From a virus, in the IMG/VR virus record IMGVR_UViG_3300037247_000346, positions 1 through 37,616 of that record: a stretch of DNA of 37,616 bases; one strand, 5' to 3'. The notes beneath the pieces were generated by a model. It searched no databases and was not told where the DNA came from. It saw only the letters and a program-made list of their open reading frames with translations. This document shows positions 1 to 37,616 of this stretch, piece after piece. How positions within the stretch are numbered: position 1 is the first letter of the stretch; every line of letters starts with the position of its first letter. The position numbers were made by a program, and so were the translations under genes.

Positions 1-280
1 TCTTGACCTTTGCATACCCACCGGCTTTGTTCATGTTTTGTATCGCGTGGTCAACCGCCTCCTTCCGAGTTGTTCCGCGCCCGCCCGTTCTTCCTGTCAA
101 GACCTCGCTTATAATATCTGTAAACGGATAACTCTTCACAGGGCCAGAAAGAAAGACACTCACGGGTCTATGTATAAAAAGTTCTATATCTTTGTATTCT
201 TCGATAGTTATGGGCTTCCCTTTAACCGGGATAATCCTACCTCCGTCCCCTGTAGCGCGGTATGTTTTAGTGTCACTCAT
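1..280 (-). CDS. Hypothetical early protein, N-terminal part (runs off the left edge)
   Basis: The reading frame opens at an ATG at 280 behind a good ribosome site (GAGGAGAAATATTATT then ATG) and stays open to base 1. It starts MSDTKTYRATGDGG and ends in the window with GGYAKVK. I do not recognise a family. If the window ends are joined, the frame continues at 37616 and stops at 37576-37578, giving 103 or 106 residues depending on whether the 9 bases shared by both ends are counted once or twice. It would lie between the 45-residue gene at 37442 and the NinB-side genes in the leftward early unit. A basic C-terminus (KKIINRMRLPK) would complete it. Confidence 0.7.
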   Translation of the reverse strand, partial: MSDTKTYRATGDGGRIIPVKGKPITIEEYKDIELFIHRPVSVFLSGPVKSYPFTDIISEVLTGRTGGRGTTRKEAVDHAIQNMNKAGGYAKVK

Positions 281-398
281 AATAATATTTCTCCTCAGTA
301 AGTGGCGGAGCGGGCTCCAACGTGACGAGCATAGGCGTATGCGCCATCGTCTCGGCCCCGTCCCTTCCCCGCCACCGTTCACCCCTTACCGTCCCCAT
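273..398 (-). CDS. Possible 41-residue ORF after the NinB-like gene
   Basis: The frame starts MGTVRGERWRG, ends EEKYYYE, and its stop overlaps the start of the next gene (ATGAGTGA), the arrangement used throughout this unit. Against it, the ATG lies in the loop of a strong inverted repeat and no ribosome site precedes it. An internal ATG at the second Met (MAHTPML) is an alternative start. The composition is low in information and no family is recognised, so it may only be spacer DNA. Confidence 0.25.
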   Translation of the reverse strand: MGTVRGERWRGRDGAETMAHTPMLVTLEPAPPLTEEKYYYE

Positions 399-415
399 GA
401 CGGATAGGGTGAACG
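376..415. terminator. Inverted repeat just after the NinB-like gene
   Basis: Outer arms CGTTCACCC (376-384) and GGGTGAACG (407-415) are perfectly complementary. Inner arms CCGTC (389-393) and GACGG (399-403) close a 5-base loop. It begins two bases after the NinB-like stop on the minus strand. There is no run of T after it, so a rho-independent terminator is not proven; an mRNA-stabilising hairpin or protein-binding palindrome would fit equally well. Confidence 0.45.
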
Positions 416-416
416 C

Positions 417-887
417 CTATCTACTAGCACATAAATCTTCCGGAAACGTCAACTCGGCCCCGATCTCTGCCGCGTAATGCTCTATATCGTTAAGGTACTC
501 TTGGCACTGGTCAACGCTAAAATCCGTGGTGCTTGTCAACCTCGATATTTCGCGGGCCAAAGCCTCGGCGTAGCCCTCCATGCCCTGCTTGCGTACCGCC
601 TTGACTGCCACTACCATCTCCGCGTAGTCGGCATCGTCGCGGGTGAAGATAGGCACGGCGAATTTGCGCTTGAGCAGTTCGTGAACTTCATCCTTCAACA
701 GCCCAAGGTGGTTCGCTATCTCGGTGTTCCATAACCACAAAAGTCTATGCTGCCGTGCGCTCCGGCCCCGATTCTCAGTTGAGACAACTACCTCTAAGGA
801 ACCGTGAAGGGTCAAGAGTTCCTTTATCCATGCAAGGCGAGGGGCTATTTCATCCGCATTGCGAATTATGAAGGTTTCTTTTTTCAT
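417..887 (-). CDS. ninB: NinB-like recombination protein
   Basis: This 156-residue protein has the length and pattern of the NinB family (lambda Orf-type recombination mediator). In lambda and relatives this protein binds single-stranded DNA and helps load recombinases. Family-like segments are an N-terminal strand/helix (FIIRNADEI), the central SARQHRLLWLWNTEIANHLG and a C-terminal YLNDIEHYAAEIG. Its start ATGA overlaps the stop of the exonuclease gene, and the ERF gene lies just upstream, so the three form a co-translated homologous recombination cassette. Assignment rests on sequence pattern only. Confidence 0.75.
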   Translation of the reverse strand: MKKETFIIRNADEIAPRLAWIKELLTLHGSLEVVVSTENRGRSARQHRLLWLWNTEIANHLGLLKDEVHELLKRKFAVPIFTRDDADYAEMVVAVKAVRKQGMEGYAEALAREISRLTSTTDFSVDQCQEYLNDIEHYAAEIGAELTFPEDLCASR

Positions 888-1501
888 CCCTTCAACCTCT
901 CCACCATCTCATCCAGTTGCACGCAGAAGGTTTCAAGCGTGGCCTCAAGTATAGCTATGAGCTTATCGTCACGTTCCACCCGAATGATAAGCGGCTGTAG
1001 GCCCGGATAGTATGACATGAAATCCCACCACGCCCGGCCCGTTACGAGCATACTACCCTGAACCTGTTGAACGTAGGTTGTAGGCAGTACGCCCTTGTCA
1101 ATGTACTCTACCGCCACCGGGAGCGTGGGACACTTTATCTCAAGGCCGCCGTCCTCACCGATAATCCCGTCCGGTGAACATCCCCAACGCTTGCGCTCAT
1201 CGTTAAAGCAGAAGCCCACCTGTCGAACCTCGGCATCAGTTATAAGCTCGTATGAGGCTCTTGCTTCGGCCTCAACCTCTTGGCCCCGGAGCATGGTATC
1301 GTTTTGGTAGCTCTCCGGCGAGTAACCCAAGAGCCTTTCACCCGCAAGCTGATAAAGGTACTTTTTCGCTTGCTTGCTCTGCGCCCCCTTGCTTGTGATT
1401 ATCTTGTCGAAACAGGAGGCACTCGGCAATCCGGTTCTTAAAGCAGCCCAAGCATCCGAGCCCTGCTCTACGTCCTCAATGTAGACCGCCTCACTTGGCA
1501 C
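884..1501 (-). CDS. YqaJ/lambda-type alkaline exonuclease
   Basis: Probable double-strand-specific 5'-3' exonuclease of the YqaJ/lambda exo family, which resects DNA ends for the annealing protein encoded next to it. With the GTG start at 1501 it has 205 residues. Visible PD-(D/E)XK residues are D111 (SPDG) and E121-x-K123 (GLEIKCP), followed by the family motif YVQQVQGSMLVTG around 143-155. The GTG is preferred because AGAGGGGGG sits just before it; an ATG at 1528 adds nine basic residues but deepens the overlap with ERF. Partners are inferred from gene order ERF, exonuclease, NinB. Confidence 0.85.
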   Translation of the reverse strand: MPSEAVYIEDVEQGSDAWAALRTGLPSASCFDKIITSKGAQSKQAKKYLYQLAGERLLGYSPESYQNDTMLRGQEVEAEARASYELITDAEVRQVGFCFNDERKRWGCSPDGIIGEDGGLEIKCPTLPVAVEYIDKGVLPTTYVQQVQGSMLVTGRAWWDFMSYYPGLQPLIIRVERDDKLIAILEATLETFCVQLDEMVERLKG

Positions 1502-2216
1502 TTGCCCCCCTCTGCTTTTTCGCCTCAAGCTGCGCTATAGCCCGCTTGTAATCGTTGGCGGGCATGGTTTCTAAATCGTCGATCTTGAAGAAGTCGAGGA
1601 ACTTCTTTACATCCGTACCCGTATCCTTTATCAGTTGAGCCAGAGCCGCGACTTGCTCGACGGTGACAAACTCCACATCCTCCGCGCCCATACCGTCGTC
1701 GTCGGCATCCTGCGCGGCTAGGCCCGTAAGAGCCAACAGCACATACCTTTCGAGATACGTCACCGTAGATGCTATAGCCTGAATCGCGTTTTTAGAGCCC
1801 GAAGTATCAGGCGGCGCGGTCAGGGAAGTTTTCTCGGTATGCCCTAAAATGTGCGTTATCTCGCAAGTTACTTGAATGTTCCCCCCGTCTTGGTTGGTTC
1901 TCCATGCTGCGGACAGGCCGTGCTTGCTCAACTCCTTTCCTATGATGGCGGCGGCTTCTGCGAGGTCGGCGTGCCGGTATGAGGTTCGCCCTCCCTTTGT
2001 GGAAAAGTCTACAACCTTGGATTTTACTATCGTTGGCGGGTCGGCCTTGAAAGCAGCCATCGCTTCGTGATATGCCTTCCTTGCCTCGTTCGCTTCGTGC
2101 CGCTCTTGCAGGGCCATGAGCTTTTCCAACATCTCTATCGAGGCTCCTTTTTCTACCGCCAGGGTGAGAAGTTTCCCCGGCGCGTTCTGATCTCTCGTTG
2201 CTAATTCATCCTTCAT
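1491..2216 (-). CDS. erf: ERF family single-strand annealing protein
   Basis: This 241-residue protein matches the ERF superfamily of phage recombinases, which anneal complementary single strands and circularise phage DNA. An N-terminal helix rich in E and A (EANEARKAYHEAMAAFKAD) leads into SYRHADLAEAAAIIGKELSKHG and WRTNQDGG. These are followed by the segment SGSKNAIQAIASTVTYLERY near residue 150, which is typical of the family. An acidic stretch (DADDDGMGAED) separates the core from a C-terminal helical tail. It overlaps the exonuclease by 11 bases. No phage DNA polymerase is present, so it probably supports host-driven, recombination-dependent replication. Confidence 0.85.
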   Translation of the reverse strand: MKDELATRDQNAPGKLLTLAVEKGASIEMLEKLMALQERHEANEARKAYHEAMAAFKADPPTIVKSKVVDFSTKGGRTSYRHADLAEAAAIIGKELSKHGLSAAWRTNQDGGNIQVTCEITHILGHTEKTSLTAPPDTSGSKNAIQAIASTVTYLERYVLLALTGLAAQDADDDGMGAEDVEFVTVEQVAALAQLIKDTGTDVKKFLDFFKIDDLETMPANDYKRAIAQLEAKKQRGASAK

Positions 2217-2217
2217 G

Positions 2218-2397
2218 TCAAGCTCCTTTGTTTTGACCGCCTAGTCCTTCACCGTAACCGATATTATAACCTATATCATAGCCGTGCAGCCATGCTTCCA
2301 TGCCTTCGTCGTGCGCTTTCATATCGTCAGTTTTGCCGCGCACAAAGTAACCTACGCCGAGCAGGGAAAAGGCAGCCAAGATATATAAGATAATCAT
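2218..2397 (-). CDS. Small membrane protein (59 residues)
   Basis: Start chosen at the ATG at 2397, which overlaps the stop of the upstream gene (ATGA); an ATG at 2445 would add 16 residues inside that gene. It opens with a hydrophobic helix (MIILYILAAFSLLGVGYFV), then a charged segment and a Gly/Tyr-rich tail (YDIGYNIGYGEGLGG). It is likely an inner-membrane peptide. Function is unknown, and it lies directly before the ERF gene. Confidence 0.7.
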   Translation of the reverse strand: MIILYILAAFSLLGVGYFVRGKTDDMKAHDEGMEAWLHGYDIGYNIGYGEGLGGQNKGA

Positions 2398-2627
2398 TTT
2401 ATCAACAACCCCTTTACCCGGCTCGACGCACAGAAGCATTCGCAAACCGTTCCCATATTCTTATCGATATACGTTTTCTCGAAATGGGTATTAGCAATAC
2501 ACTCCGGGAGCTTTGGCCTGTCGATTTCATATAAGCACTTCCCGGCAAAAGCGAAAAGCCGCCGCCCGTTCCTCGATAAAGGCCATTCGCCAAATTTACA
2601 ATCTTTGCAGCACCAAGTATAGCTCAT
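2394..2627 (-). CDS. Cys-rich small protein (77 residues)
   Basis: Seven cysteines occur as pairs (CCKDC near the N-terminus, a lone Cys near 31, PEC, CECFC near the C-terminus), suggesting a zinc site. WCCKDCKFGEWPLSRNG resembles the opening of many phage zinc-binding small proteins. It overlaps both neighbours through ATGA junctions. No specific family is recognised; its role in the early arm is unknown. Confidence 0.7.
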   Translation of the reverse strand: MSYTWCCKDCKFGEWPLSRNGRRLFAFAGKCLYEIDRPKLPECIANTHFEKTYIDKNMGTVCECFCASSRVKGLLIK

Positions 2628-2854
2628 TCGATAATCCCTGTGATTAAGGTTCTGTTTTTCTTCTTCTCAATCTCAAGTTGGTTTCCTAGCACGGCAACGT
2701 ACCGGTTGCAGAGCGCAAAGGACGATTGACCGTCGATGCGTTCGAGATACCGCCCGACTTGTACGCCGGTAATCAGGAGCAGTCCGACTACGATCAAGCC
2801 GGTGCAGCCGCAAAGAATAATATCGTCAAGGTGATTCAGGATTTTATTCATCAT
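2624..2854 (-). CDS. Small single-span membrane protein (76 residues)
   Basis: A hydrophobic helix at about residues 13-33 (ILCGCTGLIVVGLLLITGV) is followed by a basic/acidic soluble part ending in a lysine-rich segment (EIEKKKNRTL). Two adjacent ATG codons are possible starts; the first overlaps the stop of the previous gene. It resembles phage spanin-like or superinfection-type small proteins only in topology, so no function is assigned. Confidence 0.65.
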   Translation of the reverse strand: MMNKILNHLDDIILCGCTGLIVVGLLLITGVQVGRYLERIDGQSSFALCNRYVAVLGNQLEIEKKKNRTLITGIIE

Positions 2855-3096
2855 TCCTCACCTTCGAGTTCTTTGTAAGACTGTATAGTATCAGCGCAGG
2901 TGTCGCAATCGAGGGAGCATAGAGAGTCAAGGTCTTCACCTTTCTCAAGCTCTTTCCCCTGCTTGTCGATGATGGAGAGAAGGAAGTCTATCTGACAAGA
3001 CCACCATAGCTCTCCGTTGGTAACGGGTATGTGTTCACCATCCCCATTGGATTCAGAACGAATATGCTCCATCCTCTCCCGATCTGTTTTATTCAT
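2851..3096 (-). CDS. Hypothetical acidic protein (81 residues)
   Basis: The start at 3096 is chosen because its ATG overlaps the upstream stop (AAATGA) and GGTGGGAG precedes it; an ATG at 3183 lies deep inside the upstream gene. The protein is acidic, with GELWWSCQIDFLLSIIDKQG in the middle and a CSLDCDTCAD cluster near the C-terminus that could bind metal. Phage proteins of this kind are common, but no function is established here. Confidence 0.7.
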   Translation of the reverse strand: MNKTDRERMEHIRSESNGDGEHIPVTNGELWWSCQIDFLLSIIDKQGKELEKGEDLDSLCSLDCDTCADTIQSYKELEGEE

Positions 3097-3437
3097 TTCT
3101 CCCACCGCACCCTTTCTTTTGGGGGAAGCAAGGAGATTATAAAAGCCTTCATCGCTCTGGTTAATCTCATACATTCCTTGCACCGAGGCTTTCTACCTCC
3201 ATAGTAATTGCCATGTGCGTCTGCACAATGGTTCGTCCATGCGATATGAGGTGTACCCTTGCAAAACGACCTTCTAGTCTTTTTGTATACTGGACACTCG
3301 GAGCAATCGTCATAAAACAAATCGCATAAGGAGCAATTATCACGCCCCTTATCGTGGGCTCTTGTATCTCTCTCTATCTTATCCCACTTTCCAACAGCCT
3401 TATGTGTTGCCTCCAAGGTCTTTTTATTCATTCTCAT
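3093..3437 (-). CDS. Cys-rich hypothetical protein (114 residues)
   Basis: The protein carries two zinc-finger-like clusters: CSLCDLFYDDCSECPVYKK near residues 35-53 and CKECM near 86-90, with further Cys and His between them (FCKGTPHIAW). The first cluster resembles the Cys-x2-Cys ... Cys-x2-Cys-P knot found in many small phage proteins. The start ATG overlaps the stop of the upstream DNA-binding protein gene. The role is unknown; nucleic-acid or host-protein binding is a guess. Confidence 0.7.
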   Translation of the reverse strand: MRMNKKTLEATHKAVGKWDKIERDTRAHDKGRDNCSLCDLFYDDCSECPVYKKTRRSFCKGTPHIAWTNHCADAHGNYYGGRKPRCKECMRLTRAMKAFIISLLPPKERVRWEK

Positions 3438-3799
3438 TTTGCACCCCTCTCTATTAACCGATAACTGAATATCCGTATACCGGTTTCTTCGTCCCTTCCC
3501 TTGTATTCAGCATCGGGAATGTTGAAACCGTTTTGACGCAGCGAGGAAATCCACGTCGCCGGGTTACAGACCCTTGCCTTTTGCTGAATCTCAAGGGTCG
3601 TCTGCGGCCCCTTCTTCAAGAGGTTCAAGACCCGGCGTTGCGGCGGTGAACCGACAAACGCACCGCAACGCATCTTGCCGCGCTTCTTGTCGTGGATAAG
3701 GCGTTGGCAGGTGATACTACAATATTCATGGTTTTGTGTCTTGCGCGTGAATGATTTACCGCAGGTCTTGCGAGCGCACTTACCGAGTCCGTATGTCAT
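3434..3799 (-). CDS. Zinc-finger plus winged-helix DNA-binding protein
   Basis: Residues 8-31 hold four spaced cysteines (C8, C13, C27, C31), a small zinc knuckle resembling FCS/MYM-type or primase-like fingers. Residues 54-95 (RRVLNLLKKGPQTTLE ... ATWISSLRQNGFNI) match the phage helix-turn-helix domain called HTH_39, usually a DNA-binding module. A strong ribosome site (AAAAGGGGGAAC) precedes the ATG. It may act as an early transcription regulator; the target is unknown. Confidence 0.65.
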   Translation of the reverse strand: MTYGLGKCARKTCGKSFTRKTQNHEYCSITCQRLIHDKKRGKMRCGAFVGSPPQRRVLNLLKKGPQTTLEIQQKARVCNPATWISSLRQNGFNIPDAEYKGRDEETGIRIFSYRLIERGAK

Positions 3800-3823
3800 G
3801 TTCCCCCTTTTGGCGCATCTACT

Positions 3824-3976
3824 TTATTCTGCGTCCAATACCTCTGTAACTAGCTCCCCCGCGATAGTTGCGTTGGCAGCAAATTTGCTATAATCTTGAG
3901 GGATCGAGTCCGCACTTGTTCGCCATGAAACAATAAAGCCATTTATAATCCTTTTTACTGCAATACGAGTTATCAT
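3824..3976 (-). CDS. Hypothetical protein (50 residues)
   Basis: A frame of 50 residues begins MITRIAVKRI, with AGGGAG six bases before the ATG, and ends VTEVLDAE. The start overlaps the stop of the zinc-ribbon gene upstream (ATGA), and the next gene follows after about 25 bases. It is amphipathic, basic at the N-terminus and acidic at the C-terminus. No family is recognised. Confidence 0.6.
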   Translation of the reverse strand: MITRIAVKRIINGFIVSWRTSADSIPQDYSKFAANATIAGELVTEVLDAE

Positions 3977-4098
3977 GTTTTCTCCCTTTTAGGCCTCCGC
4001 CACTTATACGATTTGCAGCACGGGCATTGAATCGGTGTCAGTCCCTTTGCAACCCTCGGCTGCCATTCGTGTTTGCATCGTTTACACTTTACTTTCAA
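3973..4098 (-). CDS. Zinc-ribbon micro-protein (41 residues), TTG start
   Basis: The two Cys pairs CKRC (5-8) and CPCC (25-28), about 17 residues apart, form a classical zinc ribbon, and the tail is strongly basic (KWRRPKREK). The TTG start is supported by AAGGAGG seven bases upstream and by overlap with the previous stop (TTGA). Ribbons of this size occur in phage transcription or translation regulators, but nothing more specific can be said. Confidence 0.65.
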   Translation of the reverse strand: MKVKCKRCKHEWQPRVAKGLTPIQCPCCKSYKWRRPKREKT

Positions 4099-4304
4099 GT
4101 GATGGCCTCCTTTGAAGATAGCGTGGCAATGATGATCAATTCTGTAGATGCGATTGCCTCATCGGGTGGTACTGATTTTATGATGCCGGGGACAGGATTA
4201 TCCAAATGCGAATTTAAAATAACTTCACATTCTTTCAGCCAGTCCGCAATGGCAGGGGTAAGCGTACCTTTTGCAAGATTTAATTTAATCCGCACTTTGC
4301 TCAT
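4095..4304 (-). CDS. Hypothetical protein (69 residues)
   Basis: AGAGGC precedes the ATG. The sequence opens MSKVRIKLNLAKGTLTPAIADWLKECE and looks like a small alpha/beta protein. Its C-terminus (ASTELIIIATLSSKEAIT) is hydrophobic but too short to call a membrane helix with confidence. It overlaps the downstream zinc-ribbon gene by four bases. No known family is recognised. Confidence 0.55.
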   Translation of the reverse strand: MSKVRIKLNLAKGTLTPAIADWLKECEVILNSHLDNPVPGIIKSVPPDEAIASTELIIIATLSSKEAIT

Positions 4305-4614
4305 GGCTGCCTCTGTGCTTTGTAAGTAGCTTGGATGGGATCAAATTCAAGGGTTTGCGGAACCGGCCCGCGCTCGTCATAACGTAAGCGTGATTGCGCC
4401 CCGGACAAATGCTTAACACTTCGTCGATTCTAGGGCTTGGCGGGCGCGGCTTGAAGTTGCGGATCGAGGGACTACTTAGCATGATACGCCGAAGCATCCC
4501 CAATAAGAAAGGCGGCGGGATTTTCTTCGGTGTGTTGAGAGTTTGCCCCCTGAACGGTACGGGCTTCGCAAATTCCTTTTTTCTACTGGCCCTTCTTTTT
4601 GGATTGGCTGCCAT
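4285..4614 (-). CDS. Hypothetical basic protein (109 residues)
   Basis: A good ribosome site (AAGGGGGAACA) precedes the ATG. The N-terminus is very basic (NPKRRASRKKEF) and the middle is Pro-rich (TPKKIPPPFLLG, FKPRPPSPRID), suggesting a partly disordered nucleic-acid or protein binder. It overlaps the next gene by 20 bases. A promoter-like sequence lies 20-50 bases upstream, so this may be the first gene of a sub-operon. Confidence 0.55.
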   Translation of the reverse strand: MAANPKRRASRKKEFAKPVPFRGQTLNTPKKIPPPFLLGMLRRIMLSSPSIRNFKPRPPSPRIDEVLSICPGRNHAYVMTSAGRFRKPLNLIPSKLLTKHRGSHEQSAD

Positions 4615-4634
4615 TGTTCCCCCTTGGATGATTC

Positions 4635-4662
4635 ATATTATCATAATCAAGAAACCTGTCAA
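4635..4662 (-). promoter_or_regulatory. Candidate internal sigma-70 promoter
   Basis: On the minus strand TTGACA (4662-4657) is followed after 16 bases by TAATAT (4640-4635). The -35 is a perfect match and the -10 has four of six. It sits in the 75-base gap between the ribbon-helix-helix gene and the 109-residue gene. GATT/AATC half-sites flank the -10 (GATTATGATAATATGAATC), a possible operator for the neighbouring regulator; that link is inference. Confidence 0.5.
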
Positions 4663-4689
4663 GCTAAATCTTTGTCTATTTTCGTCTGC

Positions 4690-4848
4690 CTATTCCCCGT
4701 TTGTTTTCGCGGGCTTATCCTCTAGGCCCGGATATTCCTTATCTATGAGCCGCCGCATGATCTCGGCGATTGACACCCCCTTTTTAAAGGCATCTTCTTT
4801 TACCGTGTCGCGCTGTATGGTGCGTATCTTTATCTGCAATTTGACCAT
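4690..4848 (-). CDS. Ribbon-helix-helix regulator (52 residues)
   Basis: The protein follows the CopG/Arc pattern: a basic beta strand (VKLQIKIRTIQRD), a first helix (TVKEDAFKKG) and a turn into the second helix (SIAEIMRRLIDKEYPGLE). Such proteins dimerise and insert the strand pair into the DNA major groove. The start at 4848 is chosen because AAAGGAG lies upstream; an ATG at 4944 would run through another gene. It adjoins a candidate promoter with an inverted repeat, so it may regulate the leftward operon. No other plausible repressor is seen apart from the HTH_39 protein. Confidence 0.65.
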   Translation of the reverse strand: MVKLQIKIRTIQRDTVKEDAFKKGVSIAEIMRRLIDKEYPGLEDKPAKTNGE

Positions 4849-4885
4849 TGAATTATTCTCCTTTCTTTGTGTGTGAGTTTGTAAA

Positions 4886-5023
4886 TCATTTTCCGTTTTT
4901 CTTAATGCACCGTTGGGGGCGTTTAGGGAAAACATCCTTATCATAATAACAGCACCAATCTCTTTTTAAACACGGACACCCCTCACAACTCTTCGGGTTT
5001 TTCAATGTGATTGTAAGACGCAT
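4886..5023 (-). CDS. Cys-rich micro-protein (45 residues)
   Basis: AAGGAG lies upstream of the ATG. The cysteines occur as CEGCPC and DWCCYYD, with another near the C-terminus (RCIKKNGK), consistent with a compact metal knot. The gene fills the gap between the ribbon-helix-helix gene and a 114-residue gene. It resembles the other small Cys-rich proteins of this arm in style but is not clearly homologous by eye. Confidence 0.6.
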   Translation of the reverse strand: MRLTITLKNPKSCEGCPCLKRDWCCYYDKDVFPKRPQRCIKKNGK

Positions 5024-5028
5024 CGGCG

Positions 5029-5373
5029 TTATTCTCCTTTCTCGGCTAGGGTGATCGCTTCTTCGGCGAAGGCGATAGTGTCAGTTAGGTCACAAGCGCA
5101 TAAATTTGTTTCGTGATCGCAGCCGCCATAATCGGCGAGGCTTTCTTTGGCCTCGACAAGCAGGGCTTTACAGGACGCTAGTAAAGTATTGTGCGCGTTA
5201 CACGCCTTGACGATACGCCCGGCGCGCTTCTGCGCTTTCTTTTTGCCCTCTGTTCCTTCGCTGACGTAGAAAAAAACGCGCGCAAAGGGTTCAAGAATTT
5301 GGTCGGTTTCGTGGATAAGAAAATAACCCTCGTCTGGTTTGTCTGGTTGTGTGTCCGTATACTTTAAGCCCAT
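5029..5373 (-). CDS. Hypothetical early protein (114 residues)
   Basis: The start at 5373 has AAGGAGG upstream (MGLKYTDTQPDKPDEG); an upstream ATG at 5418 falls inside a perfect palindrome and is rejected. The C-terminal half (ACNAHNTLLASCKALLVEAK ... FAEEAITLAEKGE) is a helical segment widespread in uncharacterised phage proteins. Extra residues CDHETNLCACDL could bind metal. Function is unknown. Confidence 0.7.
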   Translation of the reverse strand: MGLKYTDTQPDKPDEGYFLIHETDQILEPFARVFFYVSEGTEGKKKAQKRAGRIVKACNAHNTLLASCKALLVEAKESLADYGGCDHETNLCACDLTDTIAFAEEAITLAEKGE

Positions 5374-5407
5374 TGTCCTGTCCTCCTTGTTTTTAGCTTG
5401 CGAGGTT

Positions 5408-5432
5408 GCCCCTCTCATTGAATGAGAGGGGC
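5408..5432. terminator. Perfect 12-bp palindrome between early genes
   Basis: Arms GCCCCTCTCATT and AATGAGAGGGGC flank a single base at 5420. It separates the 112-residue gene (stop at 5458) from the 114-residue gene (start at 5373). There is no T run in the leftward direction, so it could be a terminator, a processing hairpin or a dimeric operator. Confidence 0.45.
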
Positions 5433-5457
5433 GGCCTCAATAGTAGAGTATGCGCCT

Positions 5458-5796
5458 TTATCCCTGCCCCTCGGCTTTGGTGATTATATCTTGGAGTCTT
5501 TCAAGGTGTCTTTTTGCTCTACCTTTAACACCTGTGGGGTCGATGTCGGGACGGTCGGCTATTAATTTGGCAACCCACAAGGTGCTGCCTTTTAACGCCT
5601 CCAACATCTCCGCCCCGGCGTCGTCCTCCGGATGGGTGATCTTGACGATACCCTTTTCCTCCAACCGGGCAAGCACGCCGATTATTTGATGGGCGAGTCT
5701 GCTTGATGGCTTGTCGTAGTGGGTTGTTTCGTCGCGCTCGCCTAGTAGCCACTTGCGCGATGCGTCCCTGATCGCGTCCCTTGCGTTGTTCTTCAC
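5458..5796 (-). CDS. Hypothetical early protein (112 residues)
   Basis: A GTG start with GGGAGGG six bases upstream. It is helical and charged, opening KNNARDAIRDASRKWLLGE, with a central LARLEEKGIVKITHPEDDAGAE that resembles a small helix-wing segment and RAKRHLERLQDII near the end. A DNA-binding or structural role is possible but not shown. Its leader shares two blocks with the leader of the first gene of the unit. Confidence 0.65.
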   Translation of the reverse strand: MKNNARDAIRDASRKWLLGERDETTHYDKPSSRLAHQIIGVLARLEEKGIVKITHPEDDAGAEMLEALKGSTLWVAKLIADRPDIDPTGVKGRAKRHLERLQDIITKAEGQG

Positions 5797-5840
5797 GTCT
5801 GCCCTCCCGTTTGAAGTGAAGCTCCGCCGCCCTTACCGGC
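5796..5840. repeat. Duplicated 5' leader, copy 2
   Basis: CGTCTGCCCTCC plus GTTTGA (from 5796) and the exact 14-mer CCGCCCTTACCGGC (5827-5840) recur at 6180-6216 in the same order. Each copy sits just upstream of an early gene and includes its ribosome site. The 14-mer with its flanks can fold into a short GC-rich hairpin on the minus strand. Confidence 0.6.
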
Positions 5841-5856
5841 AAGCGGGGCCGTGTTG

Positions 5857-6177
5857 TTAGTTCGCTAGATCATCCTCTTTAGCGAAGCATGAATCGCAGA
5901 TTGCCATGTCGAGCTTTTCGCTGTATCCGAGTTCGCTTAAGCGGTGCGGAAGCTCTACCATGCCGAAGCCCTTAAGTTCTTCAACGGTATGTCCGAGCTT
6001 GATACCGGTGTTTGGGGCTTCGACGATCTGCCCGCATCTTTCGCAGTTGTCGAGCTTGAAAGCATGGATCAAAGGGGTGCTTGCCTTGGAGTAGCGCGAG
6101 ATTGCGGTGCGGGTTCCATTATCTACAAAGTGAGTTCCGAATTGTTCGGTGATCTCGTTCGTGGTTAAGTTTGCCAT
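5857..6177 (-). CDS. First gene of the leftward unit, zinc-binding-like (106 residues)
   Basis: The start at 6177 follows AAGGAGGG (MANLTTNEITEQFG); an upstream ATG at 6246 overlaps the promoter and is not used. Two Cys pairs, CERCG in the middle and CDSC near the C-terminus, about 50 residues apart, could form one zinc site. It is the first gene after the main leftward promoter, so it is expected to be expressed earliest. Such a position often holds host-takeover functions, but nothing in the sequence proves one. Confidence 0.7.
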   Translation of the reverse strand: MANLTTNEITEQFGTHFVDNGTRTAISRYSKASTPLIHAFKLDNCERCGQIVEAPNTGIKLGHTVEELKGFGMVELPHRLSELGYSEKLDMAICDSCFAKEDDLAN

Positions 6178-6179
6178 GT

Positions 6180-6216
6180 CGTCTGCCCTCCTTGTTTGAG
6201 TCCCGCCCTTACCGGC
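6180..6216. repeat. Duplicated 5' leader, copy 1
   Basis: CGTCTGCCCTCC and TGTTTGAG, then the 14-mer CCGCCCTTACCGGC at 6203-6216, match the leader at 5796-5840. This copy is 8 bases shorter between the two blocks. Duplication of a promoter-proximal leader is a probable result of gene insertion by recombination. Confidence 0.6.
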
Positions 6217-6237
6217 GGCTGTCTGATTTATAGTTCC

Positions 6238-6265
6238 ATTATACATGAATGACGGAAGATGTCAA
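6238..6265 (-). promoter_or_regulatory. Main leftward early promoter (sigma-70)
   Basis: TTGACA (6265-6260) and TATAAT (6243-6238) on the minus strand are separated by 16 bases; both hexamers match consensus exactly. The start point would be near 6231, giving a leader of about 54 bases before the first gene. The host RNA polymerase would use it, consistent with the lack of a phage RNA polymerase gene. Confidence 0.85.
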
Positions 6266-6366
6266 GGATAAAATGAATTATTTTTGATTCGGTAAAGATA
6301 ACAAGAGGTTACAGGCGAATAAAAAGGGGGTGCGAAACCCGGCATTTGATACCCTTGACATACTCC

Positions 6367-6393
6367 TTGACAATAACATTCCTTTAGTATATG
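6367..6393 (+). promoter_or_regulatory. Possible rightward promoter
   Basis: Two TTGACA hexamers stand in tandem at 6355-6360 and 6367-6372. The second is followed after 15 bases by TATATG (6388-6393). A start near 6400 would make the terminase small subunit mRNA almost leaderless, which fits the lack of a ribosome site before its ATG at 6402. The -10 is weak, so this is tentative. Confidence 0.35.
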
Positions 6394-6401
6394 CCTTGTT
6401 T

Positions 6402-6914
6402 ATGGATAAGAAAGGCAAAGGCGGACGACCGCGCGAAAAAGTTGCTGACAAAGTAGACTTTATTCAGGTTGAGAAGCTTGCCGGGTTCGGCATGACTGAC
6501 GTTGAGATCGGTTCGATCTTGAACATCACAGACCGTACTCTTAGAAACTACAAGAAAGACCCGCAGTTTCTTTCCGCCCTTAAAGACGGCAAGGCGAAAA
6601 TAAACGCTCGCGTAGTGCAGAGTCTTTACAAGCGCGCAATGGGTTACTCCGTAACCGAAAAGACCTTTGAGCAGATACGCTTCGGCAATGGTACGGCAAC
6701 GAAGAATGTCAAGGTGAAAACGGTCGTCAAGCATATCGAACCGAATCCGACCTGTCTAATCTTTTTCCTCAAGAACCGTATGCCCGAAGTATACCGCGAT
6801 GTTCGAGCGGATGCACCGGGTGACAAGCCTTCGCCGGATCAGGGCGCAAAGCTCGATCAAATCATAGCCGACGCGGAGAGCCGCGTTGAAAGGGCGGGAG
6901 CAATTTGCCATTAA
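6402..6914 (+). CDS. terS: Terminase small subunit
   Basis: Likely recognises phage DNA for packaging and hands it to the large subunit. With the ATG at 6402 it has 170 residues. It opens MDKKGKGGRPREK and has an N-terminal helix-turn-helix (VEKLAGFGMTDVEIGSILN then ITDRTLRNYKKDPQF), followed by a coiled oligomerisation segment and CLIFFLKNRMPEVYRD, a motif common in phage small terminases. A GTG at 6330 is an alternative start, but it abuts its own Shine-Dalgarno-like run. The gene overlaps the portal gene by 10 bases; the large subunit lies 16 kb away. Confidence 0.8.
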   Translation: MDKKGKGGRPREKVADKVDFIQVEKLAGFGMTDVEIGSILNITDRTLRNYKKDPQFLSALKDGKAKINARVVQSLYKRAMGYSVTEKTFEQIRFGNGTATKNVKVKTVVKHIEPNPTCLIFFLKNRMPEVYRDVRADAPGDKPSPDQGAKLDQIIADAESRVERAGAICH

Positions 6915-8509
6915 GCACCGGGCCCCAATACGTTAGGCAGCTTGAAGCGAAGCGCACCGAGCGCGAACCGCTTGAAAGGTTCTGGCGCGATGCGTATGAG
7001 CTAACCTTTCCCATCCGAGGCGAGAAGTTCCAAAGCAAAGGGCTTGACGCAGCCTCTATCCGCTCCGCCGCCGTGGGCGAGCAAAACGAGATATACGATT
7101 CGACTGCAATCATATCGACTAAACTCCTTGTATCCTCGATAATGTCAGGTATGTTCCCGGCGCACGTTCTTTGGCTTGGGCTCGAAGTACGCAATAACGA
7201 GGATAAGGAGATCGAGGAATGGCTTGAGGAAACAGCCACGACGATCTGGAAGAATATACACGCTTCCAATTTTGATGTGGTTGCATTCGAGTCTCTTGTC
7301 GATATGATAGTCTCCGGTATGTTCGGAATGTTCATCACCGAAGGATCAGAGGAAAGCGGACAGCCCTATATGTTCGAGCAATGGCCCCTGCATTCGCTAT
7401 ACTGCGGGGATAGCACCGGTGATGGCCTGATTGATACGGTCTATCGTGAATTCAAGCTTACGGCAGAGCAAGCCATAAACATCTATGGCGAAGGCAAGCT
7501 TCATACCGATATACTTACCGCAGTAAAGAAAAAGCCGAATGAGAAGTTCGACTTCTTGCACGTTATCCACCCGCTACCAGATCATAAGCGTTTACAGCTT
7601 CCGATAGCTTCGGTACATATCAGCCTGAAAGACAAGAAGATTGTCCGGAAAGACAAGGGCTTTCATGAGATGCCGGTCGTCGTCCCGCGTTGGTTCGTAA
7701 TGCCCGATTCGGTCTATGCTACCGGCCCGATAGACGACGCGCTTGCGGATATAAAGACCGTCAACGAGCTTGTGAGGATCATCCTTGCATCGCTCGATCT
7801 GTCTGTCTCTGGTATGTGGGGCGCGGTTGATGATGGGGTGTTGAATCCGAATACGATCAAAGTCGGCCCGCGTAAGGTTATCCCGGTTGCAAACAAGGAC
7901 AGCTTCTTTCCCTTGAGTTCTGGTGTTGACTTCAACGCGGGCGAATTGACCGTGACCAACCTACAGGCGCGGATCAAAGAAGTTCTTATGTCGAATCAGT
8001 TGCAGCCGCAGGACGGCCCGGCAATGACCGCCACCGAAGTCCACGTCAGGACGCAGCTTATCAGGCAGCTACTTGGCCCGCTATATGGTAGGTTACAGGT
8101 TGAGTTTCTACAACAGACGGTAGAGCGTTGTCTCGGAATAGGGCTGAGAGCCGGGGCGTTTAACGAGCTTCCGGAGGGTCTTAAAGGCAAGACAGCGACC
8201 GTCAAGTATCTCTCCCCGCTCGCACAGGCGCAGAAGCTTGAGATCGTCGGCGCAATCGAGAGATTCCAAGCCGGGTTATTCGCACAGGCCGCAGTAAAGC
8301 CGGAAGCCATTGACATCCTCGATCTTGACGAGTCGAACCGCGAAACAGGGGATATGCTTGGTGTGCCTGAAAGACTTATACGGAGCAAGGAGGATGTTGA
8401 GCAGCTACGCACCGACCGGGACGAGGCCGAGGCCGAAGTCCTTAAGAATGCGCAGGATCAGGAGATCAAGAAGGCCGTCGGGCCGAAGCTCGTCGGTGAG
8501 GGGGCTTAA
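6905..8509 (+). CDS. Portal (head-tail connector) protein
   Basis: At 534 residues it matches the T7 gp8-type head-tail connector family in length and order. It opens with RQLEAKRTEREPLERFWRD and contains FVMPDSVYATGPIDDALADI and a late QDGPAMTATEVHVRTQLIRQ segment that corresponds to the conserved clip/wing-core region. It forms the dodecameric ring through which DNA enters. It uses a TTG start with GGGAG upstream and overlaps the terminase small subunit. The C-terminus is a charged helix (EAEAEVLKNAQDQEIKKAVG). Confidence 0.9.
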   Translation: MPLSTGPQYVRQLEAKRTEREPLERFWRDAYELTFPIRGEKFQSKGLDAASIRSAAVGEQNEIYDSTAIISTKLLVSSIMSGMFPAHVLWLGLEVRNNEDKEIEEWLEETATTIWKNIHASNFDVVAFESLVDMIVSGMFGMFITEGSEESGQPYMFEQWPLHSLYCGDSTGDGLIDTVYREFKLTAEQAINIYGEGKLHTDILTAVKKKPNEKFDFLHVIHPLPDHKRLQLPIASVHISLKDKKIVRKDKGFHEMPVVVPRWFVMPDSVYATGPIDDALADIKTVNELVRIILASLDLSVSGMWGAVDDGVLNPNTIKVGPRKVIPVANKDSFFPLSSGVDFNAGELTVTNLQARIKEVLMSNQLQPQDGPAMTATEVHVRTQLIRQLLGPLYGRLQVEFLQQTVERCLGIGLRAGAFNELPEGLKGKTATVKYLSPLAQAQKLEIVGAIERFQAGLFAQAAVKPEAIDILDLDESNRETGDMLGVPERLIRSKEDVEQLRTDRDEAEAEVLKNAQDQEIKKAVGPKLVGEGA

Positions 8510-8527
8510 TTAATAAGGGGGTGGGGA

Positions 8528-8623
8528 ATGTGTAGACTATTTTGTTTTGTTTGGCGGCATTGGTGGTTAGGGGGAACGACTATTCGGCAATGCCGACGCT
8601 GCGGTAAAACCGAAAGATATTGA
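8528..8623 (+). CDS. Zinc-knuckle micro-protein (31 residues)
   Basis: GGGGGTGGGGA directly precedes the ATG. The peptide opens MCRLFCFVWRHWW and ends with a Cys-x2-Cys unit (QCRRCGKTERY). This layout, a Cys/Trp-rich head and a CRRCGK tail, recurs in tiny phage proteins of the DUF1660 type. It lies immediately after the portal and before the iteron array. Confidence 0.6.
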   Translation: MCRLFCFVWRHWWLGGTTIRQCRRCGKTERY

Positions 8624-8633
8624 CACATAGGCA

Positions 8634-8900
8634 GTACCGGCGGATTCTCCTGTAAGTTACGAGTATATATATCTTTATTAAGCAGTACCCTTGCAAGACG
8701 GACAGGCGACGGTACAGGCGGATTGGAAAAAGTAGTACCGGCGAACCCAAAATATGAACTGAAAACGGTACAGGCGGATTGTCTATTAAGTAGTTGTAAC
8801 CCTTAAGGATTCATGGAGCAAGATTTTAAAACAGTACCGGCGACGGTACAAGCGACCCTGAAATACGGTACAAGCGGATTCTGAAAAACGGTACAGTAAC
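8634..8900 (+). repeat. Iteron array, possible second replication origin
   Basis: Copies of a core close to GGTACMRGCGGATT, with M being A or C, occur with their AC dinucleotides at 8636, 8702, 8714, 8737, 8770, 8836, 8848, 8870 and 8893. The steps are 66, 12, 23, 33, 66, 12, 22 and 23 bases, mostly multiples of about 11, as if bound on one face of the helix. The run 66-12-22/23 occurs twice. An AT-rich stretch (GAGTATATATATCTTTATT from 8661) lies in the first long spacer and could unwind. All frames contain stops. The same motif and spacing occur in the replication initiator gene at 35595-35711. The 14-mer ACAGTAACAAGAAG ends both arrays. Confidence 0.75.
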
Positions 8901-8958
8901 AAGAAGAGTACTTAATACAAGAATAAAGAATGTCGATTTATGAATAAAGGATTTTTAA

Positions 8959-9195
8959 ATGCCTCTAAAAACCAAAAAGGATAAGCCTGAATACCCGGAG
9001 CCAGTTGATCCTAAAATCTTCAACCGTATCTTCGGGCGCGACAAGGACGGCAAAGCAATCCTTGACGAACTGAACCGGATATATTATAACCGAGCTAGTT
9101 ATCAATCGAGCGGTGACGCGCTCGCTATGGCATACCGGGAAGGACAGAGGGCGGTTGTCGCCTACATCAACGCCAAGACAAACAAGGAGGAATAG
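8959..9195 (+). CDS. Bbp19-like head-region protein (78 residues)
   Basis: The sequence IFNRIFGRDKDGKAILDELN with a late MAYREGQRAVVAYI resembles the Bbp19 family, named from Bordetella phage BPP-1 and found between portal and scaffold genes in podoviruses. The molecular role is not established. AAAGGA precedes the ATG. The position between portal and scaffold genes supports the assignment. Confidence 0.65.
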   Translation: MPLKTKKDKPEYPEPVDPKIFNRIFGRDKDGKAILDELNRIYYNRASYQSSGDALAMAYREGQRAVVAYINAKTNKEE

Positions 9196-9198
9196 CGT

Positions 9199-9582
9199 AT
9201 GAGCAAAGGCGACCTCGGCCCGAAGGGGTGGGAAGTACCGACAAGAACAAAAGAGACAAGAGGCCCGGTGGAGAACGTGAACGCCGCCAATAACAAGCTC
9301 GTAAAGGAGAACAACATTCTTCGTAAGAACTTAGAGGATTCAAGGGCCGAGGTCGCCGCCCTTACCACCGAGAACAATTTACTCAAGGGTACGGACATGG
9401 CGACGAAGATCAGGGCCGCCCTTGAGCAGCTTAACCCGAAGGATAACTCCGCATGGACGGAGGTAGGGCTACCGAAGGTTGAGGCGGTCTGCGTGCTTGT
9501 GGAGAATAACGAGGTCACGCGCGCCGACATTGAGGCCGCCTTGCCGGGGTTTGAGCGTCCGAAGCCCGACCCGGCGGGATAA
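9199..9582 (+). CDS. Coiled-coil virion-assembly-region protein (127 residues)
   Basis: The central part is a predicted coiled coil (NKLVKENNILRKNLEDSRAE then VAALTTENNLLKG). The C-terminal half looks globular (KIRAALEQLNPKDNSAW ... EVTRADIEAALPGFERPKP). It begins three bases after the Bbp19-like gene with GGAGGAATAGCGT upstream. The position suggests a scaffold or assembly accessory, but no family is recognised. Confidence 0.65.
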   Translation: MSKGDLGPKGWEVPTRTKETRGPVENVNAANNKLVKENNILRKNLEDSRAEVAALTTENNLLKGTDMATKIRAALEQLNPKDNSAWTEVGLPKVEAVCVLVENNEVTRADIEAALPGFERPKPDPAG

Positions 9583-9655
9583 AGCGTACAAGACAAAAAG
9601 AAGGATAAGCCCACAGATACGGGCGAGGACACTTTTAAACGCTCAAGGGGGTTCG

Positions 9656-10495
9656 ATGGGTGGAGAGGCAGGAGCAGTAGCAGCAACCGAAGGCGAAGGA
9701 CAGGCCGCAGTAGCCGCGAATGCGGCAGCAGGAACCGGAGCAGCCGGGGGTGGAGAGGGTTCAGCGCCGGGTACGACAGCCCTTAAGGGTGGCGCAGCAC
9801 CGGCAGCCGGAACCGCGCTTGAAGGTGGGGCCGCAGCACCAGACCCGAACGCAACGATTGAGATACCCGTCAAGTTTAAGAACGAGGACGGCACGCTCAA
9901 CGAGCAAGCCATGTTTAAGTCCTACGGCGAGCTTGAAAAGAAGATGGGCGCGACAGGTTCGCCGCCCGCTACGGCGGAGGATTACAAAATCGAGGATAAG
10001 TTTCCCGAAGGTCTTGAAGTCAACGCCGAGGGCCGGACGGCCTTTCTCGGTAAGTGTCACGAACGCGGTATGACGAACGATCAGGTGCAGTTTATCATGG
10101 ATGAATACGCCGAGATCGTTTCGGTCGCTGCGGTAGAGGCCACGAACACACACGACGGCACGGTAGAGCAGCTTAAGAAACTCTACGGCGACGAGTATCA
10201 CGAGAAGATGGCCTCCGCCATGAACGCCTTTAGGGCCGCCGGGGTTGAGGGTGTTTCCATAAATGATGTTGGGAATCATCCGGGCATGATCCAGATTCTT
10301 TCGGTCTTGGGCGCGAACCTTACCGAAGATCAGATACCGAGGGGATTACCGCCCACCGGAGGTATGAGCGAAGGCGATCTGCATAAGCTTATGGCTTCCG
10401 AGGCGTATTGGGATCCGAAGCACGAAGATCATAAGAATGTCAACGCGAAGGTGGCAGCATACTACAAGGCGAAGCACGCGAACAAAAAGAGGTAA
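9656..10495 (+). CDS. Scaffolding protein
   Basis: The start at 9656 follows AAGGGGG; an in-frame Met at 9479 would overlap the previous gene by 100 bases. The first ~85 residues are Ala/Gly-rich and low complexity. They are followed by IEIPVKFKNEDGTLNEQAMF, the scaffold-like segment YKIEDKFPEGLEVNAEGRTA, and a Gly/helix C-terminus ending in a basic tail (YYKAKHANKKR). Basic C-termini bind capsid in other scaffolds. Length (279) and place just before the capsid gene agree with a T7 gp9-type scaffold. Confidence 0.75.
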   Translation: MGGEAGAVAATEGEGQAAVAANAAAGTGAAGGGEGSAPGTTALKGGAAPAAGTALEGGAAAPDPNATIEIPVKFKNEDGTLNEQAMFKSYGELEKKMGATGSPPATAEDYKIEDKFPEGLEVNAEGRTAFLGKCHERGMTNDQVQFIMDEYAEIVSVAAVEATNTHDGTVEQLKKLYGDEYHEKMASAMNAFRAAGVEGVSINDVGNHPGMIQILSVLGANLTEDQIPRGLPPTGGMSEGDLHKLMASEAYWDPKHEDHKNVNAKVAAYYKAKHANKKR

Positions 10496-10782
10496 TGGCA
10501 CGGATAGATAAAAATTACGTCGTTGTGAACGAGCATTTTAAACGCAATGATGCCGAAGTATTCTTTCCCGGTGAGAGGGTGATTTACATTGCCGGGGCTT
10601 TTACCATGTGGGATATTCTGCATCACGCCGGGTTGTTTGGTTCCAAAGGTCAGGCCCGTAAGAATTGGAAGCGGACAGGCGCAGAGATACCGGAGGGCTT
10701 TAGTCACTTCGACCATATAGGCAAGCGAAACAGCGAATTGGCAATACTCAATCTAAAAGGTAGCCATGCCCGAACGGTTTGA
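10495..10782 (+). CDS. Hypothetical protein in head module (95 residues)
   Basis: The start overlaps the scaffold stop (TAATG). The segment GLFGSKGQARKNWKRTGAEI followed by PEGFSHFDHIGKR resembles an S4-like small RNA-binding fold by pattern, but I cannot confirm this by eye. Proteins of this shape are frequent between scaffold and capsid genes in environmental podoviruses. Confidence 0.6.
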   Translation: MARIDKNYVVVNEHFKRNDAEVFFPGERVIYIAGAFTMWDILHHAGLFGSKGQARKNWKRTGAEIPEGFSHFDHIGKRNSELAILNLKGSHARTV

Positions 10783-10894
10783 GCGTTGCGTCCGTAAGGT
10801 CAGTAAGAAGATCAAGCCGCGCAAGAAGGGCGAAACGCGGATGGAGGCGGCCCGCCGGGTCTGCCATAAAGCAGTTAAAAAGAAACAGGGGTAA
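10766..10894 (+). CDS. Basic micro-protein (42 residues)
   Basis: It starts MPERFERCVRKVSKKIKPRK and ends RRVCHKAVKKKQG, so it is very basic with two cysteines. AGGTAGCC precedes the ATG. It overlaps the 95-residue gene by 17 bases and is followed after 9 bases by the next gene. Similar tiny lysine-rich proteins with a CVRKV start occur in many phage head modules; their role is unknown. Confidence 0.7.
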   Translation: MPERFERCVRKVSKKIKPRKKGETRMEAARRVCHKAVKKKQG

Positions 10895-10903
10895 GGGGGA
10901 ACA

Positions 10904-11164
10904 ATGAGTCAGACCGGAGAGATGGGGCCGATTAGGCCGTTAAATCTGCCTGATTGGAATAAGCTTCAAGAGCTTTACGACCTTGCACGTGAAAGGGGTA
11001 TAGGTTTTACGATGGTGTATCAAGAGGCATCCGATGAGTTTTACTTCGCGGTTAATTCTAACGCGAAAGGTGAGAGGTATGTAGGCCCAAATTACAGTTT
11101 TGAAGGTGCTTTAGATAGCATTAAGGAGTTTTTGAAAAGCTCTCGTTTTTACACCGCAGGATAA
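10904..11164 (+). CDS. Hypothetical protein (86 residues)
   Basis: TAAGGGGGAAC precedes the ATG. The sequence has an N-terminal Pro-rich strip (EMGPIRPLNLPDWNKL), a strand pair (GFTMVYQEASDEFYFAV) and a helix at the C-terminus (FEGALDSIKEFLKSS). It sits directly before the capsid gene. No family is recognised. Confidence 0.65.
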   Translation: MSQTGEMGPIRPLNLPDWNKLQELYDLARERGIGFTMVYQEASDEFYFAVNSNAKGERYVGPNYSFEGALDSIKEFLKSSRFYTAG

Positions 11165-11260
11165 CCGTTCGGCCCTGCATAAATCCACGATTCAAGAAGG
11201 CCCGCCCCAAGTGGATAACCTTCTGGATTAGTTTAGCAACTAAATTCAGGAGGTTATACC

Positions 11261-12124
11261 ATGTCTTTCGAGATTACTGATAATTTTGTAGACCAATTCA
11301 GCGACAATTTCTTCATGCTCGCACAGCAGAAGGAGTCGAGGTTTCAGGTCGGTGTTGATATTGATGCCGACATAGTAGGACAGTCGAAGTCCGTTGAGCG
11401 TATCGGAGCAGGTACGGCAGCCGACCTTGTCACTCGTCACGGCGACACGCAGTACATCGATACCCCGCACAGTAAGCGGTGGATCGACCTTGCGGATAGT
11501 TATTACGCCGATCTTATCGACGAGATGGACAAGATAAGGCTGCTCGCCGATCCCACGTCGCCCTATGTTCGGGTCGCAGTACAGGCACTTAACAGGAAAA
11601 AGGACGACATAATCATCGCGGCCTTAACGGGTACGGCGCGCGCTTCGACGGCTTCTGGCGGTAACATCGACCTGCCTGCGGCGCAGAAGATAGCCGTCGG
11701 CGCCGCAGGTCTTACCGTTGACAAGCTCTTAGCCGCCAAGCAGTTGCTTGACGAGGCGGAGGTTGACGAGGAAGAAAGCCGTTATATCGCCACTTCCTCA
11801 CAGCAGCTTTCCAACCTGCTCACCGACCCGGAGGTAACGAGTTCCGATTTCGTTACCGTCAAGGCACTCGTCAGGGGCGAGATCGATACCTACTTGGGCT
11901 TCAAGTTCATCCGCTCTGAACGGCTCAACAAGGTAGGCGATGACCGGTTCTGCCCGGCATGGGCCAAGACCGGTCTACGCCTCGGCATGGGCAAGGACGT
12001 GATAGCCAGTATCGACGTGCTGCCCGGCAAGAATATGTCGGTACAGGTCTATGCTCGGCAGAGTCTTGGCGCGGTCAGGACAGAGGAAGTCCGCGTTGTT
12101 GAGATAGCCTGTCTCGAAACCTAG
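11261..12124 (+). CDS. Major capsid protein
   Basis: This 287-residue protein is the HK97-fold subunit type of environmental podoviruses. The order scaffold, capsid, cement, gp11-like supports it. It has an N-arm (FEITDNFVDQFSDNFFMLA), a long spine helix (WIDLADSYYADLIDEMDKIR), a peripheral domain including TVDKLLAAKQLLDEAEVDEE and a C-terminal strand (SLGAVRTEEVRVVEIACLET). AGGAGG lies upstream. A 96-base gap before it has no clear gene. Confidence 0.9.
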   Translation: MSFEITDNFVDQFSDNFFMLAQQKESRFQVGVDIDADIVGQSKSVERIGAGTAADLVTRHGDTQYIDTPHSKRWIDLADSYYADLIDEMDKIRLLADPTSPYVRVAVQALNRKKDDIIIAALTGTARASTASGGNIDLPAAQKIAVGAAGLTVDKLLAAKQLLDEAEVDEEESRYIATSSQQLSNLLTDPEVTSSDFVTVKALVRGEIDTYLGFKFIRSERLNKVGDDRFCPAWAKTGLRLGMGKDVIASIDVLPGKNMSVQVYARQSLGAVRTEEVRVVEIACLET

Positions 12125-12142
12125 CACGATGCGGCTATTTAT

Positions 12143-12207
12143 GGGGGCTTGGTTGAGCCTGTGTTTGTAAGGGCGCAGGTTTATAGGTTCAATTCCTATA
12201 CCCCTTA
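12143..12207 (+). tRNA. Degenerate tRNA-like element
   Basis: The T arm is textbook: stem ATAGG/CCTAT around loop TTCAATT (12183-12199). It is followed by ACCCCTT and A, which pair with GGGGGCT at 12143 except for one C-C mismatch and two G-T wobbles. The next two bases are TG, as at positions 8-9. An imperfect anticodon arm (TGTGT/GCGCA with an 8-base loop TTGTAAGG) would place GTA as a Tyr-like anticodon. The D arm has only about 8 bases, or must borrow from the acceptor (GGCT/AGCC). A functional tRNA is therefore doubtful; it may be a remnant or a structured leader. Confidence 0.35.
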
Positions 12208-12239
12208 AGTTTCTCACTTCAATTTCGGAGGTTAATATC

Positions 12240-12737
12240 ATGGCTGTTACGACTGAAAAGAGCGATCAGGTTACAAACCTTGAGGCTTTGCCTCCCGTAA
12301 GGCTCAACACGAACGAGCTTGCAGGTCGGTTGCGCATAGCGCGGTTCTCGTTCACGCAGGGGGCCGCCGCCGGTGATGCCACGTCTACGATAGACTTGGT
12401 TAAGATGCCGGTCGGCAAGACCGTTACTATCCTCAAGAATCTTTCGAGGGTGGCGTGTTCGGCGTTCGGTGCGTCTAGGGTGCTTGACATAGGGCATCAG
12501 GGATTTACCAACCTCGACGGCACGGTAGTTGCTGCCGCAGTAGACGTGTTGCTTGACGCGGGCGACGTGAGCGCGATAGCCGATCTTCCGATGGGCGCAG
12601 GGTCAAATGCTCTGACCGTGATTAACACGTTTACCATCAACTCAAGAACGGCGGCGTTGATACAGGCCGTGGTTGCCGGTGGCACGATTCCCGCAGGTGC
12701 TACGCTTACCGGCTACATCGTCTACGTCGAGGACTAG
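12240..12737 (+). CDS. Probable capsid cement/decoration protein
   Basis: A 165-residue beta-rich protein directly after the capsid gene, with TTCGGAGG upstream. Segments such as RLRIARFSFTQGAAAGDATS and TVTILKNLSRVACSAFGASR, and the late ALIQAVVAGGTIPAGATLTG, look like jelly-roll strands. Podoviruses such as BPP-1 place a cement protein here (Bbp16 family). The assignment rests on position and composition. Confidence 0.6.
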   Translation: MAVTTEKSDQVTNLEALPPVRLNTNELAGRLRIARFSFTQGAAAGDATSTIDLVKMPVGKTVTILKNLSRVACSAFGASRVLDIGHQGFTNLDGTVVAAAVDVLLDAGDVSAIADLPMGAGSNALTVINTFTINSRTAALIQAVVAGGTIPAGATLTGYIVYVED

Positions 12738-12748
12738 CGTTGTTCTCC

Positions 12749-12792
12749 GGTGGGGGTTGGGGTTACAAGGAGTAAAAACCCCAACCCCCACC
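12749..12792 (+). terminator. Strong hairpin after the capsid/cement genes
   Basis: Arms GGTGGGGGTTGGGGTT (12749-12764) and AACCCCAACCCCCACC (12777-12792) are a perfect 16-bp inverted repeat with a 12-base loop. The sequence ACCCCTTT follows, only a short T run. In T7 the terminator Tphi follows the capsid gene at the same place. It may act as a terminator or as an RNA-stabilising barrier that sets the ratio of head to tail transcripts. Confidence 0.6.
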
Positions 12793-12817
12793 ACCCCTTT
12801 GCTAAAGGAGCTACGCG

Positions 12818-13399
12818 ATGGCCTCTGAAATAACTATCTGCACAAATGCGCTCTTGCAGTTGGGTTCGCAACCCATATCCTCATTCACCGACGGCACGGA
12901 CAATGCCTTGCTCTGCTCGAATCTCTACCCCCAAACAAGGGACGGTGTTTTGGCATCGGCTCCGTTTAATAGGGCTATTAAGCGCGTTTCGCTTGCACCG
13001 AGTGCCGTCGTTCCGGTGTGGGGTTATGCGTTCGCCTTCGATATGCCGGGAGATTTACTGACGCTTCTTGAAGTCGATACCCTTGGCAATCACAAGGTCG
13101 AGAATGGACAAATCCTCGCAGACGAAAACCCGCTTTTTATCAAGTACACATTCCGGAATGAAAATGTGCCGAGTTATAGCGCGCTTATGATCGAGGCCTT
13201 GACATGGGCGATGATGGCGGTGCTTGCGTATCCGATAACGAAGTCTACGACAAAATCCACCGAGATAAACACTATATATCTTACTCGCTTAAGGATTGCT
13301 CGCACGGTCGATGCGCAGGAGGATTCACCGGATGAGATGGGAGAATCGCAGTTGGTGAGAGCAAGGCGGCGATCTGGCGGTACTGTTCCCAACGTGTAA
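12818..13399 (+). CDS. Tail tube adaptor, gp11-like (tail tubular protein A)
   Basis: The N-terminus (ITICTNALLQLGSQPISSFT) and GVLASAPFNRAIKRVSLAP match the T7 gp11/P22 gp4-type adaptor that joins the portal ring to the nozzle. Length 193 is normal. AAAGGAG precedes the ATG. The tail (ESQLVRARRRSGG) is basic. It is followed after 13 bases by the nozzle gene. Confidence 0.85.
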   Translation: MASEITICTNALLQLGSQPISSFTDGTDNALLCSNLYPQTRDGVLASAPFNRAIKRVSLAPSAVVPVWGYAFAFDMPGDLLTLLEVDTLGNHKVENGQILADENPLFIKYTFRNENVPSYSALMIEALTWAMMAVLAYPITKSTTKSTEINTIYLTRLRIARTVDAQEDSPDEMGESQLVRARRRSGGTVPNV

Positions 13400-13412
13400 G
13401 AAGGGGTTTTAA

Positions 13413-15557
13413 GTGGCAAGAGCTATCACGATACAGACGAACCTGACCGGCGGGGAGCTTGACCCGAAGCTCTTGGCTCGCGTCGATACGCAGCGTTATA
13501 AGAATGCGGTCGCGTCCTGTATCAATGCCGTTGTCCTTGCAAGCGGCGGCGTGACGAGGCGTGCAGGGCTGCGATTCACGAACGATAGCGGTGCAGTCAC
13601 CGTCAATCCCATCGAGTTTAACATCTTCCGCGCCGACCTTTCGCCTCCGGTTGTTCAGGGCTATTTGATCGAATTCAGGAGTGATGACACAATCCATTTT
13701 TATACGAACGCTGCAAGGATAGGGGTTGTTAGCATTGCGAGCCCGTTCACTTCCGATATAGACCTGATTCGTTATGAGCAGTTCGATAACGTGCTATATC
13801 TGTTTCACCCGGATTTTCCACCGCAGCAGCTTACACGCACGGATGATAATACTTGGGTGATTACGCCGGTTGTCTTTACGTTCCCGCCGGTTCTCGATAC
13901 CGAGACAGAGCAGAGCGTGACAAGCATTACCCGCGTAAGCACGACGGCGACCGTGACGATGGGCGCGGCGCATGGGTACGCGACAGGGCAAACCGTCAGG
14001 ATCGCCGGGGCCAACGAATCGGATTACAACGGCGACTTTCAGATAACCGTCACAAGCGATACAGTCTTTACTTACACGGTATCAGGTGCGCCCGCCACCC
14101 CCGCGACCGGCACGATCACGGCGCAAAGAATCATCGGCATAACACGGTCAGGAACAACCGCCACCGTCAATACCGGTCAGGCGCATGGATTCTTGACAGG
14201 GCATATCGCCGCCATCGCCGGTGCGGTAGAGACAGACTACAACGGGGATTTTCAGATAACCGTAACAAGTACGACGGAATTCACTTACACCGTTAGCGGC
14301 TCACCTTCAACCCCGGCAACTGGCACGATAACGGCGGGCAGAGTGTTTTGGGGTACTACCGGCTACCCGAATTCCGGAACCTTCTTTGAGCAACGCATGG
14401 TCGTGGGCGGGGTAGTAACGCATCCACAGACGGTTTTCGGAAGCGAGAGCGGCGTTATTTTAAACTTTGTAACCGGTACGGCTGATTCAGACCCGTTCGA
14501 GTTTGTGCTTGCGGCTGCGACTTCAAGGATTTTGCACCTTGCGGCGACTACCGTAATAATCGTTATGACTTTCGACAAAGAGATAACCATTCAGGGCGGC
14601 GTAGAGAGACCCCTGACACCGACGAATTTTCAAATTAAGGTGCACACTCCCTATGGTTCGCGTACCAATGTACGCCCGATAATCATAGCCGGTGAAGTTA
14701 TCTTCGTCACGAAGCACGGAAAGAAGGTGCGGCTACTCTCGGACAAGATAGACAGCACCACGCAGAAGAAAGCACCGGATATTAGCCTTGTATCGGCTCA
14801 CCTTTCGAAGCTTGGTATTATCGATATGGCTTATCAACTTGAACCGGACAGCGTTATCTGGATGGTAACGAGTACCGGAAAGCTTCTGTCTGTGACATTC
14901 GACCGGGAAACGGAATTGCTTGCGTGGGCCCCGCACACGACCGACGGCCTCTTTAAAAGTGTATCAGTTATTCCGCACAACGACACAGATGAGGTTTGGG
15001 TCGCCGTAGAGCGCACCATAAACTCTATAACTTCGACATATATCGAGGTAATGGATTCAGACCTTCAAACGGATGCAGCCAAGACCGATTCGGATTCACC
15101 GGCAAAGGTTACATGGTCAGGGTTCGATCACCTTGAAGGCGAAACGGTGGACATTGTAGCGGACGACGTGGTTATCCCGCAGCAGGTCGTTTCAAGCGGG
15201 TCAATAACTATTCCGGATGCCGCTCTCGCTATCGAGGTTGGGCTGCACTACAAGTCAACGGTCATAGACCTGCCACCGGAAGTTCCGACGAATCTAGGCA
15301 CGTCACAAGGACAGAAGATAAGCGTCAACCGTGCCGTTGCCCGGCTCTTTGAGAGCATCGGTCTAAAGATTAACGGCGTTGTGATTCCATTTAGAAAGTT
15401 CGGGCAAGACAACTTCGACGAAAAAGTACAGCCTTTTACCGGCGATAAAGAGGTTACTTTGCTCGGCGGTCAAAACGGAGTAGTTACTTTCGAGCAGGAT
15501 CAGCCATTGCCATTTACCCTCTTGGGTATCATCAAAGAGGTATCAGTCAATGGTTAA
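13413..15557 (+). CDS. Tail nozzle protein, gp12-like (tail tubular protein B)
   Basis: A 714-residue protein with a GTG start and AAGGGG upstream. The opening TNLTGGELDPKLLARVDTQRYKNAV, written here only in part as GGELDPKLLARVDTQRY, is typical of short-tail nozzle/stabilisation proteins; so are NVLYLFHPDFPPQQLTR and the later TYIEVMD segment. It forms the hexameric tail end through which DNA exits. Residues 169-310 are two tandem copies of a ~71-residue beta module inserted after the first domain. The gene overlaps the next by 8 bases. Confidence 0.85.
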   Translation: MARAITIQTNLTGGELDPKLLARVDTQRYKNAVASCINAVVLASGGVTRRAGLRFTNDSGAVTVNPIEFNIFRADLSPPVVQGYLIEFRSDDTIHFYTNAARIGVVSIASPFTSDIDLIRYEQFDNVLYLFHPDFPPQQLTRTDDNTWVITPVVFTFPPVLDTETEQSVTSITRVSTTATVTMGAAHGYATGQTVRIAGANESDYNGDFQITVTSDTVFTYTVSGAPATPATGTITAQRIIGITRSGTTATVNTGQAHGFLTGHIAAIAGAVETDYNGDFQITVTSTTEFTYTVSGSPSTPATGTITAGRVFWGTTGYPNSGTFFEQRMVVGGVVTHPQTVFGSESGVILNFVTGTADSDPFEFVLAAATSRILHLAATTVIIVMTFDKEITIQGGVERPLTPTNFQIKVHTPYGSRTNVRPIIIAGEVIFVTKHGKKVRLLSDKIDSTTQKKAPDISLVSAHLSKLGIIDMAYQLEPDSVIWMVTSTGKLLSVTFDRETELLAWAPHTTDGLFKSVSVIPHNDTDEVWVAVERTINSITSTYIEVMDSDLQTDAAKTDSDSPAKVTWSGFDHLEGETVDIVADDVVIPQQVVSSGSITIPDAALAIEVGLHYKSTVIDLPPEVPTNLGTSQGQKISVNRAVARLFESIGLKINGVVIPFRKFGQDNFDEKVQPFTGDKEVTLLGGQNGVVTFEQDQPLPFTLLGIIKEVSVNG
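13917..14342 (+). repeat. Tandem duplication of a 71-residue module in the nozzle gene
   Basis: Residues 169-239 and 240-310 align without gaps. The shared core is DYNGDFQITVTS, followed by FTYTVSG and PATGTIT. Each unit is 213 bp. The protein match is closer than the DNA match, so the duplication is not recent. Modules with this pattern (ITR...TATV...HG...G...I.G) are often auto-annotated as FCCH-like and probably decorate the nozzle surface. Confidence 0.85.
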
Positions 15558-15921
15558 ATATATTCGGCGCATAGACGGAAAGTTTGAAGTTGCCGAGTAT
15601 GACTTTCTGAATTTTTATTACGAGCTTGTTTATCAGGGAACGTGTTACGCTTACGCGCATATCCAACTTGCGACGGTTGTGCATATCGCATATTGCCATA
15701 TCTATATGGAGCGATTCAGCGTAAGGGTTGTTAAGGAAATGCTATTGGATTGGGAAGTTTTACTACTCGATATGCGTTCCTTCGACATCGAAAAAGTTGT
15801 TGGCACAAAGGTTGACGGTATAAAATTATGGTCTAAGTTTGTCAAACTGTTAGGGTTCAAGGATATAGGGCCGAGCGTTCTTAATAACGAACCGTGCATG
15901 ATGGCGATAATGGAGCTTTGA
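15550..15921 (+). CDS. Hypothetical protein between nozzle and internal virion genes (123 residues)
   Basis: It starts MVKYIRRIDGKFEVAEYDF with AAAGAGGT upstream and overlaps the nozzle gene by 8 bases. The middle contains the strand/helix pattern CHIYMERFSVRVVKEMLLDW and then KLWSKFVKLLGFKDIGP, which resembles GNAT-type small proteins found at this place in related podoviruses, but the acetyl-CoA loop is not evident. A structural role is equally possible. Confidence 0.65.
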   Translation: MVKYIRRIDGKFEVAEYDFLNFYYELVYQGTCYAYAHIQLATVVHIAYCHIYMERFSVRVVKEMLLDWEVLLLDMRSFDIEKVVGTKVDGIKLWSKFVKLLGFKDIGPSVLNNEPCMMAIMEL

Positions 15922-15922
15922 C

Positions 15923-16426
15923 ATGGGTATAGGCATAGCAGCAGCAGGTTTATTTCTTTCAGTAACGCAAACGCAACAAGCGAGAAGGAGAGCTAAGAGC
16001 GAACAGGCGCGAGGCATAGCCTTTGATGCCCGAACCGCTAGGCTTGAATCGAAAGCGATCCTTGAGGAAGCCGAGTTGGAGGCTACCGAGATACGTCGTG
16101 AGGGCGAGTTACTTGGCAAGAAGCAGACAGCCCTTACCGCGAAGGCCGGGCTTAAGCTTGGGCGAGGGACGGCAGCAGATATACAGGCAGAAACCAGACG
16201 CTTGACAGCAAAGGATGTTTCCACCACGCTTGAAGCGGCGCAGAGAAAAAGCAAGCAGCTCTTAGAGACTTTTCCCGAAGGCGGAGTTGCGACCGTAGAA
16301 AGGAGAAAGCTAGAACAATTACGCGCAAGCGAGGCGGAATTAACAGCCTTGCAAAGTGGCGCGCCTTCAAATGCGAATTTTATTAGAAGTCCAAAGAAAC
16401 CACGGACAGCCCTTACAGGATTATAA
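15923..16426 (+). CDS. Internal virion protein, gp14-like
   Basis: At 167 residues it opens with a hydrophobic helix (MGIGIAAAGLFLSVTQ), then a long charged helical region (EAELEATEIRREGELLGKKQ) and a Gly-rich bend (AGLKLGRGTAADI). T7 gp14 has this layout and is ejected into the outer membrane. Order gp14-, gp15-, gp16-like matches T7. Confidence 0.7.
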   Translation: MGIGIAAAGLFLSVTQTQQARRRAKSEQARGIAFDARTARLESKAILEEAELEATEIRREGELLGKKQTALTAKAGLKLGRGTAADIQAETRRLTAKDVSTTLEAAQRKSKQLLETFPEGGVATVERRKLEQLRASEAELTALQSGAPSNANFIRSPKKPRTALTGL

Positions 16427-16429
16427 GAT

Positions 16430-18133
16430 ATGGCTATTAAAATACCGGGAGCGGCAGAAGTAGGACTTGGAAGGCGTACGCCGGGGGCGATTGCCGAAGG
16501 TTTGCCGCGTCCTGTTCGTGAGATACCAGGCATCGGTTTTGATATAGCGCGGGCGGGCTTACAGTTTGTCGGGGCCGTGGTCAGCGAACAGCAAATACGG
16601 GCTGAAAAGGTTGATAGAGCAGCGAGAGACGAAGCTGTCAGCCGTGCGAATACAAACATAATAGGCTTGCAGGGATCGATGGCGCGGGAATCTAAGAGTA
16701 TCCTTGCAAATCCCGACCTTGATGTTGCAGGTAGAAAAACAGCTTTCAATAAAATGCTTGCCGAAACAGATGGGGAGTTCAGGAAGATTGTTCCTCAAGA
16801 GCTTCAAGTTAAATTAGAACCTATGTTGAAGCGAACTAGCGAAGCGGTTACTACTGCTTTTGCCGATGCAATAGCCGGTCAAGTTAAAGATGCGCGGGTT
16901 GCTGATTTAGAAACGACTTTACGAGAAGTAGAGACTTTCACATCGGAAAACCCCGGCTTTGAGCAAGAGGCAAAGAAACAGGCGCACATATTGATTGATG
17001 CTTCACCGGAAGCCGCTACGATAAAAGTGGAGCGTAAGAAGAAAATTGACCGCACTATCGATTCCAATACGGTAAAGAACGAGCTTGTCTTGGGCGATCC
17101 GAAGGTTGTCCTTGAACGGTTGCGGGAGAAAACCAAGAGCGGGGCTTTCGCTAATTACCGAGGCTTGACTTCGGCAGATAGAACGGCGTTTACAAGTCAA
17201 GCGCAGGATGCCGCAACGACCAATACCGGATTTAAGATAGCAAACGATCTTTGGGATACGCAGGGGCCGAAAGACAAGTTTGATCTTATAGACATAGAGA
17301 AGTTGACCGAGACAGCTAGAGGCCGGGCCACTTCGGAACGCGCTGCAAAAGCGGCAGTAACTAGGCTGCGTGAACGTGCCACGCTTCATAATCAGGCCCG
17401 CAATGCGACCATCACTTCCCACGAGGCAGCTATTTGGGAGGCTCACGATAACAAAGTTAAGAGTGCCGGGATTTTCAAGATGCGGGAATTTACAGACCTG
17501 CCCGCCCCGGAACGTAAGGCGATTGAGCGCGAGCTTGAATTAATTAGCGAACGCATGAGTAAGGGAGAAACCCTTACCTTGAAAGCGAATCAACGTGATA
17601 GGTACGATGAATTAGTGAGTGATCCGGCTTTGCTTCGCGCTACTGATATATCGGCAGAGTTTAGAAACCGGAAAATAGATGAATCCGGACGCAACGCCTT
17701 ACAGAAGTTAAAGGAGGTAGGAACACTTCAAACGGTACAGGCAAAAGAGGCCCAAGCTTTACTTAGGGACGCAGAGCGTAACGGCTTATATGACCCTGAT
17801 GATGATGTCAATAACAGCAGACTATTCACGGCGGACGTAGAAACCTTGAAGGAATATATAGTGGAGCATCCCAACGCAGACCCCTTTGCTTTTGTGGAAG
17901 AATTATTGAAGCCGCCCGAATCGCAGTTTATTAAAAAGCTTCTCAAGGTTTTGACTTTTGGGGGGCCGACAACGCGAGGCTTTAAAACACCGAGAGAGAT
18001 CAAAGCGGAGCGTATAAGGGGTTTAACGGGTAAGACTTTGGATAGAGCGGGCGCGCAAAGGTTTCTTGATCTTGCAAACGGTGATCCTGTTAAGGCGCGC
18101 GAACTGGCGCGAGAGGATGGGTTTAGTTTCTAA
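16430..18133 (+). CDS. Internal virion protein, gp15-like
   Basis: A 567-residue, almost entirely helical, charged protein (for example SERAAKAAVTRLRERATLHN and LELISERMSKGETLTLKANQ), in the T7 gp15 position. The opening MAIKIPGAAEVGLGRRTPG is a short hydrophobic/Gly segment common to this class. The C-terminus (AGAQRFLDLANGDPVKAREL) is shared with core proteins of other podoviruses. It likely forms part of the DNA-ejection tunnel. Confidence 0.7.
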   Translation: MAIKIPGAAEVGLGRRTPGAIAEGLPRPVREIPGIGFDIARAGLQFVGAVVSEQQIRAEKVDRAARDEAVSRANTNIIGLQGSMARESKSILANPDLDVAGRKTAFNKMLAETDGEFRKIVPQELQVKLEPMLKRTSEAVTTAFADAIAGQVKDARVADLETTLREVETFTSENPGFEQEAKKQAHILIDASPEAATIKVERKKKIDRTIDSNTVKNELVLGDPKVVLERLREKTKSGAFANYRGLTSADRTAFTSQAQDAATTNTGFKIANDLWDTQGPKDKFDLIDIEKLTETARGRATSERAAKAAVTRLRERATLHNQARNATITSHEAAIWEAHDNKVKSAGIFKMREFTDLPAPERKAIERELELISERMSKGETLTLKANQRDRYDELVSDPALLRATDISAEFRNRKIDESGRNALQKLKEVGTLQTVQAKEAQALLRDAERNGLYDPDDDVNNSRLFTADVETLKEYIVEHPNADPFAFVEELLKPPESQFIKKLLKVLTFGGPTTRGFKTPREIKAERIRGLTGKTLDRAGAQRFLDLANGDPVKARELAREDGFSF

Positions 18134-18202
18134 TGTTCTATTCTATGACAAGCAGTGCAAAGCCAATGAACATTAAGGTAATATAGCATAAGGAAGGGTA
18201 AG

Positions 18203-21200
18203 TTGCCAACAGATATATTCGACATAGTAGCGGCAGAGCCCGCAGGGGATATATTCGATCAGGTTGCCGGTGGTATCACAGCCCCCGCCCTGCCGCCCGC
18301 TCCTGATATGCGTATACCTGCATGGAAAGAAATAAGGGAAGAATTACCGGATAGTCTTTTGAAGAACGAAAAGGCTATTAAAAATTCATTATCGATTGCT
18401 GCCACCCATGACATATCGCCTGACCAAGCACTTGATCTGCGCGAACCTTACGAGGAAGAAGTCAACGAATCTTCTTTGTATGATAAAGCGCAGGGAGCTT
18501 TCAAGGCCGGTATCGGTGACGTGTATAGTACCGCCGGTAATACGATGAGGTGGCTTGGTGCTTCGGATGAATTCACCAGTACATATATCGACTTTGGCGA
18601 ACGGCTTAGAACAGCATATCTCCCGCCAACCGATCAGAGCGAGTTTACATGGCGGAAGTTTGCCGATCCTGAATGGTGGGCGACGACCGGGGCGCGTTCC
18701 GTACCTTTCGTGTTGTCGCTTATTCCGGCGGCGATAGTCGGGGCTTACGCGGGCGCGGCTGCTGCGAGCGGTGCTGCTGTAGTTATAGGATTAGGGGCTT
18801 TCGGTACGACGGTATTAACTACCATCGGCGGGGCAACCGGCGCAGCCTTGTTGGGTAGGCCGGTTGAATCGGCGTTTGAAGCCGGGGCTGTATTTGAAGA
18901 AGCAAAGGCGAGGGGTATGACGGACGCGGAAGCCGATGCTGCTGCTGATAACACATTTTGGGGGAATATGACTTTGACCGGGGTCGATGCCGCCCAATTC
19001 GCTTTAGCGTTTACGCCGTTAAAGATTATGGGGCCGAGCGCAAACGCATCGTTGGCAAGGCGGATACTTGCTACAATCTTTAAGGTTGGGGGTGTGGGTG
19101 TTATCGAGGGCGTGGAAGAACGGATACAAGAATTTATAAGTATAAAGGCTCTTGGGGATGAAGTGGACTTTTTCGACGTGAATGACCCCCGGCTGAATGA
19201 GGCAAGCGCACTCGGTATGATATTCGGTACAGGTTTAGGTGGATCGGGTAGCGTCTATACAGGGTTGACAAAGCGAGTTGTCAATTCTATGCCTGACGAC
19301 GTTAAGGCCGACTTTGAAACAAACAAGGCTGCTGCTGTAACGGATGGCGCAACCGAAGAAGTTGCCGAGCTTAAAGCCCTTGATGCTATATCTGAAACTC
19401 CCGAAGGCAAGGCGCACGTTGAAAACGTCTTAAATAATCTCAAAGAGGGTGTCGATATAGGTAAGCCGGTCGAGGCGGCCCCGGTGGAAGAAGTAGTCGT
19501 ACCGGAAGCTCCGACCGCCGAAGAAGAAATAGTAGCCGCCGATGCTGTAATCGACCTCGTTATTGAGGGTACGGAGTTTGATACCCTGACCGACGAAGAA
19601 GTAGCGGTAGCGATTGGGGCTGTAGAAGCCCCTGTAACCCCCGCAGAGGCCGAAGCCATACCGGAAGTCCTACCGGAGGCCGAACCCCCCGTGCATGGGC
19701 TTGTGGAGGGCGTGGGCGTTGATGTAGACATCTTGAACAAGACCAAAGCCGAGTTACGGGCAGGATTACAGAGCTTTGTCGATGATTTCCAGCAGTTGAG
19801 GAAAACAGGACAGGTCAAGGAAGCTAAACTGGTTAGGGATAATATTCAAAAAATCATAGATGAGAAAGGCCTTGATGCGGATACGGTATTTGGGGTTGCG
19901 CCTGAAATAGTTGAACAGCGGAAAATAATAGCCGAGGCCGAGGCAAGGCAGCGTATCGAGCAGATAGAAAGGCTCAAACCCACCCTTCCCGCCCGGGCTG
20001 TTAAGGGGCAGATTCGACGTGCCACAGGCATTGTGAAGGTCTCAAGGATGATCCGTGAGGATAAAGCACTTGCTGCGGCTTGGAAGAAGGCCGAGCAAAG
20101 CGCAAGGATTGCGTTTAGAGAAGGGAATAGAGAAGGGGTTGCAATCGAGCGCGATAGGCTGAAAGAGATATTCGCCGAAGCGCGCTCGCGTGTTGAGCAG
20201 ACAACAAAGGTTGGTAAGCTTAAGAATTCCATACTTAAAGAGATTAAGACCGCAAAGCCTAAGAAGCGAGCCGGTAAACCGATTGGCAAGTTTACGGCAG
20301 ACGTGCAGAGGATACTTGACAGATTCGGTGAGGCGGTGAAGCTTTCGCAGGAACAGGCCATAGATAAGATTGCCGACAACCTCGATAAGTTTGTTGGTTC
20401 GGAAATGCCGGATTCCGTTATATTGGAAAACCGCGTTCTTGATATGATTGTGCGACTTAGGTATAGGGCCGGGGAGCCGGGCGTGCCTCCGCTAAGAAGG
20501 CGATTTACAGTCGGCGAGCTTGAAACGCTCTTAGAAGGGATTAAGGAGATGAAGGTCGGCGGTAAGGCCATTGCCGAGTTAAAGAAATTGAATCGTAAGG
20601 CCCGCGACCAGAAGCGTGTCGATGATGCAATTAGCGTTATCATGGGCGGTAAGGAGTTCCCGAAGGGGCTAGAAACGACAGGTGTGCGTCCTTCTACGAT
20701 TGCGCCGAAAGACTTTAAGGAATGGCTTAAGAAGTTCACAAGTACCGCCGGAATTCATTTTGTCGGGTGGAACGATTTAATGGATATGCTCTCGGCTAGA
20801 GACAAAACTTCGGAGCCGGGGCAGAGCAAGTTGAATCAGATGGCGGAAGTTCATACGCAAGAAAACATTGAGAAGGGCAACCGGACAAAAGCATCTCAAG
20901 AGATTGCGAGGATTGCGCGAGCGGCTTTTGGTTTTACTTCCGACCGTGAAATGCTTACGCAATTTAATCTTGATGCGAAGGAAATAGAGATCGGGCAATT
21001 CCCTAACGCAAAAGGTACGCTTGTCAATCTTGTTATGACGAAGGCTGAAGCTCGCAAGTTTATCATGGAGTATAGCGATCCGGCTTTGCGCGAAACCTTC
21101 CATGAGGGGATGAATTTTACCGACGATATGATACAGGCGATAAGAGGTGTCTTGACGGCGCAGGACTTAACCTTCATTGAAAGCCAACTTGAATTCTATC

Positions 21201-22696
21201 GACAGTATTATGATCGCGTCAATGCCGTATATCGTGAAGCTTACGGGGTAGATTTGCCTTTTAATCAATTCTATTCTCCGATAAGACGTGAAGGGTTTGT
21301 TGAACCCGAAGGGCTTTATGGGGCGTTCTTGGACGAAATCTCTTATCGTCGTTCGGTGGGGTCTGGTAGCCTCAAGTCGAGGGTAAAGAATCTTCGGCGC
21401 ATATCTTCACAAAGTGATGTGAATGTGCTAGAGCGTCATATTGCGGAAATGGAACACTTCATTGCGTGGAGCGAAAAGGTGCGCGAGCTTAACACGGTTT
21501 TCAAAAACCCCCAAGTGCGCACCGCGATCAACCTGCACCATTCAAAAAATATGTTGGGCGTGATAGATAAATTCATTAATGACTTTACGCGCGGCGGTAT
21601 AGAAACATCGAACCGGCTTAATTGGCTTGATAAGATCAGGGGTAATTTTACGCGCTCTGTTCTTGCTGTAAAACCCACCATGACTATCAAGCAGCTTACG
21701 TCTGTGATGGCTTATATGGAGGTTATGCCTGTAACAGACTTCGTGAAAGGTGTTGCTGATTTTTGGTCTGCACCGCTTGAAAAGGTGAGGTTTCTTAAAA
21801 AGAACAGCGTATGGTTTGCCGAGCGCGGCAAGTTTATGGAGCGTGACGTTAAGACCGCTATGCAGATGAAAGAGTTTAATTCATACCGTAAGACGCGGGG
21901 CTTCTTTGATTCCCTGATGCTCAACGTCACCCTTGGAGATCAGGGGGCTATCGCTATCGGTGGATGGTCGTACTTCCAATACCTGATGAAGAAAAAAGGA
22001 TTATCACAACAAGCGGCTTTGACAGAATTTGAGCGGTTTAGCGAAATGACACAGCAGAGTGCAGACTTTTCTATACAGTCGGATTTTCAGCGTAGAGGAT
22101 CGATTGCAAAACTGTTCTCGATGTTCTTGTCGGCCCCGAACCTGTATATGCGTAAAGAAATGGGGGCAGTAAGAAACCTTTTGGCAGGGCGTGGTTCACC
22201 GCTTGGACACGCCAAGACTATATTTATATACCATGTACTGTTGCCGTCGATTTTTCAGCTTGTCACGGATGCTTTTAATTGGGATAAGGACAATCAGAAA
22301 AGGGCGGTTATTTTGGGGCCGCTTAATGGCCTGTTTATTATAGGCGAAGGGATTGAGTTTGTTGTTAGCAAGGCTCTTGGGGTGCGCGCTTTCGGAACAG
22401 AGGTTGCACCTTACGCGATTGCAAAAGATTTCGGCAAGTTTATCACCGAGGCAATCCGGTTGATTTCCGAGGGTGATTTGACCGATGAAGAATTCTATCG
22501 CGGAACAAGAGGTCTTGCCGGGAGCGTTGGCGCGGTGACAGGGCTACCCTTAAAGCAAGCGGTTGACCTTACAAAAGCAAGTTCGGATTTTGTCGATGGT
22601 GAATACGAGAAAGCCTTTAAGGAGTTTATCGGATATTCGCCTTTCGTGGTTGAGCAGCACGATAAAACAAGGAAAGGGCAGGTTGGCGCACGATGA
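18203..22696 (+). CDS. Large internal virion (ejection) protein, gp16-like
   Basis: With 1497 residues it is the largest gene. A TTG start follows GGAAGGG. Residues 167-218 are hydrophobic and Ala/Gly-rich (VLSLIPAAIVGAYAGAAAAS) and could insert in membrane. Residues ~390-510 are acidic (EEEIVAADAVIDLVIEG). A lysine/glutamate-rich helical middle follows (RKIIAEAEARQRIEQIERL in part), and the C-terminal part FSEMTQQSADFSIQSDFQR is typical of podoviral core proteins. I see no clear transglycosylase motif. By analogy with T7 it spans the envelope and reels in DNA. Confidence 0.75.
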   Translation: MPTDIFDIVAAEPAGDIFDQVAGGITAPALPPAPDMRIPAWKEIREELPDSLLKNEKAIKNSLSIAATHDISPDQALDLREPYEEEVNESSLYDKAQGAFKAGIGDVYSTAGNTMRWLGASDEFTSTYIDFGERLRTAYLPPTDQSEFTWRKFADPEWWATTGARSVPFVLSLIPAAIVGAYAGAAAASGAAVVIGLGAFGTTVLTTIGGATGAALLGRPVESAFEAGAVFEEAKARGMTDAEADAAADNTFWGNMTLTGVDAAQFALAFTPLKIMGPSANASLARRILATIFKVGGVGVIEGVEERIQEFISIKALGDEVDFFDVNDPRLNEASALGMIFGTGLGGSGSVYTGLTKRVVNSMPDDVKADFETNKAAAVTDGATEEVAELKALDAISETPEGKAHVENVLNNLKEGVDIGKPVEAAPVEEVVVPEAPTAEEEIVAADAVIDLVIEGTEFDTLTDEEVAVAIGAVEAPVTPAEAEAIPEVLPEAEPPVHGLVEGVGVDVDILNKTKAELRAGLQSFVDDFQQLRKTGQVKEAKLVRDNIQKIIDEKGLDADTVFGVAPEIVEQRKIIAEAEARQRIEQIERLKPTLPARAVKGQIRRATGIVKVSRMIREDKALAAAWKKAEQSARIAFREGNREGVAIERDRLKEIFAEARSRVEQTTKVGKLKNSILKEIKTAKPKKRAGKPIGKFTADVQRILDRFGEAVKLSQEQAIDKIADNLDKFVGSEMPDSVILENRVLDMIVRLRYRAGEPGVPPLRRRFTVGELETLLEGIKEMKVGGKAIAELKKLNRKARDQKRVDDAISVIMGGKEFPKGLETTGVRPSTIAPKDFKEWLKKFTSTAGIHFVGWNDLMDMLSARDKTSEPGQSKLNQMAEVHTQENIEKGNRTKASQEIARIARAAFGFTSDREMLTQFNLDAKEIEIGQFPNAKGTLVNLVMTKAEARKFIMEYSDPALRETFHEGMNFTDDMIQAIRGVLTAQDLTFIESQLEFYRQYYDRVNAVYREAYGVDLPFNQFYSPIRREGFVEPEGLYGAFLDEISYRRSVGSGSLKSRVKNLRRISSQSDVNVLERHIAEMEHFIAWSEKVRELNTVFKNPQVRTAINLHHSKNMLGVIDKFINDFTRGGIETSNRLNWLDKIRGNFTRSVLAVKPTMTIKQLTSVMAYMEVMPVTDFVKGVADFWSAPLEKVRFLKKNSVWFAERGKFMERDVKTAMQMKEFNSYRKTRGFFDSLMLNVTLGDQGAIAIGGWSYFQYLMKKKGLSQQAALTEFERFSEMTQQSADFSIQSDFQRRGSIAKLFSMFLSAPNLYMRKEMGAVRNLLAGRGSPLGHAKTIFIYHVLLPSIFQLVTDAFNWDKDNQKRAVILGPLNGLFIIGEGIEFVVSKALGVRAFGTEVAPYAIAKDFGKFITEAIRLISEGDLTDEEFYRGTRGLAGSVGAVTGLPLKQAVDLTKASSDFVDGEYEKAFKEFIGYSPFVVEQHDKTRKGQVGAR

Positions 22697-24123
22697 TGAA
22701 CGATAAACAAATCTCATTCCCGGCATTCTTCTTTATTTGGGCCGACTTCAAGGGTTGGAACGTTCCAAGCTTTCACGTCGATATATGCAAATGGCTTGAG
22801 CGCAAGGGCCGTGTCTCCGTGCTTGAGGTTTTCAGGGGCGCAGCTAAATCGACGATCACCGCGCTTTACATGGCATGGAAGTTGAGAGCCGACCCGACCT
22901 ACAGATTCTTGGTACAGTCTGCCGATGATCTTACGTCTAGTAAAATGAGTGCAGATGCGCAGCACGTTCTTAGTATGCACCCGCTTTGCATTGGCATGAA
23001 AGGCCGTTTATGGCAGACGATACGCTTTAGCGTCCTTGGCAACCCCGACCATCGTAATGCATCGGTTACGGCGCAGGGCATCATGGGTAATGTAACATCT
23101 TCGAGAGCCAACGAAGTTATCTTTGACGATGTTGAGGTTCCGAAAAATGTTATGACCCCCGGATTGAGAGAAACCTTGCGTCGGAGGATTTCTGATTCAA
23201 CGCACATTCTTGTTCCCGGCGGGAGCAAAACTTACATAGGTACACCGCATACCCACGACTCACTTTATGAGGAAGAAATTAAGGCCGGGGCCGATGCGTT
23301 GGTAATCCCATTGTTCGACAAAAACGGTAAGAGCGTATGGTCTGATTACTTCACCGAAGAAGAAATCGCATTTAGGCGTAAGGAGTGCAAGACGCAAAAC
23401 GAGTGGGATAGCCAGTATCTACTCAAGGCCCGCCCGCTCCATGAGATACGCCTTGATCCCGACAAGATAGTGCCTTACCAAGATATGCCGGTGATTCGCA
23501 AAGCGAACGGGCAGGTTGCTTTATATATCGGTGGCGACCGCATGATAGGTTGTTCGACTTATTGGGACGTTGCGCTCGGCAAGGCGGATAGTGACGACAG
23601 CGTTTTCTCTGCAATGTTTACCAACTCCAAAGGGCATTTGTTCTGGCAAGTCGCAGATGCGCTTACGGGCGAGGTCGATCCACAATGCGAGCAGATTTGC
23701 GATAAGGTAGAGCAGTTTTCTATTCCCGGTATCTGTATTGAGACAAACGGCCCCGGCGGGTTTGTCCCTGCGATACTTCGCAAGCATTTAAAGAAACGTC
23801 GTTTACGTTGCGGAGTAACCGAGATTCATGTTACAAAGAATAAGACAAGGCGCATACTCGATGCGTTTGATACGCCGCTCTCCGGGGGTTTTCTCCATGC
23901 GCATCAGAGCATTTTAGATGGTAAGCTCCCTGCTCAAATGCGGGATTGGATACCGCTTAACACGAACCAGAAGGATGATTTTATAGACTCCGGCGCAGGT
24001 GCGATACATAATACACCGGTGCGGATAGGCAAACTTGTTACCGAGGCGCAAGTGCTACCGTTCCGTGATTGGCGACCGGGACAGGGCAGCCACGAAGTTT
24101 CGGTAAGTTACAACAGGAGGTAG
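22693..24123 (+). CDS. terL: Terminase large subunit
   Basis: ATPase/nuclease motor, 476 residues. A deviant Walker A is at 46-54 (VFRGAAKST), Walker B at 141-148 (EVIFDDVE) and the coupling motif YIGTPH at 181-186. Nuclease candidates are D292 (STYWDVALG), E350 (ICIETNG) and the D428-D432 group (QKDDFIDSG). The overlap ATGATGA couples it to the ejection protein gene. It is far from the small subunit gene but, as in T7, lies after the internal virion genes. Confidence 0.9.
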   Translation: MMNDKQISFPAFFFIWADFKGWNVPSFHVDICKWLERKGRVSVLEVFRGAAKSTITALYMAWKLRADPTYRFLVQSADDLTSSKMSADAQHVLSMHPLCIGMKGRLWQTIRFSVLGNPDHRNASVTAQGIMGNVTSSRANEVIFDDVEVPKNVMTPGLRETLRRRISDSTHILVPGGSKTYIGTPHTHDSLYEEEIKAGADALVIPLFDKNGKSVWSDYFTEEEIAFRRKECKTQNEWDSQYLLKARPLHEIRLDPDKIVPYQDMPVIRKANGQVALYIGGDRMIGCSTYWDVALGKADSDDSVFSAMFTNSKGHLFWQVADALTGEVDPQCEQICDKVEQFSIPGICIETNGPGGFVPAILRKHLKKRRLRCGVTEIHVTKNKTRRILDAFDTPLSGGFLHAHQSILDGKLPAQMRDWIPLNTNQKDDFIDSGAGAIHNTPVRIGKLVTEAQVLPFRDWRPGQGSHEVSVSYNRR

Positions 24124-24125
24124 AA

Positions 24126-24593
24126 GTGGCAACGGTAATAGACAGATTTATGGCCTTTATACCTAAGAGGGAAAAGAATACCTGTTGGGTTTGGCAGGGT
24201 GGACGCAATGGTGAGGGCGAACCCTATGGTCGCTTTGGACTAAAGCAAGGTAAAACAGTCTATGCTCATCGTTACGCACGGGAGCTTATACATGGCCCAA
24301 TTCCCGAAGGTGTGTGTGTTCTTCATAAGTGCGACAATCCGCCGTGTGTTAATCCAGATCATTTGTTCTTAGGCACACGGGCGGATAATAACGCTGACAA
24401 AATGATGAAAGGACGTTTTCCTGTCCCGAAGGGAGAATTAAACGGTAGGAGTATATTGACCGAGCAAAATGTTCATAAAATACGTGATTTGATAAAGATA
24501 GGGATTCCGCTCAAGAAAATAGCGTGTCGGATGCAGGTTGCACATAATACAATATATGATATAGCTACCGGAAGGCGTTGGTCGCATATCTAA
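24126..24593 (+). CDS. HNH homing-type endonuclease
   Basis: A GTG start with AGGAGG upstream, 155 residues. The classic free-standing phage HNH motif is present: H67-x-C69, C74, N76-P-D-H79 (LHKCDNPPCVNPDHLFLGTR), followed by ADNNADKM. An N-terminal CWVWQGGRNGEGEPYGRF is usual in this family. The C-terminal NVHKIRDLIKIGIPLKKIA looks like a helix-turn-helix for target binding. It follows terL by 2 bases, a typical insertion site for such mobile genes; in some phages an HNH enzyme assists the terminase. Confidence 0.85.
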   Translation: MATVIDRFMAFIPKREKNTCWVWQGGRNGEGEPYGRFGLKQGKTVYAHRYARELIHGPIPEGVCVLHKCDNPPCVNPDHLFLGTRADNNADKMMKGRFPVPKGELNGRSILTEQNVHKIRDLIKIGIPLKKIACRMQVAHNTIYDIATGRRWSHI

Positions 24594-24603
24594 GGAGGTT
24601 ATT

Positions 24604-26094
24604 TTGCCCGTAGCCGAACAAGTAAGAGTCAACACTCATTTGGGAAACGGAGTCACAACCAACTTTGCATACGGATACCGAATCTTTGAAGATGCCGACT
24701 TGACCGTAACGGTCGATGGTGTCATTCAAACGCTTACGACCGATTACACGGTAAATGGCGCGGGTGACGATAGCGGCGGCACGATTGACTTTATTACTGC
24801 ACCGATAAATCTGTCCGTTGTCACCCTCTCCGGCGAATTGGCTTACGATAGAACGACCGACTATATTCAGAACGGCGGGATGCGTGCGGACACATTCGAC
24901 AACGATCACGATAAATCTACGATGCAGATTCAGCAACTTCGCCGGGACATTAAGCGTTCTATAAAAGTACCTATCGAAGAAACGACCGACCAAGAGGTTT
25001 CGTTTACTCCGGCAAACAGAGCGGATAAGATACTCGCCTTTGATGCTGCCGGTCTGCCGGTTGCAGCTTCTATCACCGATCTTTCATCCATCCTTACGAC
25101 CGTTGACACAAGCCTTGCCCTTTCGAGCGAGGTTCTTAGTGTCGTTATCCCGAACCGTCAAGCAGTAGCCGGGGGTACGGTCGATGCTATAACGGCAATC
25201 TTCGTACCTACTATCGCGGCCCTTGCAAACAATATCGAGGTTATGGTCGAGGCGAGCGGTGCAAATACTTCTACCACGCCGACCTTTGAGCCCGATGGCT
25301 TGATCGCCAAGACTATGGTTAAGGGAAGTAATCAGGCTTTGATACCGGGTGACGTTCCGGGTGCGAACTTCCGGATGCACCTTGTCTTTGATGCTACGCT
25401 TGACAAGTGGGTACTCTTAAATCCAGTCAATCCATCAGCACTCGCGGCAGGTACGGCAGCACTTCCTGTTGTTGGTTGGATTAACACGGGATTTTACGAG
25501 AGCGCGGCTGATGAAATAGGCGTGTCTTGTAACGGAGCTATAAGATGGAATTTTAGCGCAACATCTTTCACGGCTGCTGATACCAACGGCCCCGCCTTGC
25601 AGAACGAAGCATCGTCTGTAATAAATCCAACATTATGTCCTGACAAGGCAGATGTTACCGCAGGGTGGGGGGGAACCTCTGGAAATCTTAGTGGAATAAT
25701 TGGTGGCGCGGAGATAGTAAGAGTAGTCGCCTCTGGCTTGACCGTACAGGTTGCCGCTGCCTCTCCCCCGGCTATCAACACACTTTCAAAGGATAACATC
25801 GTCAAGGCGTGGGTAAACTTCGATGAAACCGGGTCGATAAATGATAGCTTCAATGTTTCTAGTATTAATGACGATGCGACAGGTCGCTGGACGGTAAATT
25901 GGGATACCGATTTTGCCAATGCGAATTACGGGGCGTGGGGTACTGCTGTCCCCGAAGATTCTTCTGATGGATATATGCACATTGTAAAGGCGGGAACGTA
26001 TGCCGTAGGTGCGATACAGATGGAGTTGCGAAATTCTGGCGGTACATTAATCGATGGCTCTGTAATGAACGTATTTGCTATGGGAGATCAATAA
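24604..26094 (+). CDS. Tail fibre with T7 gp17-type N-terminal domain
   Basis: A TTG start follows AAGGAGG. Residues 1-125 match the T7 tail fibre N-terminal domain that attaches to the tail: FAYGYRIFEDADLTVTVDG, YDRTTDYIQNGGMRADTFDN and LRRDIKRSIKVP. Residues ~165-350 are beta-rich, and the C-terminus (RWTVNWDTDFANANYGAWG) looks like a receptor-binding tip rather than a peptidase. Total 496 residues. Confidence 0.85.
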   Translation: MPVAEQVRVNTHLGNGVTTNFAYGYRIFEDADLTVTVDGVIQTLTTDYTVNGAGDDSGGTIDFITAPINLSVVTLSGELAYDRTTDYIQNGGMRADTFDNDHDKSTMQIQQLRRDIKRSIKVPIEETTDQEVSFTPANRADKILAFDAAGLPVAASITDLSSILTTVDTSLALSSEVLSVVIPNRQAVAGGTVDAITAIFVPTIAALANNIEVMVEASGANTSTTPTFEPDGLIAKTMVKGSNQALIPGDVPGANFRMHLVFDATLDKWVLLNPVNPSALAAGTAALPVVGWINTGFYESAADEIGVSCNGAIRWNFSATSFTAADTNGPALQNEASSVINPTLCPDKADVTAGWGGTSGNLSGIIGGAEIVRVVASGLTVQVAAASPPAINTLSKDNIVKAWVNFDETGSINDSFNVSSINDDATGRWTVNWDTDFANANYGAWGTAVPEDSSDGYMHIVKAGTYAVGAIQMELRNSGGTLIDGSVMNVFAMGDQ

Positions 26095-26095
26095 T

Positions 26096-26464
26096 ATGAA
26101 TGTGAGGGTTTATTACAAGCCTGACGGCTCGGTAGTTGTGATTCATCCCGCACCAAAGGCAAGAAGAAAAGGTGAGTCCAACCAAGACTTTTTGGATAGA
26201 GTGGCTACAAAAGCAGCTTACAGTGCAGGGCTTGAGGGTTTGCCTTATGATGATGTTGACCCCGCAACCTTACCTGATAGAAAGGATAGGGACAAGTGGC
26301 GGGGGTCGAAGGCGCAGGGGCTTCGCATTGATCCTTCCGTTGTGACCCTAGCCGAGCAGCGACAGGCCGTAGAGTATGCGCTCGACGCAGAGCTTGCCAA
26401 GCCCGCGCCCAATGCTGTAACCGCGTTGAAGTTGCAGAGACAGTTGGATACGAGGAATTATTAA
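26096..26464 (+). CDS. Hypothetical protein after the tail fibre (122 residues)
   Basis: The start at 26096 follows GGGAGATC and abuts the tail fibre stop. The N-terminus is a strand pair (MNVRVYYKPDGSVVVIHPAP), then DQDFLDRVATKA-like helices and a DKWRGSKAQGLRID segment common to small tail-fibre-associated proteins. It may be a fibre chaperone or minor tail component. Confidence 0.65.
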   Translation: MNVRVYYKPDGSVVVIHPAPKARRKGESNQDFLDRVATKAAYSAGLEGLPYDDVDPATLPDRKDRDKWRGSKAQGLRIDPSVVTLAEQRQAVEYALDAELAKPAPNAVTALKLQRQLDTRNY

Positions 26465-26475
26465 GGAGATTTACC

Positions 26476-26598
26476 GTGCCGGTAGTTCTTGACAAAAACA
26501 AAAAGAAGAAGCGCAAAAAGGATCATAGAAAGCCCAATCCCAATTCTAGGGTATTTAAGAAACTCCGGAGATCGATAACAGTCGGGAGGAAGGGTTAA
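26476..26598 (+). CDS. Highly basic micro-protein (40 residues)
   Basis: A GTG start with AAGGAG upstream; the stop overlaps the next start (TAATG). About half the residues are Lys or Arg (DKNKKKKRKKDHRKPNPNSR and KKLRRSITVGRKG). It may bind nucleic acid. No family is recognised. Confidence 0.65.
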   Translation: MPVVLDKNKKKKRKKDHRKPNPNSRVFKKLRRSITVGRKG

Positions 26599-26906
26599 TG
26601 TTTACACCGATAGCAGGAATTTGGGCTAAATGCGGCGATCATTTTCCGTACCTGTTTTGTATTGCTTCGGCGGGCAAATTAAAACTGGATTTAAATAAAA
26701 TCGCAGAGGCAGTTATTATTGCGGTTATCGTGGGGGCGATAGTTGGGTGGAGTATACGCCCCGCCCTAGATATTTTGTTGGACAAGATAACCCATGTCGA
26801 GCAAAGAGTTGATAAAATATATGAAGATATTTATGCGCCGAGTATTCCGGAGGCGAAGAATAAGGGGGTGGCTAATGTTTACCGAAAACCTCAAGACCGT
26901 TCTTAA
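26598..26906 (+). CDS. Small membrane protein of the lysis region (102 residues)
   Basis: One clear membrane helix at about 36-52 (AEAVIIAVIVGAIVGW), followed by a charged helical domain (LLDKITHVEQRVDKIYEDIY). An N-terminal hydrophobic segment (MFTPIAGIWAKCGDHFPYLF) may form a second span. The location before the lysozyme suggests a holin or spanin-like role. It overlaps the lysozyme by 32 bases. Confidence 0.65.
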   Translation: MFTPIAGIWAKCGDHFPYLFCIASAGKLKLDLNKIAEAVIIAVIVGAIVGWSIRPALDILLDKITHVEQRVDKIYEDIYAPSIPEAKNKGVANVYRKPQDRS

Positions 26907-27285
26907 AAAGCATGAGGCAGACCGTCTTGATCTATATAAATGCTCTGCCGGTAAATGGACAATCGGGACAGGGCATAATATTCAGGATAACGGAATTCCG
27001 CAAGAAGTGTCAGACCTACTTCTCGATATTGATGTCAAGGACGTGCTTAAGAAGTGTCGAGAAAACTTCAAGTGGTTCTGCGGCCTGTCCGAGACGCGGC
27101 GCATCGTCGTTGCCAGTATGGTCTTTAATCTCGGCTTGGTAGGTTTCAAGAAGTTCCGCAAGACGATTATCTGTATAGGGCTCAAGGAGTACAAAGGTGC
27201 TGCGCTCGAAATGCTTGATTCACGGTGGGCGGAGCAAGTGGGACGTAGGGCCGTTGAATTGGCCGATATGATGGTGGAGGGATAG
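26875..27285 (+). CDS. GH24 lysozyme (endolysin)
   Basis: 136 residues with the start at 26875 after GGGGGTGG. It follows the T4 lysozyme pattern: E14 as catalytic acid and T29 in WTIGTGHN at the expected spacing. Position 23, Asp20 in T4 lysozyme, is Cys (YKCSAGKW). Cys occurs here in a subset of GH24 enzymes, and T4 lysozyme D20C is reported to keep activity. It has no signal peptide, so a holin is needed for export. Confidence 0.85.
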   Translation: MFTENLKTVLKKHEADRLDLYKCSAGKWTIGTGHNIQDNGIPQEVSDLLLDIDVKDVLKKCRENFKWFCGLSETRRIVVASMVFNLGLVGFKKFRKTIICIGLKEYKGAALEMLDSRWAEQVGRRAVELADMMVEG

Positions 27286-27286
27286 C

Positions 27287-27838
27287 ATGGTACTACCGAT
27301 TATAATGGCTCTCGCCCAAGCCGTAGGCCCTCGGGTCGTGGGGCTTCTTGCAGGTGAGACGGCTGGCAAGGCGGTGGAGGTGATCTCACAGACTGCCAGA
27401 GCCTTAACGGGAGAATCGACCGACGAAGCGGCACTCAAAGCCCTGGAAGACAAACCGGAGCTAATGGTTAAATACAGGGCCGATATGAACGAACACGCCG
27501 TCGAGATGTACGCCGCAGAGACCGAGCGGCAGAAGGCCCATAACGAAGCTATACACCTAGAGCACGCCAATAAGCATGGCTTCGTAAGGAACATGAGGCC
27601 CCTGTTCGGCTATACCGTTATTTACATGATCTTCATGACGTTTAATACCATCGTCTACACCATGTTGAGACATGGCCCCGATGACGCTATCAAAGTCATT
27701 AAGGCATTTTCCGAGATGGAGTGGATCTATATAGCCGCGCTCTCAGCTATCGGCGTTTACATCTCGAAGCGGAGCAAGGATAAAAATCCCTTGGCCCTCG
27801 GGTCTATCGGCAGTCTGCTAAAGAAGATAAGGAGGTAG
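27287..27838 (+). CDS. Holin-like membrane protein (GTA holin 3TM type)
   Basis: 183 residues. Membrane helices are at 107-127 (PLFGYTVIYMIFMTFNTIVY) and 146-160 (WIYIAALSAIGVYI). The first 30 residues are moderately hydrophobic (LPIIMALAQAVGPRVVGLL). The helical charged segment and MRPLFGY motif resemble the three-helix holin family of gene transfer agents. GGAGGG precedes the ATG. It follows the lysozyme directly. Confidence 0.75.
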   Translation: MVLPIIMALAQAVGPRVVGLLAGETAGKAVEVISQTARALTGESTDEAALKALEDKPELMVKYRADMNEHAVEMYAAETERQKAHNEAIHLEHANKHGFVRNMRPLFGYTVIYMIFMTFNTIVYTMLRHGPDDAIKVIKAFSEMEWIYIAALSAIGVYISKRSKDKNPLALGSIGSLLKKIRR

Positions 27839-27840
27839 TG

Positions 27841-28215
27841 ATGAAGCGATTAATATTCATAGTTCTGGCAGTGCTCTTTCTAGCGATGGCGCCGGACTCG
27901 TATGCGGCGGTGCCGATGGAGTATTCGTGCACCAGCCCAACGACCAACACGGACGGCTCGGCGATCAACGACCTCGCGCTCCTACGCTTCTGTTGCGGGG
28001 CTCAATGCGTGGACGTTCCGGCTCCGTCACCTACCGGGGGTGACGTTGTATCTTATGTTGACCTGGACAACAGCTTCGCTCCGCTCGGAGCCAAGACCGA
28101 GTGCACATGGGTCGCAGAGGATACGGTGGGGCTTGTAAGCGATCCGTTACCGTATACCGCAAGGCTTTTTCGTCCAGACCCGCCCACAAAGGCCCAAGGG
28201 AAAAGGGTAAAGTAG
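27841..28215 (+). CDS. Secreted small protein (124 residues)
   Basis: Signal peptide MKRLIFIVLAVLFLAMAPDS with likely cleavage after SYA. The mature part is a compact beta-domain with four cysteines (YSCTSP, RFCCGAQCVDV, TECTW), probably disulfide-bonded, and resembles a fibronectin-type fold. A GTG at 27838 is an alternative start but is too close to AGGAGG. The mature protein would be periplasmic, so it may help lysis or exclude other phages. Confidence 0.7.
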   Translation: MKRLIFIVLAVLFLAMAPDSYAAVPMEYSCTSPTTNTDGSAINDLALLRFCCGAQCVDVPAPSPTGGDVVSYVDLDNSFAPLGAKTECTWVAEDTVGLVSDPLPYTARLFRPDPPTKAQGKRVK

Positions 28216-28251
28216 GAAAGGGCCGGAAGAAACTATAACGGGGTTGATGAA

Positions 28252-28422
28252 ATGATAATAACTATCGAATTTGAAAAAGATAAAGGCGAGGAATGGATAC
28301 AGGACGCCGTTGATTCCGTTTGCAATATACTGAAAAAATACGGAGGAACGTACAACGTGAGGGGCATCCCCGGAGTAATGGAGGATAACGAGATTACCAA
28401 GGACGACTCAATACAGCTATGA
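28252..28422 (+). CDS. Hypothetical acidic protein (56 residues)
   Basis: Starts MIITIEFEKDKGEEW, ends KDDSIQL, with GGGGTTGATGA upstream. The stop overlaps the start of the beta-helix gene (ATGA), so it is probably coupled to that gene. A small alpha/beta fold is likely; the function is unknown. Confidence 0.65.
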   Translation: MIITIEFEKDKGEEWIQDAVDSVCNILKKYGGTYNVRGIPGVMEDNEITKDDSIQL

Positions 28423-29918
28423 AACGCATCTACCGAGTAGGAAATAAGTATGCCCCTTCCCATCCCAACTTTTTGAAAGGGTGGAGGGACGGGCAATTGA
28501 TAGATATACGTCCCGATGACTATCAAGAAGGTCGGATGGAACGGATGCACTTTCTTATCATACAGACCCCCGAGGACTATTGGGCGTTAAGGGGTTCTAC
28601 CGACTGGAAGTCTGACAAAGCTCAGGTCATGGACTTCAAAAAGTTCCTCGTCCCGACAGATAGCAACGGTAAGTATCCTTGGGAGTTTGGATATCTTGAA
28701 GATGAGGAAATTATAAGAAAAAGGGATTGGTTCGTTGATATTGAAAAACTACTTTCCGACAAATGGATTACCCAAGCCGACCACGATGGCATCCGTGACT
28801 TTAGCAGAGAGTACGGAAGCATCTCCATTAATAGGCCTATAGAAGATTACCTTGTTCACGAGGATGTCAAGGCCAGAATAAACCCAACTATTCATAACAT
28901 GGCGGTAGCGGTAGGCACTTTCTCAATAGGTGCTGGTCTTGATTATGCCACGGTCACAGCCTTTGAAGCCGACATAGCCGTCACCATGACAGGCAATCTT
29001 ACGGGGGAACACGCCGACGAAGAAACAGCAATATCTACTGGCATAACCTTTGATACCGACGCAGCTGGATTTCTCTTAAAACTCACGGCTGCTTCCGGGG
29101 CAGAACACAATGGCGGTGTTTATGGGAACGGAGCGAGAATTAATTATGCAGGTTTCGATAATATATCTTTCGATGAAACAACAGATGGAGACTTAGACAA
29201 TGTGGAAGTATCTAAGTTAGCTCTTGATATATCCGGTAATTCAAATTCAGGTATCAGGTTCCTAGACGGTGGCAATAGCGGTGAGCTTTTAGCCGATAGG
29301 CTTTTAATCAAGGGAGATAGTATCTGTGATTGGGGTATTAATACCGGAGGATTAAATGCTCAAAATGTAGTTATACGTAATAACATAATGTATGGGATTA
29401 CTGACGCATCCAATGGGGCGGCAATTAGGATACAAAGGAATGACGGCAATTTCACCGTCTATAATAATACCTGTATTAAGAATAGAAATAACATATACAA
29501 TGATTCAAGTAGTTTAGGCAGCACCACATTAATAGTAAAAAATAATTTAACACAAGGAGGAACAAACGCCGATTGGTTCGAGGCCGGAGCTGCTGGATTT
29601 GGCACAACGGCTAAGAACATAAGCGAGGATGTAACCTCACCCGATGCCAGTTATCGTAGTAAAGACCTCCATACCAATACAATATTTTTTGATTATGCAA
29701 ATGATGATTATAAACTTGACCCTGCCGGTGACGCTACCAACTTGGCGATAGCGGACGATGGAGAAAATCTATTCGGCGTGGGTGTTACGGAAGATATTGC
29801 AGGTCAGGCTAGAGACAATGGAACGCCGTTCTGGATAGGAGCTAGTCATATTGCGGCGGCGGTTGGCGGTATCGTCACCCCTTACTACTATACGAATTTA
29901 CTGGCAGGAGGTAGGTAA
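28419..29918 (+). CDS. Adsorption protein with beta-helix domain
   Basis: 499 residues. Residues 1-160 form a separate, charged N-terminal domain (RIYRVGNKYAPSHPNFLKGW start). From ~280 the repeating NNI/GI pattern (VVIRNNIMYGITDASNGAA, NNTCIKNRNNIYNDSSSLG) is characteristic of a right-handed parallel beta-helix as in tailspikes. The C-terminus is a short hydrophobic strand (GGIVTPYYYTNLLAGG). It may bind or degrade host polysaccharide; no catalytic triad can be named. Confidence 0.7.
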   Translation: MKRIYRVGNKYAPSHPNFLKGWRDGQLIDIRPDDYQEGRMERMHFLIIQTPEDYWALRGSTDWKSDKAQVMDFKKFLVPTDSNGKYPWEFGYLEDEEIIRKRDWFVDIEKLLSDKWITQADHDGIRDFSREYGSISINRPIEDYLVHEDVKARINPTIHNMAVAVGTFSIGAGLDYATVTAFEADIAVTMTGNLTGEHADEETAISTGITFDTDAAGFLLKLTAASGAEHNGGVYGNGARINYAGFDNISFDETTDGDLDNVEVSKLALDISGNSNSGIRFLDGGNSGELLADRLLIKGDSICDWGINTGGLNAQNVVIRNNIMYGITDASNGAAIRIQRNDGNFTVYNNTCIKNRNNIYNDSSSLGSTTLIVKNNLTQGGTNADWFEAGAAGFGTTAKNISEDVTSPDASYRSKDLHTNTIFFDYANDDYKLDPAGDATNLAIADDGENLFGVGVTEDIAGQARDNGTPFWIGASHIAAAVGGIVTPYYYTNLLAGGR

Positions 29919-31924
29919 TGCAAAAGAATGTAGCCGGTCAAAAGTGGGTAGTCTTTGCGTTCAACAGAACAACCAACGTGCCTCTGACGGGGGATGCCGC
30001 AAACATAACTGCGAACCTTCGACTTGATGGCGGTGCGGCTAATGCCGTGGATGATACCAATCCCACCGAGCTTGAGGACGGGTACTATGTCTTTGACATA
30101 ACGCAAGCAGAGTCGAACGCTGAGAATATAGTCATAGCCCCGGTAAGCTCAACAGGAGATATTCAGGTTATCGGTGTACCGGGAGTTGTATACACTACCG
30201 CTGCCAACTCCCCTGATCTTAGCGTGGAAGTCACCACAGGCCGTATCTTCTTAGCGGCTACTGGTCTTGATGCAATAAGCCAAGCTGCTACTGGTATGGT
30301 AGAAATAGCCAAAGCCATTTGGGATAGAGTCTTGAGCGGCGCAACTCACAACATCGCTTCTAGTGCAGGTAGAAGATTAAGACAACTAGCGAGTAATATA
30401 TATACCGATGGTACTGCTCAAGCCGGGGGCGCAAATACCATAACTCTTGCCGCCGGAGAAAGTGCCATCGATGATATATTCTGGCAGTCCTATGTGGGTA
30501 TCGTCGGTGGAACGGGCGCGGGACAAGGCCATCATATTCTGGCCTATAATGGCACGACAAAAGTTGCCGTTATAGATGATGATTGGATCGTGCAGCCGGA
30601 CGCTACATCGGAATATGTAATTTACGGTTCCGGTTCTCACGATGAAATTATGTCAGGTCTTGCACAAGCCGGGGCCAACGATTCTATTACATTAGAATCA
30701 ACGGCTCATACCGGCGACGACCGAGTAAAGGACTGTTATGTAGTAGTTTTAAGCGGGACAGGAGCGCATCAGGCCCGGCTAATTACCGCTTACAATGGCA
30801 CGACAAAGGTGGCAACCGTATATCCGGATTGGATCGTTAATCCAGATGCCACAAGTGGTTATTCAGTTATTCCGATAGGACAAAACAATGTATGGGATCA
30901 AATCTTAACAGGTTCAACCCATAACATAACCAATTCTAGCGGTAAGCAGCTTCGGGAAATCAGAGAGATCGGAGTCTACGAGGGAGGGCAGATTTGGATA
31001 GATACGCTTAACGGCGTAGCCGGGACGACCAACTATGAAAACGGAACGGTAGACAATCCGGTTGATTCGATAGCTGATGCGCGCACGTTAGCCGTAAGTC
31101 TTGGACTTATGAGATTCAGGCTTGCACCGGGTTCCGGTATAACTTTGGCAGCATCTTTCATTAATTACGAATTCAATGGCAACAACTGGACGCTTGCTCT
31201 TGGTGGACAAGATATATCCGGTTCTCATTTCTTCGGTGCAGAAGTTTCTGGTACGGGTGTAGGCGCAGCAAGTGCCGACTTCCACAATTGCGTCCTCGGA
31301 ACCTGTACCCTTAATCAGTTCCACGCAACACATTGCGGTTTTGATGGAACGATTACTTTTGGCCTAGCAGGAGAGTATCTTGTAAGCCATTGCTATTCTG
31401 CTGTTGCGGGTGGAGCAACGCCAATTTTCGACACAGGTGCAGGAATAGCAAATGTTAACTTAGCCATGCCGGATTGGTATAATGGTATCGAGATAAGGAA
31501 TCTCAACCAAGCCGGTGTCGACGAGTTCAGTATCTCCGGTACTGGTCAAATCATATACGCCGCATCTTCAAGCGGAACAGTTCACCAGCGTGGCGATTGG
31601 ATGGTTACGAATACTGGCGGGGTGACGATAATCGCTGACGACAACACGACCGTCTTGGGCGATCAGGCAAGGTCAGCCGCAACAATTCAAAAAGGCGCAG
31701 CCGTTTCCGGCACGCTCTCAACTACTGAAATGACCACAGACCTTACGGTTTCAATACTCGACCAATTCAACGGGAGAACCCTCATCTTTGCAAATGATAC
31801 GATCACGGCAGCGTTGCGGGGTCAAGGAACCGAGATAACAGCGACAACGGTGGCGGATAGTAAATTAGGGTTTACCGCCCTCACTACGGCTCCGGTTGTT
31901 GGGGATACTTTTTCGGTAAATTAG
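29918..31924 (+). CDS. Tail-fibre-like protein with internal duplication
   Basis: 668 residues. The first ~95 residues are a bacterial-Ig-like strand domain (ITANLRLDGGAANAVDDTNP). Two motifs occur twice: WDRVLSGATHNI / WDQILTGSTHNI, and ILAYNGTTKVAVIDDDWIV / ITAYNGTTKVATVYPDWIV. The C-terminal half is beta-rich and Gly/Thr-rich like trimeric fibres. It overlaps the beta-helix gene by one base (TAATG) and likely acts in host recognition. Confidence 0.7.
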   Translation: MQKNVAGQKWVVFAFNRTTNVPLTGDAANITANLRLDGGAANAVDDTNPTELEDGYYVFDITQAESNAENIVIAPVSSTGDIQVIGVPGVVYTTAANSPDLSVEVTTGRIFLAATGLDAISQAATGMVEIAKAIWDRVLSGATHNIASSAGRRLRQLASNIYTDGTAQAGGANTITLAAGESAIDDIFWQSYVGIVGGTGAGQGHHILAYNGTTKVAVIDDDWIVQPDATSEYVIYGSGSHDEIMSGLAQAGANDSITLESTAHTGDDRVKDCYVVVLSGTGAHQARLITAYNGTTKVATVYPDWIVNPDATSGYSVIPIGQNNVWDQILTGSTHNITNSSGKQLREIREIGVYEGGQIWIDTLNGVAGTTNYENGTVDNPVDSIADARTLAVSLGLMRFRLAPGSGITLAASFINYEFNGNNWTLALGGQDISGSHFFGAEVSGTGVGAASADFHNCVLGTCTLNQFHATHCGFDGTITFGLAGEYLVSHCYSAVAGGATPIFDTGAGIANVNLAMPDWYNGIEIRNLNQAGVDEFSISGTGQIIYAASSSGTVHQRGDWMVTNTGGVTIIADDNTTVLGDQARSAATIQKGAAVSGTLSTTEMTTDLTVSILDQFNGRTLIFANDTITAALRGQGTEITATTVADSKLGFTALTTAPVVGDTFSVN

Positions 31925-31925
31925 T

Positions 31926-32294
31926 ATGGCGCGAATAACTACTCTAGGCGTTTTTGGTATTCCGGGGCCAGTACAGACCTTTGTACCGAAAACCCCCGGC
32001 GTTCCCGGTGGGCCACATAATCCGGGCCACATAACAGCCCTTACAGTCTACGGCGTACCCGGACGACTTCAAACCTTCACGCCCAAAGCTCCGGGTGTCC
32101 CCGGTGTACCGGGTGGCCCCCACAACCCCGGACATATTACCGGTCTTACAGTTTATGGCATACCGGGCGGGTTACAGGTCTTTGTGGCTAAGAGCGCGGC
32201 CCCGTTACCTCCGCCTGTCCGCCGTCAGTTCTTCCAGATAGAGGGATCGAGCAAGACGAAGTACCGGAGATACTTTATCGTCGAGGAAGATTAA
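31926..32294 (+). CDS. Gly/Pro-repeat structural protein (122 residues)
   Basis: Three near-repeats of about 35 residues: ITTLGVFGIPGPVQTF, ITALTVYGVPGRLQTF and ITGLTVYGIPGGLQVF, linked by Pro/Gly-rich PKTPGVPGGPHNPGH strings. The tail is basic (GSSKTKYRRYFIVEED). The repeats suggest stacked beta strands with collagen-like linkers, fitting a fibre or head surface protein. It is the last gene of the rightward unit. Confidence 0.65.
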   Translation: MARITTLGVFGIPGPVQTFVPKTPGVPGGPHNPGHITALTVYGVPGRLQTFTPKAPGVPGVPGGPHNPGHITGLTVYGIPGGLQVFVAKSAAPLPPPVRRQFFQIEGSSKTKYRRYFIVEED

Positions 32295-32297
32295 CCC

Positions 32298-32471
32298 TTA
32301 CTGCACTACCTTCCATCTCCCGCAACTCTTTGTGTCTGCATGGGTTGTAGGCCACTTAGTAACGGGTGGGTTATTTCTATGATCTTCCGGCAGTACAGCC
32401 GGTGGGTCTATATGGCATTCATTGAGACTCGCTTCCCAAAACTTGCAAGTCCCGCACGTTTCGGTTGCCAT
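32298..32471 (-). CDS. Cys-rich small protein, last gene of the leftward unit (57 residues)
   Basis: GGAGG lies before the ATG. It opens MATETCGTCKFWEASLNEC and ends SCGRWKVVQ, the four-Cys layout typical of a widely distributed tiny phage zinc/iron-binding protein (CxxCxxW ... CH ... CG.W). Its stop is 3 bases from the stop of the rightward unit. A perfect AT-rich inverted repeat (AGATAAAA/TTTTATCT, 32528-32547) lies upstream. Confidence 0.7.
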   Translation of the reverse strand: MATETCGTCKFWEASLNECHIDPPAVLPEDHRNNPPVTKWPTTHADTKSCGRWKVVQ

Positions 32472-32541
32472 GACGGATACCTCCGGGTTTGGCGTATTTG
32501 CTTTTTATGGATTGCCGGTATTGTAGCAGATAAAATCTTTT

Positions 32542-32787
32542 TTATCTATAGTTATCGTGCATCCTTTCCTTGACCATGCCTTGTAGGGTTCCCCAAATCT
32601 TTCTATGTGGCTTGCCACCCCAATACTGTATATATACTTTTGAGGCCGGTGTCATTTCGCAGACTTCGTGACTATAAGTTGCGGTAAGATTGTCGGGGGT
32701 GGTTTCTTCCCCCTTGAAAAAGATAGGGTCTTGGTTACTTCCCAACACTTCAAGAATACCGACCGCTTCTTCTGTTGATATATTCAT
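32542..32787 (-). CDS. Hypothetical early protein (81 residues)
   Basis: Start at 32787 (MNISTEEAVGILEVLGSNQD), overlapping the upstream stop (ATGA), with GGAGGGTGGGG as ribosome site; an ATG at 32844 lies inside the upstream gene. The pattern TPDNLTATYSHEVCEMTPAS and KIWGTLQGMVKERM suggests a small alpha/beta domain. No family is recognised. Confidence 0.65.
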   Translation of the reverse strand: MNISTEEAVGILEVLGSNQDPIFFKGEETTPDNLTATYSHEVCEMTPASKVYIQYWGGKPHRKIWGTLQGMVKERMHDNYR

Positions 32788-33071
32788 TCCCCACCCTCCA
32801 TCTGTTCTACATACCCCGCCAAAGTCTCGGCGATCACTTGCCACCTATCCATGTTCACTTCCTCCCAAAAAGATTGCTTACCCATATCTTCTCTCTTTCT
32901 GTGATCATCCCGGCAAAACGGTAATGAGAATAAATCTGGGCCTTTAATCGCCATGCCGCCACTTACCTCATGATGGGGCTCTGAGGGTTTCCCGCAGATG
33001 ATACACGGCAGCGTCCGGACGTAAGCCTTGTATTCCTCACTACGGTATGTCTTGTTCTTGGGGAATTGCAT
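32784..33071 (-). CDS. YbcO/DUF968-like HNH nuclease
   Basis: 95 residues. C23-x2-C26, H33-H34 (PHHEV), and C53 with D56-H57 (PFCRDDHRKRED) give the compact HNH/zinc pattern of the YbcO-like and DUF968 nucleases common in phage recombination regions. KGPDLFSLPFC and a late FWEE are usual in this family. It may process recombination intermediates. Confidence 0.75.
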   Translation of the reverse strand: MQFPKNKTYRSEEYKAYVRTLPCIICGKPSEPHHEVSGGMAIKGPDLFSLPFCRDDHRKREDMGKQSFWEEVNMDRWQVIAETLAGYVEQMEGGE

Positions 33072-33548
33072 TTAAGCCTCTGCCACCCATTCCTTGCCGT
33101 TCCAGACCTTCCCGTACTTTTTCCGCATCACAAAGGCAAGCCAAAGTTGTTCCATCGAAGTAAACTGATTGACGATTGTGTACGCCTTGCCACCCGGTTT
33201 CATCTCGTCAGTTGAAGGTAAGGCCCACATAATCAGGTCATACATTGGTTGCCAATACGAATAACCTCTACTTATGGGAATCATCCCCTGTAACTGATCT
33301 AGGCGGGGGAGCCAAACAACTTGACTTCTATGTCTACGTTCATTAGTCGGGCCTGTGACTGCACAGACTATATCCTTTTTGAAAGCATCCATGCCCCGGA
33401 CTATGGAATAAATATTCTTAGCCTTTTTTCTTTTTTTACGTATTGTGTTTTCTGCCCACACATAAATATCCCCATACTTGGGTTCCCACCTTGTTTGTAT
33501 ATCCTCTACCTTCTCGCACATCTCGATATATTCTTTTGAAGTGTCCAT
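33072..33548 (-). CDS. Hypothetical protein (158 residues)
   Basis: GGGGG lies upstream of the ATG. WLPRLDQLQGMIPISRGYSY and MEQLWLAFVMRKKYGKVWNG are patterns I have seen in uncharacterised phage proteins of replication arms, with no known biochemical role. It is flanked by two nuclease genes. Confidence 0.65.
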   Translation of the reverse strand: MDTSKEYIEMCEKVEDIQTRWEPKYGDIYVWAENTIRKKRKKAKNIYSIVRGMDAFKKDIVCAVTGPTNERRHRSQVVWLPRLDQLQGMIPISRGYSYWQPMYDLIMWALPSTDEMKPGGKAYTIVNQFTSMEQLWLAFVMRKKYGKVWNGKEWVAEA

Positions 33549-33568
33549 TTTAAACCCCCTTATTTGCC

Positions 33569-34042
33569 TTATTCCAGGTTGAGCCGTGCAAACTCCCCAA
33601 ATAATTCTTTAGCTTTAGCATCATAGGCTTTTGCGGCCTCTATCTCTGTTTCAAAAACACCAAGATAAACTTTTTTCCTATGGTTGACAAGACAAGCTCG
33701 CCATTTATTCCTGTTCTGAGTTACACCTTTATATTTTGACACGCCCCTTATTTTATGTCTATTCATGTTGTTTTGAGAGCTTGTTGCGGCTCTCAAATTG
33801 CATCGTCTATTATCAAGACCGTTGCCGTTACGATGGTCTGTATCCTGTCCTATTCCCGCATCTATAATTAATCTATGCATCACTATATTCTCATACCCAC
33901 TATTAGTGTGCCATTGCCTTCTTTTAGCATAAAAAGTACCAGAAGGTCTTTTGGCGGCACACCATTTCCATTGATTTAGCCACTCAAAATCCTCATCATC
34001 AACTAGGGCAAATTGTCCTTGTGTAAGCAGTATCTTTTTCAT
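33569..34042 (-). CDS. HNH endonuclease with AP2 DNA-binding domain
   Basis: 157 residues with the start at 34042 after GGGGGTTGTT. The HNH motif is at residues 69-84 (DHRNGNGLDNRRCNLR). The AP2 domain is at ~102-156 (SKYKGVTQNRNKWRACLVNH, then YLGVFETEIEAAKAYDAKA). This is the layout of free-standing homing endonucleases. The ATG at 34174 would extend through a 69-nt hairpin and is rejected. Confidence 0.9.
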   Translation of the reverse strand: MKKILLTQGQFALVDDEDFEWLNQWKWCAAKRPSGTFYAKRRQWHTNSGYENIVMHRLIIDAGIGQDTDHRNGNGLDNRRCNLRAATSSQNNMNRHKIRGVSKYKGVTQNRNKWRACLVNHRKKVYLGVFETEIEAAKAYDAKAKELFGEFARLNLE

Positions 34043-34052
34043 AACAACCCCC

Positions 34053-34121
34053 ACAAACAAAGAACCCCCACAAGGCTGACAACCGTTGGGCGGTGTCCAC
34101 CTTATGAGGGTTCCTGTTTGT
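34053..34121 (-). promoter_or_regulatory. Long hairpin before the HNH-AP2 gene
   Basis: Read leftward, arms ACAAACAGGAACCC and GGGTTCTTTGTTTGT close the structure. Inside are CATAAGG/CCTTGTG and then GACACCG/CGGTTGTC around the loop CCCAA, all centred on 34087. It ends exactly at the ribosome site. In T4, homing endonuclease genes such as I-TevI are silenced by stem-loops over the ribosome site; this may act likewise or as an attenuator. Confidence 0.65.
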
Positions 34122-34178
34122 ACTTCCCGAAGGAAGATTATATGTTTTAGAAGTTGCCACTTAACACCGCCCATATAT

Positions 34179-34206
34179 ATAATACCCCTATTGGGCTAAA
34201 ATGCAA
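34179..34206 (-). promoter_or_regulatory. Weak promoter candidate for the HNH-AP2 gene
   Basis: TTGCAT (34206-34201) is followed after 16 bases by TATTAT (34184-34179) in an AT-rich stretch. Only the -10 is close to consensus. It lies in a 280-base gap (34043-34322) that otherwise holds the hairpin and no credible gene. A UUCG-loop mini-hairpin (CTTCC/GGAAG, 34123-34136) lies between the two. Confidence 0.25.
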
Positions 34207-34322
34207 GGAATATAATATGCGCCCTATTGCCCCTACAATCCTCTCAACCCTTCTACCCACCCTCGTCTACCTATTCCGGCCTTTCGTGGCGTGGCGACCC
34301 CATACATGGGTAGGGCTAACGC

Positions 34323-34616
34323 TTAAAGTCCCCTTTCCTTGACCATTCTTTCAATATCTCTCATCATCGCACCGGTCTGGCTAGTAGAATACCTCAAAAC
34401 CGTCCATCCAAGCATTTGCGCCTCGTTATATTTTTCGCAGTCCTTGAGGTACCCGGCACCGCGTGTATGTCGGCCTTGTGTATATACCGCACCTTCAATC
34501 TCAACTGCGATCCTCATTTTGAGATGAGCAAAGTCGAATCGCCACTTTCTGATGGGGTGAAACCGAAACTCTGCGATCCACCCCTTACAAACCATATTCA
34601 GTAGTTTTAAGTGCAT
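34323..34616 (-). CDS. PD-(D/E)XK-type endonuclease (Vsr/DUF559-like)
   Basis: 97 residues. WRFDFA (D28) and IAVEIEGA (E39, E41), followed by GRHTRGAGYLKDCEKYNEAQ and the strand GWTVLRY, match the small phage nucleases related to Vsr and DUF559. The ATG at 34616 has AAGAG upstream; another at codon 8 is possible. It probably acts in phage recombination or DNA repair; the exact substrate is unknown. Confidence 0.75.
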   Translation of the reverse strand: MHLKLLNMVCKGWIAEFRFHPIRKWRFDFAHLKMRIAVEIEGAVYTQGRHTRGAGYLKDCEKYNEAQMLGWTVLRYSTSQTGAMMRDIERMVKERGL

Positions 34617-34635
34617 CTCTTATCCCTGTCGGTGT

Positions 34636-34821
34636 TCATGGCTTAATAACCTCATAATCATATTCTCGACTGTATTCTTTTAAGCACCTCATAGTACAAA
34701 AATACTCATCTGCGGGTGTCCTATAAACACGATTCCGCTTTAATTCCTTCAACCACCACTCTAAATCAGTACCACAACTACAACAACGCTCATTCTTGGG
34801 CAGCTTCAATTCATCAGCCAT
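34636..34821 (-). CDS. Zinc-finger small protein (61 residues)
   Basis: GGGAGG precedes the ATG. RCCSCGTDLEWWLKELKRN and YFCTMRCLKEYSREYDY give a Cys-x2-Cys ... Cys-x3-Cys treble-clef-like pattern. It lies between two other micro-genes in the replication arm. Function unknown. Confidence 0.7.
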   Translation of the reverse strand: MADELKLPKNERCCSCGTDLEWWLKELKRNRVYRTPADEYFCTMRCLKEYSREYDYEVIKP

Positions 34822-34827
34822 CGGTAT

Positions 34828-34971
34828 CTACCTCCCTAATGCTTTTGAGAGCTTCTCATTTCTCACCCGTGCGAGTTCGCTATTAATACGATATTCGACA
34901 AGGTTAATATCACCCTTACATATTATGAATAACCAAATTAAACTAAGCATCGCCCGTATATTCTCTATCAT
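34828..34971 (-). CDS. Small membrane protein (47 residues)
   Basis: Start MIENIRAMLSLIWLFIICKG with AGGAGG six bases upstream. One short hydrophobic helix (9-18) is followed by an amphipathic helix (LVEYRINSELARVRNEKLSK). An ATG 6 codons upstream is possible but lies on the ribosome site. The gap to the zinc-finger gene is 6 bases. Confidence 0.55.
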   Translation of the reverse strand: MIENIRAMLSLIWLFIICKGDINLVEYRINSELARVRNEKLSKALGR

Positions 34972-34992
34972 CCTCTCCCTCCTATCCATACT

Positions 34993-35151
34993 CTATTTAG
35001 GCCACCACTTAGGTTTGATTTCAACCTTTGCAACTTGAGATATTAAATCGTTTATTGCCTCTTGATGCTCTTGGCAATAACCTTGCTCTACGTCTATGCG
35101 CTTGCCACATTGACAACAATGCCAAGCAGTCTTATTCCCTAACTTGCTCAT
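34993..35151 (-). CDS. Zinc-ribbon-like small protein (52 residues)
   Basis: GGGAGAGGGG precedes the ATG. It opens KLGNKTAWHCCQCGKRIDVE with another Cys at YCQEHQ. The C-terminus is helical and aromatic (VEIKPKWWPK). It follows the replication initiator gene after 23 bases. Confidence 0.6.
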   Translation of the reverse strand: MSKLGNKTAWHCCQCGKRIDVEQGYCQEHQEAINDLISQVAKVEIKPKWWPK

Positions 35152-35174
35152 ATCCCCTCTCCCATTGAGTACGT

Positions 35175-35987
35175 CTAATTATAAAAGATCGCTTCGCAGT
35201 ATAGGCAGCGTTGCGCTTTAGTCCCTGTTGTTTTGTTCGTTACCTCTTTTACGTCTGGATGCTTCCAACCCTTTTCATCTTTCGGGGCCGGGCTCTTGGC
35301 GGTGCAGATTTTAAATTCATCGATGCCCGGTTCGTTCCAATTTACCCAATCAGGCCAGTTGTTAAACCATGTCGATCCGTTCTTGGGCTTCTTCCATGTC
35401 TCGACTTGAAGGTGTTTAAGGTAATTGTCGAGAGCCTTGTTGATCTTTTTCCAATCTTCGTTGGTCTTAACGGTTGCCTTAAAGTGGCGTTCGGCGTTTT
35501 TCTTGCCGTCTTTGAGAGGGTATCTTTTCCATAACGAATCAAAATCGAAGTCGTTATTCTTTACCTTCTTTTCTTTCTTATCCTTCTTGTTACTGTCCCG
35601 TTGCCTGTCCGCCGCCTGTCCGCCGCCGGTATCGTCGCCTGTACCGTTGCCCTGATATTGCTCGTAATTTATTATTGTAATTACACACTTTAGCCGATTA
35701 TCCGCCTGTACTACTCTCTGCTCGATTTGTTCCTCTTTTTTCAGGAGTTCGAGGAATCGTCTTACCTTTCCCCTCGACCACTTCCACCGCCGAGCAAGCC
35801 TTTTCTCTGACCAACCGACCTCGCCGCGATCAACCTTGACATACATACCCTGCAAGATAAACCCGCCGGGCTTGTAATTGGCAAGGAGCAATAGATCAAT
35901 CCATGCACGGCTTCTGTCGAAGGGCTCCGCTTGCCATAGTTCGTTATCTTGGATGCAGCGAAAGAGCTTTATGTAACCCTGCTCCAT
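35175..35987 (-). CDS. Winged-helix replication initiator (lambda O-type layout)
   Basis: 270 residues, AAAGGAAT before the ATG. Residues 1-110 form the phage replication winged helix (GYIKLFRCIQDNELWQ, RGEVGWSEKRLARRWKWSRG, KVRRFLELLKKEEQIEQRV) that ends in VITIINYEQYQ. A Gly/Asp/Lys-rich linker (residues ~114-145) is encoded by iterons. The C-terminal part (FDSLWKRYPLKDGKKNAERH and WFNNWPDWVNWNEPG) is the usual helical region, and a CLYCEA pair lies at the end. By analogy with lambda O it binds its own gene's iterons and recruits the host helicase. No helicase or polymerase is encoded here. Confidence 0.85.
   Translation of the reverse strand: MEQGYIKLFRCIQDNELWQAEPFDRSRAWIDLLLLANYKPGGFILQGMYVKVDRGEVGWSEKRLARRWKWSRGKVRRFLELLKKEEQIEQRVVQADNRLKCVITIINYEQYQGNGTGDDTGGGQAADRQRDSNKKDKKEKKVKNNDFDFDSLWKRYPLKDGKKNAERHFKATVKTNEDWKKINKALDNYLKHLQVETWKKPKNGSTWFNNWPDWVNWNEPGIDEFKICTAKSPAPKDEKGWKHPDVKEVTNKTTGTKAQRCLYCEAIFYN
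35595..35711 (-). repeat. Iterons inside the replication gene (probable origin)
   Basis: On the minus strand the motif occurs as GTACAGGCGGAT, GGTACAGGCGAC, GATACCGGCGGC, GGACAGGCGGC, GGACAGGCAAC and GGACAGTAAC. The AC dinucleotides are 67, 12, 11, 11 and 12 bases apart, not multiples of three, so the periodicity is a DNA signal rather than a peptide repeat. The array is adjacent to an AT-rich part (ATTACAATAATAAATTACGA). The motif and spacing match the intergenic array at 8634-8900. Confidence 0.75.
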
Positions 35988-35988
35988 G

Positions 35989-36453
35989 CTATTCCTTTAA
36001 TGCCAAACGCCCATTGAAAAAGGATTGAAGTTTTGGAGCCAAGACCTCGCCGAGCCTTTTCCCTTCGGAATTAACAAAATGTCCTATGAACGCTTCTTCA
36101 AAACTAAAGAGGCCCATAGTCACCATTGTAATAGACCCCTTTAAGAAGTCCTCAAGGACGCTAAACGATGCTCTGTACGCGATCTCGCGTTTTTCTGCTA
36201 TCCAATCCTCTTCATCTCGGAACTTCCTTGTAGTCCAAGGGTCTTCCTGTAAGTACATATCCGCAAGCACCGCGTAGCTTACAGGAAGTTTTACCGGATA
36301 GTCGTTATAAAGAAACTTGATGGAGATTTCGCAAGCTCTAAAATCCTCGTCAAAGGAGATACGATCTACCCCGAATTTTTGAAGTAGCGTTCGTATCCTC
36401 TTTTGCGCCTTTGACGGGTCTGCTTTACTCGTAGAATAAGGAAGTTTGTTCAT
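35989..36453 (-). CDS. Hypothetical protein upstream of the replication initiator (154 residues)
   Basis: GAGGTTAAC precedes the ATG. It opens NKLPYSTSKADPSKAQKRIR and contains EISIKFLYNDYPVKLPVSY and EEDWIAEKREIAYRASFSVL. The pattern resembles small phage proteins found next to replication genes and of unknown role. It ends one base before the initiator gene start, so the two are coupled. Confidence 0.65.
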   Translation of the reverse strand: MNKLPYSTSKADPSKAQKRIRTLLQKFGVDRISFDEDFRACEISIKFLYNDYPVKLPVSYAVLADMYLQEDPWTTRKFRDEEDWIAEKREIAYRASFSVLEDFLKGSITMVTMGLFSFEEAFIGHFVNSEGKRLGEVLAPKLQSFFNGRLALKE

Positions 36454-36464
36454 GTTAACCTCAA

Positions 36465-36541
36465 AGCGCAGCGATCCCCTAGACCGGGCAGACGGTGGTA
36501 AGGCCGTACCTGATAACAGGCATCCGGGGGATCGCTGCGCT
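36465..36541 (-). ncRNA. Structured RNA candidate with perfect 15-bp closing stem
   Basis: Arms AGCGCAGCGATCCCC (36465-36479) and GGGGATCGCTGCGCT (36527-36541) are exact complements. The interior can form two more hairpins, ACGG/CCGT (492-495 with 504-507 of the 36 kb block) and CCTG-ATAA-CAGG (36509-36520), plus a CCGG/CCGG pairing, so a multibranch fold is possible. It fills the gap between the radical SAM gene and the 154-residue gene. A promoter-like TACAAT lies just upstream. The orientation is inferred; it could instead be a terminator or DNA-level cruciform. Confidence 0.4.
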
Positions 36542-36543
36542 GA

Positions 36544-36571
36544 ATTGTATTGGAAGTTCTTACCATGTCCT
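36544..36571 (-). promoter_or_regulatory. Possible promoter reading into the structured element
   Basis: AGGACA (36571-36566) and TACAAT (36549-36544) are 16 bases apart on the minus strand and match consensus at four and five of six positions. The start point would fall at the beginning of the 15-bp stem. It would serve the 154-residue and replication genes. Confidence 0.4.
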
Positions 36572-36584
36572 GCCCTTTAGATTA

Positions 36585-37445
36585 TTAGGCCGCACACCTT
36601 TTCTTATAATCTTCCCACGTAACGCTTTTAAAGATCGCCTTGTGGTTCACATATCTTGCAAACATTTGCTGATAGGAGTCATGCTTATCGTAAGGCATTA
36701 CAAAGGGGTCTATCTTCATCTCTCGGAGGGTTTCAGCCCGGTAAACATCTTCTTTCTCGCTTGTGTCATAGCCGATAAGGATGTAACAGGCTATCTTCTT
36801 TGGTTTGAGGCCGTACTTTATAGCGAGTTCCAACCCGGCTAAGACCTTCGAGCTATCCTTCATCTGATCCCACGCGAAGTGAAATTGACCGTCCTTGTCG
36901 AGTCGGGTTCTTGCCAACGCTCTTGCCTTTTCTTCGTCGAGCAAACGCGCGTCATAGCCACTATGATCTTTTACTATAAGATCAGCTTCCCATATCTCCT
37001 TGAAAGTTTCTCTCCATAGGGAATCTTCAAAGGTGTTGTTGTTGAGCAAGGCTATTTTCTTAAATCGGGGATCGTGGAACGTCCAGATCGAGCGATGGTC
37101 TGTCGGCTCGTTCATATCCTTAACCTTGCAGAACGAGCATCCCCGGTGACAGGCCCGATAGGTATAGCCGAGCGAGTAGTCTATATCAGGGTAGAGTGTA
37201 TAATCGGGCTTACAAGCCTCTATATCGTCCGACAACCGTACCGAAGGGTCTATCCCCGGCCCGCCCAGCACGTCCGCAATCGGAGCATGAGTCCATTCAA
37301 AGAGGATCGAGGCGTAAGTCTTGTCGGCGGGCATAAGCGGAATATTCAATGTGACTTCGTCCCCCTGTTGCTTGTGGAAAGTCGATAATTTCATAGCCGC
37401 CAAGTTCGGCATCTTGGAGTCCGGCGTTAAAATGTTAATTCTCAT
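36585..37445 (-). CDS. Radical SAM enzyme
   Basis: 286 residues. C99-x3-C103-x2-C106 (YRACHRGCSFCKVKD) is the 4Fe-4S/SAM motif. The N-terminal ~90 residues resemble a B12-binding-like or preceding Rossmann domain (MRINILTPDSKMPNLAAMKL start, then LGGPGIDPSVRL). Barrel segments include KIALLNNNTFEDSLWRETFK and KIACYILIGYDTSEKEDVYR. Substrate unknown: RNA or DNA base modification and B12-type methyl or thiol transfer are possible. It is an uncommon gene in a podovirus replication arm. Confidence 0.8.
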   Translation of the reverse strand: MRINILTPDSKMPNLAAMKLSTFHKQQGDEVTLNIPLMPADKTYASILFEWTHAPIADVLGGPGIDPSVRLSDDIEACKPDYTLYPDIDYSLGYTYRACHRGCSFCKVKDMNEPTDHRSIWTFHDPRFKKIALLNNNTFEDSLWRETFKEIWEADLIVKDHSGYDARLLDEEKARALARTRLDKDGQFHFAWDQMKDSSKVLAGLELAIKYGLKPKKIACYILIGYDTSEKEDVYRAETLREMKIDPFVMPYDKHDSYQQMFARYVNHKAIFKSVTWEDYKKRCAA

Positions 37446-37579
37446 TCTTCATTCCCCGGTCGGTTCCCACCCACCTGCTCAATTTCAACAGATTCAACAT
37501 CGAGAGTTCCAAACCAACACGCTCGCTTAACGGCTGTGTCCTCTGGCTCATAGGATTTAAAGAGGTCTGCCAAGGTCAC
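37442..37579 (-). CDS. Small acidic protein upstream of radical SAM (45 residues)
   Basis: GTG start with GATGAGG upstream; the stop overlaps the radical SAM start (ATGA). Its own start overlaps the end of the gene cut by the window edge (GTGA). It reads VTLADLFKSYEPEDTAVKRA and ends GGNRPGNEE. No family is recognised. Confidence 0.6.
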   Translation of the reverse strand: MTLADLFKSYEPEDTAVKRACWFGTLDVESVEIEQVGGNRPGNEE

Positions 37580-37616
37580 TTTGGAAGCCTCATCCGATTT
37601 ATTATCTTCTTGACCT
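37576..37616 (-). CDS. C-terminal end of the gene that starts at 280 (wrap-around part)
   Basis: Read leftward from 37616, the frame continues the gene interrupted at base 1 (KIINRMRLPK then TGA). The stop overlaps the GTG of the next gene. The fit in frame and the coupled overlap are the main evidence that the two window ends are adjacent. Confidence 0.65.
   Translation of the reverse strand, partial: VKKIINRMRLPK

Follow-up and report, generated by a model that had tools for sequence, protein, structure and literature searches.

Which substrate a viral radical SAM protein acts on is the question raised by the gene at one end of a 37,616-nucleotide viral contig (IMG/VR record IMGVR_UViG_3300037247_000346), which is called the window here. 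The window protein is a divergent member of a known, widespread phage family; what is new here is the adjacency of that family to DNA methyltransferase and PAPS-reductase-like genes.

Sequence features and predicted structure of the radical SAM protein

The gene and two parts of its product were delimited as follows.
36585 to 37445, minus strand: radical SAM protein gene, PHROG 9298 family (ORF, profile, AlphaFold2, selection)
37128 to 37151, minus strand: CxxxCxxC motif C99/C103/C106, putative [4Fe-4S] site (sequence and aligned relatives)
37170 to 37445, minus strand: N-terminal Rossmann-like domain, approximately residues 1-92 (secondary structure, Foldseek, Pfam scan, and column scan)

The reading frame starts with ATG and encodes 286 amino acids without internal stops or a frameshift. 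Residues 1-283 of the protein matched positions 1-294 of the 305 positions in profile phrog_9298 ("radical SAM domain protein") with an E-value of 7.5e-56. The cluster motif is spelled C99-HRG-C103-SF-C106 (C99-x3-C103-x2-C106), and its three cysteines were unchanged across 85/85 aligned relatives. The Pfam Radical_SAM model matched the window protein weakly, at the motif and under the cut-off (E 0.013), and matched 80 of the 85 relatives at E-values up to 0.1. Residues R167, D193, R236, and N267 were kept in at least 84 of the 85 members, window protein included. Comparison with the nearest relative, L013 (IMGVR_UViG_3300037587_000213, gene at 8001-8834; 70% identity; one locus with L002), gave a dN of 0.24 with saturated dS, showing that the frame is under purifying selection and is a selected gene rather than a chance ORF.

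The AlphaFold2 model, for which the 85-sequence alignment of related loci served as input, reached a mean pLDDT of 94.6 and a pTM of 0.89. It predicted a small N-terminal Rossmann-like domain with few helices, with the radical SAM barrel after it and a short helical segment at the end. The window gene encodes a genuine, well-predicted radical SAM enzyme. The first-pass annotation had described a full-length radical SAM protein with an intact CxxxCxxC motif and had proposed structure prediction of a partial TIM barrel around it; sequence, profile, and predicted fold agree with that description, and radical SAM folds led the search of solved structures.

The top solved-structure match in Foldseek was the tRNA methylthiotransferase MtaB, aligned over both domains (TM-score 0.62 by query length, rmsd 8.3 Å, E 4e-5, the E-values of all these fold and profile comparisons being from single comparisons and to be taken as a ranking). 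Core-only matches followed, for example lipoyl synthase. Profile-profile alignment with hhalign covered approximately 155-160 core columns both with MtaB and with one B12-binding radical SAM family, and only 13 columns with QueE, where the reference comprised just two QueE-type sequences. Among the enzymes that had been put forward for comparison, MiaB-like proteins thus came closest in fold and profile, with B12-radical SAM enzymes equally near in the core, and QueE dropped out. The earlier idea of a B12-domain-like N-terminus held in part: the domain resembles the Rossmann-type N-domain of methylthiotransferases and B12-radical SAM proteins and was aligned with that of MtaB by Foldseek, but B12 itself found no support, as the B12-binding model PF02310 gave a single weak match among the 85 members (E 0.0047, Pfam scan); the fold by itself would still permit B12 binding.

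The MtaB match over both domains, the presence of Megaviridae MtaB among the top viral fold matches, the core profile match to MtaB, and the weak matches of MiaB/RimO profiles to as many as 37 of the 85 members all speak for RNA as the substrate. On this alternative, a shortened enzyme of the MtaB/MiaB type would modify host or phage RNA, most likely tRNA, and thereby tune translation or shield tRNAs from nucleases. We consider it unlikely, although worth weighing: the RNA-binding TRAM domain is missing (no match in the Pfam scan; the protein stops after the barrel at residue 286), as are the second-cluster cysteines of the N-domain (no conserved Cys, and Cys exceeding 20% in none of the N-domain columns, in the column scan of aligned relatives), and the neighboring genes code for DNA enzymes instead of tRNAs or tRNA enzymes.

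A divergent pair within the family

In the tree, the window protein and L013 grouped together with full support, on a long stem. This pair shared a changed residue in 11 of the 57 columns that are at least 85% conserved among the other 83 aligned members, most visibly in the loop after the cysteines:
37107 to 37115, minus strand: residues 111-113, M-N-E where the other 83/83 aligned members have K-E-G (alignment)

The KEG motif, which followed the cysteines in 159 of the 169 collected members, is a trend of the family observed in this analysis rather than a published criterion; its absence therefore does not settle whether a protein belongs to PHROG 9298. Further changes common to the pair were G98A, D135N, A140E, and Q162S. 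A few relatives without KEG, from Lachnospiraceae and their phages, were placed elsewhere in the tree.

One explanation of these changes is that the window copy is degenerate, with catalysis lost or altered; the replacement of the KEG loop and of other conserved positions, the 11 substitutions in common with L013, and the long stem could be read in this way. However, the cluster cysteines and R167, D193, R236, and N267 are all retained, the dN and dS values indicate strong purifying selection after the split from L013, and the frame carries neither a frameshift nor a stop, which makes degeneration very improbable. Because selection is intact, the altered residues would fit a switch of substrate or partner better than decay, as far as the sequences can tell. 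A more far-reaching proposal is that PHROG 9298 constitutes a new class of phage radical SAM DNA-base modifiers, in which the window clade, whose loop after the cysteines is rewritten, would carry out another modification and do so without a methyltransferase partner; we regard this combination as improbable.

Gene setting in the window

Three further features place the gene among its neighbors.
37442 to 37616, minus strand: upstream ORF, truncated at the contig end; its TGA stop and the ATG of the radical SAM gene overlap (ATGA)
35175 to 35987, minus strand: DnaD-like helicase loader of the same-strand cluster, downstream of the radical SAM gene (phrog_2514, E 3.4e-24)
417 to 887, minus strand: NinB/Orf recombination mediator (phrog_72, E 7e-21; synteny with L013)

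The overlap of the upstream stop with the radical SAM start makes translational coupling of both genes probable. The block directly downstream consisted of one uncharacterized gene and the DnaD-like loader, and the genes for Erf, a YqaJ exonuclease, and NinB were found on the same strand at the opposite end of the contig. The assignment to the replication arm in the first-pass annotation was thereby confirmed, and its designation of the virus as a podovirus is consistent with the PF12236 head-tail connecting protein encoded at 6905-8509.

Terminal repeats were looked for in the contig and not found. Minus-strand frames overran both contig ends (1-382 and 37442-37616) and could be joined without conflict, and in L013, too, the radical SAM gene has NinB on its upstream side and a DnaD-like gene on its downstream side. 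The joinable end frames and the common NinB-to-DnaD order together suggest that the genome is near-complete and circularly permuted. In that case, NinB probably lies upstream of the window gene as well, which suggests that the radical SAM gene sits between recombination and replication genes. The NinB and DnaD-like neighbors of the window and L013 were only about 30% identical, compared with 70% for the radical SAM protein; this difference points either to strong constraint or to exchange of the gene, which may have passed between phages.

Three other genes of the window were recorded. A protein with HNH and AP2 domains, of homing-endonuclease type, is encoded among the early genes (33569-34174); a short protein with repeated units of the GVPG/HNPGHIT type lies just past the tail-region genes (31926-32294); and a 1497-amino acid protein of the structural arm (18203-22696) had only a partial match to a PHROG without an assigned function.

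Distribution of the family

The family is already catalogued and occurs commonly in phages and prophages whose hosts are gut bacteria and other, mostly anaerobic, bacteria. It occurred in 15 named phage records, including Bacteroides phages and viruses of Methanomassiliicoccales, in at least 417 confirmed relatives in an IMG/VR scan, and at 171 loci in GTDB genomes, many of them in Clostridia and Bacteroidales and many apparently in prophages. These counts contradict the earlier view that such a protein is rare in a virus of this kind. A match at an E-value of up to 1e-20 was present in 24 of 291 sampled genomes from the class of a Lachnospiraceae genome, although the weakest of these may be matches to other radical SAM proteins. 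Two viral contigs, L003 and L004, which besides L002/L013 were the nearest loci of the first search, had the family gene disrupted (one by a frameshift, the other by an internal deletion) and were left out for this reason. Literature searches for PHROG 9298 found no characterized member.

Recurrent adjacency to DNA-modification genes

Among 149 dereplicated loci, the commonest neighbors were C5 DNA methyltransferases (34), N4/N6 DNA methyltransferases (27), and PAPS-reductase-like proteins (23), all encoded on the strand of the radical SAM gene. Since modification genes are common cargo, two control anchors from the same collection were used, RusA and, as an accessory-gene control, YopX; these were chosen because the SSB and PAPS-reductase alignments had no stretch conserved enough for anchoring. 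In 15 of 67 viral loci (22%), a methyltransferase or PAPS-reductase-like gene was the direct neighbor of the radical SAM gene; the corresponding numbers were 2 of 67 around RusA (3%; Fisher p 0.0012) and 4 of 74 around YopX (5%; p 0.005). These figures come from partly non-independent loci, genes called by a simple ORF method, and two controls. Within seven genes, modification genes were about equally frequent, with 23 occurrences near RusA and 25 near YopX. The small difference over this wider interval indicates that adjacency itself is the signal. On the tree, adjacency changed state at least 24 times for 29 loci, so that it was gained or lost repeatedly and is not a single inherited arrangement.

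In L013, an N4/N6 DNA methyltransferase gene lies just upstream of the radical SAM gene. The window has no C5 or N4/N6 methyltransferase or PAPS reductase gene, as is the case for many other members, and a search over whole viral records found no obligatory partner (C5 9/20, N4/N6 11/19, PAPS reductase 2/19). A functional link between the family and DNA-modification genes is nevertheless plausible.

The adjacency could also reflect a mere cargo hot spot of phage early regions that is uninformative on function. This explanation, which competes with the argument for DNA and not directly with the other candidate substrates, appears quite possible, though we do not hold it to be probable: modification genes are common accessory cargo near the controls, too, as the occurrences within seven genes show, but neither RusA nor YopX had an enrichment at positions -1 and +1.

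As a separate observation, a second radical SAM-like protein with TKIDWADSTWNPVTGCYHNCEYCYA is encoded at L078:10168-10965, and such a protein was found within seven genes of the radical SAM gene in six loci; it resembles phage Gp37/Gp68 proteins.

The lack of an obligatory DNA-modifying partner also speaks for the reading in which the enzyme serves auxiliary metabolism and acts on a small molecule, a cofactor, or a host peptide or protein rather than on nucleic acid. Such substrates are typical of much of the radical SAM superfamily, and a B12-binding radical SAM family matches the core of the window protein as well as MtaB does. The neighbor clusters contained no recurring pathway genes or precursor peptide, however, and the wide range of hosts, from Clostridia to Bacteroidota and including those of archaeal viruses, speaks against a special host metabolite; we rate this reading as rather doubtful.

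A proposed role in DNA modification

The explanation that we prefer, while placing it short of an even chance, is that of a catalytically competent, stand-alone phage radical SAM enzyme acting on a base of phage (or host) DNA, with a protective effect. The protein would probably be made early, alongside recombination and replication proteins. Judging from the superfamily, its three cysteines would hold a [4Fe-4S] cluster, and S-adenosylmethionine would be cleaved inside the partial barrel to a 5'-deoxyadenosyl radical, which would abstract a hydrogen from the substrate, positioned between barrel and Rossmann-like N-domain. This substrate would most likely be a DNA base, so that nucleases or other DNA-recognizing factors would cease to act on the modified DNA; the protective role is proposed by analogy.

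A nucleic acid substrate is proposed from the gene neighborhood, with DNA more likely than tRNA. Of the targets suggested in the first-pass annotation (phage DNA, host tRNA, or a host metabolite, modified to counter defense), DNA is favored because of the recurrent adjacency to DNA methyltransferase genes. Fold and motif, the family match, the conserved residues, the methyltransferase beside the L013 gene, and a precedent in Thermus phages (PMC11437467) point in the same direction. Against DNA modification stand the absence of a recognized DNA-binding domain in the protein, the lack of an obligatory partner, and the tRNA-modifying activity of the enzyme with the nearest fold. In addition, the window protein differs from other members at positions that are usually invariant, and the family function may therefore not carry over to it.

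The family is large and is encoded in the early regions of phages whose hosts are mostly anaerobic bacteria, with some archaea. Should it modify DNA, radical chemistry would join the ways in which phages disguise their genomes. The methyltransferase adjacency leads to a specific hypothesis on the substrate that can be tested, and the role of the KEG loop could be probed with the window clade as a natural variant.

Comparison with known systems

Methylthiotransferases require three further cysteines in the N-domain plus a TRAM domain. The MtaB/MiaB/RimO enzymes (TIGR00089 and TIGR01579) have the closest solved fold across N-domain and barrel and a similar radical SAM core, whereas the window protein is approximately 150 residues shorter and has neither the second-cluster cysteines nor TRAM, which rules out membership. 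The B12-binding radical SAM enzymes (TIGR03960, TIGR04013, and TIGR04072 type) also carry a Rossmann-like domain ahead of the barrel, and their core profile match is as good as that of MtaB; in contrast, the N-domain of the window protein is short, with few helices, and lacks a real B12-binding Pfam match.

QueE (7-carboxy-7-deazaguanine synthase), phage versions of which function in DNA modification, belongs to the same radical SAM superfamily. Its match to the window protein is limited to 13 residues around the cysteines, and no QueE model in NCBIfam matched the protein; the 13-column hhalign match, against the two QueE-type reference sequences, rules out membership. No PADLOC model, prokaryotic viperins included, matched the window protein, and one weak PifA match was seen in the family, so that no known anti-phage defense family fits and no link to defense emerged.

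In the Thermus phages Cumys and phiMa, a radical SAM module has been proposed, from its neighboring genes, to carry out an unknown DNA modification (PMC11437467). That module is tied to a DUF483 gene (PMC11437467), and a sequence search with the window protein found no Thermus phage.

The closest system is PHROG 9298 itself (Bacteroides phages BKO1-TP3 and LoVEphage, and Methanomassiliicoccales virus vir215), with a whole-length match and the same cluster motif, length, and layout. Its members often have the same early-gene setting as the window. KEG, D135, and Q162, present in nearly all other members, are absent from the window protein and L013.
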